The notes under the pieces are model-generated. The model saw only the letters and a program-made list of their open reading frames with translations. It was not told where the DNA came from and did not search any database. Below, piece after piece: positions 1-64,000 of a DNA stretch of 64,000 nt (the stretch's first letter is position 1; every line of letters begins with the position of its first letter). Made by a program: the position numbers and the translations under genes. The DNA comes from Kosakonia sp. BYX6 (GTDB taxonomy: Bacteria > Pseudomonadota > Gammaproteobacteria > Enterobacterales > Enterobacteriaceae): positions 3,010,406 through 3,074,405 of the forward strand of contig NZ_CP151800.1 in the NCBI RefSeq assembly GCF_038449125.1, in the 5' to 3' direction.

Positions 1-409
1 CGTCGGGGCGGTCAAGATACCAGGTAATGTGACGGAACCCTTCGGCTTCACACTGCGTACAAAGCGCTTCGCCGGATTGATACACCCCTTCCAGCGCGGT
101 ATTCGCCGCCGGGCTGATTTCATTGACGATGCGCAGCGTAAACCGCTCTGGTAAACCATCAATAACCAGCTGGGAGCCTTCTTCTTTATAATTGGTCCAG
201 GGTTCATCATTTACATGAATGGAAATCAAGGTCAGTTCGCCGCCATCCAGGCGCAGCGGCACAGCAGAGGCGCTATGGCGTGACACTGTACTCAGCGCGG
301 TGACGACGGTTTTTGCGGCGTCAAGGTCGAAGGTCAAGTCAATATCACTAATCAGGTATTCCGGCGCACGGTAATCGTGGCGGTATTTAGCTTGTGGCTG
401 TTGTGTCAT
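1..409 (-). CDS. pepN: Aminopeptidase N, N-terminal part (cut by window edge)
   Basis: The minus-strand frame opens at the ATG at 409-407 and runs off the left edge, giving about 136 residues that begin MTQQPQAKYRHDYRAPEYL. This matches the start of E. coli PepN, a cytoplasmic M1-family zinc aminopeptidase of about 870 residues that trims N-terminal residues from peptides. Only the N-terminal beta domain is visible, including the stretch LDGGELTLISIHVNDEPW. The GAMEN and HEXXH catalytic motifs would lie outside the window. It is divergent from pncB, as in E. coli, with 264 bp of shared upstream DNA. Identity is secure from sequence and neighbour; activity cannot be judged from this fragment. 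Confidence 0.95.
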   Translation of the reverse strand, partial: MTQQPQAKYRHDYRAPEYLISDIDLTFDLDAAKTVVTALSTVSRHSASAVPLRLDGGELTLISIHVNDEPWTNYKEEGSQLVIDGLPERFTLRIVNEISPAANTALEGVYQSGEALCTQCEAEGFRHITWYLDRPD

Positions 410-580
410 AAAAAACCTTTAGCATCTTCTGTTGATTACGATTCCAGTCTATTCCGGTTGCCCCAAACGCGCCACGCGGAATGTTCATCTTTTCAGAGGG
501 AAAAGCTCTGTCTGCTACATTTTTCTAACAAGCGGCACGAAATGCCATCGACCCTTTCAACACGATGTGTTGTGATCGGG

Positions 581-609
581 GTTCAATAAATTGGTAAACA
601 AGGTATACT
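581..609 (+). promoter_or_regulatory. Candidate pncB promoter
   Basis: TATACT at 604-609 is a good -10 hexamer. Seventeen bases upstream is a weak -35 (GTTCAA, 581-586). Transcription would start near 616, about 58 bases before the pncB ATG and just ahead of the NadR-type palindrome. Inferred from sequence only. Confidence 0.45.
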
Positions 610-627
610 CCAGCGACTTACCTGCTT

Positions 628-645
628 TGTTTATTGTACTAAACG
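628..645 (+). promoter_or_regulatory. NadR-type operator upstream of pncB
   Basis: TGTTTA at 628-633, six bases, then TAAACG at 640-645. This differs by one base from the NadR box TGTTTA-N6-TAAACA known from enterobacterial NAD-synthesis genes, including pncB. It lies between the candidate -10 element and the start codon, where a bound repressor would block transcription when NAD is plentiful. Confidence 0.7.
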
Positions 646-673
646 CTCCTGTAAGAGGATGCTACTGCGCGCC

Positions 674-1876
674 ATGACTCAACACGCTTTTTCTGGTCTG
701 CAAACGCTGCTGGATACCGACGCCTACAAACTGCATATGCAGCAAGCGGTGTTCCACCATTATTATGACGTGCACGTCACGGCTGAATTCCGCTGTCGCG
801 GTGATGATCTGCTCGGTATTTATGCCGACGCCATCCGCGAACAGGTGGATGCGATGCAGCATCTGCGCTTGCAGGATGACGAGTACCTTTGGCTGTCCAG
901 CCTCCCCTTCTTTAAGACCGATTACCTCGACTGGCTACGTAACTTCCGCTACGACCCGCAACAAGTCACCATCAGCAACGATAACGGCAAACTGCATATT
1001 CGGCTTTCCGGCCCATGGCGCGAAGTGATTATGTGGGAAGTGCCGCTGCTGGCGGTTATCAGCGAAGTGGTACACCGTTGCCGCTCGCCGCGGGTCGGCG
1101 TAGAGCAGGCTCTGCTGCATCTGGAAGAAAAACTGGCGGATTTCGCTGTGCGCACCGCCTCGCGGGATATGTCCGGTTTCCGGTTGATGGACTTCGGCAC
1201 CCGCCGTCGTTTCTCCGCTGAAGTGCAGCAAGCAATTGTCGAGCGCCTTCAACAAGAACCGTGGTTTGTCGGCACCAGTAATTACGATTTGGCGCGCCGT
1301 CTGTCGCTGACGCCGATGGGGACGCAGGCCCATGAGTGGTTCCAGGCGCACCAGCAAATCAGCCCGGAACTGGCGACCAGCCAGCGCGCGGCTCTGGCGG
1401 CCTGGCTGGAAGAATATCCGGATCAGTTGGGTATTGCATTGACCGACTGCATTACCATGGATGCGTTTTTACGCGACTTCGGGCCGGAATTCGCCACTCG
1501 TTACCAGGGGCTGCGCCATGACTCCGGTGACCCGGTTGAATGGGGCGAAAAAGCCATCGCCCATTATGAAAAACTGGGTATTGATCCATTGTCGAAAACA
1601 TTAGTTTTCTCCGACAATCTCGATCTGAATAAAGCGTTGGATCTTTACGAGCATTTCGCCGCCAGAGTTAATCTTGGTTTTGGTATCGGTACCCGTTTGA
1701 CCTGCGATATTCCAGGCGTAAAGCCGTTGAATATCGTTATTAAACTGGTGGAGTGTAACGGTAAACCGGTGGCGAAATTATCCGACAGCCCTGGCAAAAC
1801 CATTTGCCACGACAAAGCATTCGTCCGCGCCTTGCGTGAAGCTTTCGATCTTCCTCAGGTCAGAAAGGCCAGTTAA
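674..1876 (+). CDS. pncB: Nicotinate phosphoribosyltransferase
   Basis: A 400-residue protein, the usual length for enterobacterial PncB. It makes nicotinate mononucleotide from nicotinate and PRPP, with ATP hydrolysis, in the salvage branch of NAD synthesis in the cytoplasm. I place the start at the ATG at 674 ([10 protein letters not shown]), not the in-frame ATG at 659, because E. coli PncB starts there and the sequence GTAAGAGGATG lies just upstream. His220 in GTQAHEW corresponds to the histidine phosphorylated during catalysis in the Salmonella enzyme. It is monocistronic: a strong terminator follows within 7 bases and a NadR-type palindrome lies upstream. Divergent from pepN. Confidence 0.97.
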
Positions 1877-1882
1877 TCATCA

Positions 1883-1906
1883 GGGAGCCACGCGGCTCCC
1901 TTTTTT
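1883..1906 (+). terminator. Rho-independent terminator of pncB
   Basis: GGGAGCC-ACGC-GGCTCCC hairpin followed by six T residues, just after the pncB stop codon. Confidence 0.9.
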
Positions 1907-2035
1907 ATCGACAAATTCTTAATGCTTCCTGCGAATTCTGCTTGTCTGATGGCGCTCGCCAGGTAACATAGGTCATCCCTCCCGTTTCGGGCGGACAAGT
2001 GTTTATTTTTTCCGACTATTAATAGAGAGAATATT

Positions 2036-3436
2036 ATGAGCGTTGTGCCTGTAGCCGACGTATTCCATAGTCGCGTAGCTGTTGACAGTGAAGTCACCGT
2101 ACGCGGATGGGTGCGCACCCGCCGAGATTCTAAAGCTGGCATCTCCTTCCTCGCCGTTTATGACGGCTCCTGCTTTAATCCTGTACAGGCCGTTATTAAT
2201 AATTCTCTGCCCAATTACAATGATGAAGTCCTGCATCTGACCACCGGCTGCTCCGTGGTTGTGACCGGCAAGGTCGTCGCTTCTCCGGGCGAAGGCCAGA
2301 GTCTGGAAATTCAGGCAACGTCGGTCGAAGTGACCGGTTGGGTTGAAGATCCGGATACCTATCCGATGGCGGCAAAACGCCACAGCATTGAATATCTGCG
2401 TGAAGTCGCGCACCTGCGCCCGCGCACCAACCTGATCGGCGCTGTTGCTCGCGTACGTCATACGCTGGCGCAGGCACTGCACCGCTTCTTTGATGAACAA
2501 GGTTTCTTCTGGGTCTCTTCCCCGCTGATCACCGCGTCGGATACAGAAGGTGCAGGCGAAATGTTCCGCGTTTCCACGCTGGATATGGAAAACCTGCCGC
2601 GCACGGCGCAAGGCAAAGTCGATTACGATAAAGATTTCTTCGGCAAAGAAGCGTTTCTGACGGTTTCCGGCCAGTTGAACGCTGAAACTTACGCGTGCGC
2701 ACTTTCTAAGGTTTATACCTTTGGCCCCACGTTCCGCGCGGAAAACTCCAACACCAGCCGCCACCTGGCTGAGTTCTGGATGCTGGAGCCGGAAATTGCC
2801 TTTGCTAATCTCGACGATAACGCCCGCCTCGCTGAAGCAATGCTGAAATATGCCTTTAAAGCGGCACTGGAAGAACGTCTGGACGATCTGCAATTCTTTG
2901 CAGAACGCGTGGATAAAGATGCGATTGGCCGTCTGGAGCGTTTTATCGCAGCAGATTTCGCGCAGGTGGATTATACCGACGCGGTTGCCATCCTTGAAAA
3001 ATGCGGTGAGAAGTTCGAGAACCCGGTGTACTGGGGCGTGGATCTGGCTTCCGAGCATGAGCGCTACCTGGCCGAGAAACACTTTAAAGCGCCCGTTGTC
3101 GTGAAAAACTACCCGAAAGAGATCAAAGCGTTCTATATGCGCCTTAACGACGACGGTAAAACCGTTGCGGCGATGGACGTGCTGGCCCCGGGCATCGGTG
3201 AAATTATTGGGGGTTCCCAGCGTGAAGAACGTCTCGATGTGCTGGATGCGCGTATGGCCGAGATGGGTTTGAACAAAGAAGACTACTGGTGGTATCGCGA
3301 TCTGCGCCGTTACGGCACCGTACCGCACGCTGGCTTCGGTCTGGGCTTCGAACGTCTGATCGCCTACGTTACCGGCGTACAAAACGTGCGTGATGTTATT
3401 CCCTTCCCACGCACCCCGCGTAACGCGACATTCTAA
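2036..3436 (+). CDS. asnS: Asparaginyl-tRNA synthetase
   Basis: A 466-residue protein, identical in length to E. coli AsnRS. It charges tRNA-Asn with asparagine in the cytoplasm. The first ~110 residues form the OB-fold anticodon-binding domain. The rest is a class IIb catalytic core, with motif 2 visible as [16 protein letters not shown] and motif 3 as GFGLGFERL near the C-terminus. A GAGAG ribosome site precedes the ATG at 2036. It stands alone between pncB and ompF with its own terminator. The long open frame on the opposite strand is a shadow of this gene. No anomalies seen. Confidence 0.98.
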
Positions 3437-3448
3437 TGCACTCTCAAG

Positions 3449-3472
3449 GCCAGCAGCTCTGCTGGCTTTTTT
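3449..3472 (+). terminator. Rho-independent terminator of asnS
   Basis: GCCAGC-AGCTCT-GCTGGC hairpin with a run of six T residues, 12 bases after the asnS stop. Confidence 0.85.
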
Positions 3473-3817
3473 CTTTCTCTTCGCTGTCAACTTTCCTTAA
3501 CAACTTTGCGACATTGCTCTCGCATTTAGCGCGCTGCTTACGCTTCTTTGCCTGTTTTTACGTCTGAAATACCTGTGTACAAAAAATAACCCCTACGAAT
3601 ATTGCGGGATGTTTCATTCGGATAATTAGCACATTTGGGTAAAATTCACACAGCTATCTGGATGGCTAAACACAAATATAAGAAAAACCCAGATGAGAAC
3701 CGTTCCTGGATAAGGAAAGCCTTTATCTCAATTAAATATAAGTAATTCATATAAATAGGAAAGGAAACGCTCATTTTGCCAGCAGTCTGTTCGGAATTTT
3801 GAGATGGTTCACAAAGT

Positions 3818-3900
3818 TCCGTTAAATTCACAAAATATTACACAATATTTCTTTTTGTTACTCCTTTAAGACATTTGTAGCACTTTCAGGCTAGCGAAAC
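3818..3900 (+). promoter_or_regulatory. OmpR-binding region (F1-F3 type) upstream of ompF
   Basis: By alignment from memory with the E. coli ompF promoter, the stretch from about 3818 (GTTAAATTCACAAAATATTAC) through TTTGTAGCACTTTC corresponds to the OmpR F1, F2 and F3 sites. It is AT-rich with repeated TTAC/GTAGC-like elements. The F3 part is nearly identical to E. coli; F1 and F2 are looser. Osmotic control by EnvZ-OmpR is therefore likely. Confidence 0.65.
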
Positions 3901-3920
3901 GTTTACATGTTTGGAAAGAT
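3892..3920 (+). promoter_or_regulatory. ompF promoter
   Basis: -35 TAGCGA at 3892-3897, 17-base spacer, -10 AAAGAT at 3915-3920, the same two hexamers as E. coli ompF. Transcription would start near 3927, giving a leader of about 110 bases. The leader around the ribosome site (CCAATGAGGGTAATAAAT) closely resembles the E. coli region paired by the small RNA MicF. Confidence 0.8.
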
Positions 3921-4037
3921 GCCTCTCAGACACAGAAAGACACCAAACTCTCATCAATAGTTCCGTAAATATTTATTGACGGAATTTATTGGCGGCAGTG
4001 GCAGGTGTTCAAAAAAAACCAATGAGGGTAATAAATA

Positions 4038-5126
4038 ATGATGAAGCGCAATATCCTGGCAGTGGTTATCCCTGCCCTGCTGGTAGCCGGTGCAGCTAAC
4101 GCTGCAGAAGTTTATAACAAAGACGGCAACAAAGTAGATATCTACGGTAAAGCTGTTGGTCTGCACTACTTCTCTGACAACGCTGGCAACGATGGCGATC
4201 AGACTTATGCTCGTCTGGGCTTCAAAGGCGAAACCAAAATCAACGATCAACTGACCGGTTACGGCCAGTGGGAATACCACTTCCAGGGTAGCAACTCTGA
4301 AGGCGGTACTGATGCGCTGAACGGCAACAAAACCCGTTTGGCATTTGCTGGTCTGAAATTTGGCGATGCAGGTTCTTTCGACTACGGTCGTAACTACGGT
4401 CTGGTCTACGACGCAATCGGCATCACCGATATGCTGCCAGAGTTCGGTGGCGAAACTGGCGCAAGCGACAACTTCTTTGCTGGCCGTAACGGTGGCCTGG
4501 CTACCTACCGCAACAGCAACTTCTTCGGCTTGGTTGACGGCCTGAACTTCGGTGTTCAGTACCTGGGTAAAAACGAGCGCGCAACAAGTGCTGTTACAGA
4601 TGATCTCTCTGATATCCAGCGCTCTAACGGCGACGGCTGGGCGACCTCTCTGAGCTACGATTTCGAAGGCTTCGGTATCGTGGGTGGCTACGGTGCAGCA
4701 GACCGTACCGACGCACAGCAGAGCCCTCTGGTTCGTGGTCACGGAGATAAAGCTGAGCAGTGGGCCGCTGGTCTGAAATATGATGCTAACAACATCTACC
4801 TGGCAGCACTGTATGGTGAAATGCGCAACGCAGCTCGTATCTCTGGCGGCCTTGCTAACAAAACCCAGGATTTCTCTGTCGTTGCACAGTACCAGTTCGA
4901 CTTCGGTCTGCGTCCGTCCATCGCTTACTACAAATCCAAAGCGAAAGATGTTGAGGATGTTGGCAACGAAGATTACCTGAACTATATCGAAGTAGGTGCG
5001 ACTTACTACTTCAACAAAAACATGTCCACCTATGTTGACTACATCATCAACCAGATCGATGACGACAACAAACTGGGCCTGGCTTCTGACGACACCGTTG
5101 CTGTAGGTATCGTTTACCAGTTCTAA
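4038..5126 (+). CDS. ompF: Outer membrane porin OmpF
   Basis: A 362-residue precursor, the same length as E. coli OmpF. Residues 1-22 are a Sec signal peptide cleaved after NAANA, leaving [19 protein letters not shown]. The mature protein is a 16-strand trimeric beta-barrel for passive entry of small hydrophilic solutes. The constriction-loop motif [11 protein letters not shown] (loop 3) and the terminal phenylalanine needed for BAM-mediated assembly are present. The surface loops differ most from E. coli, including the one around [16 protein letters not shown]. The start [10 protein letters not shown] follows a GAGGG ribosome site. The promoter and terminator are its own. Because of the E. 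coli-like promoter and its place between asnS and aspC, I call ompF rather than ompC. Confidence 0.96.
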
Positions 5127-5157
5127 TCAGTCAACCTCGACTGTTATATGCATATCA

Positions 5158-5182
5158 AACAGGGCTTCGGCCCTGTTTTTTT
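5158..5182 (+). terminator. Rho-independent terminator of ompF
   Basis: AACAGGGC-TTCG-GCCCTGTT hairpin with UUCG tetraloop and a T tract, about 30 bases after the ompF stop. Confidence 0.92.
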
Positions 5183-5312
5183 ATGTCTGCGAGATAAAGA
5201 CTTAAGACTTTTGAAAAGTGTCGCGCTTTTTATCGCAAACGGTTGGCAATTCCTGTGTCAGCCGTTAACCTGATAACGGATTTCCCTTCTGTCATCAAAA
5301 TGGAACCTCGTC

Positions 5313-6503
5313 ATGTTTGAGAATATTACCGCTGCCCCTGCCGACCCTATTCTGGGCCTGGCCGATTTGTTTCGCGCCGATGAACGCCCTAATAAAATCA
5401 ACTTAGGTATTGGTGTCTATAAAGACGAAACCGGTAAGACCCCGGTCCTGACCAGTGTGAAAAAAGCAGAGCTTTATCTGCTGGAAAATGAAACCACCAA
5501 AAATTACCTCGGCATCGACGGTATTCCTGAATTTGGCCGTTGCACGCAGGAACTGCTGTTCGGTAAAGGCAGCGCGATTATCAATGACAAACGAGCGCGC
5601 ACGGCGCAAACCCCTGGCGGTACCGGTGGTCTGCGCGTCGCAGCAGATTTCCTCGCCAAAAACACCACGGCAAAACGCATTTGGGTCAGCAACCCAAGCT
5701 GGCCGAACCATAAAGGCGTGTTTAATTCCGCCGGTCTGGAAGTGTGTGAATACACTTATTACGATGCGCAGAATCACGCACTGGACTTCGACGGCCTGCT
5801 GGCCAGTCTGAACAAGGCGCAGGCAGGCGACGTGGTGCTGTTCCATGGCTGCTGCCATAACCCGACGGGTATCGATCCTACGCTTGAGCAGTGGGAAACG
5901 CTGGCAAAGCTTTCTGTAGAGAAAGGCTGGCTGCCGCTGTTCGATTTCGCTTACCAGGGCTTTGCGCGCGGTCTGGAAGAGGACGCCGAAGGTCTACGGG
6001 CGTTTGCCGCGCTGCATAAAGAACTGCTGGTCGCCAGCTCATTCTCGAAAAACTTTGGCTTGTATAACGAGCGTGTCGGTGCCTGTACCCTAGTTTGCGC
6101 CGATGCAGAAAGCGCCGATCGCGCATTCAGCCAGATGAAAGCGGTGATCCGCGCTAACTATTCCAACCCGCCGGCCCACGGTGCATCTGTGGTCGCAACC
6201 ATCCTCAGCAATCCGACACTGCGTGCTATCTGGGAACAGGAGCTGACGGACATGCGCCAACGCATCCAGCGTATGCGTCTGCTGTTTGTGAACACATTGC
6301 AGGAAAAAGGGGCTAATCGTGATTTCAGCTTTATCACCCGACAGAATGGGATGTTCTCATTCAGCGGCCTGACCAAAGATCAGGTGCTGCGTCTGCGTGA
6401 AGAGTTTGGCATCTACGCCGTGGCATCCGGGCGTATCAACGTCGCGGGCATGACGCCGGACAATATGTCTCCGCTATGCGAAGCGATTGTCGCTGTGCTG
6501 TAA
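5313..6503 (+). CDS. aspC: Aspartate aminotransferase
   Basis: A 396-residue PLP enzyme, the same length as E. coli AspC. It interconverts oxaloacetate plus glutamate with aspartate plus 2-oxoglutarate in the cytoplasm, and can also act on aromatic 2-oxo acids. The Schiff-base lysine is Lys246 in [15 protein letters not shown]. The cofactor-binding segments HNPTG and [11 protein letters not shown] are intact. It starts at the ATG at 5313 ([16 protein letters not shown]) and is monocistronic, converging on gloC across a shared terminator. TyrB is the alternative family member, but sequence and position favour AspC. Confidence 0.97.
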
Positions 6504-6517
6504 GCCGCGCAAAACAG

Positions 6518-6544
6518 AAAGGGTCGCCTGGGCGACCCTTTTTT
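6518..6544. terminator. Bidirectional terminator between aspC and gloC
   Basis: GGGTCGCC-TG-GGCGACCC hairpin flanked by A residues on the left and a T run on the right, so it can end both the rightward aspC transcript and leftward transcripts from gloC. Confidence 0.88.
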
Positions 6545-6546
6545 AT

Positions 6547-7194
6547 TTACCAAACCGGTTGTTCATCTTGCAGGAAGGGGTTGTGTAACCGCTCATTCCC
6601 CAACGTTGAGAGAGGACCGTGCCCCGGAATAAAGGTCACGTCATCGCCCAGCGGCAACAACTTACGTTTGATTGAATCAATCAGTTGCGCGTGGTTACCT
6701 TTCGGGAAATCGCTGCGCCCTACACCGCCTTTAAAGACCACGTCGCCGGAAACCAGCAAACGCGACTGCGCGTCGAAGAACACAATGTGCCCCGGCGTAT
6801 GCCCTGGGCAGTGCAGCACTTGCAGGTTGACCTTTCCTACCGTCACGCTGTCGCCTTCATTCAACCAGCGATCGGGCGTCAGCGGCTGGCATTCATCCAA
6901 ACCAAACATACGGCTCTGAGCGGGTAAACCTTGCAGCCAGAACTCATCTTCTTTTTCCGGGCCGATAATCGGCACACCATAATGCTGCGCTAATGCAGCC
7001 GCTGCGCCTACGTGATCGAGGTGACCATGCGTAAGCAGGATTTGCGTCAGCGTCACACCGGAAGCGTCCACTTCCTGAATAATGCGTTCTGCGTCTCCGC
7101 CGGGATCAACCACGGCAGCGAGTTGCGTCTGTTCACACCAGATAAGCGAACAATTCTGGGAGAACGCGGTAACCGGAATAATACGATAGTTCAT
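6547..7194 (-). CDS. gloC: Hydroxyacylglutathione hydrolase (type II glyoxalase)
   Basis: A 215-residue metallo-beta-lactamase-fold enzyme, known as YcbL/GloC in E. coli. It hydrolyses S-lactoylglutathione to lactate and glutathione, the second step of methylglyoxal removal. The metal-binding motif THGHLDH is at residues 55-61. Further ligands appear in [10 protein letters not shown], in the Asp of [10 protein letters not shown], and in the His of IPGHGPLS near the C-terminus. It lacks the C-terminal helical domain of GloB, so it is the short form. It lies 26 bp downstream of mepK on the same strand and may share a transcript. Substrate assignment rests on the family. Confidence 0.93.
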
Positions 7195-7220
7195 ACTGCT
7201 CCTGTAGCTCAGCCTGAGTT

Positions 7221-7769
7221 TTACCAGTGCCTTACCGGCCCGGTATCAATATGCACAAAGTTGCTGCTGGGGTAGTATCCTACACCACCAGCGCGCAGAG
7301 ATAACGCAGCTTTGCGAATATTGCTCAGAGAAATCCCTTCGATGTGGAAATCCATGGCCTGACCTTTGGTGTGATAGCTGTGCTTTGCTACCCCGCGACT
7401 ATGCGCGCGAAGATCATTATTGGTGCCTAATGAGCGGTAACCCGAGATCAGTTGCACGGGTTTGCTTGTTCCCAGCAGCCCTTGCAAACGGAAAAGATGG
7501 TCGAATAACTGAGGATCGATGCTTTTAATTTTGTTCGCGCGGTAATCACGGAAAAAATGGTTAAGCTTTGCTAATTCTTCCTGAATATAGCCTTTACCAT
7601 CAAAGAACTCAGCTTTAATAGATTCCCCGGTATGCAGATTATTCAGCGTCAGAATACGCGGGCGCGGCGTGGAAAGGGTGGCAAATGCCGATGTTGGTAG
7701 CATGGCGGCACCGAGAGCGGCCCCACCCAACGCCAGCAGTTTGCGGCGATTAGCGTCAAATTTATCCAT
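7221..7769 (-). CDS. mepK: Murein DD-endopeptidase MepK
   Basis: A 182-residue member of the M15A/DUF882 peptidase family, YcbK in older E. coli maps. MepK cleaves peptidoglycan cross-links, including the 3-3 links made by LD-transpeptidases. The N-terminus [20 protein letters not shown] is a twin-arginine signal, cleaved after about residue 30 (TSAFA), so the folded enzyme is exported to the periplasm. Zinc-site residues are visible in the His of [10 protein letters not shown], the Asp of [10 protein letters not shown] and the His of FVHIDTG. The preceding gene, ldtD, makes the bonds this enzyme cuts, so the order ldtD-mepK is functionally coherent. Confidence 0.93.
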
Positions 7770-7958
7770 GATAATCAGGTCTACAGATAAAACAGAATTG
7801 AACGTTATTTATGCACTTCTTTAGCGCACGAGAGGCACCTTACCGGGCAAAAAACGCCGCGTCAAGGCTGCCTCTTCCCAGCAAATACGGGCTCTGTAGA
7901 CTAAAAGGCCCGTTATTTGCCTGTTTTTACGACAACAGAATGTCGCAAACTGCTTCAT

Positions 7959-9764
7959 TTACCTGATTAATTGTTCAGCTTTTGGCAAGATTTGTGCGCC
8001 CGATCGCGCTGTCAGATCGTAATTGTAAATATCTGTACGATATTGCGTGCGACCATCAGCACCGACAAACGCCGTCAAATAATACAGATTGACAGGAATA
8101 TCATGGCGAATATTAACGTAGCGGGTATTCCCCTGCTTTAACGCATCGGAAATCCGCGTGTCATTCCAGCCCGCATCCTGCAAGAGCATGTTGGCCAATT
8201 CAGAGGCCTTATTCACCCGCACGCAGCCAGAACTCAGCGCGCGCGCCTGTTTCTGGAACAAGTTATGGTTCGGCGTGTCATGCAAATAGATTGCATCTGA
8301 ACTCGGCATGTTGAACTTATAACGCCCTAACGAGTTCTGCACGCCCGGCGCCTGCTGGAAGCGGAACGGTAAGTTGGATGGCGTAATGGTGGCCCAGTCG
8401 ACCATCGCCGGATCAATCGGTTCTTTGCTGTTCCAGCCACGCAACACTGTGTAACCATGGCGTTCAAGGTAAGTCGGGTCGTTCCAGACTTTCGGCAAAA
8501 TGTCCTTACGCGCCAGCGTCGGCGGCACGTTCCACGGCGGGTTCACCACTACGTTATTCAACGCACTGCTCATCATTGGCGTTTTACGATCCGGGCGACC
8601 TACGATGACTCGGGAAGCCAGAACCTGGTTACCGTTGAGGTAATAGACCAGTGAATATTCCGGAATGTTAACCATAATGCCGGTGGAGAGCGTGGCCGGA
8701 AGCAAACGCAAACGCTGGATATTGAGCGCCAGCAAACCCGCACGCTGCGCCGGGCTGACATTCAGCCAGTCACGCGTCGCCTGACCAATCGCGCCGTCAG
8801 CATGCAGCCCTTGCCAGGACTGAAAGCGTTTAACCGCGTCCACCAACGTACGGTCATAGGCCGCGCGTGTTTGCTGCGTTTTCTTCTCAGTCTGCGCGGA
8901 AGGGCTGACAGCAACGTTGTTATCGCCAGGCAAGGCGATGTCCGGCCCGCCATCCAGCATGCCGGTGCGTTGCAGAATCTCGCGCAGCGCAGGCACATCT
9001 TTGCTCCACTGGCCCGGTCGTAACGTTGTCGTACTGGTGATTTGCGGCCACGGGCGGGAATCTCCCACCAGCGTCAGTAAGGACTGATGCATGGCCGTAT
9101 ATTGCGGATGGTGCGGCGCAAGGCTGTCAATAAATGACGGCAGCGAACCGTTATCGAGCGCTAATTGCCACTGATTGATCACGGAGATAGCCGGCGTAGC
9201 AAGCGTGTAAGGTTTATCGCTGTAGAGCCAGCGTTGACCTTTCGCCTGGATACCGGCGACAAAATGCAAGTACCCCATCATCGCGTCTGAGAGCACAACG
9301 TCTCGCGCCATACCCGTCACGCTAGGATCGGTCAACAATTCTACCCAAGTAGTGAATTGCGGCTGGAAACCGGCAATCGCCACTTCGGCCAGCTGCTGTT
9401 GGAATGCCTGCACCGCATCGCGGTTTTCCCACATCAGCTGCTGCCCACGCGCCGCGTACAGCGCCGCAAGCTGATCCATATAGACCGGCGTCCAGTTGGC
9501 GGGCAATTGCGATTGCAATTGTGCGCGCGCATCAGCAACGGAAACACCGGCAGGGAAAGGTTTCACGCCGATCATCATCGCGGTCGCGGGAGATTGTTCC
9601 AGCGGCTGCGGTAGCATCGTCGGTTGTTCACCCGGCGTTGCCGAGGTGTCCACCGGGACTATTTCAGGCTCATCGGCCTGCACGTTAAACAGTGGAGCGA
9701 ATGCAAATGCCAGACACAAACTTAATGCTGACATTCGACGACCATACGACTTCTTAAGCAACAT
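7959..9764 (-). CDS. ldtD: L,D-transpeptidase LdtD
   Basis: A 601-residue periplasmic enzyme (YcbB in E. coli, 615 residues) that forms 3-3 cross-links between meso-diaminopimelate residues of peptidoglycan. This supports the wall under envelope stress and can bypass beta-lactams. Residues 1-30 form a signal peptide ([20 protein letters not shown], cleaved near FNVQA). A peptidoglycan-binding segment lies near residues 300-340 ([19 protein letters not shown]). The C-terminal YkuD domain carries the catalytic Cys514 in [13 protein letters not shown], preceded by YLHDTPNH. A CpxR-like box about 95 bases upstream fits Cpx stress induction, which is known for E. coli ldtD. Confidence 0.95.
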
Positions 9765-9818
9765 CCCTTGCCCCCTGTTCTCTCACATTGCATGTGACGG
9801 GTTCGTCACCTTTCTCTC

Positions 9819-9870
9819 AGTATATAAAGACAAAAAAGCATTTGCCTTCCCTAGTGTAAAGAAGTTTAAA
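9819..9870 (-). promoter_or_regulatory. ldtD promoter region with CpxR-like box
   Basis: Reading leftwards, a -10 element TATACT occupies 9824-9819, about 55 bases before the ldtD ATG; its -35 is weak. Further upstream, GTAAA-GAAGT-TTAAA at 9856-9870 (plus-strand reading) differs by one base from the CpxR consensus GTAAA-N5-GTAAA. The match is visible; the regulatory role is inferred from E. coli ldtD. Confidence 0.5.
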
Positions 9871-9905
9871 GATTAAACATCGGCTGGCAACGATTTTCAG
9901 ATAAC

Positions 9906-9932
9906 AAAAAGGGCGGCATTTCTGCCGCCCTT
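9906..9932 (-). terminator. Terminator of the cmoM-mukFEB operon
   Basis: GGGCGGCA-TTTC-TGCCGCCC hairpin whose left side is a run of A residues, that is a T tract on the minus strand, 17 bases beyond the mukB stop. Confidence 0.88.
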
Positions 9933-9948
9933 ATATCAAATAATGCCG

Positions 9949-12900
9949 TTACGACGCATCCGCCGTGCCAGGCAACGTTTCCGGAAGCTGTGCGGCGAAC
10001 CCGCGCAGCCCGACAACGTGTACATGCTCGTTATTTTGCACGACTTTACGCACCAGTTTATAGGTGGTGCCTTTTTCCGGGCTGATATTTTCCGGCGCCG
10101 CGATAATCAGCTGCATCTCCAGACGCTCGCACAATTCAAACAGCGTTGCGATTGAGCGAGCATCAAGACGTGCCGCTTCATCAAGGAACAGCAGACGACA
10201 AGGCGAAATATCTTTGCCGCGCAGACGACGGGCTTCATCTTCCCAGCTCTGCACCACCATTACCAGAATCGACATGCCGGTACCGATCGCTTCCCCGGTC
10301 GACAACGCGCCCGATTCCGCACGCAACCAACCGTCGGAACCACGGTTAACTTCCACTTCCATCTCCAGATAGTTGCGGTAGTCCAGCAGCTCTTCACCGA
10401 TGGTTTGCGGCGTGCGTTGCCCCATATCGATTTGCGGATTCAGGCGTTGATACAGCTTCGCCAGCGCTTCCGAGAAGGTCAGGCGGCTGCTATTAAACAG
10501 ATCCTGATGCTGCTCGTGCTGTTCAGAAAGCACCGTCAGCAATGTGGCATGGGTTTCCCGCACGTTCACGTTGAGGCGCACACTGTTCACCTGGCCAAAG
10601 GAGACGCTTTGCAGCCCTTGGTTCAGCATGCGAATGCGGTTCTGCTCGCGCTGGATGGTTTTACGAATGATATTTGCCACGCTGCGGGAACTGATCGCCA
10701 GTTTCTGTTCGCGGGAGGTCAGCTCTTCGGTCAGACGACTCAGTTCGATTTCCATCTGTTCGATGGCTTCAACCGGATCGTCGGTGCGAATAATATCCTG
10801 GCGGATACGCTCGCGCAGATGCTGATACACAGCAACGAAGAACTGGATCTTACGTTCCGGGCGTTTCGGATCTTCCGACATGCGCAGCACATCGCGCAGA
10901 TGCTCGTTATCGGCCACCGCCAGACGCAACGCGCCGAGGGCTTTATCCGACATGGAACGCAGTTCGTCGGCGGAGAGATACGCCAGCTCGCGGCGGTGCA
11001 AACGACGCTCAACGCCGTTGTCTTTTACCATGCGCATCACCGCGCACCAGCCCGCTTTGGCGGTCACTACTTGCTCACGCATTTCGTGGTAATCGCGCTC
11101 AAGGCGGCGCAATTTCCGCGTCAGGTTGTCCATTTCCGCTTCGCAGAAGGTGATTGCTTTCTCCAGCTGGTTACGGCGCGCACGGTTGGAGGAAAGCTGC
11201 GCATGCAGTTCGTCGCGGCGAATGCGCGCGCGCTCTTCCGCGCCGCCGTCGGCGCGAACGCCGATATCCTGCAACTCTTTTTGCAGATCGTTAAGCAGCT
11301 CTTTTTTGGTATCGAACGAACTCTTCAGCGACGCCAGGACTTGGTTGTACTGACCGAACTGCGCGGCATGGCTGCGCATCGCTTCGCGTGCTCGGGTACG
11401 TTCCGCTTCCGCGTGTTCCAGCCGCTGACGCAACTTCTCGTTAAGATCGTTGTTGCCGTTAAACATTTCGGCCGAATCGGAATAGCTGAAGTGCGCACGG
11501 CGCTGCACCACTTCCGCCAGCGCAAAGGCTTGCTGACGGGCATCGCGCTGCACCTGCTGAGACGTCGCATAATCGGCCTTTAACTGTTCAAACTGCTCCG
11601 GATCGCTTTGCAGCACGGAAACCATCGGTTCGAGTTTCGCCAGTTGGTTACCAAACTGCTGAATAAAGCGCGCCGCTTCCTGGGCTTCATCCAGACGCTC
11701 CTGGATTTCGTCCACGCGATCCGCGAGAGTATCGTCAGCCAGCAGGCTTACGCGAGGCAACAGGCGGTTAAGCTGGGCAACGCCCTCTTTCGCCTGTTCA
11801 AACTGCACGCGGTTCTGCTGATTGTCGTTTTCATGATTGCTGATAGCCCGTTCCAGCTCGCCACGGCGGCTGCTCAGCGTGCGGATTTCCGCTTCCGGAT
11901 CGTCTTCAAACGCAACGGCCAAATGGCTGCCGATAAAACGGCTGAACGCCTGATGCAGGCGCTGCGTTTTCTGCACATCAAAAGAGAGCGTGGCAAAACG
12001 TTCCGCCAATTCTTCGCGCTCTGCATGCAGGCTTTCGATACGGTTTTCGCGCGCGGCGCGGCCAAACAGCGGCAGCGTCGGGAAGCGGGAGTAACGCCAC
12101 TGGCGATCGGCGATTTTCACCACCACCGCTTTTTCCATCTCATCGACACTAAACACGCTGTCATCGAAGGACTGCGGATCCCCTTCGATCAAATAGAGAT
12201 CTTCCGGGCAATCTTCCAGACCTTCTAACATCTCCGAAATCTGGGACAGATCCGGTACGACGATCGCATGGCGCGACGGACCATACAGCGCCGAGTAATA
12301 CGGCGCATCGTCGAGGCTAACATCGTCATAAATTTCCGACAGCAGCACGCCGCCAAAACGCTCGGCCAGCGCATTCAGACGCGGATCTTCCGCACCGCCT
12401 GGCTGACTTAAGCGTTCAATTTCATCATCGACCACGCGTTTACGCGCGCCGATTTCGTCACGTTCAACAATGGCTTCGCGCTCACGCTCCAGCAATTGCT
12501 GCATATATTCCGTAACATCCTGACCGGATTCGAACTGCTCACCGCTCTGCTCACACAATTGTGTCAGGCTGCTTTGCGCCGCCAGCCACACTGGCGCACG
12601 TTTGGTTAGCAACTGAATGCGCGACTGCAACTGCTCCAGCTCCTGGCGCAACGCCATACGCTGTTCGCCTGCGGCGGCGACGTTGTCAGAGAGCGCGGCG
12701 ATTTGCGCTTCCAGTTCCTGATGCAGCGTTTCCAGCTCTTCGGCGTCAAACTGTTTACCCTGCCGTTTGCAGAACTCAGCCAACAAACGCTCGGCATCCT
12801 GTTGCTCGCGCAGACGCTGTTCCAGCTCGGTCAAACGCATGCGCAGCGGCTGAACCTGCTCCGCCAAATGGCGCTGGTTCACGCCATCGCGCAGCAATTC

Positions 12901-14397
12901 GCGCGCCACTTCCCAGGCGTCATTACGGGCCAACGGACCGTTAATGGCCGCCACCAGTTGATAGGCCTGCTCAAACTGGCTGTGCGCGGTTTGCGCGACG
13001 CTGATTTTTTGATCCAGCGACAGCAGTTTTTCCGTTGCTTCTTGCTCTTTAGCCTGGAAGGTTTCCAACCATTCATCGGCGCTTTCCGCCGTCAAATCCG
13101 GCAATTGGCAAAGCGCTTTCGCCCGCTCCAGTGCCTGCAATGCCTGGTTGTATTGGATCGCGCGAGTTTGCTGAACATCGAGCGCCTGCTGGTAATCGGC
13201 CAACTGGTTTTTCAGCTCATCCACTTCCAGCTCGGCGGCTTCGGCGCGGGCTTCGTTATCTTCCTGGCGCTCGGCGGCTTCCGCCACCACCTCATGCTGT
13301 TCTTCGAGACGGATTTGTAGCTCTTCAAGATCCGTTTCGTAACGCTCGATTTTTTCTTGCTGACGCAACGCGGTTTGCACCAGGTTCAGGTGATCGCTGG
13401 CGGCTTGATAATCCGCTTCCAGATCCCCTTCGGCACCGGCATGTTCAGAGAGCTCGCGCGCCATATCGATGTGTTTATACTGCTCCGCCGCCAGCTGCTG
13501 ACGCGAGCTAAACAGATCCCGACGATACTCCAGCGCTTTGTCCAGATGCACCCGACGCTCGTTGGCGTGGCGCATATAATCCGCCGCCACATAGTTGGTG
13601 GCTTCGCTGATCAAGTGCTTAAACAGGTCACGATCGGACTGCGTGACGCGGATCGCTTCCAGCGTCATGCGGTTTTCGCGCAGTGCCGCTTCCATATCCT
13701 GGAAGGCTTTGCGCACGCCGCTGTTTTCCGGCAACAAATAGTCGCGCAAAGAACGGGTAATGGCGCTGGAGATCCCGCCGTACAGCGAGGCCTCAATCAG
13801 GCGGTAGAACTTGCTACGATCCGACGCGGAACGCAGGCGACGCGCCACGATGCCCAAATCGAACATCAGCGCGTGGTAATCGGTGATGGAGTTGAACTGC
13901 TTGAACTGCACCCCTTCCATGGCGTCGAGTTTGTCTTTCACTTCTTGCAGCGATAGCACGCGCGCCTGGCGCTCATTCAGCGTTTCCGTCAGCAGTTGTG
14001 TTGGCAATACAGACGTTGGCAGCCCCTGAATCGCAAAGGGTTTGATATCCACTTTGCGATCGCGACCGGCAACCTGCTGCAAACGCACGCCCACCAGCAC
14101 GCGCTGATGGCGGGAGTTGATCACATCCAGCACGGAATAACAGACGCCCGCTTTCAGCTTACCGTGCAGGCCCTTATCACGAGAGCCAGAGGTCGCGCCC
14201 GCTTCGGTGGTGTTACGAAAGTGCAGCAACGTCAAATCGGGGATCAGCGCCGTAACAAACGCCGCCATGGTGGTGGATTTCCCGGCACCGTTACCCCCGG
14301 AAAGCGTGGTAACCAGCTCATCGAGGTCAAAGGTACGGGCAAAAAAGCCGTTCCAGTTAATCAGCGTAAGCGAACGAAATTTACCGCGATCAATCAT
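9949..14397 (-). CDS. mukB: Chromosome condensin subunit MukB (SMC-like ATPase)
   Basis: A 1482-residue SMC-like protein (E. coli 1486) that dimerises through a hinge and, with MukE and MukF, organises and segregates the chromosome; it also contacts topoisomerase IV. The Walker A loop is near residues 34-41 (GGNGAGKST). Long coiled coils fill residues ~290-650 and ~790-1110 around a central hinge. The C-terminal head holds the signature [16 protein letters not shown] and Walker [12 protein letters not shown]. Its ATG overlaps the mukE stop by one base (TAATG), so translation is probably coupled. Several smaller frames on the opposite strand are shadows. It is the last gene of cmoM-mukF-mukE-mukB. 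Confidence 0.98.
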
Positions 14398-15101
14398 TAC
14401 TCTTCCTCCGAGCTATCCGGCTGATTGTCTTCAGGCTCATCATTGAGCTGCAGATGGTTTTCGACAGGCATCGCTTCACCGTCGCGGATCATACGCAGTT
14501 GCGCTTCGCGCGGATCATCGCCCGAACGCACATCCGCGCCAAAGCGGAACACGGATTCGGTGATACGAAACTTGCTGCTGTCGTTGCCTATAAACCAGAT
14601 CATGCCAAGACGGCGCAGGCGGTTTAGCGAAGAGCGCACTTTTTCTTGCAGCTTTTGTTTATCGAGATCCGAACCGGTAGAACGGTTGTTTACCAGCTTC
14701 AGCAACTTCGGTTCGTCTGCCAACGACAGCAGTTCGTCGTACAGCTCTTGCTGGGTGAAAATCCCTTCGTTGGCCAGGCGTTCCGGGCTGAGATAGAGAT
14801 AACAGAGAATTTTGCCGACCATCATGTCCAGCTCGGAAAGCACCGAACGTGGAATGAGGGTGGTGGAGCGTGGACGCAGGTAGAAGAAACCTTCCGGTGC
14901 GCGGATAAGTTCAACGTTATAGCGCGCGTAAAACTCTTCCAGATACTCCTGGAAATCCATCAGAAAGGCGTGATTATCCAGCTCGTCGAGGCCGATATGT
15001 CTTCCTGAGCGCAATGCGCTGTCCAGCGCCGGAAACAGAGAGTTTGCCAACGCCTGTGCCAGTTTAACCGGCATCACTTGTTCAATATTTGTCGATGACA
15101 T
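14397..15101 (-). CDS. mukE: Chromosome partition protein MukE
   Basis: A 234-residue winged-helix (kite) subunit of the MukBEF condensin. It binds MukF and DNA and bridges the MukB heads. I take the start at 15101 ([20 protein letters not shown]), the E. coli start. An upstream in-frame ATG at 15128 would add nine residues absent from the family. The C-terminus is acidic ([15 protein letters not shown]), as in E. coli. It overlaps the 3' end of mukF by 20 bases and the mukB start by one, indicating tight translational coupling and fixed subunit ratios. Confidence 0.96.
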
Positions 15102-16404
15102 GCGCCTGTACCTTGGCTCCGTAATCATTAATCGGCTGCCATTTCGGTGGCAGGCCGGTGAAATCTGCTTGCGCTACGCCAAGGCGTACCGCCTGATCAA
15201 CCACGATGCGCGCAATGTCGAAATGACGCACGCGCGGATATTGCGCCAGATACTCGCGGGCTACCAGGCCGAGATCCAGCGGCACACCTTTGGTTTTGTA
15301 AATCGCCAGTTGTTGCTCAATCAACGCCGCCAGTTGCTCGCGAATTTCGTTAAATTCCTCGAACTCCAGATCCGGCGGCAGCTCGCCGGTGACTTCCTCG
15401 TCACGCAGCGCCATCTCTTCATCGCGCATATCCAGCAGCCTGTCGGCGCTGGCATAGGTCAACGCCCACGGCGCATCGAAATAGGTTTGCACCGACTGAC
15501 GCAGACGCTGCGCAAAGACGCGGTTTTTATCCATATCAATCGCGGTACGGATAAATTTGTGAACGTGGCGATCGTAACCAATCCACAGGTCAATCGCCTG
15601 CTGGCCCCAGCTAACAATGCGGTCCAGCTTGCTTTGCAAGTTGAACACCAGTTGATCGAGGAACTCCAGATCATCGCGGCCCATTGTCGCATCCTGGATG
15701 CTCAGCAAATTGGTTTGCAGCTTATCCCCGGCGGCTTCCAGCGTATCCTGCAATTCGCGCAGCGTGCCGGAAGTTTCTGACAATAACAGTTCGCAACTGG
15801 AAATCGCGGCGCGCCAATCCTGATTCAGTAACTGCGCGATATCGTCTTTCACTTGTTGCTGTTGTTCATCCATCACGCGCTGAGTCAGATCGATACTGTC
15901 GAAAATCTCCGCGACGGAATATTTCAACGGTGCGTAGACGTTGCGGTGCCAGTGAAACTCGTCGCCCCCCTCTTCTGCGGCATCGGCGGCGCGTTTCAGT
16001 TCGCCCGCCACAATCGACAGTTGCATGGAGAGGCGCAGCGTGGAAAATTCGCGCTGGCGAATGTAGTAATCCGTGATGCCAATGCCCAGCGGTGTCAGGC
16101 GATAAATGGCATTGCCTTCCGTCAGTTCGCTGGTAAAGCGGTTCAACAAACGCTGGCGCACCATATCGTTGATGGCATTGTTAGCGCGCTGAGTGATGGT
16201 TTCGCTGGTTTGCTCAAACGCTTCACTGACGTGGCGAAAAGCATCGACCAGTTCACCTTCGCTCATCTCTCCGTCCAGACGCTCACCGTTGAGCGTGGCG
16301 ACGGCCAGCAAGAAAGAGAGCCTGTCGACCGGCAGCGAGATGGAGAAATCATTTTTTCTGGCCCAGGCAACCAGTTCGGGGACTGTCTGGGAAAATTCAC
16401 TCAT
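15082..16404 (-). CDS. mukF: Chromosome partition protein MukF (kleisin)
   Basis: A 440-residue kleisin, the same length as in E. coli, that joins the two MukB heads and carries MukE dimers. The N-terminal winged-helix dimerisation domain spans about residues 1-115. A helical middle and acidic linker ([19 protein letters not shown], about 325-345) are followed by the C-terminal winged helix that contacts MukB. The start is [19 protein letters not shown] at 16404. An ATG five codons upstream would extend it beyond the family norm. It overlaps the end of cmoM by 8 bases and the start of mukE by 20. Confidence 0.96.
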
Positions 16405-17191
16405 CGTTTGTCCTTCCATCGATTTGTGGCTTAAGCGCTGTCACGTGAATATAACGGCCGAGACTAATATAAGGTTCCTGGCGGCAATAACGCGTTTCAA
16501 GTTCGAGTAACGCGTCGAAACAGTCATGCTGCTGGTGCTTTTCACGAAGGTAATCGTGAAAGACGCGCACACCGGTTTTGCCCGTGATACGCCAGCCAAT
16601 CTGCTCAAGCCAGGCATAAACGTCCGCTGGTGCACGCGGATAATCTGGGGAAAGAGTACGTTTTTTACGTTTCGGCATACCGACTTGTACGTAGTCAAAA
16701 TTCCCCGCCACCATGTTGTGCATCAGCAGACCGTCGGCATTGTAAAACATTAACGACAACGTACCGCCCGGTCTTAAAACCGACCATAAGATATTCAGTA
16801 CATTGATGGGTTCCGCGATCCATTCAAGCACCGCATGGAACAATATCAGATCAACGGGGGATTCCAAATGCTGAGCAACGTCCTGAACGGCGCATTGTAC
16901 AAAATGCATGTTACCGCTCACACCTTTCTCGTTTGCCGCAGCCTGAGCGCGGGCGATCATCTCTTTCGACACATCGCATAACGTCACGTTATGACCCAAT
17001 TGCGCCATGCGGATCGCCGTTTGCCCTTCTCCACCACCGGCATCAAGCACATGCAGCGGGCCGCTGCCCATTTTCGCCAGCAGCGCGTCGAGATCCTGCC
17101 ACAGGATCGCCTGGCGAAGCTTGCCTTTGGTCGTGCCGTAAATATTGCGCGAGAATTTCTCAGCGATGTCGTCGAAATTGCGATCCTTCAT
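16397..17191 (-). CDS. cmoM: tRNA 5-carboxymethoxyuridine methyltransferase CmoM
   Basis: A 264-residue class I SAM methyltransferase (SmtA in older maps; E. coli 261). It methylates cmo5U34 to mcmo5U34 in several tRNAs and so tunes wobble decoding. The SAM-binding motif I is [19 protein letters not shown] at about residues 44-62. A post-motif acidic residue is in TLCDVSKEM, and [11 protein letters not shown] is motif IV. It is the first gene of the operon, its end overlapping the mukF start by 8 bases. Divergent from elyC, with 118 bases between starts. The C-terminal tail ([11 protein letters not shown]) differs from E. coli. Confidence 0.94.
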
Positions 17192-17309
17192 GGACGCTCC
17201 ACGCTCCTGGCAAAACCGCTATTTTGTCACAGCCGTGCCGATAATGAACCCATCTGGTGTAAGATCGGCCGAAAACGCCTGCTGTATGCTCAAAAAGGAG
17301 ACGGATACG

Positions 17310-18089
17310 GTGCTTTTCACGCTCAAAAAATACATTGGCGGCTTGATGCTGCCCCTGCCATTTTTGCTTTTGTTGATAGGCTTAGGCATTGCGCTGGTCT
17401 GGTTTAGCCGTTGGCAAAAAACCGGCAAGGTGTTCATCAGCCTCGGCTGGCTGGTTTTATTCCTGTTGAGCTTGCAACCCGTCGCGGATCGCCTGTTAAA
17501 ACCCATCGAAGATACCTACCCCACCTGGCGCGGAACCCAGCAGGTGAAATACATAGTGGTGCTGGGCGGCGGTTATACCTGGAATGACGCCTGGGCGCCG
17601 AGTTCAAATCTGATTAGCAACAGCTTGCCGCGCTTAACCGAGGCGATTCGTCTGTGGCAGGCCAACCCCGGCGCGAAGTTGATCTTTACGGGCGCGGCGG
17701 CGACTACCAACCCGGTCAGTACCGCAGAAGCGGGCGCCCGCGTCGCGGAAAGCCTGGGCGTACCGCGCAGCGAGATCATTACGCTGGATCAGCCAAAAGA
17801 CACCGAACGAGAAGCAATAGCGGTGAAACAAGCAATTGGCGATGCTCCCTTCTTGCTGGTGACCTCGGCGTCCCATCTGCCGCGCGCGATGATTTTCTTC
17901 CAGCATGCCGGGCTGAAACCGCTACCCGCACCGGCAAACCAACTGGCCATCGCCTCGCCGCTCAACCCGTGGGAGCGCGTGATCCCGTCCCCGGTCTGGC
18001 TGATGCACAGCGACCGGGTCGGTTATGAAACATTGGGACGGATCTGGCAGTGGCTAAAAGGTAGCTCAGACCAGCCAGGGGATCAGTGA
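17310..18089 (+). CDS. elyC: Envelope biogenesis factor ElyC (DUF218)
   Basis: A 259-residue inner-membrane protein, the same length as E. coli ElyC/YcbC, needed for normal peptidoglycan assembly at low temperature; its biochemical activity is unclear. I choose the GTG at 17310 (VLFTLKKYIGG), with AAGGAG ten bases upstream, because it restores family length; longer in-frame starts run into cmoM. Two N-terminal hydrophobic segments (about residues 12-35 and 44-62) precede a DUF218 domain with YIVVLGGGYTW and TSASHLPRAMIFF. Its last 24 bases overlap the end of ycbJ on the other strand. Confidence 0.9.
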   Translation: MLFTLKKYIGGLMLPLPFLLLLIGLGIALVWFSRWQKTGKVFISLGWLVLFLLSLQPVADRLLKPIEDTYPTWRGTQQVKYIVVLGGGYTWNDAWAPSSNLISNSLPRLTEAIRLWQANPGAKLIFTGAAATTNPVSTAEAGARVAESLGVPRSEIITLDQPKDTEREAIAVKQAIGDAPFLLVTSASHLPRAMIFFQHAGLKPLPAPANQLAIASPLNPWERVIPSPVWLMHSDRVGYETLGRIWQWLKGSSDQPGDQ

Positions 18090-18959
18090 TTTCGAAGCCA
18101 GATCAAAGTTGGTGCGGTTGAACCGCCCGGTATTGACTAACTGCGCCACTTCATCCCACAGCAGATAAAGCCAGCGCCGCCAGAGGAAAGATTCCGCGAC
18201 GGGCGCGCGCTGCAAGTAATGCCAGAGCAGGCCTTCCGCCTGTGGCCCTTCCACCAGGCGAAACAGTTCATATTCACGCGGTGCCCATAACATTATGCCG
18301 GGGCCAACCATCGCCAGTAACTGATCGCTGCGGGCGTCTTTGAGCATACTGCGCAGATTAAAACTGCCGTGTACCAGCACGCAGTTGTCGTTAAAACCAT
18401 CGAACAACGCAGGAAGACATTCGCGGGTACGAAACAGCAGGCGTTTGTCCTGCATCGTTAACCCGGTGTTTTGATATTGATTAAGCGTGGTCCAGAGCAC
18501 TTCTACGCGCTGACGGTACCAGGAAGGCCAGATATTTTCCTGCGTGCTGTCGACGGTGCCGACACAACCGTGGCTGTCTTGCCGATGCCAGGAGAGCAGC
18601 CCTTCAACGATTTGATCTTTAAGTTGTTCCCAACGCTCTGGCGTGCGAGCAGGCGCTTCAACGGGCACGCCGCGCAGACGTTCAATCAACAACACATCTG
18701 GCCCAGGATGCTCTTCGTGTGTCATTACGCCATACACGACCGGCATGCGCACCGTGCCGCCTCGCGCCAGCATCGAAATCTTCCATGCCAGCTGTCGTGC
18801 GAGGCCTGGCGTAGTGAAACTTCTTGCCAGCAGCGGCATGGGGTTTCCGTGGCTGTCATACAAAGACCAGAGTGCCGAATCAGGTTTTTCGCTGACGCAC
18901 TCCATGCGGCTTAATTTTTCTCCCAGCAGATGACTTAACTCGGCGCGCAGTTGTTCCAT
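18066..18959 (-). CDS. ycbJ: YcbJ, phosphotransferase-fold protein of unknown function
   Basis: A 297-residue protein identical in length to E. coli YcbJ, whose function is not established. It has the general look of the aminoglycoside phosphotransferase/kinase-like fold. However, where active members have HGD-xxxx-N this protein reads HGSFNLRSMLKD (about residues 201-212), so the usual catalytic aspartate is missing. As I recall it, E. coli YcbJ also lacks that residue. The likely ATP-binding lysine is not obvious. It may be a pseudokinase or substrate-binding protein. Transcribed alone towards elyC, with tail-to-tail overlap. Confidence 0.85.
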   Translation of the reverse strand: MEQLRAELSHLLGEKLSRMECVSEKPDSALWSLYDSHGNPMPLLARSFTTPGLARQLAWKISMLARGGTVRMPVVYGVMTHEEHPGPDVLLIERLRGVPVEAPARTPERWEQLKDQIVEGLLSWHRQDSHGCVGTVDSTQENIWPSWYRQRVEVLWTTLNQYQNTGLTMQDKRLLFRTRECLPALFDGFNDNCVLVHGSFNLRSMLKDARSDQLLAMVGPGIMLWAPREYELFRLVEGPQAEGLLWHYLQRAPVAESFLWRRWLYLLWDEVAQLVNTGRFNRTNFDLASKSLIPWLV

Positions 18960-19063
18960 AGCAGATTGCCCCTACAAAGACGACTGCTTTTATAATGAGC
19001 GCCACTTTCACAGATGTCACCCTGATGAGATCAAATCAGCGTGATAATTTGGCCTGAATGGCA

Positions 19064-19086
19064 AATCCCCCCCGGGCGGAGGGGAT
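19064..19086 (-). terminator. Possible terminator after kdsB
   Basis: Minus-strand hairpin CCCCTCCGCCCGGGGGGG, GC-rich but with only a short T-containing tail. Weak evidence. Confidence 0.4.
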
Positions 19087-19092
19087 GGGAAA

Positions 19093-19842
19093 TTAACGCA
19101 GTTCCTGGCGGACGCGTTCCAGATCTTCGGGGGTGTCAACACCTGTGCCGGGGACGACGCTTGCCACCGCAACGTGGATCTTCTCGCCGTACCACAACAC
19201 ACGCAGTTGTTCCAGCATCTCAATTTGTTCGAGCGGGCTGGTTTGCCAGCTGACATAGCGGCGGATAAAACCCGCGCGGTAGCCGTAAATACCGATATGG
19301 CGCAGGAACGTCTCGCCAATGGTCTCGCGGGAAAGCGCAAAACGATCGCGATCCCAGGGAATGGTGGCGCGCGAAAAATAGAGCGCGTAACCTTCGGCAT
19401 CCATGACCACTTTCACCGCATTCGGGTTGAATGCTTCTTCCGCACTGTGGATAGGAACAGCCAGAGTGGCCATGCCGACATCGCGGCGCGCGGCGAGGTT
19501 TTCCGCCACCTGGCGAATGATTGCCGGTGGGATCATCGGCTCATCGCCCTGCACGTTTACGATGACGGTATCATCGCTAAAGCCGCATTTCTCAACGACT
19601 TCCGCAAGGCGTTCCGTTCCGGACTGGTGATCGGCGCGAGTCATACAGACTTCGCCCCCGACGGCTTGCACCGCGTGCATCACTTCTTCGTTGTCCGTGG
19701 CGACAATAATGCGATCGGCGCCGGATTCGCGGGCACGCTCCAGCACATGCACCACCATGGGTTTGCCGTTGATATCAACTAACGGCTTGCCCGGCAAGCG
19801 CGTAGAGGCGTAGCGCGCGGGGATGATGACAACAAAGCTCAT
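19093..19842 (-). CDS. kdsB: 3-deoxy-manno-octulosonate cytidylyltransferase
   Basis: A 249-residue enzyme (E. coli 248) that activates Kdo with CTP to CMP-Kdo, the donor for the LPS inner core. The N-terminal nucleotide-binding motif [19 protein letters not shown] (about residues 6-24) is typical. [11 protein letters not shown] near residue 95 carries the metal-binding aspartate. The ATG overlaps the stop of ycaR by four bases (ATGA), suggesting translational coupling. It follows ycaQ, lpxK and msbA on the same strand, so it lies in an LPS-centred gene run. No anomalies. Confidence 0.97.
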
Positions 19843-20021
19843 GGACGACTCTCTTCCGCGGTTAATGAACGGGCTTCGGTTTCCAGCAACACCGGAATGC
19901 CTTCCCGCACGGGAAAGGCAAGGCTGTCGACTTTGCAGATCAGCTCTTGCTTATCCTGGGTGAAGTTGAGTTTGCCGTTACAAACCGGGCAGGCAATTAT
20001 TTCGAGTAAACGGTGATCCAT
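19839..20021 (-). CDS. ycaR: YcaR, small Trm112-like protein (UPF0434)
   Basis: A 60-residue protein starting [20 protein letters not shown], the same length as E. coli YcaR. A longer in-frame start at 20078 would add 19 residues not seen in the family, and a GGAGG ribosome site precedes the chosen ATG. CPVCNG is a single CxxC pair in a Trm112-like fold, and the C-terminal segment [16 protein letters not shown] is conserved. The function is unknown. Translation is coupled to kdsB through a four-base overlap, and it lies between ycaQ and kdsB, which hints at a role linked to LPS sugar activation, but that is only context. Confidence 0.93.
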
Positions 20022-20074
20022 CTTTCCTCCTGATACACCGACGATGAACGGGTTCTGCTTATCATATTCATTTC

Positions 20075-21304
20075 TCACGCCGCGTCTATGTCCAGCCCGG
20101 CACGGAAGGCGGAAAACAGGCCATCCGGCAGACGTGAAAAAGTGACGCGCTGCGCGCCCTGCCAGCGTGCAAATTCAGTGATGGCGTTTTGCAGCCCCTT
20201 TTCCAGCGTAAGCCCCGGCTTGATTCCTTCTTCCAGGTAAAGCGCAATCACTTCCAGCACACCCTCTTTACGATGCATTTTGGCATCCATGCGCCCAACC
20301 AGGCGGCCACGATGCAATAAGGGAAGAACGAAATAGCCGAACTGGCGTTTGGGCGCGGGGGTATAACACTCCAGCCGATAGCTGAAATCAAACAACTGCT
20401 CCGCCCGTTTACGATCCCAGACAACCGGGTCAAACGGAGAAAGCACAGCGCTGTGTGTCGCGGTGAGTTTGTCTGCCTGCGCTTGTTCCAGCAGCGTTAG
20501 CAGAGAAGCGTGCAGCCAGGCCGGGCCGAGCCCCTCAACATTGACCGGATAAATCTGTTGCGCCTGCTCGAGTTTTTCCAGCATGAGCGGCAATGCGAGT
20601 TGGCGCAGGCGGTAGTAATCCGCCAGCCATTGGGCGCGAAAAAGCCCTAAACTGCGGGCGCTGTTTGCAAGCATCTGGTATTCGGCATCTTCCTGCGACA
20701 ATAAATCCCGTTCGTCATCCCAATGCGGCATCACCCTGTCCATCAGGTCATAAACGCGTTGAAAATTGCGACGTTCCACCACCATCACTTTCCCGGCGGT
20801 AAATAGCCCTTCGAGGTGGCGTTTATGCGGTTTCCACTCCCACCAGCCGCTGGCGCCTTTTCGCGGGTGTTCAAAGTCAGCCGAACGTACCGGACCGTTT
20901 TGCTGGATATGGGCAATGAGTTGCTCAATCTCACTGGCATGCTCGTGCATCCACTCTTTGCGATACTTCCAGCCCATCTTATCCGGCGCCAACATACGGT
21001 GGCGCACCAGGGCAAAATCATCTCGTGGCAGAAAGCAGGCTTCGTGCGCCCAGTATTCCATCAGATCCCCGTGACGCAAAGCCTCATCCAGCCAGTGTGG
21101 CGCGAATGATCCAAGGCGGCTGAACAGCACCAGATAAGGGCTACGTGCGACAATGTTGATGGTATCAATTTGCAGCAGCGACATGCGCCGGATAGTCGGC
21201 AGGATATCGTCTGGTTTGGCGCGCCGGGAAGGTTTACGCAGTAATCCTTGGGCGGCGAGATGTAAATGACGAGCGGCGGTCAATGAAAGTTGCGGCACAG
21301 ACAT
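20075..21304 (-). CDS. ycaQ: Interstrand-crosslink DNA glycosylase YcaQ (HTH_42 family)
   Basis: A 409-residue protein (E. coli about 410) of the winged-helix YcaQ/AlkX family, reported to unhook nitrogen-mustard-type interstrand crosslinks and remove N7-alkylguanine. The catalytic QxD motif is present as Gln45-Ile-Asp47 in [16 protein letters not shown]. The conserved ARKHH-like segments [11 protein letters not shown] and [13 protein letters not shown] also appear. I start at [20 protein letters not shown] (21304), not the in-frame ATG 39 bases upstream. It is embedded in lpxK-ycaQ-ycaR-kdsB, 45 bases after lpxK, and is the one DNA-repair gene in an LPS cluster. Confidence 0.93.
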
Positions 21305-21349
21305 AGGAGTTCCTGTTAAGTGAACAGGGCGCAGCCGATGCAACCATCG

Positions 21350-22327
21350 TCAGCGCGCCAGAGTGAGCAATTCCTGCAATAGTTTTTCCACCTGTGGCCC
21401 TTCAAGCTGTGCATCCACAGGTAAATACCACCAGTTATCCTGCGCAAAAGGGCGGCACTTGACGGCATCTTTTTCGGTCATCACCAGCGTCTGACCCGGT
21501 TGCACCAGGGCTTGGACGCCCGCCAGCGAGAGTGCCTGGTGATCGGCAAGCGCAACGGTCCGTTGCAAGGTTGCGCCGCATTGTGCAAGCGTTGCGAAAA
21601 AACGCGGCGGATGACCGATACCGGCCATGGCGACAATATTCGTCAGTTCATGTACTTCGCAACGCTCACCTGTCACCAGGTTCACCGCCAGCCCAGGACG
21701 CAGATACATTGGGATTTCGCCCGCGTGGGCTACGCCGCCGTTGGTGATAACTGCATCCACACTTTTCAATCGCGAGGCGCGTTCACGCATCGGCCCGGCG
21801 GGTAACCACCAGCCGTTGCCAAAACGTCTGACGCCATCCACCACAACGATTTCCATATCACGGGCCAGCCGGTAATGCTGCAAACCATCGTCGGTGACAA
21901 TAATCTGTACGGGATGTTGCGCCAGGATCGCGCTAACGGCATCGCTTCTAACCGGGGAAACCGCGACCGGCGCACCAGTGCGCTGGTAAATCAGCACCGG
22001 TTCATCGCCCGCCTGATCGGTTGCAGTGTCTGACGTTAACAGCAACGGGTAACGTTTTGCTTTGCCACCATAACCACGGGACACCACACCAACACGAATG
22101 CCGCGCTGCTGTAACTGCTCGACAAGCCAGATAACTACCGGCGTTTTGCCATTACCACCTGCCGTCAGGTTACCGACCACTACCACTGGAACGGGAGCAC
22201 GCCAGGCTTTTTTTAGACCAATACGGTAAGCGAAACGAATCGCGCCGCTCACCAGGCCATAGAGCCAGGAAAGCGGCAGTAGCAGCAGCCACAGCGGAGA
22301 TTCACCGGACCAGATGCGTGCGATCAT
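21350..22327 (-). CDS. lpxK: Tetraacyldisaccharide 4'-kinase LpxK
   Basis: A 325-residue inner-membrane-associated kinase (E. coli 328) that phosphorylates the 4' position of the lipid A disaccharide to give lipid IVA. A hydrophobic N-terminal segment ([17 protein letters not shown], residues 12-28) anchors it. The P-loop is [13 protein letters not shown] at about residues 53-65, and the catalytic region includes [14 protein letters not shown]. Its ATG overlaps the msbA stop by four bases, so the flippase and the kinase are translationally coupled, as in E. coli. No missing key residues. Confidence 0.97.
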
Positions 22328-24072
22328 TCGCCAAACTGCATCTTATGAAGTTGCGCATAGGCGCCACGCTGAGCAAGAAGATCGGCATGGCTGCCGCGCT
22401 CAACGATGCGGCCATCTTCCACCACCACAATTTCATCGGCCTGTTCGATGGTCGACAAACGGTGGGCGATGACCATTGACGTGCGGTTCTTCTGCAACTC
22501 GTTCAGCGCCGCCTGAATGGCGCGTTCTGATTCGGTATCCAGCGCCGAGGTGGCTTCATCGAGGATCAGGATCGGGCTATCGCGCAACAGTGCACGGGCA
22601 ATTGCGATACGCTGGCGTTGCCCACCGGAAAGCAGCACGCCGTTTTCGCCAATCATCGTATCCAGCCCGTTATCCATCTTATTGATAAAGTCGAGGGCAT
22701 AAGCCATCTTCGCGGCTTGCTCGACCTCCTCGCGGCTGTACTTTTCAGTACGCGCGTAGGCAATGTTGTTGGCGACAGTATCGTTAAACAGATGCACGTT
22801 TTGCGAGACCAGCGCGACCTGATCGCGCAGGGACGTGAGTTTGTATTCACGCAAATCGCGGCCATCCAACAGGATTTCTCCTTCATCAATATCGTAAAAA
22901 CGCGTAATCAGGCTGGCCATGGTTGTCTTGCCAGAACCCGAACGCCCGACCAGCGCAACGGTTTTACCCGCGGGGATCGTCAGATTGATATTGCGCAGCG
23001 CTGGCGTTTCACGCCCAGGATAAGTGAACGTGACATTGCGAAATTCGATATCGCCACGGGCGCGTTCAACAACGTAGGTGCCTTCGTCTTTTTCCTGCTC
23101 ACTATCCAGAATGGCAAACAACGTCTGGCACGCCGCCATCCCGCGCTGAAACTGCGCATTGACGTTGGTCAGGGATTTTAACGGACGCATTAGGGCGATC
23201 ATTGAGGAGAACACAACGGTGATGGTACCGGCCGTTAGCGTTTCCATCACGCTTGGAAAGCTGGCGGCATACAACACGAATGCCAGCGCCAACGAAGCGA
23301 TAAGTTGAATAATCGGATCAGAGATAGACGATGCAGAAACCATCTTCATTCCCTGCAAACGCATTCTGTTGCTCACCTTGTCAAAACGGCTGGCTTCCAC
23401 GTTCTGACCGCCAAACATCAGCACTTCTTTATGCCCTTTCAGCATCTGCTCCGCACTGGTGGTCACCTGCCCCATGGTGTTTTGCATGTTTTTGCTGATA
23501 CTGCGGAAACGTTTGGATACCACACGAATGGCGATCGACACGATAGGTGCCAGCACAATTAAGATCACTGAGAGCTGCCAGCTATACCAGAACATCATGA
23601 TGAACAGGCCAATGATCGATGCGCTTTCACGCACCACGGTAATCAACGCGCTGGAGGAAGAAGACGCCACCTGCTCAGAATCGTAGGTGATACGCGATAG
23701 CAGTGTGCCGGTGGACTGTTTGTCGAAGAACATGACCGGCATGCCCATCATGTGGCTGAACAGGCGGCGACGCATGGTCATCACCACTTTCCCGGAGACC
23801 CAGGAGATGCAGTAACTGGAGATATAACTGGTGATTCCGCGCAGGATCATCAGACCAATCACCACCAGCGGCATCCACAGCAGCACTGAGCGATCCGTTT
23901 TACCAAAACCATCGTCCAGTAACGGTTTGAGCAGCGACAACATGAAGGTATCGCTGGCTGCGTTGAGGATTAACGCTATCGCCGAGACAATCAGACCCGC
24001 TTTAAAAGGCGCGATAGTTGGCCATAGTCGGCGGAATGTCTGCCACGTGGAGAGATCTTTATCGTTATGCAT
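22324..24072 (-). CDS. msbA: Lipid A/LPS core ABC flippase MsbA
   Basis: A 582-residue half-transporter, exactly the E. coli length. As a homodimer it flips core-lipid A across the inner membrane. Six transmembrane helices occupy about residues 20-320. The nucleotide-binding domain carries Walker [10 protein letters not shown] (about 376-384), the signature [16 protein letters not shown] (about 481-496) and Walker [13 protein letters not shown]. It starts [20 protein letters not shown]. It lies 36 bases downstream of the comEC homologue and overlaps lpxK by four bases. Confidence 0.98.
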
Positions 24073-24108
24073 TCAAAAAACCAGCACTTGTTGAAATAGC
24101 CGCATATT

Positions 24109-26373
24109 CTACCCGTTATCGCTGGGGACGCCAAACCACTGATGATACCAACGCGGTAAAAGTTGATCTCGTAAGCTATGGATTTCCCAGCCCCGGGACG
24201 TAAAAGAAACCGTTATTTGCCCTTGATGAGGGGTGTCAAACCATTGGTAACCCTGCTCGCTATAGCGCTTTATCACCTTCGAAGAGGGCAAACGCCAGGC
24301 ATTGTACCGAGAAGCAGAGGCCAACGCCGCCTGCCCGCCAACCCGTTGCACAAAGGGTAATGACGACGATGTATTGCTGCCGTGGTGAGGCACCTGCACA
24401 AGTGTAGACTGCAGATGTGTCCAGTATCGGCTGAGCAGCGCCATTTCGCCTTGCGCCTCAACGTCGCCGGTTAGCAGCATGCTGTAGCGGCCGTCATCGA
24501 CCTTCACCACGCACGAGCGATTGTTACCCTGCGTCTGCGTCCCACGGAGTGGCCAATGTGCAGTGAAGGTTAATCCTTGCCACTGCCACTTTTCGCCACG
24601 AAAACAGGGAGCGTGCCCCGCCCAGCCAAGTGGACTGCGCACCCATAACCTCGGCCATACTTTCATCAATGAATCCAGGCCACCGCGATGATCCAGATGT
24701 TCATGGCTGAGGATGATTCCTTCCGGTTGCAATGCATGCCAACGCAGCCAGGGCGCAATCAATTGCTGCCCACTGTCCCCGCCGGGCCAGCCAATACCGG
24801 TATCGTACAAAATTGCTTTGCCATTGCGCTCGACCACCATCGCCAGCCCTTGCCCCACATCCAGCATATGCACGGACCATCCGCCAGCGCGTTCTGTATG
24901 CCAAAGCGGAAAAGCCAAAGCCGTCAAGCAAGCTAAACATACGGCGGGTACCGAGCGCCATAAACGAAAACGCGCCGCAATCAGTAACAGCCAAGGCAGC
25001 CAGGCCACCCCTTGCCATCGCGTATCTACGTTAAGCCATCCCGGCGGTAACCAACTCAAGAACGCGAATAACCCCGCCAGGCTTTGGTCAGCCAGATACC
25101 AGCAGGCTTCCTGCATAAATGCCGGCCCGGTTAGGTGAAGCACCATTCCCAGCAAGATTATCGGCACGGTAACAAAGGTCACCAGCGGAATAGCAACGAT
25201 ATTCGCCACCAGTGAGCTCAGACTGATGCCATGAAAAATCGACAGTTGTATTGGCAGTAAGAGGAGCATCATTCCGGCTTGCAAATGAAGCAGGTTTACC
25301 GCGGCCTGCCCCAGCCATGAGCGCGGTTTTATTGGTACAGGTAGCCATTGATACCAAAATAGCAGTGCGGCAACGGCAAACGCCGATAACCAAAGACTAT
25401 AAGACAGCGCGGCGAGCGGATCGGTAAACAGGATCATCCCAACGCAACAAATCCACACTTGCCAGGGTGACCACAACCGCCCGGAAAGCCGCAGCAACGC
25501 CCATACAGAAAGCGAGATAGCGGTGCGAAATGCTGGAGGTTGTAGCCCAGTCAGCCACGCATAACAAACCGCAAATGCCAGCCCTGTCAGTAAGGGTAAG
25601 CGCCAGTTAATCCCGTAACCTGAAAAGAAAAACTGCACACCCCGGACGATAAACCAGCCCAGCATCGCCGACAACGCAATATGCAGCCCGGATATAGCCA
25701 TCAAATGGGCAGTACCTGTCTGGCGCAAAATGTCTTTTACGTTGCTTGCAAGCGTTGAGCGTTCACCCATTCCCAGTGCCAGTATGACGTGCTGCCATTG
25801 CCGGGAATCCAGCGTACGGGTGAGTGACTGCAAGTACTCAGCACGCCAACTACAGCGATTGTCTTGCAGTTGAGCGTCGATGATTCGCCCATTAAGCGGC
25901 TGATGGGAAGCAAATGCGTAACGCTGCGAGTCAAAGCCGCCTTCATTCAGTTGCCCATGCACCGCCCGCACACGAACCGTCATTGCCCAGCGCTGTCCCG
26001 TGCATACCGACTCTGGCAAATATTGCCCATAAAGGGTAATACCCGTCGATGGAAACAGCCGCTCGCCATTCAGACGGACAATTTGTCCCTGATGCCGGGT
26101 CATGTTGTCGGTCTCGGTAATAACAATTTCAACCTGACGATGAGCGCCCGGCAGATGCTGCGCCGGCCAAATCGCCTGCATCGCCGCCAGTATTCCCCAC
26201 GCAAAAGCCAGCAGTGTGAAACCGATGTAGCGCGGCATCTGCCAGCGCAAACACGCAAGCAAACATCCGAGAATTATGATGCCCCAAATGCTCCACAAGT
26301 TCGGTAATGCAGGGAGCCATACGAGCGGCAGAATACCGAGCGTAATACAGGCTGCCAGCGCAGGTAATGTCAT
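24109..26373 (-). CDS. ycaI: ComEC/Rec2-family protein YcaI
   Basis: A 754-residue polytopic membrane protein, the same length as E. coli YcaI, homologous to the DNA-uptake channel ComEC/Rec2. The N-terminal DUF4131 region holds several membrane helices. A central competence domain has GTAHLMAISGLHIAL, and further helices run to about residue 490. The C-terminal metallo-beta-lactamase domain has LSHEHLDHRGG and VPHHGSNTSSS. I start at 26373 (MTLPALAACITLG), with GGAGG five bases upstream. In E. coli it is needed for DNA uptake in vitro assays, but natural competence is poorly established in this family. Confidence 0.92.
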   Translation of the reverse strand: MTLPALAACITLGILPLVWLPALPNLWSIWGIIILGCLLACLRWQMPRYIGFTLLAFAWGILAAMQAIWPAQHLPGAHRQVEIVITETDNMTRHQGQIVRLNGERLFPSTGITLYGQYLPESVCTGQRWAMTVRVRAVHGQLNEGGFDSQRYAFASHQPLNGRIIDAQLQDNRCSWRAEYLQSLTRTLDSRQWQHVILALGMGERSTLASNVKDILRQTGTAHLMAISGLHIALSAMLGWFIVRGVQFFFSGYGINWRLPLLTGLAFAVCYAWLTGLQPPAFRTAISLSVWALLRLSGRLWSPWQVWICCVGMILFTDPLAALSYSLWLSAFAVAALLFWYQWLPVPIKPRSWLGQAAVNLLHLQAGMMLLLLPIQLSIFHGISLSSLVANIVAIPLVTFVTVPIILLGMVLHLTGPAFMQEACWYLADQSLAGLFAFLSWLPPGWLNVDTRWQGVAWLPWLLLIAARFRLWRSVPAVCLACLTALAFPLWHTERAGGWSVHMLDVGQGLAMVVERNGKAILYDTGIGWPGGDSGQQLIAPWLRWHALQPEGIILSHEHLDHRGGLDSLMKVWPRLWVRSPLGWAGHAPCFRGEKWQWQGLTFTAHWPLRGTQTQGNNRSCVVKVDDGRYSMLLTGDVEAQGEMALLSRYWTHLQSTLVQVPHHGSNTSSSLPFVQRVGGQAALASASRYNAWRLPSSKVIKRYSEQGYQWFDTPHQGQITVSFTSRGWEIHSLRDQLLPRWYHQWFGVPSDNG

Positions 26374-26530
26374 GCTCACCTCCATGTTACGCAGGCAGTA
26401 TGAAGCGCAGAGGCAGTGATGTCCGGCGGCGTTTTTTCTTTTGCGGCGCAGGCTGGTCACATTTTGTTTTTTTGCACAGCAGAAACAAATTTGTGCGAGG
26501 CGGGTTCAGAAACAGAAGATATGCAAAAAC

Positions 26531-26558
26531 GAAAAAAGCACCAAATGGGTGCTTTTTC
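26531..26558 (-). terminator. Rho-independent terminator of ihfB
   Basis: AAAGCACC-CAAAT-GGTGCTTTTT type hairpin, AAAAAGCACC at left and GGTGCTTTTT at right, 30 bases beyond the ihfB stop. It has T tracts on both strands. Confidence 0.88.
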
Positions 26559-26588
26559 GACGATTAAACGTTAGCGGTTCGCTAAGAT

Positions 26589-26873
26589 TTACTCATAAAT
26601 ATTGGCGCGGTCACGTAATTCTTTGCCCGGCTTAAAGTGCGGAACATATTTTCCTTCCAGATCCACTTTATCGCCTGTTTTCGGGTTACGCCCGGTGCGA
26701 GGTGCACGATAGTGCAGGGAAAAACTGCCGAAACCGCGGATCTCAATGCGCTCGCCTTGGGCAAGAGTAGAGGCCATATGCTCCAGCATCTCTTTAACGG
26801 CATCTTCCACAGCCTTAGCCGGAATGTGCGATTGCTGGCTTGCAAGTCTTTCGATCAATTCTGACTTGGTCAT
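26589..26873 (-). CDS. ihfB: Integration host factor beta subunit
   Basis: A 94-residue nucleoid protein that pairs with IhfA to bend DNA at specific sites in replication, recombination and sigma-54 and FNR/ArcA-type promoters. It starts [20 protein letters not shown], the E. coli start. The in-frame ATG seven codons upstream lacks support. The DNA-intercalating proline lies in the beta-arm [13 protein letters not shown], and GFGSF is the family signature. Only a handful of residues differ from E. coli, among them the last (Glu in place of Gly). It follows rpsA, with 174 bases of hairpin-rich spacer. Confidence 0.98.
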
Positions 26874-26912
26874 GATTCCTCCGGTTTCCTTCATTAGCTT
26901 AATAGCTTTAAC

Positions 26913-26933
26913 AAGGGCGGCCGTAGCCGCCCT
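26913..26933 (-). terminator. Hairpin between rpsA and ihfB
   Basis: AAGGGCGGC-CGTA-GCCGCCCTT perfect hairpin. On the minus strand the tail reads GTTAAAGC, so it is a weak terminator or an attenuator that still lets some rpsA transcripts read into ihfB. Confidence 0.55.
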
Positions 26934-27047
26934 TTGTCATTGATTACAGGACGAATCCTGTAATCTGTCAAGTTACTCATCGTCTATCACGTTGTAACTA
27001 TGTGACTTTCGTCCTGTTACAACGTAAATAATTCAGAGTGCTTGATA

Positions 27048-28721
27048 TTACTCGCCTTTAGCTGCTTTGAAAGCTTCAGCCATAGCGTTAGAGAAGTTGC
27101 CTTCTTCCTGTTTATTGTTAACAGAAGCGATTGCATCTTTCTCGTCAGCTTCGTCTTTCGCACGAACAGACAGGCTAACTACGCGATTTTTACGGTCAAC
27201 ACCGGTGAACTTAGCTTCAACATCGTCGCCAACATTCAGAACCAGAGTTGCGTCTTCAACGCGGTCACGGGAAGCTTCAGAAGCGCGCAGATAACCTTCA
27301 ACGCCGTCAGCCAGTTCTACGGTTGCGCCTTTAGCATCAACTGCAGTGACTTTACCGTTTACGATTGCGCCTTTCTTGTTCAGTGCAACGTAGTTGTTGA
27401 ACGGATCTTCTGCGAGCTGTTTAACGCCCAGAGAGATACGCTCACGCTCTGCGTCAACCTGCAGAACAACGGCTGCGATTTCGTCGCCTTTTTTGTATTC
27501 ACGAACTGCTTCTTCGCCTGCAACGTTCCAGGAGATGTCAGACAGGTGAACCAGGCCGTCGATACCGCCGTCCAGGCCGATGAAGATACCGAAGTCAGTG
27601 ATAGACTTGATTTTACCTTCAACGCGGTCGCCCTTGTTGTGGGTTTCAGCGAACTGCTGCCACGGGTTGGATTTGCACTGTTTCAGGCCCAGGGAAATAC
27701 GACGACGTTCTTCGTCGATATCCAGAACCATAACTTCCACTACATCGCCAACGTTAACAACTTTGGACGGGTGGATGTTTTTGTTGGTCCAATCCATTTC
27801 GGAAACGTGAACCAGACCTTCAACGCCTTCTTCAATTTCAACGAAGCAGCCGTAGTCGGTCAGATTGGTAACGCGGCCAGTCAGCTTGGTGCCTTCCGGG
27901 TAACGTTTAGCGATAGCAACCCACGGATCTTCGCCCAGCTGTTTCAGGCCCAGAGATACACGGGTACGTTCGCGGTCGAATTTCAGCACTTTAACAGTGA
28001 TTTCGTCGCCAACGTTTACGATTTCGCTCGGATGTTTAACGCGTTTCCATGCCATATCAGTGATATGCAGCAGGCCGTCAACGCCACCCAGATCAACGAA
28101 TGCACCGTAGTCAGTGAGGTTCTTAACGATACCTTTAACTTCCATGCCTTCCTGCAGGTTTTCCAGCAGCTGATCGCGCTCTGCGCTGTTTTCGGATTCG
28201 ATAACCGCACGACGGGAAACAACAACGTTGTTACGCTTCTGGTCAAGCTTGATTACTTTGAATTCAAGCTCTTTGCCTTCCAGGTGCAGAGTGTCACGGA
28301 CCGGACGAACGTCTACCAGGGAACCCGGCAGGAACGCACGAATACCGTTCAGCTCAACAGTGAAGCCGCCCTTGACTTTGCCGTTGATAACACCGGTAAC
28401 AGTTTCAGCGTCTTCGTAAGCTTTTTCCAGCGTGATCCAAGCTTCGTGACGTTTAGCTTTTTCACGGGACAGCAGGGTTTCACCGAAGCCGTCTTCTACT
28501 GCATCCAGAGCAACGTCGACTTCGTCACCAACCTGGATTTCCAGCTCGCCCTGGGCGTTTTTGAACTGCTCTGCCGGAATGGCGGACTCAGATTTCAGAC
28601 CGGCGTCAACCAGTACTACATCTTTGTCAATAGCAACAACAACACCACGAACGATAGAACCCGGGCGGGTTTCGATTTCTTTCAGGGACTCTTCAAAGAG
28701 TTGAGCAAAAGATTCAGTCAT
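27048..28721 (-). CDS. rpsA: 30S ribosomal protein S1
   Basis: A 557-residue protein, the E. coli length, made of six S1-type RNA-binding OB-fold repeats of about 70-85 residues. The first two anchor it on the 30S subunit and the rest bind mRNA. Repeat signatures such as [20 protein letters not shown] and [20 protein letters not shown] are clear. It starts [20 protein letters not shown]. It is essential for translating structured mRNAs and is also the host subunit of Q-beta replicase. It lies in cmk-rpsA-ihfB order. The highly biased codon use creates a 569-codon open frame on the opposite strand, which I regard as a shadow. Confidence 0.99.
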
Positions 28722-28834
28722 ATTGATAATCTTCAGGATTCTTCAATTTAACGTCCACCTGGCTTCATGCCGGATGGGGTTGTTTCACATGCCTACTCAC
28801 ACTCCATTGCAGCAGGTACTACGAATTTGGTCGC

Positions 28835-29518
28835 TTACGCGAGAGCCAATTTTTGGCGAGCATATTGTAGCGCTTTCTCAATCACTTGCTCAATACTTAA
28901 ACTGGTTGAATCCAGAACTAAAGCATCGGCAGCGGGAACCAGCGGTGCAACAGGACGATTCCGATCGCGATCGTCACGTTCTTTGATCTCGGCCAAAAGG
29001 CGTTCAAAGTTAACACTAAAGCCCTTCTCCTGCAACTGTAGCATGCGTCGGTGCGCACGCTCTTCAGAAGAGGCGTCAAGGAAAATTTTTACTGGAGCAT
29101 CAGGAAAAACCACCGTTCCCATATCGCGGCCATCAGCAATAAGGCCAGGCGCTTCGCGAAATGCGCGTTGACGGCGTAACAACGCTTCACGCACGCGTGG
29201 AAATGCCGCAATTTGCGAGGCTGCATTCGCGACATCCTGCGTGCGGATTTCACCGCTAACGTCTTCGCCTTCCAGAATCACTTCCAGGTTGCCGTCGATC
29301 GAGACAAACCGCACATCCAGGTGCGCAGCCAGCGGAACCAACACCTCTTCAGAGGAGACATCGACATGGTGATGCAGCGCAGCGAGCGCCAACACACGAT
29401 AAATTGCGCCTGAGTCCAACAGATGCCATTGCAATGCTTCGGCCATCGCCTTACAAAGCGTGCCTTTACCCGCACCGCTTGGCCCATCAATGGTGATTAC
29501 CGGGGCAATTGCCGTCAT
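28835..29518 (-). CDS. cmk: Cytidylate kinase
   Basis: A 227-residue monomeric kinase, the E. coli length, phosphorylating CMP and dCMP with ATP in pyrimidine nucleotide recycling. The P-loop [16 protein letters not shown] is at about residues 12-27. Substrate-binding segments [13 protein letters not shown] and the lid region RDDRDRNR are intact. I start at [15 protein letters not shown] (29518), preceded by GGAG. An upstream in-frame ATG at 29575 would add 19 unrelated residues. It sits directly downstream of aroA. E. coli has ycaL between the two genes, but here only 165 bases separate them. Confidence 0.97.
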
Positions 29519-29683
29519 CTTTTTCTCCTTTTCGAGGCATATCGTTATATAAACGCCGCGCATTATACGCGCCAAAGCTCGCGAAAGTTACTGTTGCGTG
29601 CGAATTACAGAAGAGTATGAGGCTGAGTGTAGAATAATTGCGCGGGAGACGGGCTGATTTACACCAGCCCGGAAAGTGTAAAG

Positions 29684-30967
29684 TTACGCTAGCGTGCTGA
29701 TGCGGGCTAATTGTTCGAAATAATCCGGGAAGGTTTTCGCCGTACATTTCGGATCGAGAATGGTGACCGGCGTGTCGGACAACGCCACCAGCGAGAAGCA
29801 CATGGCCATACGGTGGTCGTTATAGGTGCCAATTTCTGCAAATTGCAATTTTGCTGGCGGCGTCACGCAAATAAAGTCTTCGCCCTCTTCCACCGTCGCG
29901 CCCACTTTGCGCAACTCCGTAGCCATCGCGAACAGTCGGTCGGTCTCTTTTACACGCCAGTTATAAATGTTACGCAATGTGGTCGTGCCTTTAGCAAACA
30001 GCGCTGCAGTCGCAATGGTCATTGCCGCGTCAGGAATATGGTTCATGTCCATATCAATTGCGTTCAGCTCACCGCGCGTGCAGGCAATATAGTCATCACC
30101 CCAGACGACGATCGCGCCCATTTTTTCCAATACATCAGCAAAACGGATATCGCCCTGCACACTGTTGCGCCCGATACCGGTCACTTTAACCGTGCCACCT
30201 TTAATTGCCGCAGCGGCGAGGAAATACGAGGCTGAAGAAGCATCGCCTTCCACCAGGTATTGTCCCGGCGACTGGTATTGTTGGCCGCCACGCACGACAA
30301 AGCGCTGGTATTGCTGGTTTTCAACGTCAACACCGAAGGTCTTCATTAGATGCAGGGTGATGTCGATATAAGGTTTAGAGACCAGATCGCCTTTGATGGT
30401 GATCACGGTATCCTGCGGCGCGAGCGGCGCGGTCATCAGCAATGCCGTTAAAAACTGGCTGGAAACACTGCCGTCTACGCTCACGTCACCACCGGTAAAA
30501 CCGCCGCGCAAACGCAGAGGTGGATAATTTTCCTGCTCGAGATAATCGATTTGCGCTCCGCCCTGACGCAGCGCGTCGACCAGATGCCCGATTGGCCGCT
30601 CTTTCATACGCGGTTCGCCGGTCAACACCAAATCATTCGTGCCCAGACAAAGTGCCGCCGCCAGCGGGCGCATCGCCGTTCCGGCGTTACCAAGAAACAG
30701 TTCAAGTTTTTCCGCTGATTGCAGCGGGCCGCCAACACCGGTCACTTCGCAACGAGTGCGATCGGCGGATAAGGTGTAATGAACTCCCAGCGCAGTAAGC
30801 GCATTGAGCATGTGGCGCACATCGTCGCTGTCCAACAAATTGGTCAGTACAGTGGTGCCACGGGCAAATGCAGCAAGCAGCAAGGCGCGGTTTGAGACAC
30901 TTTTCGAACCAGGCAGATTGATGGTGCCATCTACTCGCGCAATGGGTTGTAACGTCAGGGATTCCAT
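29684..30967 (-). CDS. aroA: 5-enolpyruvylshikimate-3-phosphate synthase
   Basis: A 427-residue enzyme, the E. coli length, joining shikimate-3-phosphate and phosphoenolpyruvate in the sixth step of the shikimate pathway. The N-terminal [20 protein letters not shown] and the [10 protein letters not shown] loop (about residues 92-101) are those of class I, glyphosate-sensitive synthases; Gly96 and Pro101 are the wild-type forms. The catalytic [11 protein letters not shown] segment is also present. It follows serC by 67 bases in the known serC-aroA operon, with a hairpin in the gap that probably sets the ratio of the two products. Confidence 0.98.
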
Positions 30968-30995
30968 GCAACTTCACTCTCAACAAACAAAATAA

Positions 30996-31018
30996 AACCC
31001 CGCAGTTCAGCTGCGGGG
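30996..31018 (-). terminator. serC-aroA intergenic attenuator/terminator
   Basis: CCCCGCAG-TTCAG-CTGCGGGG hairpin with TTTTATTTTG on the minus strand after it. It lies inside the serC-aroA operon, where a partial terminator is known in E. coli. Confidence 0.85.
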
Positions 31019-31034
31019 AGTATCGATCAGGCTA

Positions 31035-32120
31035 TTAACCGTGGCGGCGCTCGAAGTCCACCATAAAGTCGGTCAGAGCCTGCACGCCAGCCAGCGGCAT
31101 CGCATTATAAATAGAAGCGCGCATACCACCCACTACACGGTGGCCCTTAAGGGCGTGAAGCCCGGCGGCGAAGGACTTTTCAAGGAAGACTTTATCCAGC
31201 GCGCTGTCTGCCAGTTGGAAAGGGATGTTCATGCGGGAACGGTTCGCCTTCGCCACATCATTGCGATAAAAATCGCTACCGTCGATAACGCCATACAGCA
31301 GATCGGCTTTCTGCTGGTTGATTGCATCCATTGCGGCCACACCGCCCCGGTTTTTCAACCACTTGAACACTAAACCAGAAAGATACCAGGCAAAGGTCGG
31401 CGGCGTGTTGAACATTGAATCATTTTCGTTGAGTACACCGTAATCAAGAATTGACGGGCAAGCCTGATGCGCCTTGCCAAGCAGATCTTCACGTACCACC
31501 ACCAGTGTCAAACCTGCCGGGCCAATGTTTTTCTGCGCACCGGCGTAAATGACGCCATAACGGCTTACATCAAGGGGACGAGACAGAATAGTAGAGGAGA
31601 AATCCGCCGCGACGACAACATCGCCAAAATCGGGGGTTTCATCAATAGCGATGCCATCAATGGTTTCGTTCGGGCAGTAATGCAGATAAGCGGCGTTATC
31701 GCTCAGTTGCCAGTCGCGCATCGGTTTTACCGCGCGCAGGCCGTCAATTGTCGTTTTGGCATCAATGACATTCGGCGTGCAATATTTTTTCGCTTCTTTT
31801 ACCGCACTCGCCGCCCAGTAGCCAGCATCAACATAATCCGCGCTGGTTTTATCACCCAGCAGGTTCAGCGGTACGCCTGCAAACTGGCCGCGACCACCGC
31901 CGTGACAGAACAGAACCTTATAGTTGGAGGGAACGTTCAGCAGTTCACGAAAATCCTTTTCTGCCTCTTCTGCCACCTGGATGAATTCTTTACTACGGTG
32001 GCTGATTTCCATCACCGACGTACCAAGACCGTGCCAGTCGCACAATTCCTGTTGCGCCTGTTTGAGCACATCCGCCGGTAATACTGCCGGGCCAGAACTA
32101 AAATTGAAGACCTGAGTCAT
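31035..32120 (-). CDS. serC: Phosphoserine aminotransferase
   Basis: A 361-residue PLP enzyme (E. coli 362). It makes phosphoserine from 3-phosphohydroxypyruvate in serine synthesis and acts on 3-hydroxy-4-phosphohydroxybutyrate in pyridoxal phosphate synthesis. The PLP lysine is in [17 protein letters not shown] (about residue 197). The phosphate-binding [15 protein letters not shown] motif near residue 75 is intact. It starts [19 protein letters not shown]. First gene of the serC-aroA operon, which links serine, vitamin B6 and chorismate synthesis. Confidence 0.98.
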
Positions 32121-32282
32121 TTCCCCTCACCACGCTATAAAGCAATAAGTTATTCCTGTGACATCGGTTTTATCATTCAGCGTCACGCGCCGCAACGGGT
32201 AATAGGAGCCAGCGGGAAGTTGTGCGCTGAATCACATAGCAGAAAGTTTTGTCCGGCGAAGCAAGGCCCGATAAAAACCCTG

Positions 32283-32975
32283 TTATGTGATACGAATTGC
32301 CGTGCTGGCCTTCGACCATTCCGGATTTGCACAGCGTGGACATAATTGATGTTCCCCCACCCGCATGGCGACAATTTTACTGCAACGCACGCAAACGTAG
32401 TCGCCGTCTTCAGGTATCCGGGTGAACCGTTCGCTACAGCCTTCAGGCAGAATACACAGGCCGGGTTTTACTTCTTCATCCTTGAAATAGTAAACGCTGA
32501 GTTGTCCGTTGGTTTCCATAATCGCCAGCCGAACTTGCCCTAACTGTTCGATTCCACTGGAGCGCAGCTCCATGAAAAACTCAAATTCAGTCAGATTCTC
32601 TTCATGTAATTTCTCCCACGCCAGCTCGCCATCTTTGATGATAACGACCGGTTTGCCTTCCAGCAGATCTTCGAGCTTTTCGCTGTGCGACATCAGCCAC
32701 ATCACCAAACGGTACAGCAGTGCCAAGGTAATAAAGACCACCAGCACCGGCAGCATCGGAACGTCATCGTAGAAGGCCACATCCCCTGCCGCAGAGCCCA
32801 GGGTCAAAATGATCAGCACTTCAAATAATGACATCTGGCGCACACCGCGCCGACCGGTGATTTTGAGGAAGAGAAAAACCAAAACGAAGGTATAGAGGCT
32901 ACGCAGCGCGACTTCCCACAAAAAATCCAGGGGGACCTTGTCCAGCGCCATGCGATGCAGGTCAAACGCTTTCAT
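32283..32975 (-). CDS. ycaP: YcaP, DUF421 membrane protein with C-terminal zinc-ribbon-like motif
   Basis: A 230-residue protein, the E. coli YcaP length, of unknown function. I start at MKAFDLHRMALDKVPLDF (32975). Longer in-frame starts exist but are not supported by the family. Three hydrophobic segments (about residues 19-40, 48-65 and 72-95) are followed by a cytosolic DUF421/YetF-like domain (GKPVVIIKDGELAWEKL). The C-terminus has two CxxC pairs, CVRC and CPRC, 19 residues apart, resembling a zinc ribbon. It is divergent from ycaO with 138 bases between starts. No operon partner. Confidence 0.93.
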   Translation of the reverse strand: MKAFDLHRMALDKVPLDFLWEVALRSLYTFVLVFLFLKITGRRGVRQMSLFEVLIILTLGSAAGDVAFYDDVPMLPVLVVFITLALLYRLVMWLMSHSEKLEDLLEGKPVVIIKDGELAWEKLHEENLTEFEFFMELRSSGIEQLGQVRLAIMETNGQLSVYYFKDEEVKPGLCILPEGCSERFTRIPEDGDYVCVRCSKIVAMRVGEHQLCPRCANPEWSKASTAIRIT

Positions 32976-33113
32976 TTTTTTATGCCTGAACAGTGAGTTA
33001 CTTTCATTAAGCATAGCCAGAAGTTTTATTTTCGCCCCGCCAGCGCCGAAGATAGCGCCAGTCACCTAAAACCCGTATCATTGCGCGCTTTACGTACGAA
33101 AAAAGTGATCGCC

Positions 33114-34874
33114 ATGACCCAAACATTTATTCCCGGCAAAGATGCCGCGCTGGAAGATTCCATCGCTCGCTTTCAGCAAAAGCTTACCGACCTCGGTTTC
33201 AATATCGAAGAAGCTTCCTGGCTGAACCCCGTCCCTAACGTCTGGTCTGTGCATATCCGCGATAAAGAGTGCGCGCTGTGCTTCACTAACGGTAAAGGCG
33301 CAACGAAAAAAGCCGCACTGGCCTCCGCGCTGGGCGAATACTTCGAGCGTCTTTCCACTAACTATTTCTTTGCTGATTTCTGGCTGGGCGACACCATCGC
33401 GCAGGGGCCGTTTGTTCACTATCCCAATGAGAAATGGTTCCCGCTGCCGGAAGACGATTCCCTGCCGGAAGGCATTCTCGATGCACGTCTGCGTGCGTTT
33501 TACGATCCGGAAAATGAACTGGCCGCAGGCATGCTGGTTGATTTGCAGTCCGGCAATGACGCGCGCGGCATTTGCGCGCTGCCGTTTACTCGTCAGTCTG
33601 ATGAGCAGACGGTCTATATCCCGATGAACATCATTGGCAACCTGTACGTTTCCAACGGCATGTCCGCGGGCAACACACGTAATGAAGCCCGTGTTCAGGG
33701 GCTGTCTGAAGTCTTCGAACGTCATATCAAAAACCGTATTATCGCTGAAAGCATCAGCCTGCCCGAGATCCCACAAGAAGTGCTGGCGCGCTACCCTGGC
33801 GTGGTGGAAGCCATCGCTAAACTGGAAGCGGAAGGTTTCCCGATTTTCGCTTACGACGGCTCACTGGGCGGAAAATACCCGGTTATTTGCGTCGTGCTGT
33901 TCAACCCGGCCAATGGCACCTGCTTCGCCTCTTTCGGCGCGCATCCGGATTTCGGCGTTGCGCTGGAACGTACGGTGACAGAGCTGCTGCAAGGCCGTGG
34001 TCTGAAAGATCTCGACGTATTCACGCCGCCGACCTTTGATGACGAAGAAGTGGCTGAGCACGCAAACCTCGAAACCCACTTCATTGACTCCAGCGGTTTG
34101 ATCTCCTGGGATATGTTCAAGCAGGACGCGGATTATCCTTTTGTTGACTGGAGCTTTGCTGGAACAACGGAAGAAGAGTTCGCCACGCTGATGAGCATCT
34201 TCAAAGCAGAAGATAAAGAAGTGTACATCGCGGATTATGAGCATCTGAGCGTCTATGCCTGCCGTATTCTGGTGCCGGGCATGTCGGATATCTATCCGGC
34301 TGAAGATCTATGGTTAGCGAATAACACCATGGGCAGCCATCTGCGCGAAACTATTCTTTCTCTACCAGGTAGCGAATGGGATAAAGAAGAGTATCTGAAC
34401 CTTCTCGCGCAGTTAGATGATGAAGGTCACGATGACTTTACCCGTGTGCGTGAATTGCTGGGTCTGGCTACCGGCAGAGACAATGGCTGGTATACCCTGC
34501 GTATTGGCGAACTAAAAGCAATGCTGGCACTGGCCGGTGGCGATGTGGATCAGGCGCTGGCCTGGACAGAATGGACGATGGAATTTAACGCTTCTATCTT
34601 CAGTGCCGAACGCGCGAATTATTATCGTTGCCTGCAAACATTGTTATTGCTGTCTCAGGAAGAAGAGCGCGAACCGCTGCAATATCTGCACGCTTTTGTA
34701 CGGATGTATGGCGCGCAGGCCGTTGAAGCAGCAAGTGCAGCATTAAGCGGCGAAGCGCCGTTCTACGATCTGCAACCTGCTGATGGTTCTTTGCAGGCGT
34801 TCCCGGCGCATCAGTCTTTGTTAGCCGCTTACGAAAAATTACAACGCGCTAAAGCTGCTTACTGGTCTAAGTAG
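33114..34874 (+). CDS. ycaO: YcaO, ATP-dependent cyclodehydratase-family protein acting on ribosomal protein S12 modification
   Basis: A 586-residue protein, the E. coli length, and the founding member of the YcaO superfamily. Relatives use ATP to activate peptide backbones for azoline or thioamide formation. The E. coli protein is linked to RimO-dependent beta-methylthiolation of Asp in ribosomal protein S12. I start at MTQTFIPGKDAALEDSIA (33114). The N-terminal ATP-binding YcaO domain covers about residues 60-400, with GKGATKKAALASALGEYFER and EARVQGLSEVFERH supplying glutamates for Mg-ATP binding. A C-terminal helical TPR-like domain follows. No precursor peptide or partner gene lies nearby, so this is the housekeeping protein, not a natural-product cluster. 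Confidence 0.96.
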   Translation: MTQTFIPGKDAALEDSIARFQQKLTDLGFNIEEASWLNPVPNVWSVHIRDKECALCFTNGKGATKKAALASALGEYFERLSTNYFFADFWLGDTIAQGPFVHYPNEKWFPLPEDDSLPEGILDARLRAFYDPENELAAGMLVDLQSGNDARGICALPFTRQSDEQTVYIPMNIIGNLYVSNGMSAGNTRNEARVQGLSEVFERHIKNRIIAESISLPEIPQEVLARYPGVVEAIAKLEAEGFPIFAYDGSLGGKYPVICVVLFNPANGTCFASFGAHPDFGVALERTVTELLQGRGLKDLDVFTPPTFDDEEVAEHANLETHFIDSSGLISWDMFKQDADYPFVDWSFAGTTEEEFATLMSIFKAEDKEVYIADYEHLSVYACRILVPGMSDIYPAEDLWLANNTMGSHLRETILSLPGSEWDKEEYLNLLAQLDDEGHDDFTRVRELLGLATGRDNGWYTLRIGELKAMLALAGGDVDQALAWTEWTMEFNASIFSAERANYYRCLQTLLLLSQEEEREPLQYLHAFVRMYGAQAVEAASAALSGEAPFYDLQPADGSLQAFPAHQSLLAAYEKLQRAKAAYWSK

Positions 34875-34927
34875 CAATAAATACCACGACAATAAGTAGG
34901 CTTAATCACAGGTCTACGTTATATTAC

Positions 34928-34952
34928 GGGGCAATTTCATTGCCCCTTTTTT
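34928..34952 (+). terminator. Rho-independent terminator of ycaO
   Basis: GGGGCAA-TTTCA-TTGCCCC hairpin and a run of six T residues, 53 bases after the ycaO stop. Confidence 0.92.
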
Positions 34953-35280
34953 ATTATATTTTGGCGATGAATTCCATATGTAATAATTAAGTTAAATATG
35001 AGTGAATACTAACATCTACACATATCTAATATTGTTACTTCTTATGGTAATTACCCCATTTTAATTAACTGTTGTTTGGGAGGCCGTATAAAATTTTTCA
35101 ACTCATTTTATAACTTTTAAAATTTATTTTTATTTTGATAATCAATAAGTTACTCCGTATTCGCTAAAAAACCATGCGCTTTGCGGTCCTATAAGCCAGG
35201 CGAGATATGATCCATATCAAATTCTCTTCTATAATGCTTTGTTAGTATCTCGTCGCCGACTTAATAAAGAGAGAGTTAGT
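34953..35280 (+). promoter_or_regulatory. focA-pfl regulatory region
   Basis: An AT-rich 330-base stretch with no gene. ATGAT-CCAT-ATCAA at 35207-35220 is an FNR box with one mismatch to TTGAT-N4-ATCAA. Possible -10 elements are TATAAT at 35230-35235 and TAGTAT at 35243-35248; the second gives the -41.5 spacing expected for FNR activation. The last 75 bases are nearly identical to the E. coli focA leader as I remember it. IHF and ArcA sites are known here in E. coli; I cannot place them from sequence alone. Confidence 0.75.
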
Positions 35281-36138
35281 GTGAAAGCTGACAACCCTTT
35301 TGATCTAATACTTCCAGCAGAGATGGCCAAAGTTGCCGAAGAAGCTGGTGTCTATAAAGCGACTAAACATCCGCTGAAGACTTTTTACCTGGCGATCACC
35401 GCCGGTGTGTTCATCTCCATTGCTTTCGTTTTCTATATTACCGCCACGACCGGTACTGCGACGATGCCGTACGGTATTGCTAAACTGATTGGTGGTATCT
35501 GTTTCTCACTCGGGTTAATTCTTTGCATCATTTGTGGTGCAGACCTCTTCACATCGACCGTACTGATTGTTGTGGCGAAAGCCAGCGGGCGGATCACTTG
35601 GGGGCAACTCGCTCGCAACTGGATCAACGTCTATGTCGGCAACCTGGTGGGCGCACTGCTCTTTGTCTTATTAATGTGGTTGTCCGGCGAGTATATGGTC
35701 GCCAACGGTGGCTGGGGCTTAAATGTTCTCCAGACCGCGGATCACAAGGTACATCATACGTTCATCGAAGCTGTTGCGCTGGGTATCCTGGCGAACCTGA
35801 TGGTCTGTATGGCCGTATGGATGAGTTATTCCGGCCGCAGCTTGATGGACAAAGCGATGATCATGGTGCTACCGGTTGCGATGTTTGTCGCCAGCGGTTT
35901 TGAGCACAGCATTGCAAACATGTTTATGATCCCGATGGGAATCGTAATCCGCGATTTCGCGAGCCCGGAGTTCTGGACCGCAGTTGGTTCCAGCCCGGAA
36001 AGTTTTTCTCACCTGACTATTATGAACTTCATTACCGATAACCTGATTCCCGTAACAATCGGGAATATCATCGGTGGAGGCTTGTTAGTCGGGTTGACAT
36101 ACTGGGTCATTTATCTGCGTGGTAACGATCATCATTAA
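35281..36138 (+). CDS. focA: Formate channel FocA
   Basis: A 285-residue pentameric formate/nitrite-family channel, the E. coli length, exporting or importing formate across the inner membrane during fermentation. It starts at the GTG at 35281 (translated MKADNPFDLILPAEMAKV), preceded by AGAGAG, as in E. coli. An ATG 42 bases upstream has no family support. Six membrane helices are visible, from FYLAITAGVFISIAFVFYI to NIIGGGLLVGLTYWVIYL. The gating N-terminus and the His in DHKVHHTFIEAV (His209 region) are intact. First gene of focA-pflB; pflB follows after 51 bases, and FNR-type control is predicted. Confidence 0.97.
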   Translation: MKADNPFDLILPAEMAKVAEEAGVYKATKHPLKTFYLAITAGVFISIAFVFYITATTGTATMPYGIAKLIGGICFSLGLILCIICGADLFTSTVLIVVAKASGRITWGQLARNWINVYVGNLVGALLFVLLMWLSGEYMVANGGWGLNVLQTADHKVHHTFIEAVALGILANLMVCMAVWMSYSGRSLMDKAMIMVLPVAMFVASGFEHSIANMFMIPMGIVIRDFASPEFWTAVGSSPESFSHLTIMNFITDNLIPVTIGNIIGGGLLVGLTYWVIYLRGNDHH

Positions 36139-36189
36139 TGGTTGTTTCAGGCAGTAAATAAAAAATCCACTTAAGAAGGTAGGTGTTAC

Positions 36190-38472
36190 ATGTCCGAGCT
36201 TAATGAAAAATTGGCCTCAGCCTGGGAAGGTTTTACCAAAGGCGAATGGCAAAACGCAGTAAACGTACGTGACTTTATCCAGAAAAACTACACCCCGTAT
36301 GAAGGCGACGAGTCCTTCCTGGCTGGTGCTACTGAAGCGACCACCAAGCTGTGGGACAAAGTCATGGAAGGCGTTAAACTGGAAAACCGCACTCACGCGC
36401 CAGTTGATTTCGACACCTCCGTTGCCTCCACTATCACTTCTCATGACGCTGGCTACATCAACAAACAGCTTGAGAAAATCGTTGGTCTGCAAACCGAAGC
36501 TCCGCTGAAACGCGCTATTATCCCGTTCGGCGGTATCAAAATGGTTGAAGGTTCCTGCAAAGCGTACAACCGCGAGCTGGATCCTGCCCTGAAAAAAATC
36601 TTCACTGAATACCGTAAAACCCACAACCAAGGTGTATTCGATGTTTACACCAAAGACATTCTGAACTGCCGTAAATCCGGTGTTCTGACTGGTCTGCCGG
36701 ATGCTTACGGCCGTGGTCGTATCATCGGTGACTACCGTCGCGTTGCGCTGTACGGTATCGACTACCTGATGAAAGACAAATACGCACAGTTCCTGTCTCT
36801 GCAGTCTGACATGGAAAATGGCGTAAACCTGGAAGCGACTATCCGTCTGCGTGAAGAAATCGCTGAACAGCATCGCGCTCTGGGTCAGATCAAAGAGATG
36901 GCAGCTAAATACGGCTGCGATATTTCTGGTCCGGCAACTAACGCGCAGGAAGCTATTCAGTGGACTTACTTCGGCTACCTGGCCGCTGTTAAGTCTCAGA
37001 ACGGTGCTGCAATGTCCTTCGGTCGCGTATCCACCTTCCTGGACGTGTACATCGAACGTGACCTGAAAGCAGGCAAAATCACTGAACAAGACGCTCAGGA
37101 AATGATTGACCACCTGGTCATGAAACTGCGTATGGTCCGCTTCCTGCGTACCCCTGAGTATGATGAACTGTTCTCTGGCGACCCGATTTGGGCAACTGAA
37201 TCTATCGGTGGTATGGGCGTTGACGGCCGTACTCTGGTTTCCAAAAACAGCTTCCGTTTCCTGAACACCCTGTACACCATGGGCCCGTCTCCGGAACCGA
37301 ACATCACTATTCTGTGGTCTGAAAAACTGCCGCTGAACTTCAAAAAATTCGCTGCGAAAGTCTCCATCGACACCTCTTCTCTGCAATATGAGAACGACGA
37401 CCTGATGCGTCCTGACTTCAACAACGACGACTACGCAATTGCTTGCTGCGTAAGCCCGATGGTTGTTGGTAAACAAATGCAGTTCTTCGGTGCTCGCGCT
37501 AACCTGGCGAAAACCATGCTGTACGCAATCAACGGCGGCGTTGATGAAAAACTGAAAATGCAGGTTGGTCCGAAATCCGAACCAATCAAAGGCGACGTGC
37601 TGAAGTTCGACGAAGTAATGGATCGTATGGATCACTTCATGGACTGGCTGGCTAAACAGTACGTCACCGCACTGAACGTGATTCACTACATGCACGACAA
37701 ATACAGCTACGAAGCTTCACTGATGGCTCTGCACGATCGTGACGTTGTCCGCACCATGGCTTGCGGTATCGCCGGTCTGTCCGTTGCTGCTGACTCCCTG
37801 TCTGCTATCAAATACGCGAAAGTTAAACCGATTCGTGACGAAGACGGTCTGGCTATCGACTTCGAAATCGAAGGCGAATACCCGCAGTTTGGTAACAACG
37901 ACGCTCGCGTTGATGACATGGCGGTTGACCTGGTAGAACGTTTCATGAAGAAAATTCAGAAACTGACGACTTACCGCAACGCTATCCCGACTCAGTCTGT
38001 TCTGACCATCACTTCTAACGTTGTGTACGGTAAGAAAACGGGTAACACCCCGGATGGCCGTCGCGCAGGTGCGCCGTTCGGACCGGGTGCGAACCCGATG
38101 CACGGCCGTGACCAGAAAGGTGCTGTTGCCTCTCTGACCTCCGTTGCTAAACTGCCGTTTGCTTACGCTAAAGATGGTATTTCTTACACCTTCTCTATCG
38201 TTCCGAACGCGCTGGGTAAAGACGACGAAGTGCGTAAAACCAACCTGGCAGGTCTGATGGATGGTTACTTCCACCATGAGACTTCCATCGAAGGTGGTCA
38301 GCACCTGAACGTGAACGTGATGAACCGCGAAATGCTGCTCGACGCGATGGAAAACCCGGAAAAATATCCGCAGCTGACCATCCGTGTTTCTGGTTACGCA
38401 GTACGCTTTAACTCCCTGACTAAAGAACAGCAGCAGGACGTTATTACCCGTACTTTCACTCAAACCATGTAA
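36190..38472 (+). CDS. pflB: Pyruvate formate-lyase (formate C-acetyltransferase)
   Basis: A 760-residue glycyl-radical enzyme, the E. coli length. It splits pyruvate with CoA into acetyl-CoA and formate under anaerobic conditions. The active cysteine pair is in [13 protein letters not shown] (about residues 418-420 region). The glycyl-radical motif [12 protein letters not shown] is about 25 residues from the C-terminus (Gly734-type). Codon use is strongly biased, as expected of a very abundant protein. It lies between focA and its activase pflA. A strong ribosome site AGAAGGTAGGTG precedes the ATG. The long opposite-strand frame is a shadow. Confidence 0.99.
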
Positions 38473-38511
38473 TGGTATTGACTGAAATCGCGAACTAAAA
38501 AGCGTACACTT

Positions 38512-38538
38512 AAGGCTCCACGTCAGTGGGGCCTTTTT
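38512..38538 (+). terminator. Terminator of pflB
   Basis: AAGGCTCCAC-GTCA-GTGGGGCCTT hairpin and a T run, 40 bases after the pflB stop and before pflA. Confidence 0.85.
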
Positions 38539-38666
38539 AACACCTGAAGCCTGCTTTGCCAGCCATTTACCCTTGCTGGATGCCTGCCAAAACAGACTGA
38601 GTGCAGAAGGAATGAAACTGCACAGACACAGGTCCTGGATGGGCCACTTCTGGAGAATACATCGCA

Positions 38667-39407
38667 ATGTCAGTTATTGGTCGCATTCACTCCTTCGAAT
38701 CCTGCGGCACGGTCGACGGCCCGGGCATCCGCTTTATTACCTTCTTCCAGGGCTGCCTGATGCGCTGCCTCTACTGTCATAACCGCGATACCTGGGACAC
38801 GCACGGCGGCAAAGAAATTACCGTTAAAGAACTGATGCAGGATGTTGTCACCTATCGCCACTTTATGAATGCCTCCGGCGGCGGCGTTACCGCTTCCGGT
38901 GGCGAGGCGATTTTACAAGCTGAATTCGTCCGCGACTGGTTCCGCGCCTGTAAGAAAGAGGGCATTCATACCTGCCTTGATACCAATGGTTTTGTCCGCC
39001 GCTACGATCCGGTGATCGATGAATTGTTGGACGTCACCGATCTGGTGATGCTCGATCTCAAGCAGATGAATGATGAAATCCACCAGAATCTGGTCGGCGT
39101 TTCCAACCATCGCACACTGGAATTCGCGCAATACCTGTCGAAGAAAAATATTAACGTGTGGATCCGCTACGTCGTCGTACCCGGCTGGTCTGATGATGAC
39201 GACTCCGCGCATCGCCTCGGTGAATTTACCCGTGACATGGGTAACGTTGAGAAAATCGAGCTGCTGCCATATCACGAGCTGGGTAAACATAAATGGGTGG
39301 CGATGGGTGAAGAGTACAAACTGGATGGTATTCACCCACCGAAGAAAGAGACGATGGAGCGCGTGAAAGGCATTCTGGAGCAGTACGGCCATAAAGTGAT
39401 GTACTGA
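38667..39407 (+). CDS. pflA: Pyruvate formate-lyase activating enzyme
   Basis: A 246-residue radical-SAM enzyme, the E. coli length, that generates the glycyl radical on PflB. The iron-sulphur motif CLMRCLYC (Cys30, Cys34, Cys37 counting Met1) sits in a CxxxCxxC pattern. The SAM-binding glycine-rich stretch is [16 protein letters not shown]. It starts [20 protein letters not shown] at 38667. It is separated from pflB by a terminator and probably has its own weak promoter, as in E. coli. It marks the left edge of the conserved backbone next to the accessory gal block. Confidence 0.98.
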
Positions 39408-39443
39408 CATTTCGCGTTACTGATTTCCTTCCCTAAACGTCAT

Positions 39444-39471
39444 AAGCCGTTACGCAAGTAACGGCTTTATT
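39444..39471. terminator. Bidirectional terminator between pflA and the MFS gene
   Basis: AAGCCGTTAC-GCAA-GTAACGGCTT perfect 10-bp stem followed by TATT. It lies between two converging genes and can serve both. Confidence 0.88.
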
Positions 39472-39478
39472 AAAAGTA

Positions 39479-40765
39479 TCATTCCGTTTGTTGCAAATGC
39501 TTTTCTGGCCCAGCGTGGTGTTCTTCACTAAGGCTGTTCAAATCCGCACCTGTTCTGTCCGGTAATGTCAGCGAGGCAATAAACGCAATGGCGTAAGAAG
39601 TGATAGCCAACGCGCCCATGGCAACCCCTAAAGGAATCCAACCCGAAAGAAACCCCACCGCCGCAGGCATTAGCGAACCAAAGCCACGACCAAAGCTTGC
39701 GCAGAAACCGGCTCCGCCGCCACGCATACTGGTTGGATAAAGCTCCGAAAATGCAGGCATCGTTGACGAAGCTAACCCTCCCTGCAACGCACCCAGGAAA
39801 TAGCCAAGCACTAAGGTGATATCCAAATTCACCGCCATAAACATGTAGATGCTGACCACACAGGCTTGTAGAACCAGAAACAGCATGATTGTTTTCCAGC
39901 GCCCAAATTTGTCGCTGATATAACCACAGATGAACGGCCCCATCAGTGAGCCCAGAATATTGACGAGCAGGTAGCCGGACATTGAGGTGACGGGCAATCC
40001 AAGGCTCATGCGCAGATAAGTAGGAAGCCAGGTGATCATGATGTAAGCGCCGCCGAAAATACCGGTCGACAATATCGTGGCGGTAACGGTAATCCGGCGA
40101 TAACTCTGACCGAAAATCACTTTCACGGTCGAGGTTTTCACTTTGCTTTCACCCTGCTTATTGGTGAGAAAAACGGCAGATTCTGGCGTGCGTTGCCGGA
40201 TCCACCAGACAACGATTGCCGGGATCACGCCGATAGTGAACAGAATACGCCAGGCCGATTCCTGCGGATAAAACGCCAGGACAAGAGGCAAGACAGCGAG
40301 TGATAGTGCGTTTCCGACCGCGTAGCCGCTCTGTATGGTGGAAGCGACACGCCCGCGCAATGATGAGCGGATCACTTCGCTGATCAATACGCCGCTGACG
40401 ATCATCTCACCGCCGTATCCCAACCCCTGAAAAAAGCGCAACGCGAAGAATTCCCAAAAGTTATCGCAGAAGGCGGTCAGCATGGTAAACACAGTCAGCC
40501 AGACAACGGTGAGTTTCATTATTTTGATACGTCCGAAGCGATCGGCCAGCAAGCCTGCGCTCCAGCCGCCGATGGCGCTACCAATCAGTGATACGGAACT
40601 TAATATTCCCGCTTCTGATTTCACCAAAAAGCCAATCGATAACAAGATTGGCATTGATAATGAAAAGATCGTGGAATCAAATGCATCCAATACATAGCCG
40701 CCAAGACTGGCCAGCCATGATCTTTTTTCAACTGGCGATAAATCTGAATACCATCCAATTTTCAT
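39479..40765 (-). CDS. MFS transporter, probable aromatic or organic acid:H+ symporter of the gal block
   Basis: A 428-residue major facilitator with 12 predicted membrane helices. The family loop motif appears twice, as GLLADRFGRIKIMK after helix 2 and CGYISDKFGRWKT after helix 8. The acidic residue in YVLDAFDSTIFSL of helix 1 resembles the DxxD pattern of aromatic-acid:H+ symporters. The overall look is that of the AAHS/SHS carboxylate symporters. It lies 85 bases downstream of the FAH-family gene on the same strand, likely co-transcribed, next to galBCD, so uptake of gallate or a related acid is a reasonable guess. The substrate cannot be told from sequence. GalT of Pseudomonas is a functional parallel, not a proven orthologue. 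Confidence 0.82.
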   Translation of the reverse strand: MKIGWYSDLSPVEKRSWLASLGGYVLDAFDSTIFSLSMPILLSIGFLVKSEAGILSSVSLIGSAIGGWSAGLLADRFGRIKIMKLTVVWLTVFTMLTAFCDNFWEFFALRFFQGLGYGGEMIVSGVLISEVIRSSLRGRVASTIQSGYAVGNALSLAVLPLVLAFYPQESAWRILFTIGVIPAIVVWWIRQRTPESAVFLTNKQGESKVKTSTVKVIFGQSYRRITVTATILSTGIFGGAYIMITWLPTYLRMSLGLPVTSMSGYLLVNILGSLMGPFICGYISDKFGRWKTIMLFLVLQACVVSIYMFMAVNLDITLVLGYFLGALQGGLASSTMPAFSELYPTSMRGGGAGFCASFGRGFGSLMPAAVGFLSGWIPLGVAMGALAITSYAIAFIASLTLPDRTGADLNSLSEEHHAGPEKHLQQTE

Positions 40766-40850
40766 GGGATACCTTATTTCATATATTTATAGGGTGCAGA
40801 GCATTCTAGTGATAAATAAACTCAGTATAGATCTCGTGGCAATTCTATAG

Positions 40851-41684
40851 TCAGGCGCTCACTCGATTACTTAATCGACCGACACGTTCTATTTCCACTT
40901 CGATAAGATCGCCGCTTTGTAAGAAAAGCTGTGGAATTCTTTTCATACCAACGCCGCCTGGCGATCCTGTAATAATGACATCTCCGGCTTTTAATCGGGT
41001 AAAGGTGCTGATATAGGAAATTAATTCCGGGATTTTATGTACCATATTCCGCGTATTATCATCCTGCACCACCAGGCCATTAAGAATGGTCTTTATCGCC
41101 AGATTTTGCGGATCCGGGATCTCCTCAGCCGTCACCAGAAAAGGCCCAAATGCGCCGGTTGCCGGCCAGTTTTTACCTGCGGTATACCAGCTATGTTGCC
41201 AGTCCCTGACAGAACCATCCATATAACAACTGTAGCCTGCGATATATTCCAGTGACGCTCTCTCGGAAACGTTAAAACACTCTTTACCGATAATGACCGC
41301 CAGTTCGCCTTCATAATCGAATTGAGAAGAGACTACTGGTTTTTGAATAAAATTATTATGTCCGGTTTGTGAATCATTAAAACGAACGAAGATGGTGGGT
41401 GCTTTATTTTTTTCATTAAACTCGATGCGTTTATCTTGGTAATTCATTCCAACACATAAGATCTTACCCGGCATATCTATTACAGGAAGAAACTGAACAT
41501 CGTCAAAACCAATTGTCGCATCGCAATATTGAAAGTGCGCTATTTCATTCAACGCATTTTTATCCAGCAAGTCCTGCAAGGATGAATATTTTTCTCCCAT
41601 TACTGGAAACAGGTCAACAATATGGTTGTTGCGAACAATCCCATAATGTTTTTTGCCCTGATAAATAAAATTCGCCAGTTTCAT
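40851..41684 (-). CDS. Fumarylacetoacetate hydrolase-family enzyme
   Basis: A 277-residue FAH-superfamily protein. I start at MKLANFIYQGKKHYGIV (41684), with GGAG six bases before it. Metal ligands are visible as Glu125-x-Glu127 in DYEGELAVIIG and Asp156 in CYMDGSVRDWQ. The usual NDVSARD is here MDGSVRD, and the C-terminal GDVIITGSPGGVG loop is typical. The family hydrolyses, decarboxylates or hydrates beta-diketo acids and acylpyruvates. In this context it may process a ring-cleavage product or an oxo-acid side product. It is probably the first gene of a two-gene operon with the MFS transporter. The exact substrate is unknown. Confidence 0.85.
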   Translation of the reverse strand: MKLANFIYQGKKHYGIVRNNHIVDLFPVMGEKYSSLQDLLDKNALNEIAHFQYCDATIGFDDVQFLPVIDMPGKILCVGMNYQDKRIEFNEKNKAPTIFVRFNDSQTGHNNFIQKPVVSSQFDYEGELAVIIGKECFNVSERASLEYIAGYSCYMDGSVRDWQHSWYTAGKNWPATGAFGPFLVTAEEIPDPQNLAIKTILNGLVVQDDNTRNMVHKIPELISYISTFTRLKAGDVIITGSPGGVGMKRIPQLFLQSGDLIEVEIERVGRLSNRVSA

Positions 41685-41919
41685 TGACATCTCCAACGCT
41701 TTTGTAATACCAGCGGATGCTAGCATGTGCACGCTGTAACCGGGCATCAATTAAACATCGAGAGCGATGAGTTTTTTTTATATCCATTCATTCTGCTTAA
41801 TGTAAAGCGCGCCCAGTGAAAGGCGAATGCCAATGCATTGTGGTAGAAAAAATCGGCCGAACGAATGACTTTTATTTATTGATCCTAAAATTAATAAAAA
41901 AAACGTGATGCAAATTACA
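41685..41919 (-). promoter_or_regulatory. Promoter region of the FAH-MFS pair, with a CRP-like site
   Basis: An AT-rich 235-base gap between the regulator's stop and the FAH gene. CGTGA-TGCAAA-TTACA at 41904-41919 resembles a CRP site (TGTGA-N6-TCACA) with two mismatches. No convincing -10/-35 pair stands out. Catabolite control of the operon is a possibility only. Confidence 0.35.
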
Positions 41920-43155
41920 TTATTCGTTTTTTGTTGCTGGATGAGTATCCAGTCGAATTGTGTGAAGTAATGCTTCGGCGGCTGGTGTTAATAGCCCGGA
42001 AGCCCGCAACGTTATACCGATATCGCGTCGGGTATTTGGAAGCGCCACCGGGATAACGGCCAAAATATTGTTTTCCAGCTCATAGGCCATTTGTGTGGAA
42101 GAAACCACCGCCAACATATCAGAGTGAAGCAACAACCCGCGTACCATTGCAGCATCGCCAGTCTCCACCTGTGGTACCGGCGCTGGGATGCCGATCGCGG
42201 CGAAGGTTTTTTCCAACGCATGCCGGGCTGGCGTCTGCGAACGCGGCAACACCCATTTCGCCTGCAGTAAATCTTCCGGCTGTCGGTAGGCGGCGACCAG
42301 TGGATGGTCCGCCCGGGCAGTGATAATAATCTCTTCTTTGAACAGCACTTCACTCTTGATGTCGGAGCGAGGCTCATGGTGGCGAAGTGCGCCAATAATG
42401 AAATCGATATCACCTGCACGAAGCTCAGCGAGCAGCGCATCATACGGGCTTTCATTGGTGGCAATCGTAATGGCCGGGTGTTGCGCCTGAAATGTGGCGA
42501 TCGCCTGAGGCAGGATTTGCGAGCGGCTTAGCGGCAAAGCACCAATGCGCACTCGCCCGGTCAACAGACCGTTACAGGCGGCAATATCATCTCGAATATG
42601 CGCCAGTTCATTGCAGGCCCGGCTAATGTTGGGATAAATAATATCCGCCGCAATGGTCGGTTTAATTCCGCCGGGTGTGCGGCGAAACAGCGCTATCCCT
42701 GCCCCATTCTCCAGCACTTTGAGTGCCGCGCTTACCGCAGGTTGCGTAATACCTAACTTCTCAGCCACCGTGCGGGTGTGATTCATCTTGTAGAGATGGA
42801 GGAAAATCTCCAGCCGCCGGGTATTAAATAGCCAAACGGGTTCGGTTTGCTCACGGTTCGCGGTGCGATCAGTCAATTTCGCCAGTAAGGCGGGAATCAA
42901 ATGCAAATCGTCCATTGCCGTTTGCGCTCTGGGTAATAAACGCTTGCCGTAATCCGTCAATACCATGCCGTTGTAATGACGTTCATACAAAGTGACTTCC
43001 AGCTCGGCTTCCAAATCGTGCATCGCGCGGGTGACCGCAGACTGGGTTCTGAACAGTTCATCAGCAGCGCGCGAAATGCTGCCACGGCGGGCAATTTGGC
43101 AAAAAAACTTTATCTGCATGATATTGAGCGTTTTTTCTTTATTTTGGGGTTGCAT
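41920..43155 (-). CDS. LysR-type regulator with two N-terminal HTH segments (probable galBCD regulator)
   Basis: A 411-residue LysR-family protein if started at the ATG at 43155 (MQPQNKEKTLNIMQIKFFCQ); an ATG at 43260 would add 35 residues but has no ribosome site. Typical LysR proteins have about 300 residues. The extra length comes from a second winged HTH: segment one has SISRAADELFRTQSAVTRAM (about 26-45), segment two has HTRTVAEKLGITQPAVSAAL (about 126-145). A LysR effector-binding domain follows from about residue 200 (GRVRIGALPLS). It is divergent from galB with 127 bases between starts, so it is the likely local regulator (GalR role). The inducer is unknown. Confidence 0.85.
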   Translation of the reverse strand: MQPQNKEKTLNIMQIKFFCQIARRGSISRAADELFRTQSAVTRAMHDLEAELEVTLYERHYNGMVLTDYGKRLLPRAQTAMDDLHLIPALLAKLTDRTANREQTEPVWLFNTRRLEIFLHLYKMNHTRTVAEKLGITQPAVSAALKVLENGAGIALFRRTPGGIKPTIAADIIYPNISRACNELAHIRDDIAACNGLLTGRVRIGALPLSRSQILPQAIATFQAQHPAITIATNESPYDALLAELRAGDIDFIIGALRHHEPRSDIKSEVLFKEEIIITARADHPLVAAYRQPEDLLQAKWVLPRSQTPARHALEKTFAAIGIPAPVPQVETGDAAMVRGLLLHSDMLAVVSSTQMAYELENNILAVIPVALPNTRRDIGITLRASGLLTPAAEALLHTIRLDTHPATKNE

Positions 43156-43201
43156 TTTTTCAGACCGAAAAAGATTCAATTGCCACGAACATAAATAGAA
43201 A

Positions 43202-43260
43202 TCATAGCCATGACAAGTTTTGGCATGACTGAACGCGTGTTTCTCTATGCCATTCTGCAT
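43202..43260. promoter_or_regulatory. Candidate LysR-type operator between the regulator and galB
   Basis: TCATAGCCA at 43202-43210 and TGGCATGA at 43221-43228 form an imperfect inverted repeat ten bases apart. A second small palindrome, ATGC-CATTCT-GCAT, is at 43247-43260. Both lie in the 127-base divergent gap where a LysR protein would bind. Function is inferred from position. Confidence 0.45.
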
Positions 43261-43282
43261 GAATGATAAAGAGAGGAAATAA

Positions 43283-44026
43283 ATGATGTCAGAGAAGAGA
43301 GATACCCAAAGCGGGCTGGTGGTCAGCGCCCATAGCGCGGATTTTGTGTGGCGCGCGGGCGGCGCAATCGCGCTACATGTACAACAAGGTTACCAAATGC
43401 ATATCGTTTGTCTCTCCTACGGCGAACGTGGCGAATCGGCAAAATTATGGCGCAAAGGCAATGTGACCGAAGCAGCCGTTAAAGAAACACGGCAACAAGA
43501 GGCGCAACACGCCGCAGAGCTGCTCGGCGCAACGATCGAATTCTTCGATTTGGGTGATTATCCCTTACGCGCTGATGAAAAAATCTTGCTGCGCCTTGCA
43601 GATGTTTATCGCCGTGTACAGCCCCATTTTGTTCTGACCCACCCGATGCAGGATCCCTATAACTACGATCATCCTTTGGCGTTTAATTTGGCGATGGAAG
43701 CACGCATCATTGCCCAGGCGGAAGGCTATCGGCCGGGTGAAAAAGTGCTGGAAGCACCGCCGGTTTACTGTTTTGAGCCGCATCAGCCTGAACAATGCAA
43801 CTGGAAACCCGATGTATTGCTCAATATCAGCGAAGTCTGGGAAAGAAAATATGCCGCCATTCAATGTATGCGCGGGCAAGAGCATCTGTGGGAATACTAC
43901 ACGCGAGTCGCGTTGCAGCGTGGCGTCCAGGCAAAACGCAATATCGGTATCACCAGTCACAAAGCGATAAGCCACGCAGAAGGTTTCCAGAGCATTTATC
44001 CCCGAGTGACGGAGAAACTGGCATGA
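43283..44026 (+). CDS. galB: 4-oxalomesaconate hydratase GalB (PIG-L/LmbE fold)
   Basis: A 247-residue protein of the PIG-L (LmbE) fold, which normally holds zinc deacetylases. The N-terminal SAHSADFVWRAGGAIALH, the segment CLSYGERGESAKLWRKG and the C-terminal QEHLWEYYTRVALQRGVQAK match my recollection of Pseudomonas putida GalB, which hydrates 4-oxalomesaconate to 4-carboxy-4-hydroxy-2-oxoadipate. The metal site likely uses His17 and Asp20 plus the His in YNYDHPLA. GAGAGGA precedes the ATG by five bases. Its stop overlaps the galC start (ATGA). Automatic annotation would probably call it a deacetylase; the galC and galD neighbours argue for the hydratase. Confidence 0.88.
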   Translation: MMSEKRDTQSGLVVSAHSADFVWRAGGAIALHVQQGYQMHIVCLSYGERGESAKLWRKGNVTEAAVKETRQQEAQHAAELLGATIEFFDLGDYPLRADEKILLRLADVYRRVQPHFVLTHPMQDPYNYDHPLAFNLAMEARIIAQAEGYRPGEKVLEAPPVYCFEPHQPEQCNWKPDVLLNISEVWERKYAAIQCMRGQEHLWEYYTRVALQRGVQAKRNIGITSHKAISHAEGFQSIYPRVTEKLA

Positions 44027-44736
44027 GTCTGGTGAATAAAAAAGGCGTGGTGATCCGTAATATCCCGCGTAGTACAACGGATGTGATTAAAAGCTTTGCG
44101 CGTGCAGGGGTGGCGACTACCCACGAAGCTTTCCACCGACAGGGATTACTGGATGCGCGAATTCGCCCAATACAGAAATCGGTTAGCATCGCGGGAAATG
44201 CAGTGACGGTTCTGGTCACTCCCGGAGATAACTGGATGTTCCATGTGGCAGTTGAACAATGTCAGCCGGGCGATGTTCTGGTTGTGGCCGCAACATCTCC
44301 CTGTACAGATGGTTTTTTCGGCGATCTTCTGGCGACATCGTTGTTGGCGCATGGCGTGCGCGCCCTGATTGCCGATGTTGGCGTACGTGACACCCAGACA
44401 CTGCGCGATATGGGATTTTCCGTTTGGTCACGTGCCGTGTGCGCGCAAGGGACGGTAAAAGAGACACTCGGTTCGGTGAATGTGCCTGTCATTTGCGGCG
44501 GCGTGCTTGTCGTACCGGGCGATATGATTGTCGCTGATGATGATGGCGTGGTGGCTGTTCCCCATGCACTGGCCGCAGAGGTGCTGAAAAAAGCGCAGGC
44601 GCGGGCGGAAAATGAAGAAACAAAACGCCAACGCCTCGCACAGGGTGAGCTGGGTCTGGATATCTATGGCATGCGCGAAAAATTGCGCGAGAAAGGGTTA
44701 TGCTACTATGACAACCCCGGAGATATAGAGCCCTAA
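44023..44736 (+). CDS. galC: 4-carboxy-4-hydroxy-2-oxoadipate aldolase / oxaloacetate decarboxylase GalC (RraA-like)
   Basis: A 237-residue class II pyruvate aldolase of the RraA-like fold. It cleaves 4-carboxy-4-hydroxy-2-oxoadipate to pyruvate and oxaloacetate and, in known members, also decarboxylates oxaloacetate. The residues known for the Pseudomonas enzyme are present with one-position offset: Asp101 in FFGDLLATSLL, Arg122-Asp123 in ADVGVRDTQTL, and Glu198 in ARAENEETKR. I start at the ATG at 44023 (MSLVNKKGVVIRNIPRS), which overlaps the galB stop by four bases, so translation is coupled. RraA, the RNase E inhibitor, shares the fold but is shorter and lacks this C-terminal extension. 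Confidence 0.9.
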   Translation: MSLVNKKGVVIRNIPRSTTDVIKSFARAGVATTHEAFHRQGLLDARIRPIQKSVSIAGNAVTVLVTPGDNWMFHVAVEQCQPGDVLVVAATSPCTDGFFGDLLATSLLAHGVRALIADVGVRDTQTLRDMGFSVWSRAVCAQGTVKETLGSVNVPVICGGVLVVPGDMIVADDDGVVAVPHALAAEVLKKAQARAENEETKRQRLAQGELGLDIYGMREKLREKGLCYYDNPGDIEP

Positions 44737-44745
44737 AATAACCTC

Positions 44746-45822
44746 ATGCCACAGCGAAGAATTCCGTGTTTATTAATGAGAGGTGGGACATCAAAAGCCA
44801 CTTGTTTCTTACACAAGGATTTACCTGCATCCACAAGACAGCGTGATGCGGTGCTGTTATCCGTGATGGGGTCTCCCGATCCGCGGCAAATCGATGGCAT
44901 TGGCGGTGCAGACCCCTTAACCAGTAAGGTCGCCATCGTTAAACCTTCATCCCACGCGGACTGCGATGTTGATTATCTTTTTGCGCAAGTCAAAATCGAC
45001 CAGGCGTGGGTAGATTATGGGCAAAACTGCGGCAATATTTTGGCCGCCGTCGGCGCGTTTGCCCTGGAGCGAAACCTGGTTGCGCTTACGCCGCCATTAA
45101 CGCCCGTGCGGGTATTTATGGAAAATACCGGGCAGCGGGTCATCGTGAATGTGCCTTGTGATAGCGACGGCGTGCTGTACCAGGGCAATGTTCATATTGC
45201 CGGCGTTCCGGGGAGCGCTGGCGGCATTGAACTCTTCTTCCCTTCTCTCACAACAGACGATCCGCGCCTGGCTTTTCCCACTGGGCAAAAGCGCGAAAGT
45301 ATTCTGGATATCGATGTCACTTGTATTAATAACGGGATGCCAGTGGTGCTTCTTTGCGCTAACGCACTCGGTCTGCAAGGGCATGAGCCACCTGAGTTAC
45401 TGGAACAAGATGGCGCATTAATGCAAAAAATCGACGCCATTCGTCTCGCCGCGGGTGAGCGAATGGGATTGGGTGAGGTGTCGCAACGGTCAGTGCCTAA
45501 AGTTGTGCTGCTCTCAACATCAGGTGTAGCAAACAGAATTATCACTCGCAGTTTTTCCGCACAACGGTGCCACCGCGCAATTGGCGTGTTTGCCGCCATC
45601 AGTGTCGCCAGTGCGTTGCTGACGCCAGGCACACTCGGCGCAGATTTTACTGCGCCACCTACGACAACAAGTATTACGGTTGATCTGCAGCACCCTTCCG
45701 GGGTGTTGAGCATTGATGTGGCGTTGTCACCTGAAGGATTGCTGCTGGGTTGCCATCTGCTGCGCACCGCACGCTTACTTTTTGCCGGGGAAGTGATGAT
45801 CCCCGCACATGTCTGGCCCTGA
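44746..45822 (+). CDS. galD: 4-oxalomesaconate tautomerase GalD (PrpF family)
   Basis: A 358-residue PrpF-like isomerase that converts the keto and enol forms of 4-oxalomesaconate, feeding GalB. The N-terminal MRGGTSKATCF, the segment DGIGGADPLTSKVAIV and WVDYGQNCGNILAAVGAFAL are typical. E. coli YbhH belongs to the same family and is an alternative name source, but its location and partners differ. The ATG at 44746 has no clear ribosome site and lies nine bases after the galC stop, so it probably relies on coupling. Third gene of galBCD, with a palindrome just after it that may end the transcript. Confidence 0.88.
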   Translation: MPQRRIPCLLMRGGTSKATCFLHKDLPASTRQRDAVLLSVMGSPDPRQIDGIGGADPLTSKVAIVKPSSHADCDVDYLFAQVKIDQAWVDYGQNCGNILAAVGAFALERNLVALTPPLTPVRVFMENTGQRVIVNVPCDSDGVLYQGNVHIAGVPGSAGGIELFFPSLTTDDPRLAFPTGQKRESILDIDVTCINNGMPVVLLCANALGLQGHEPPELLEQDGALMQKIDAIRLAAGERMGLGEVSQRSVPKVVLLSTSGVANRIITRSFSAQRCHRAIGVFAAISVASALLTPGTLGADFTAPPTTTSITVDLQHPSGVLSIDVALSPEGLLLGCHLLRTARLLFAGEVMIPAHVWP

Positions 45823-45829
45823 ATAACAG

Positions 45830-45854
45830 CCGGATGGCGCGAGCGCACATCCGG
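45830..45854. repeat. REP-like palindrome after galD
   Basis: CCGGATG-GCGCGAGCGCA-CATCCGG: 7-bp perfect arms of the type found in enterobacterial REP units, between galD and the convergent ycaD. It has no T tract. It may stabilise the galBCD mRNA or end transcription weakly. Only a single unit is seen. Confidence 0.55.
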
Positions 45855-45865
45855 AATGGAAAACA

Positions 45866-47014
45866 TTACGCATGAGCAACGGGCGTCGGATGCTGACCGG
45901 CTTTGCGCATCAGCATCACCAGATAAACCAGCGATACACCCGCAATCATGATAAACAGCAGGCTGTCTGAATAGCTCTGCATCAGCATCGCGGTCAGTGT
46001 CGGGCCAAGCAGGCTACCAATGGTGTAGCTCAGTAACAGCGCCTGGTTCATCGCCACCAGTTGATGATGCTCCACCTTTTCACAGGCCCAGGCCATCGCC
46101 ACCGGGTAAAGCGTAAAACCCGCGGTACCCAGCACAAACAGCGCGGGTGCCATCGCAGCGCTGCCCAACATGGCAAAACAACCGACGATCACCACAAACA
46201 CCTGCACGCGCAACACCAGCAGGCGGCCAAAGCGGTCTGCCAGACGACCAATCGGCCATTGACCCACGATGCCCGCGCTCACCATCAGTGCCATCCAGAA
46301 ACCGATACCTGAATCGCTAATCCCCTGATGGGAGAGATACAGCGGCATCAGGCCGTACAGCGATCCGAGAATAATTCCAGAAATAATGCAGCCATTCACG
46401 CCAAGACGCGCCTGGCGCAGGCGCAGCATCGGCCATACTGATGTCGCCGCTTGCTCTTCGCTGTGCTGGTTGACGATGCGGGTAAACAACAGCGGCAAAA
46501 TCGCCGCCAGCACAAGGCCGGTGACCCACGGCAGCACATTCATCAACTCCGTTGATAACTTGCTGACCATCAACTGACCGAGAACGGTCCCCACGTAATA
46601 AACCATCATATAGGCGGCCAGTAGGCGGCCACGGTTGCGGGACGTGCCGCTGCACATCAAGGCACTTTCCACGACAACCCAAATCATCGCGCAGCCCACA
46701 CCAGCGATAAAACGCCAAATCATCCAGCTCCAGAAGCCGACCATCAGCCCTAACCCCACACAGCCCACCGCGAAAATCAGCGACGCGATGTAATAGCTGC
46801 GATTAAAGCCCAACCGACGAATAACACGCCCGGTCAATAACGTACCCAGCAAGTTACCGGTGAAATAGGAGGAGCCAACCATGCCCACCTGCCATGTCGG
46901 CAGATTTTCATGGGTGAGCCAAAGGGGCACGAGCGTGTTCAGCGTCGCGATCGCCAGCGTCAACAGCATCAAGCCACAGAGCAATAACAGCACTGGCCGG
47001 GTATAGGTGGTCAT
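45866..47014 (-). CDS. ycaD: YcaD, MFS transporter of unknown substrate
   Basis: A 382-residue major facilitator, exactly the E. coli YcaD length, with 12 predicted membrane helices. It starts [20 protein letters not shown]. The loop motif [15 protein letters not shown] follows helix 2, and [14 protein letters not shown] lies between the halves. The substrate is not known. It converges on galD and marks the right edge of the accessory block. In E. coli K-12 ycaC and dmsABC lie between this gene and serS; here only 300 bases separate them. Confidence 0.93.
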
Positions 47015-47314
47015 GGGTAAAAACCGTGAGGAAGTTCAGAATTCGTGCGCATCATGCCACTGGCAAAAACATTGTCAATCCACGGTTTTTGGGCGCTGAG
47101 GCGTTTTACGTAACGACGATTCGTAAAACTTATCCACTATCACGACTTAGCCGATGAGGAATAATTCAGCTTGTTGATTAGTAAGTGATATTCCAGAAGA
47201 GTAGCAAATTTATCAGTTGAAAAAATTCATGATGATTTATCGCTTAACCGTGCTGAAAAATAAGCAATAAAAAAGCGCCCGTAGGCGCTTTCAGGAAAGA
47301 TTCAGAAACGGCGA
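47015..47314. other. ycaD-serS intergenic region
   Basis: A 300-base AT-rich gap holding the serS terminator at its right end and presumably the ycaD promoter at its left. GTTTTACG at 47103-47110 and CGTAAAAC at 47122-47129 form a perfect 8-bp inverted repeat 11 bases apart, about 90 bases before ycaD, possibly an operator. No gene seen. Confidence 0.6.
47272..47290 (-). terminator. Terminator of serS
   Basis: AAGCGCC-CGTA-GGCGCTT hairpin. On the minus strand it is followed by TTTTTTATTG, 25 bases beyond the serS stop. Confidence 0.9.
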
Positions 47315-50042
<2,728 letters not shown>

Positions 50043-50051
50043 GCACGCCTC

Positions 50052-50663
50052 TTACTTACGTTGGTCATCAACCGTTACGCCCTGCGGCGGGGTAAAGGTG
50101 AATTTCGAAGCATCAACCGCGCCATTTTGCTGCGCTTTTAATTGATAGCTACTGCGTTGGTCATCCTGCTCGATAGCGCTGAACTGATGGATAGTGCCAT
50201 CACGGCCCACGTTAATGGTGAATTGTTTCAGGTTACCGCTGCTGCTTTTCGGCGTCAGGATAAAATCATCGCCCTTCTGCTCAATGTTGTAGTGCTGCCA
50301 GTCGCTGGACTGGTTACGGGCAATCAGCATAAACGGCGTGTTGCTGGTCGCATCTTTCAGCCAGGTTGCCGTCGCCTGTTCTACAAATGGGTTGTAGAAC
50401 CACAAGGTTTTACCGTCGGACACCAGCACACTTTCGTCCGGCTGAGTCATATGCCAGTTAAACAGATTCGGGCGTTTCACCCACAAATCTCCTTGACCTT
50501 CCTGCACCGCAGCGCCGCTGCCATCTGTTACTTTCTGGGTAAAGCTGGCATGAAAACTGCTGACTTTATCGAGACGGCTTTTCAGATCGCTGGAAGCATC
50601 CGCCCATACGTTGCTGGCCAGCAGACTGCCCATCAGCGCACAAACCATGGCGATTTTTTTCAT
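50052..50663 (-). CDS. lolA: Outer-membrane lipoprotein carrier LolA
   Basis: A 203-residue periplasmic chaperone, the E. coli length, that takes lipoproteins from LolCDE to LolB at the outer membrane. Residues 1-21 are a signal peptide ([21 protein letters not shown], cut before [10 protein letters not shown]). The mature half-barrel includes the hydrophobic-lid residues around [18 protein letters not shown] and the conserved Arg of [20 protein letters not shown]. It lies between ftsK and rarA in the conserved order ftsK-lolA-rarA-serS. No anomalies. Confidence 0.97.
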
Positions 50664-50782
50664 TGTAGTTCCTCAGATACGTCACTCCCGACGTGGGAGA
50701 ATACTTCTGTCACTCTAGGTACCGTGTACCCGGAGAGACAGAAGAAAAGACTGAATTTTTAGATTTTTACCCAACTTTGCAA

Positions 50783-53700
50783 TCAATCGAACGGCGGCGG
50801 TGCCAGCACTTCACGGTTACCGTTATGCCCCTGTTCGCTGACGATCCCCTGCGCTTCCATCTGCTCAATAATGCGCGCCGCACGGTTATAACCGATGCGG
50901 AACTGGCGCTGCACGCCAGAGATAGAGGCTTTGCGTTTTTCGGTGACGAAGTTGACGGCCTGGTCGAACAACGGATCCAGATCTTCGCCGCCGTCAAAAC
51001 CACCCGCGCCGCCTTCGCTTTCACTGTCGGAGGTAATCCCATCGACATACTGCGGACGACCACGCGCTTTCCAGTCCTGAACCACTGCATGCACTTCCTG
51101 ATCGCGAACGAACGCGCCGTGGACACGAACCGGCGCAGAAGTGGAGTTCGGGCCGGAATAGAGCATATCACCCATGCCAAGCAGTGATTCCGCGCCGCCC
51201 TGATCGAGGATGGTTCGTGAGTCAATCTTGCTGGAAACGGTAAAAGCAATACGCGTCGGGATGTTGGCTTTAATCAAGCCGGTAATGACATCGACGGAAG
51301 GACGCTGCGTGGCCAGTACCAGGTGGATACCGGCTGCGCGGGCTTTCTGTGCCAGACGCGCGATCAGCTCTTCCACTTTCTTGCCGACCGTCATCATCAG
51401 ATCGGCGAACTCATCGACCAGCACCACGATGTACGGCAGTTTTTCCAGCACCGGATGCTGAGCATCCATGCTGTCACCCGGCTTCCAGTAAGGATCCGGG
51501 ATTGGACGGCCCATGCGCGCGGCTTCGGCAATTTTCTCGTTGTAACCGGCGAGATTACGCACGCCCAGCGCGGACATCAGTTTGTAACGGCGTTCCATCT
51601 CGTTGACGCTCCAGCGCAGAGCGTTGGCGGCGTCTTTCATATCCGTGACCACTTCGGTCAACAAATGTGGGATCCCTTCGTAAACGGAAAGCTCCAGCAT
51701 TTTCGGGTCAATCATGATGAAACGCACTTCGTCCGGCGTCGCTTTATACAGCATGCTGAGGATCATGGCGTTAACACCGACGGACTTACCGGAACCGGTG
51801 GTACCCGCAACCAGCAAGTGCGGCATTTTCGCCAGATCGGCAATCACCGGATCGCCTGCAATGTCTTTACCCAACACCACGGTCAGCGGTGATGGATTTT
51901 CGCGGAATTTCACGCAGTCCAGCACTTCACGCAGATACACGGTTTGACGTTTCTTGTTCGGCAACTCAAGGCCAACGTACGGTTTGCCAGGAATAACCTC
52001 AACCACGCGCACCGCAACGGTCGAAAGCGAACGCGCAAGGTCACGAGAAAGGTTGGAAATACGCGCCGCTTTGACACCCGGCGCAAGGTTCAGCTCGAAA
52101 CGGGTAATAACCGGACCCGGTGAATAGTTCACCACGTCAGCTTTGATACGGAAATCCGCCAGGCGGGCTTCAACCAGACGCGCCATCTGCTCAAGCGCAA
52201 AGGTATCGACAGGCTCCACTTCTGCTGGCGGTTGCGTCAACAGATCCAGTGACGGCAGCGGCGTAGTCGGTTTCTGCACCGGGCGGCTATCACCGTTACG
52301 CATCAACAGCGGGTGAATCAGGCTCTCCTGCGGCTGCGGTACAACGGATTGCTGATGTTGCGGCGGCTGTGCGACAGGTTGTTGATACTGTTGCTGAGGC
52401 TGCTGATACTGCTGTTGCGCAGGCTGTTGGTACTGTTGCTGCGTTGGCGATTGATAATGCTGCGGCTGGGTCGGCGCTTCTTGCTCCGGCATCGCACTCG
52501 GGGTAAACAGCGGTTCGCTTGGACCATCATCCACCAGCGTTTTCATTGGCGAAAACGCAAAATCTTCTGGCATAAAGGCCTGCGCCCCGGCAGGTTGTTC
52601 CCCACCGTAGCGCTGTTGCTGAGATGCTGCGAACTGGCGCGCGAGTTCAGCCTCTTCGGCGTCTTCTTCATTCAGCGCAGGCTGCTGGAGCTGCGGCGTC
52701 TCATGCTGGAACTCATCGCCATAACGATCGTGCTGGGTGGCGGCAAACTGACGCGCCAGCTCGTTTTGCTGCAGCATATCGGCATCATCATCGTAAAGAT
52801 GCTCGTTTTGTGGACGACCATCATCTTCACGCGCTCGCTCTTCCGCCATGCGTTGGGAAGGCAGTTTGATACCGTAGGAAGCCAGCTCGCGACGCGTCGG
52901 CACGCGAACGCGGTTAGGGCGAGGAAGCTGCGGACCAATCCCCTCTTTCACCTGTGGGCGCGGCGCGCCACCGGCTGCGAGGCTAAAGACCGGGCCAGCC
53001 GCCGCTGCAACAGCCGCAGCATTCCCTGTTGCTTGCTGCACGCCATCGGCGACAGGCGAAACGGTCGGGTCAATCGCCGGAACTGACGGCATTGACGGTG
53101 TTGAAGGCTTCGATACAGGCTCGGCTTTGGCAGATTCAGGGATCGGCTGATACCAGGCGGCCAGTTGCTCACGTTCGCGCGCGCGTTTTTCTTCAACTTC
53201 TTCAAAATAGTAGAGCGGCGGGCGCACCTGTTTCACTTCTTCAACTGGCTCAGGTTCAGATGGCACAATCAGCTCTGGCGCAGGCGCAATTTGCGGCTCA
53301 TTTTGCCACGGGAGAGCGTCATGAGCCGACTGAGCATAGACGTCTTCTTCCTGCGGTTGCGGCGTGACTGGCGCATCTGGCGTCCAGTTTTCTTGCGCTA
53401 TCGGTTGCTGCCACTCAGGCACGTTCGGTTGGGCTGTCTGCTGATAAGGAACGTCCTGCGCATATTGCTCAGGATGATATGGCGCGTTTTGCGGCGCGGG
53501 TGCCTGAGCATAAGGCCATTCAACGTCCGGTTGCGGTGCATGAATGACCGGTTCGGCAGGCGCAGCATAGGTTTGTGCGGTTGCGGTTGTCGCAGCAGCA
53601 GCGGCCGCAACAGGTTCCGTCACGCTACGACCGTTCAGCAACGGATCATATTCTGGTTCGCTTTCCGTGGCACGATGGCCGGAGAACAGCACATCATCAG

Positions 53701-54556
53701 CTTGCGCAGGAATGCCACGCGCGCTGTAGGCAATATCCTCTTCGTCGTCATCCATGCGTTTACCGGAGAACAACGCGGCGTCGGTTTTCCTCCCCATCGG
53801 GTTGGCGAATTTCTCCGCAACGCGTTTACGGCGCGCTAACGCACCGCGAAGAATGCGGGCGCGGCGTGACTCACGCGGCGGTTCGTCTTCGTATTCGTCG
53901 TCTTCATACTCTTCGTCATCGACCCAGGTATCATCGCGACGGGTACGATTGCTGGCGAAAGTCAGGATATTAAGAATAACACTGCCGATTTTCTCAGCGA
54001 TGGTGACCCAGGACCAGCCAGTGAATAACGTCAGCCCAGCGGCCCAGATACAGAGTAAGGCGAGCGTACCGCCGCTGCTGCGCAGCAGTGGTTGCAGTGT
54101 AGTGCTTAACAAGCTGCCGATGACGCCGCCGGAGGCGAAGTACCAGATATCATCAGCGTTAATGGCGGCTAAGCCGCAAGAGGTAAGGATCAGCGCCAGC
54201 GCGCCAATGGTGCGCAGAGAGACGGCGAAATAGTCTATATAATCTTCGCTGGTGCGGTGACGGTATGCGAACCAGCAACCACCAATAATGATCACCGGAA
54301 TGGTGTAAGCCATGATGCCGAAGATGAAAAACAGCGTATCGGCAAGCCATGCGCCGGGCACACCGCCGAGATTGTGGATCGGTTCATGCCAGGCCGTTTG
54401 CGACCAGCTTGGATCGGACGGATTAAAGCTCAGAAGCGCCGCCATCAACCAGACGGCAGAAAGTGCAACGAGGATCAGCAACGCCTCCAGGAGTCGGCGT
54501 CCGCTGCTTAGCTTAGTGAATGTGACTTCTTTGTCTTCGGTGTATTCCTGGCTCAA
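50783..54556 (-). CDS. ftsK: DNA translocase FtsK
   Basis: A 1257-residue divisome protein (E. coli 1329). Four to five N-terminal membrane helices (about residues 23-200) localise it to the septum and are essential for division. A long Pro/Gln-rich linker (about 210-770) includes tandem YQQP-type repeats. The C-terminal RecA-like motor has Walker [17 protein letters not shown] and Walker [12 protein letters not shown]. The winged-helix gamma domain ([20 protein letters not shown]) reads KOPS and activates XerCD at dif. The linker is shorter than in E. coli, the usual site of length variation. It starts [19 protein letters not shown]. Confidence 0.98.
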
Positions 54557-54590
54557 GACAGGCTCTCCAGGTCCTTGATGCTAAAACGGA

Positions 54591-54621
54591 CAACAGCGCC
54601 GGGTCTCCCCGGCACTGCTGC
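54591..54621 (-). terminator. Probable terminator of lrp
   Basis: Minus-strand hairpin CAGCAGTGCCGGGG-AGA-CCCGGCGCTGTTG followed by TCCGTTTT, 56 bases beyond the lrp stop and before ftsK. Confidence 0.65.
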
Positions 54622-54676
54622 TGTATGGATTAACAGGAGTGTAATCAAAAAACAGCGATTGTGCACCTGTTCCGTA

Positions 54677-55171
54677 TTAGCGCGTCTTAATTACCAGACG
54701 ATTGCTCTGTTTGACCTCTTCCATCACTACATAAGTGCGGGTGTCGTTAACGCCCGGCAGACGCAGCAGGGTTTCCCCTAACAGTTTGCGGTAAGCCGAC
54801 ATATCCGGTACGCGCGTCTTCAACAGATAGTCGAAATCGCCTGAAACCAAATGACACTCTTGAATTTCTTCAAGTTTTTGCACTGCTGAGTTGAATTGTT
54901 CAAACACATCCGGCGCGCCACGATTCAGAGTAATCTCAACAAATACCAGAAGTGATGCATCCAGATAATGCGGGTTAAGCAGCGCCGTATAGCCCTGAAT
55001 AAACCCTTGTCTTTCCAGCCTGCGCACACGCTCAAGGCACGGCGTCGGGGAAAGTCCCACTCGTTTAGAAAGCTCGACGTTGGAAATACGCCCATCTTTT
55101 TGCAGTTCGTTCAAAATATTGCGATCGATGCGGTCGAGATCTTTGCCAGGGCGCTTCTTACTATCTACCAT
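54677..55171 (-). CDS. lrp: Leucine-responsive regulatory protein Lrp
   Basis: A 164-residue global regulator, the E. coli length, that forms octamers or hexadecamers and controls amino-acid, one-carbon and pilus genes in response to leucine. The N-terminal HTH is NVELSKRVGLSPTPCLERVR (about residues 32-51). The C-terminal RAM domain binds leucine (VSGDFDYLLKTRVPDMSAY). I start at MVDSKKRPGKDLDRIDRN (55171), not the in-frame ATG 51 bases upstream. It is divergent from trxB across a long AT-rich gap and has a long untranslated leader, as in E. coli. Confidence 0.98.
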   Translation of the reverse strand: MVDSKKRPGKDLDRIDRNILNELQKDGRISNVELSKRVGLSPTPCLERVRRLERQGFIQGYTALLNPHYLDASLLVFVEITLNRGAPDVFEQFNSAVQKLEEIQECHLVSGDFDYLLKTRVPDMSAYRKLLGETLLRLPGVNDTRTYVVMEEVKQSNRLVIKTR

Positions 55172-56690
<1,519 letters not shown>

Positions 56691-56715
56691 TCTTTACAAG
56701 TCAGTAACAAAGGTA

Positions 56716-56742
56716 AAAAAGGCGACTATAAGTCGCCTTTAT
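56716..56742 (+). terminator. Terminator of trxB
   Basis: AAAGGCGACT-ATA-AGTCGCCTTT perfect 10-bp stem followed by ATTTTTG, 28 bases after the trxB stop. Confidence 0.9.
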
Positions 56743-56805
56743 TTTTGCCCCGTTGTAACATTGCGCAGGCTAAAAATCCGATAACTTCACCTGCAAAGCG
56801 CCGCA

Positions 56806-58572
56806 ATGAATAAAACCCGTCAACAAGAACTTACTCGCTGGTTAAAACAGCAAAGCATTATTTCCCGTCGCTGGTTGACGCTTTCCCGCCTTCTTGGGGT
56901 AGTCAGCGGCGTATTGATCGTGGCGCAAGCGTGGATTCTGGCGCGCATCCTCAATCACATGATTATGGAAAACATCCCGCGCGAAGCCCTGCTATTGCCC
57001 TTCACTCTTCTGGTTTTGATCTTTATCCTGCGCAGTTGGGTAGTCTGGTTGCGTGAACGCGTTGGCTTCCACGCAGGCGCACATATCCGTTTCGAAATTC
57101 GCCGCCGCGTGCTCGACCGCCTGCAACAAGCCGGTCCGGCGTGGATTCAGGGTAAGCCCGCAGGCAGTTGGGCCACGCTTATCCTCGAGCAAATTGACGA
57201 TATGCATGATTTCTATGCGCGTTATTTGCCGCAAATGGCGCTCGCCGCCAGCGTACCGCTGCTGATTGTCATCACGATTTTCCCCATCAACTGGGCGGCA
57301 GCGCTCATTCTGCTTGGTACCGCTCCGCTGATCCCGCTCTTTATGGCGATGGTCGGCATGGGCGCGGCGGATGCTAACCGCCGTAACTTTAAAGCGCTGG
57401 CGCGGTTGAGCGGCCATTTTCTTGACCGCCTGCGTGGGATGGAAACGCTGCGTATTTTTGGTCGCGGCGAAGCGGAAACCGACAACATTCGCCGGGCGTC
57501 GCAAGATTTTCGCAGCCGGACGATGGAAGTGCTGCGCCTTGCGTTCCTCTCTTCCGGGGTGCTGGAATTTTTCACCTCGCTCTCTATTGCGCTGGTCGCT
57601 GTCTACTTCGGCTTCTCTTATCTCGGCGAATTGAATTTCGGCCATTACGGTACTGGCGTTACGTTGTTTGCTGGTTTTCTCGCGCTGGTGTTGGCTCCGG
57701 AATTTTTCCAGCCGCTGCGCGATCTCGGCACCTTTTACCATGCGAAAGCCCAGGCAATTGGCGCGGCCGATAGCCTGAAAACCTTTATGGAAGCGCCGCT
57801 TGCGCATCCGCAACGCGGCGACATCACGCTGAAAGCCGATGAGCCAATCACGCTGGTGGCCAATGATGTGATCCTGAAATCCCCTGAAGGCGCAGTGCTC
57901 GCCGGTCCGCTCAATTTCACGCTGCCGGCCGGGCAACGCGTGGTCGTTGTGGGACAAAGCGGTTCGGGCAAGAGTTCGTTAATTAACGCGCTTTCCGGTT
58001 TCCTTCCTTATGAGGGATCACTTCACGTTAATGGCGTCGAATTAAGCAAACTCGATCCCGATGCCTGGCGCGAAGCGATAAGTTGGGTGGGACAAAACCC
58101 GCAGCTTCCCGCCACAACATTGCGCGAAAATGTCTTGTTATCTCGCCCAGAAGCCAGCAACGCAGAACTGCAAGCGGCGCTGGATAAAGCCTGGGTGAGC
58201 GAGTTTCTGCCGTTATTACCGGAAGGCCTGGAAACGCAACCCGGCGATCAGGCCGTTCGTCTATCTGTCGGCCAGGCGCAGCGCGTCGCCGTGGCCCGCG
58301 CCCTGCTCTCTTCCTGCAAACTGCTCTTGCTGGATGAACCTTCCGCCAGCCTCGATGCGCACAGCGAGCAGCGGGTGATGCAAGCGCTAACGGAAGCCTC
58401 TCGTCAGCAAACCACACTGATGGTGACGCACCAGCTTGAAGACCTCGCCCAATGGGATGCGATTTGGGTTATGCAGAACGGGCAAATCGTTGAGCAAGGC
58501 AGTTATGCCGAACTCGCTGCCGCGCAGGGCACGTTTGCCGGGCTGCTTGCTCACCGCCAGGAGGAGATTTAA
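56806..58572 (+). CDS. cydD: Heterodimeric ABC exporter subunit CydD
   Basis: A 588-residue half-transporter, the E. coli length, that pairs with CydC. The complex is needed to assemble cytochrome bd; glutathione/cysteine export and haem transport have both been reported as its activity. Six membrane helices span about residues 20-320. The nucleotide-binding domain has Walker A GQSGSGKSSLINALS, signature RLSVGQAQRVAVARALL (variant SVGQ) and Walker B LLLLDEPSASLDAHS. Its stop codon is directly followed by the cydC ATG, with no gap. Confidence 0.97.
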   Translation: MNKTRQQELTRWLKQQSIISRRWLTLSRLLGVVSGVLIVAQAWILARILNHMIMENIPREALLLPFTLLVLIFILRSWVVWLRERVGFHAGAHIRFEIRRRVLDRLQQAGPAWIQGKPAGSWATLILEQIDDMHDFYARYLPQMALAASVPLLIVITIFPINWAAALILLGTAPLIPLFMAMVGMGAADANRRNFKALARLSGHFLDRLRGMETLRIFGRGEAETDNIRRASQDFRSRTMEVLRLAFLSSGVLEFFTSLSIALVAVYFGFSYLGELNFGHYGTGVTLFAGFLALVLAPEFFQPLRDLGTFYHAKAQAIGAADSLKTFMEAPLAHPQRGDITLKADEPITLVANDVILKSPEGAVLAGPLNFTLPAGQRVVVVGQSGSGKSSLINALSGFLPYEGSLHVNGVELSKLDPDAWREAISWVGQNPQLPATTLRENVLLSRPEASNAELQAALDKAWVSEFLPLLPEGLETQPGDQAVRLSVGQAQRVAVARALLSSCKLLLLDEPSASLDAHSEQRVMQALTEASRQQTTLMVTHQLEDLAQWDAIWVMQNGQIVEQGSYAELAAAQGTFAGLLAHRQEEI

Positions 58573-60294
58573 ATGCGCGCTTTACTGCCTTATCTTGCGT
58601 TGTATAAACGCCATAAATGGATGCTGACGCTGGGCGTCATTCTCGCTATCGTTACCTTGCTGGCAAGCATCGGTTTATTGACACTTTCTGGTTGGTTTTT
58701 GTCGGCTTCTGCCGTCGTTGGCGTTGCCGGGATCTACAGCTTCAACTATATGTTGCCTGCGGCAGGAGTTCGCGGCGCGGCGATTATTCGTACTGCCGGG
58801 CGCTATTTCGAGCGTCTGGTCAGCCATGACGCTACCTTCCGCGTCCTTGAACATTTGCGCGTTTCCACCTTTAGCAAACTGTTACCGCTCTCCCCTGCCG
58901 GGCTGGCGCGTTTTCGCCAGGGTGAATTACTGAACCGCGTCGTTGCTGATGTGGACACGCTCGACCACCTCTATTTGCGCGTTATCTCACCCTTAGTAGG
59001 CGCGTTGATGGTGATTATTGTTGTGTTGGCCGGTTTAAGCGTACTGGACGTTTCACTGGCGCTGATGCTGGGCGGCATTATGTTGGCCACACTGATTGTG
59101 CTGCCGCCGCTGTTTTACCGCGCGGGCAAACCCACCGGTGAAAAGCTGACGGCGTTGCGCGGTCAGTATCGCCAGCAATTAACCAGCTGGTTGCAAGGCC
59201 AGGCGGAGTTGACCATTTTTGGTGCCAGCCAACGCTATCGTGAACAACTGGAAAGTACTGAATTAAGCTGGCATGACGCCCAGCGTCGCCAGTCGGATTT
59301 GAGCGCGATCTCGCAGGCGCTGATGCTGTTGATTAGCGGCGCGGCGGTGATCACCATGTTGTGGTTTGCTTCTGGCGATGTGGGCGGCAACGCGCAACCC
59401 GGCGCGCTGATTGCTTTATTTGTCTTCTGTGCGCTGGCCGCCTTCGAAGCGCTGGCTCCGGTGACCGGCGCCTTCCAGCATCTTGGGCAGGTTATCGCCT
59501 CCGCAATGCGCATTACGCAGCTAACAGAATGCCAGCCCGAAGTCACATTCCCACAAAACAGCGCGCCAGTTTCAGCACAGGTTGCCGTACAGTTCGATGC
59601 ACTCTCGTTTAGCTACCCAGGCCAACCACAGCGCGCGCTGGAAAATGTCTCAGTGTCGATTGCGGCCGGGGAGCATGTCGCGATTCTGGGCCGTACGGGT
59701 TGCGGCAAATCGACGCTGCTGCAACTGCTAACGCGTGCCTGGGATCCGCAACAGGGCGAGATCCGCTTGAATGATCAACCGCTTGCCCAGTTTGCTGAAC
59801 CGGCGCTGCGCAACCTCATCAGTATGGTGCCACAGCGCGTGCATCTGTTTAGCGCGACGCTTCGCGATAACTTACAGCTGGCATCGCCACAGGCCAGTGA
59901 TGAAACGCTGAGTGCGATGTTGACCCGCGTCGGCTTGGAAAAATTGCTCGACGATAGCGGTCTGAATGCCTGGTTGGGTGAAGGTGGACGCCAGCTTTCC
60001 GGCGGTGAACTACGTCGACTGGCGATTGCACGCGCGTTATTACACGACGCCCCGCTGGTATTGTTGGATGAACCTACAGAAGGGCTGGATGCTTCAACCG
60101 AGAGTCAAATACTTGAATTACTTGACGAAGTGATGAAAGGCAAAACGTTGTTAATGGTTACCCATCGCCTGCGTGGGCTGGCACATTACGATCGGATAAT
60201 TGTGATGGACAACGGGCAAATAATTGAGCAAGGTAATCACGCAGCGTTAATGGCGAAACAGGGGCGGTACTACCAGTTTAAGCAGCGTCTGTAG
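58573..60294 (+). CDS. cydC: Heterodimeric ABC exporter subunit CydC
   Basis: A 573-residue half-transporter, the E. coli length, and partner of CydD in the inner membrane. Six helices lie in about residues 15-310. The nucleotide-binding domain has Walker A GRTGCGKSTLLQLLT, signature QLSGGELRRLAIARALL and Walker B LVLLDEPTEGLDA. The ribosome site GGAGGAG lies within the end of cydD, just before the abutting ATG, so the two subunits are made together. The next gene, aat, follows after a 107-base gap with a striking inverted repeat. Confidence 0.97.
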   Translation: MRALLPYLALYKRHKWMLTLGVILAIVTLLASIGLLTLSGWFLSASAVVGVAGIYSFNYMLPAAGVRGAAIIRTAGRYFERLVSHDATFRVLEHLRVSTFSKLLPLSPAGLARFRQGELLNRVVADVDTLDHLYLRVISPLVGALMVIIVVLAGLSVLDVSLALMLGGIMLATLIVLPPLFYRAGKPTGEKLTALRGQYRQQLTSWLQGQAELTIFGASQRYREQLESTELSWHDAQRRQSDLSAISQALMLLISGAAVITMLWFASGDVGGNAQPGALIALFVFCALAAFEALAPVTGAFQHLGQVIASAMRITQLTECQPEVTFPQNSAPVSAQVAVQFDALSFSYPGQPQRALENVSVSIAAGEHVAILGRTGCGKSTLLQLLTRAWDPQQGEIRLNDQPLAQFAEPALRNLISMVPQRVHLFSATLRDNLQLASPQASDETLSAMLTRVGLEKLLDDSGLNAWLGEGGRQLSGGELRRLAIARALLHDAPLVLLDEPTEGLDASTESQILELLDEVMKGKTLLMVTHRLRGLAHYDRIIVMDNGQIIEQGNHAALMAKQGRYYQFKQRL

Positions 60295-60301
60295 TGGATA
60301 T

Positions 60302-60358
60302 TCGTCATTTTGTCGTTCTTGCTCCCGCAGCGCTAAAGTGAAACGCACAAAATGACGA
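60302..60358. repeat. Perfect 12-bp inverted repeat between cydC and aat
   Basis: TCGTCATTTTGT at 60302-60313 and ACAAAATGACGA at 60347-60358 are exact inverse complements around a 33-base centre. Starting 8 bases after the cydC stop, the structure could be a large stem-loop or a paired protein-binding site. No T tract follows. Confidence 0.7.
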
Positions 60359-60401
60359 TATTAAAAGGGGGTCCCTTGTCGCGTTGTGGAGCGTTGCGGT
60401 C

Positions 60402-61103
60402 ATGCGCCTGGTTCAGCTTTCTCGTCATTCTATTGCTTTCCCTTCGCCTGAAGCGGCGTTGCGCGAGCCAAACGGGCTATTGGCGCTGGGAGGTGATTTA
60501 AGCCCAGCGCGGTTGCTGATGGCTTATCAGCGTGGGATTTTCCCCTGGTTTTCTCCCGGCGACCCTATTCTTTGGTGGTCACCCGATCCGCGCGCCGTAC
60601 TGTGGCCTGAAACTTTTCATGTCAGCCGAAGTATGAAGCGCTTTCATAAAACATCTCCTTATCGCGTTACGCTTAATCACGCTTTCGGCAAGGTGATCGA
60701 TGGGTGTTCGGAAGATCGCGCCGAAGGAACCTGGATCACACCCGATGTGGTGATGGCCTATCATCGGCTGCATGAACTGGGTCATGCGCATTCAATTGAA
60801 GTCTGGGAAGGCGACGAGCTGGTGGGCGGCATGTATGGCGTCTCTCAGGGGGCGTTGTTCTGCGGTGAATCAATGTTTAGCCGTCGCGTAAATGCGTCGA
60901 AAACTGCGTTGCTGGTGTTTAGCGATGAGTTTGTGCGCATGGGCGGCAAGCTGATTGATTGCCAGGTGTTGAACAGCCATACCGCATCGCTCGGTGCGGT
61001 TGAAATCCCGCGTCGGGACTATTTGCAGCAGATCGCCGAATTGCGCAAAAACCCTTTGCCGGCGCATTTCTGGGTACCCCGTAAACTGTTTTCATCGCTC
61101 TGA
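60402..61103 (+). CDS. aat: Leucyl/phenylalanyl-tRNA-protein transferase
   Basis: A 233-residue enzyme (E. coli 234). It adds Leu or Phe from tRNA to N-terminal Arg or Lys of proteins, marking them for ClpS-ClpAP in the N-end rule pathway. I start at [20 protein letters not shown] (60402). The upstream ATG at 60384 adds six residues not in the family. The conserved [20 protein letters not shown] and [20 protein letters not shown] are intact. The C-terminal tail differs from E. coli. Its partner protease subunit clpA lies only about 1.5 kb downstream, on the other strand. Confidence 0.97.
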
Positions 61104-61136
61104 AGAATGTTTTCGGCACATTTTGGCGCAGAGTGT

Positions 61137-61142
61137 TATAAT
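61137..61142 (+). promoter_or_regulatory. -10 element upstream of infA
   Basis: Perfect TATAAT about 250 bases before infA and 34 bases after the aat stop; the -35 is not obvious. It corresponds in position to the distal infA promoter known in E. coli. Confidence 0.5.
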
Positions 61143-61389
61143 GGTCGCTCATAGCAGCTTTTGCCTGTTACCCCGCTTCATCCGGGAGTTGTTCGTATCA
61201 GGGATGCCCTTCGTTTTACTTCATCGCTCCCCTTTACGGTTGCGTTTTTATACGCGTCTCGGCTGTGGCGTGTGGGGAATTGGCAAAAGTTGTTTTGCTG
61301 TGTTTTATCAGCACAAATCTTTACTTAACACACGAACTTCGGCATTATCTTGCCGGTTCAAAAATTATGGTAGTGATACCCCCGAGGAT

Positions 61390-61611
<222 letters not shown>

Positions 61612-61645
61612 GATCTTCCGCCAGCACATTTAGTGCACTTATTTT

Positions 61646-61670
61646 AAAGGCCGGGTAATCCCGGCCTTTT
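61646..61670 (+). terminator. Terminator of infA
   Basis: AAAGGCCGGG-TAATC-CCGGCCTTTT type hairpin with T tract, 34 bases after the infA stop. Confidence 0.92.
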
Positions 61671-61990
61671 GCATTTCTGACGCCTGGGTAAACGTTCGCT
61701 TCAAATAGCTAATGCGGGTATGCTCTTAAACGAGCTGCTTTCAAACTTTTCTATTTTCTCAAAAATGAACATTTATCATTGATTGGCAAACTAAAAAGAA
61801 ATTCTGAAAACGCTGCCTGTCCGGCAGTGAACTGGACGAAAACCATATCATCTTGTTGTTTTTAAAAAAAGTTATTCGACTTTTAGCGCGCAGACCCTTT
61901 TTTTTGCCATTTTAAAAAACCACAAAAAAATCAATAGATTAAGAGCAACCCCAAAAAAAGGGTTTTATATGAGGAAGGATGGAGAGTTTG

Positions 61991-62191
61991 ATGGCGTCTG
62001 TCATATCGCGACGCAAGGCGTGAAACCGCCGACTGAATCCCCAATGCAAAAACATCGGGCACCAAACTTTGGCGTGGCAAAAAAAGAAATTCAAAACAGG
62101 GGATAACGAACAAACTGATAGTGATATTTCACTTCAGCATACCGGATATAACAACCCGTTAAATTCGGTCTCCCCTGAGAAAAGAGCAACT
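61991..62191 (+). pseudogene. Possible decayed reading frame in the infA-clpA gap
   Basis: An ATG at 61991 follows GGAGAG by four bases and reads MASVISRRKA, then TGA at 62021. The same frame stays open for another 132 codons, beginning NRRLNPQCKNIGHQTLAWQ and rich in basic residues. The later part runs antisense to the small secreted-protein gene, so only the first ~60 codons look protein-like. This could be a gene broken by one stop, or a chance frame. No product is recognised. Confidence 0.25.
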
Positions 62192-62197
62192 CAACGA

Positions 62198-62386
62198 TTA
62201 GTTATAGTTGCAACCACCGCGCCCCCGGCAAGCCATCCATTCGGATGTACCGACATCCGGCCCGGAGGCGGGATCGTAACGACAGATAGGCCACCATCGG
62301 CTCTGCTCATTACACACTCCTGCAAGCGCGTCTACGGGAAGAATAATGATAAAACTCAAAAGGATAGGTTTAAGCAGTGTATTCAT
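62198..62386 (-). CDS. Small predicted secreted protein with four cysteines
   Basis: A 62-residue protein not recognised. The start MNTLLKPILLSFIIILPVDA has a strong ribosome site, GGAGG seven bases upstream. Residues 1-22 look like a Sec signal peptide cleaved after VDALA. The mature ~40 residues are GVCNEQSRWWPICR at the start and CRGRGGCNYN at the end, with cysteines at 25, 35, 53 and 59 that could form two disulphides. Aromatic and glycine content is high. Possible roles are a periplasmic or secreted small protein or an antimicrobial-like peptide; nothing in the sequence decides. It sits where serW would be, suggesting acquired DNA. No immunity or transport gene is nearby. Confidence 0.6.
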   Translation of the reverse strand: MNTLLKPILLSFIIILPVDALAGVCNEQSRWWPICRYDPASGPDVGTSEWMACRGRGGCNYN

Positions 62387-62596
62387 AGGTTGTCCTCCAA
62401 ATTGACAATACTCCTTTGATGCCGCGAACAATCACTAAAACACATAATCATTGCACGGTGACTTAACCTATAAAAATAGTTGCTCTAACACAATGGCTTT
62501 GTTGTTTTTGTGTTAACAGAATTCATGTCATGCCAAGCTTACTTTGAACAGCTACGTTGCCAATCATCATGCCCGAATGCGGATCGCAGGCATAAA

Positions 62597-62624
62597 AAAA
62601 CCGGGTTCATAAGAACCCGGTTTT
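62597..62624 (-). terminator. Terminator of clpA
   Basis: AAAACCGGGTTC-ATAA-GAACCCGGTTTT perfect hairpin with T tracts on both sides, just beyond the clpA stop. Confidence 0.92.
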
Positions 62625-62642
62625 ATCACTCCACAAATCAGG

Positions 62643-64000
62643 TTAATGCGCTGCTTCCGGTTTGTGCTTCTGCGCACTCTGGAAACCATACTCCAGCTCA
62701 TTTTTCTCTCTATTCAGTGTCACAGTGACCTGCCCACCATCAACCAGCGAACCAAACAACAGTTCGTTGGCCAGCGGTTTTTTCAGGTTATCCTGAATAA
62801 CACGCGCCATCGGGCGAGCGCCCATCGCACGGTCATAGCCTTTCTCGGCCAGCCAATCACGCGCTTCCTGGCTCACTTCAAGCGACACGCCTTTCTGATC
62901 CAACTGCACCTGGAGTTCGACGATAAATTTGTCGACCACCTGGTGGATCACATCCGTAGACAAGTGATCGAACCAGATAATGTTGTCCAGACGGTTGCGG
63001 AACTCCGGCGTGAAGATCTTTTTGATCTCTTCCATCGCATCAGTGCTGTTATCCTGGTGAATCAGGCCGATGGATTTACGCTCGGTTTCACGCACCCCGG
63101 CGTTAGTGGTCATCACCAGCACCACGTTGCGGAAATCCGCTTTGCGCCCGTTGTTATCGGTCAGCGTGCCGTTATCCATTACCTGTAACAGCAGGTTAAA
63201 GACATCCGGGTGCGCTTTTTCGATCTCATCAAGCAGCAGAACCGCGTGCGGATGTTTGATCACCGCGTCGGTCAGCAGGCCGCCCTGATCAAAGCCGACA
63301 TATCCCGGAGGCGCACCAATCAAACGGCTCACGGTGTGACGCTCCATATATTCGGACATATCGAAACGCAGCAGCTCAATGCCCAACGCTTTCGACAGCT
63401 GAACCGTCACCTCGGTTTTACCCACGCCGGTTGGACCAGCGAACAGGAAAGAACCGACCGGTTTATGGTCCTGCCCAAGCCCTGCTCGGCTCATTTTGAT
63501 GGCTTCGGTTAACGCCTCAATGGCTTTATCCTGACCAAACACCAGCATTTTCAGGCGGTCGCCGAGGTTTTTGAGCGTGTCGCGATCGCTTTGCGAAACA
63601 CTCTTCTCTGGAATACGCGCGATACGAGCGACAACCGATTCGATATCCGCCACGTTGACGGTTTTCTTACGTTTGCTCACCGGCATCAAACGCGCCCGCG
63701 CGCCCGCTTCGTCGATAACATCGATCGCTTTATCCGGCAGATGGCGGTCGTTGATATATTTCACCGCCAGCTCAACTGCCGCACGCACCGCTTTCGCTGT
63801 GTAACGCACATCGTGGTGCGCTTCATATTTCGGCTTCAGCCCATTGATAATCTGTACCGTTTCCTCAACGGACGGCTCAGTGATATCAATTTTCTGGAAG
63901 CGACGCGCCAGCGCGCGATCCTTTTCGAAGATGTTGCTGAATTCCTGGTAAGTCGTGGAACCCATCACGCGAATTTTCCCGCTGGAAAGTAGCGGTTTGA
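62643..64000 (-). CDS. clpA: ATP-dependent Clp protease ATP-binding subunit ClpA, C-terminal part (cut by window edge)
   Basis: The frame ends at 62643 and stays open to the right edge, giving about 452 codons of a protein that is 758 residues in E. coli. ClpA unfolds substrates, including N-end-rule proteins brought by ClpS, and feeds them to ClpP. Visible here are the end of the first AAA+ domain (GSTTYQEFSNIFEKDRALAR), and the complete second one with Walker A GPTGVGKTEVTVQLS, Walker B VLLLDEIEKAHPDV and sensor-2 GYDRAMGARPMARV. The C-terminus is YGFQSAQKHKPEAAH. The N-terminal ClpS-binding domain lies outside the window. Confidence 0.98.
   Translation of the reverse strand, partial: KPLLSSGKIRVMGSTTYQEFSNIFEKDRALARRFQKIDITEPSVEETVQIINGLKPKYEAHHDVRYTAKAVRAAVELAVKYINDRHLPDKAIDVIDEAGARARLMPVSKRKKTVNVADIESVVARIARIPEKSVSQSDRDTLKNLGDRLKMLVFGQDKAIEALTEAIKMSRAGLGQDHKPVGSFLFAGPTGVGKTEVTVQLSKALGIELLRFDMSEYMERHTVSRLIGAPPGYVGFDQGGLLTDAVIKHPHAVLLLDEIEKAHPDVFNLLLQVMDNGTLTDNNGRKADFRNVVLVMTTNAGVRETERKSIGLIHQDNSTDAMEEIKKIFTPEFRNRLDNIIWFDHLSTDVIHQVVDKFIVELQVQLDQKGVSLEVSQEARDWLAEKGYDRAMGARPMARVIQDNLKKPLANELLFGSLVDGGQVTVTLNREKNELEYGFQSAQKHKPEAAH

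Follow-up and report, generated by a model that had tools for sequence, protein, structure and literature searches.

Closest described systems and the Kosakonia locus

A published paper (PMC12736100) locates serW and a type I-F CRISPR system of E. coli between clpA and infA. An E. coli record carries, between infA and clpA, a tRNA-Ser and at least three perfect type I-F repeats. The window, by which we mean the whole 64,000-nucleotide stretch of Kosakonia sp. BYX6 DNA analysed here, has the same gene neighbourhood, and its clpA-infA gap also holds a relic of an I-F-like repeat but, unlike in E. coli, no tRNA was found in it. At the DNA level, the gap gave no match to E. coli genomes at E 1e-5, and it contains no complete cas genes because no frame of more than 116 residues lies wholly inside it. 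Among described protein families, DUF3012 (PF11216) consists of small gammaproteobacterial proteins that have a short VGS-x-x-W-C-like stretch and an N-terminal export signal in common with the family encoded in this gap. The features of the window are as follows.

61393..61611, plus strand: infA (IF-1), left border of the gap
61805..61832, minus strand: degenerate type I-F CRISPR-like repeat, single (a relic); a neighbour in the gap, not part of the gene
62198..62386, minus strand: gene for a 62-residue precursor (translation, orthologs, purifying selection)
62198..62320, minus strand: part coding for the 40-residue putative mature protein with four Cys, plus the stop codon (sequence and alignment)
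62321..62386, minus strand: part coding for the putative signal peptide, residues 1-22 (sequence; predicted cleavage after ALA)
62394..62398, minus strand: ribosome binding site GGAGG, seven bases 5' of the ATG
62643..64000, minus strand: clpA, right border of the gap, running out of the window (name taken from the annotated E. coli neighbourhood)

Reading frame and selection

The frame at 62198-62386 on the minus strand is open without an internal stop, and its translation is MNTLLKPILLSFIIILPVDALAGVCNEQSRWWPICRYDPASGPDVGTSEWMACRGRGGCNYN. The strong ribosome site pointed out in the initial annotation was found at 62394-62398, seven bases before the ATG, and the signal-peptide pattern, four cysteines, paired tryptophans and glycine-rich end that it listed are all present in the translation. 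Lys 6 precedes a hydrophobic stretch at residues 8-18 and the tripeptide ALA at 20-22; the cysteines stand at positions 25, 35, 53 and 59, WW at 31-32, and the C-terminal end reads RGRGGC. The alternative in-frame start, a TTG at 62431, is less likely because the ribosome site belongs to the ATG. GGAG was found upstream near the start in all 13 loci compared, taking the Arsenophonus ATG to be that at L014:3887. Neither a sigma-70-like site nor a terminator-like site was found on the gene's strand within 61500-62800.

Orthologs in Kosakonia were 57-62% identical to the window protein, and those of G013 (62%), G002 (57%) and Kosakonia cowanii (62%) lie at the same site, in the clpA-infA gap. Among 15 genomes of the genus, including that of the window, the search matched G000, G013 (E 2.1e-25) and G002 (E 4.6e-23) strongly and six others weakly (E 0.003-0.006), four of which were discarded on inspection; the other six showed no match. 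BLAST with the G013 protein returned the window protein at E 2.0e-25, and the family profile, of which the window protein is itself a part, matched it at E 1.8e-29.

The gene is under purifying selection. The dN/dS ratio (Nei-Gojobori) was 0.03-0.31 in 26 of 27 pairs, with the remaining pair saturated; it was 0.13-0.31 in five of six Kosakonia pairs (the sixth being the saturated one), 0.03-0.26 in all 15 Yersinia pairs and 0.11-0.20 in all six Symbiopectobacterium-type pairs. Differences at codon positions 1/2/3 numbered 16/11/40 between the window and G013 (p 2e-5), 3/2/22 in one Yersinia pair (p 7e-7) and 15/13/22 in one Symbiopectobacterium pair (p 0.26, not significant). The DNA of the window was 70-72% identical to that of the three Kosakonia orthologs in the mature part, against 49-51% in the first 23 codons and 40-47% in the 200 bases upstream, and the contrast among the three other orthologs themselves was weak (ORF 76-80% versus upstream 71-78%).

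A chance reading frame in an intergenic gap would be short and would have no promoter-like site on its strand, as is the case here, and the one non-significant codon-position test is in line with it. We nevertheless regard it as highly improbable, because the protein is conserved in four genera, dN/dS is well below 1 in every unsaturated pair and the codon-position pattern was significant in two of the three pairs tested. A 62-codon frame by itself proves nothing; the same-site orthologs together with low dN/dS raise this one above a chance frame, and its reading as a real gene is well supported by these comparisons. The possibility raised in the initial annotation, an unconserved frame with substitutions placed at random among codon positions, was not borne out by the same tests.

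Anatomy of the protein family

The alignment of 14 rows contains nine invariant columns. The consensus core is DPATGPDxGTxEWxxCx5C, reading DPATGPDVGTxEWxxCQARGGC in the 14-row alignment, and the window protein has the signal-peptide pattern, the core motif and the C-x5-C of the family. Departures from the core were seen in L040, which is without DPA, and in L081 (Yersinia), which has three cysteines and an altered core. The C-x5-C pair is retained in 16 of 16 mature sequences, whose cysteines number four in 11, three in one and two in the four of Symbiopectobacterium type. Since the first two cysteines are absent together, as they are in five Symbiopectobacterium-type alignment rows, and the last two are always kept, the alignment suggests disulphide pairs C25-C35 and C53-C59.

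Position -1 of the putative cleavage site, read by eye, is Ala in 12 of 14 rows, Ser in L022 and Val in L040, and position -3 is Ala in five rows, Val in four, Gly in three and Pro in two; the Pro at -3 in L040 and L021 is a poor fit for signal peptidase I at the aligned place. The residue before the first cysteine is V, I, T, E or P in eight rows, which does not correspond to a lipobox, and the remaining six of the 14 rows have no first cysteine. AlphaFold2, run with 10 rows, produced no confident fold (pLDDT 58.9, pTM 0.30), and Foldseek returned 0 matches against the PDB from this low-confidence model.

Size, cysteines, a glycine-rich end and a patchy distribution are traits that a secreted bacteriocin-like or other antagonistic peptide would also have. 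Such a role is quite unlikely here, as no immunity, modification or export gene was seen by eye to recur alongside the gene and the 16 mature parts are not cationic, with computed charges at pH 7 of +0.8 to -8.1.

No convincing match for the family was obtained in the protein libraries or the PDB; the best hit of the PDB profile search, a dUTPase at E 0.034, was not convincing. The initial annotation had likewise recognised no family, and the proteins appear to constitute a new family of a known kind, matching none in the libraries searched. The PtrA N-terminal model NF041599 (NCBIfam) weakly matched three of 14 members (best E 0.012), a match likely caused by the shared signal peptide.

The likeness to DUF3012 was examined at several levels. 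The DUF3012 profile matched the Arsenophonus relative over 8 of 32 profile positions at E 0.18, and one of 14 members at E 0.069. The score of P0002, 12.4 bits across 8 positions, falls short of the curated 25-bit cut-off, and no match to DUF3012 was found in P0001 or seven other tested proteins. Profile-profile comparison gave a probability of 43% over 10 columns and an E of 0.00024, a value that applies to a comparison with this single family; in the alignment used, the L114 row is misframed, probably owing to a nearby contig end, and amounts to noise, and the L120 and L127 rows represent two repeats within a single protein. By eye, an L-x-A/G-C ahead of the motif and a DYAKHCVF-like C-terminus were seen in the DUF3012 proteins (17 readable of 18 matches), whereas the 14 rows of the present family have neither. 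Kinship with DUF3012 was not accepted; the two families have just the 10-column motif in common, and the VGS-x-x-W-C-like stretch is probably a shared helix-start motif.

The Arsenophonus relative has its first two cysteines at different places, and its VGSPEWC is echoed inside the protein by VGSDEWKRC, perhaps as an internal repeat. Its gene is annotated at L014 3821-4078, and no GGAG was found at the annotated start 3821; because AAGGAG precedes the ATG at L014:3887, the annotated start is probably 22 residues too early. The expectation that genes of this kind are missed by annotation fails for this one relative, which is annotated as a hypothetical protein.

Distribution and neighbourhoods of relatives

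The window protein had been called an orphan, but it has relatives in four genera, those outside Kosakonia being more distant. With the best 16 candidates per genome scored, so that weak members could be missed, the profile search of the enterobacterial family found the gene in at least 10 of 392 genomes and at least three of 154 genera, the order scan matched at least 11 of 394 genomes at E 0.01, three of them strongly, and the phylum scan at least seven of 398, one of them strongly (the window's own). The order and phylum scans contained no further convincing member among the matches inspected. Scanning public genome contigs yielded eight loci, one of them that of K. cowanii at the clpA-infA site, and a relative was located on four plasmid records of Arsenophonus nasoniae. 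Presence is patchy: three of 15 genomes of the window's genus and eight of 25 in Yersinia (genus g41) have the gene, as do all five genomes of Symbiopectobacterium (genus g23). We assigned g41 to Yersinia because G054 and G189 have proteins of this family identical to those in the named Yersinia records L034 and L035, and g23 to Symbiopectobacterium because the proteins found in G329, G385 and G263 are identical to those in L036, L037 and L038. Record L039, titled Serratia marcescens, has the protein of G036 (g23) and the gene order of Symbiopectobacterium, and its title is probably wrong.

Several candidates were discarded. The weak order and phylum matches L045, L047, L048, L053, L057 and L059 were judged on inspection to be due to chance, and the weak matches L008-L011 and L025-L032 (E 0.0004-0.01) have no core motif on either strand. 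Two of four Rhizobium plasmid matches (E 0.2-0.4), L043 and L044, fall inside long LysR-like frames, which we take, by eye, to be LysR-type regulators. In the open-access literature, no paper with the string DPATGPD and none on this family was found. The carriers presumably live in association with plants, insects and animals, with the Arsenophonus source taken from its record; because presence is patchy, this host association is a correlation over few lineages.

Compared by eye, no neighbour gene is common to different genera, and the core motif recurs at differing loci in the four genera. All five Symbiopectobacterium genomes retain the gene even though a frame next to it differs in length, with 281 residues in L038 and L039, 247 in L036 and 190 in L037. 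In one record of the Arsenophonus relative, the next genes match EspA and a translocon protein of SPI-2 type (T3SS).

A periplasmic modulator of a chromosomal envelope protein, of the small connector type and with no outward target, would be consistent with the signal-peptide pattern, the missing lipobox, the near-neutral to acidic mature part, the varied neighbours and the strong constraint. Patchy presence among close relatives would be unusual for a core envelope regulator, and we consider this explanation unlikely.

Phage-related features occur near some copies. At the Yersinia loci L077, L041 and L035, the gene has integrase genes or fragments at distances of approximately 1.0, 1.1 and 2.1 kb, respectively; L041 and L042 are stretches of contigs from a viral collection, and a frame beside the gene in L077 has a 30-residue match to a terminase small subunit. 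L035 also encodes Abi_alpha (abortive infection) at 76-879, adjoining a phage integrase and about 3 kb from the Yersinia relative. The integrase genes and Abi_alpha lend weight to a prophage-borne and perhaps phage-excluding role. All these features, together with the Xre/RES pair that other genomes of the window's genus carry in the clpA-infA gap, would suit a prophage-type conversion protein that is exported, protects the lysogen at the envelope (e.g., by superinfection exclusion), is spread by prophages and is left at their edges. However, two Kosakonia-type queries and one Yersinia-type query found no match among 50,697 phage records, PHROGs gave no significant match and PADLOC none, and by eye no phage gene was recognised beside the gene in Kosakonia or Symbiopectobacterium, nor an integrase in the window or at the Symbiopectobacterium loci. 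We consider a conversion protein rather improbable.

The clpA-infA gap as a cargo site

In the genus, the clpA-infA gap is a cargo site that, depending on the genome, holds this gene, Xre/RES pairs, a thiolase cluster, CRISPR repeats or next to nothing. In the 12 genomes measured, infA and clpA are from 143 nt (G014) to 8987 nt (G003) apart, with 1032 nt in the window's genome. The relic repeat of the window matches the array repeat of L088 at 22 of 28 bases (best of 500 base-shuffles, 18), and Rfam CRISPR-DR4 matched at 61801-61832 with E 0.021, under the gathering score. The 93 bases around it at 61812-61904 are also present in G005, and G001 has 53 of them. Seven perfect I-F repeats with 60-base spacing were found in G003 (L088), about 0.25-1.1 kb from the infA start, and degraded I-F repeats occur singly in the window and G001 and as two in G006 (25 and 21 of 28 bases). 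Since E. coli is known to have a CRISPR site between clpA and infA, the repeat in the window's gap is in keeping with a remnant of that site.

Xre/RES-like frame pairs are located in the gaps of six genomes and, by eye, also in G010 and G008. The pair at L082 424-1373 encodes an Xre/MbcA/ParS-type antitoxin and a RES-domain toxin-like protein (Pfam, run on this pair only), and similar frames were seen in L083, L084 and L086-L088. The same gap in L083 has a Protoglobin-GGDEF (DosC-like) diguanylate cyclase gene at 1396-2799, and that of G003 has a cluster with a thiolase gene at L088 2249-7848 (Pfam on the thiolase only), with similar frames in G006 (L085).

The initial annotation had spoken of a serW gap, a description that does not apply in this genus. 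No tRNA was found in the window's gap, within 1.5 kb of infA in the 15 genomes (less in G005, where the contig ends) or in 12 longer stretches beyond infA. Sequences identical to E. coli serW lie elsewhere in 13 of 15 genomes (87 of 88 bases in G004); G007 has an 80% match only, and G014 an 80% match plus 34-base pieces. Two identical copies stand within 600 bases of each other in G000 (C1:2904840-2905400), approximately 166 kb from infA. Paired copies are also less than 1 kb apart in G002, G003 and G013 and about 59-88 kb apart in G006, G009, G011 and G008, where islands may have been inserted between them. Acquisition at a tRNA was rejected for this gap, as no tRNA was found there.

In a tree of aat-infA DNA (1.6 kb, root uncertain, E. 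coli joining next to G004), G014, with its nearly empty gap, falls together with the carriers G000, G002, G013 and K. cowanii. A single gain and a single loss would suffice to account for this grouping. The tree places K. cowanii among the genomes of the window's genus, in keeping with Kosakonia as that genus. If acquired, the gene would have arrived before the split of the four related species that share it at this site. The acquisition suggested in the initial annotation is plausible, since gap content varies between related genomes.

Proposed role and implications

The reading we favour, with a probability of roughly 45%, is an accessory mini-protein that is exported, braced by disulphides and encoded by a gene that moves as cargo on its own. 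The 62-residue precursor would enter the Sec pathway, signal peptidase I would cleave it behind Ala-22, and the remaining 40 residues would fold in the periplasm with two disulphides, most likely the two pairs suggested by the alignment. It would act as an accessory fitness factor in the periplasm or outside the cell, with its conserved DPAxGPDxGTxEWxxC face contacting a protein partner, and its gene would travel alone, as cargo of variable sites in the chromosome and of the edges of prophages. That the gene is transcribed and that its product is exported, cleaved and linked by disulphides in these pairs is predicted from sequence; which partner it binds and what benefit it brings, perhaps to carriers living with a plant, insect or animal host, is a guess.

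For the family as a whole, we tentatively put forward, as possible though doubtful, that its members are exported disulphide mini-proteins which prophages and hot spots have carried among plant-, insect- and animal-associated enterobacteria. They may act on the host or as an envelope barrier to phage, and the second disulphide would be optional. The clear signature makes the family searchable, annotatable and testable, and since all five Symbiopectobacterium genomes keep the gene, a role in host association is a testable idea.
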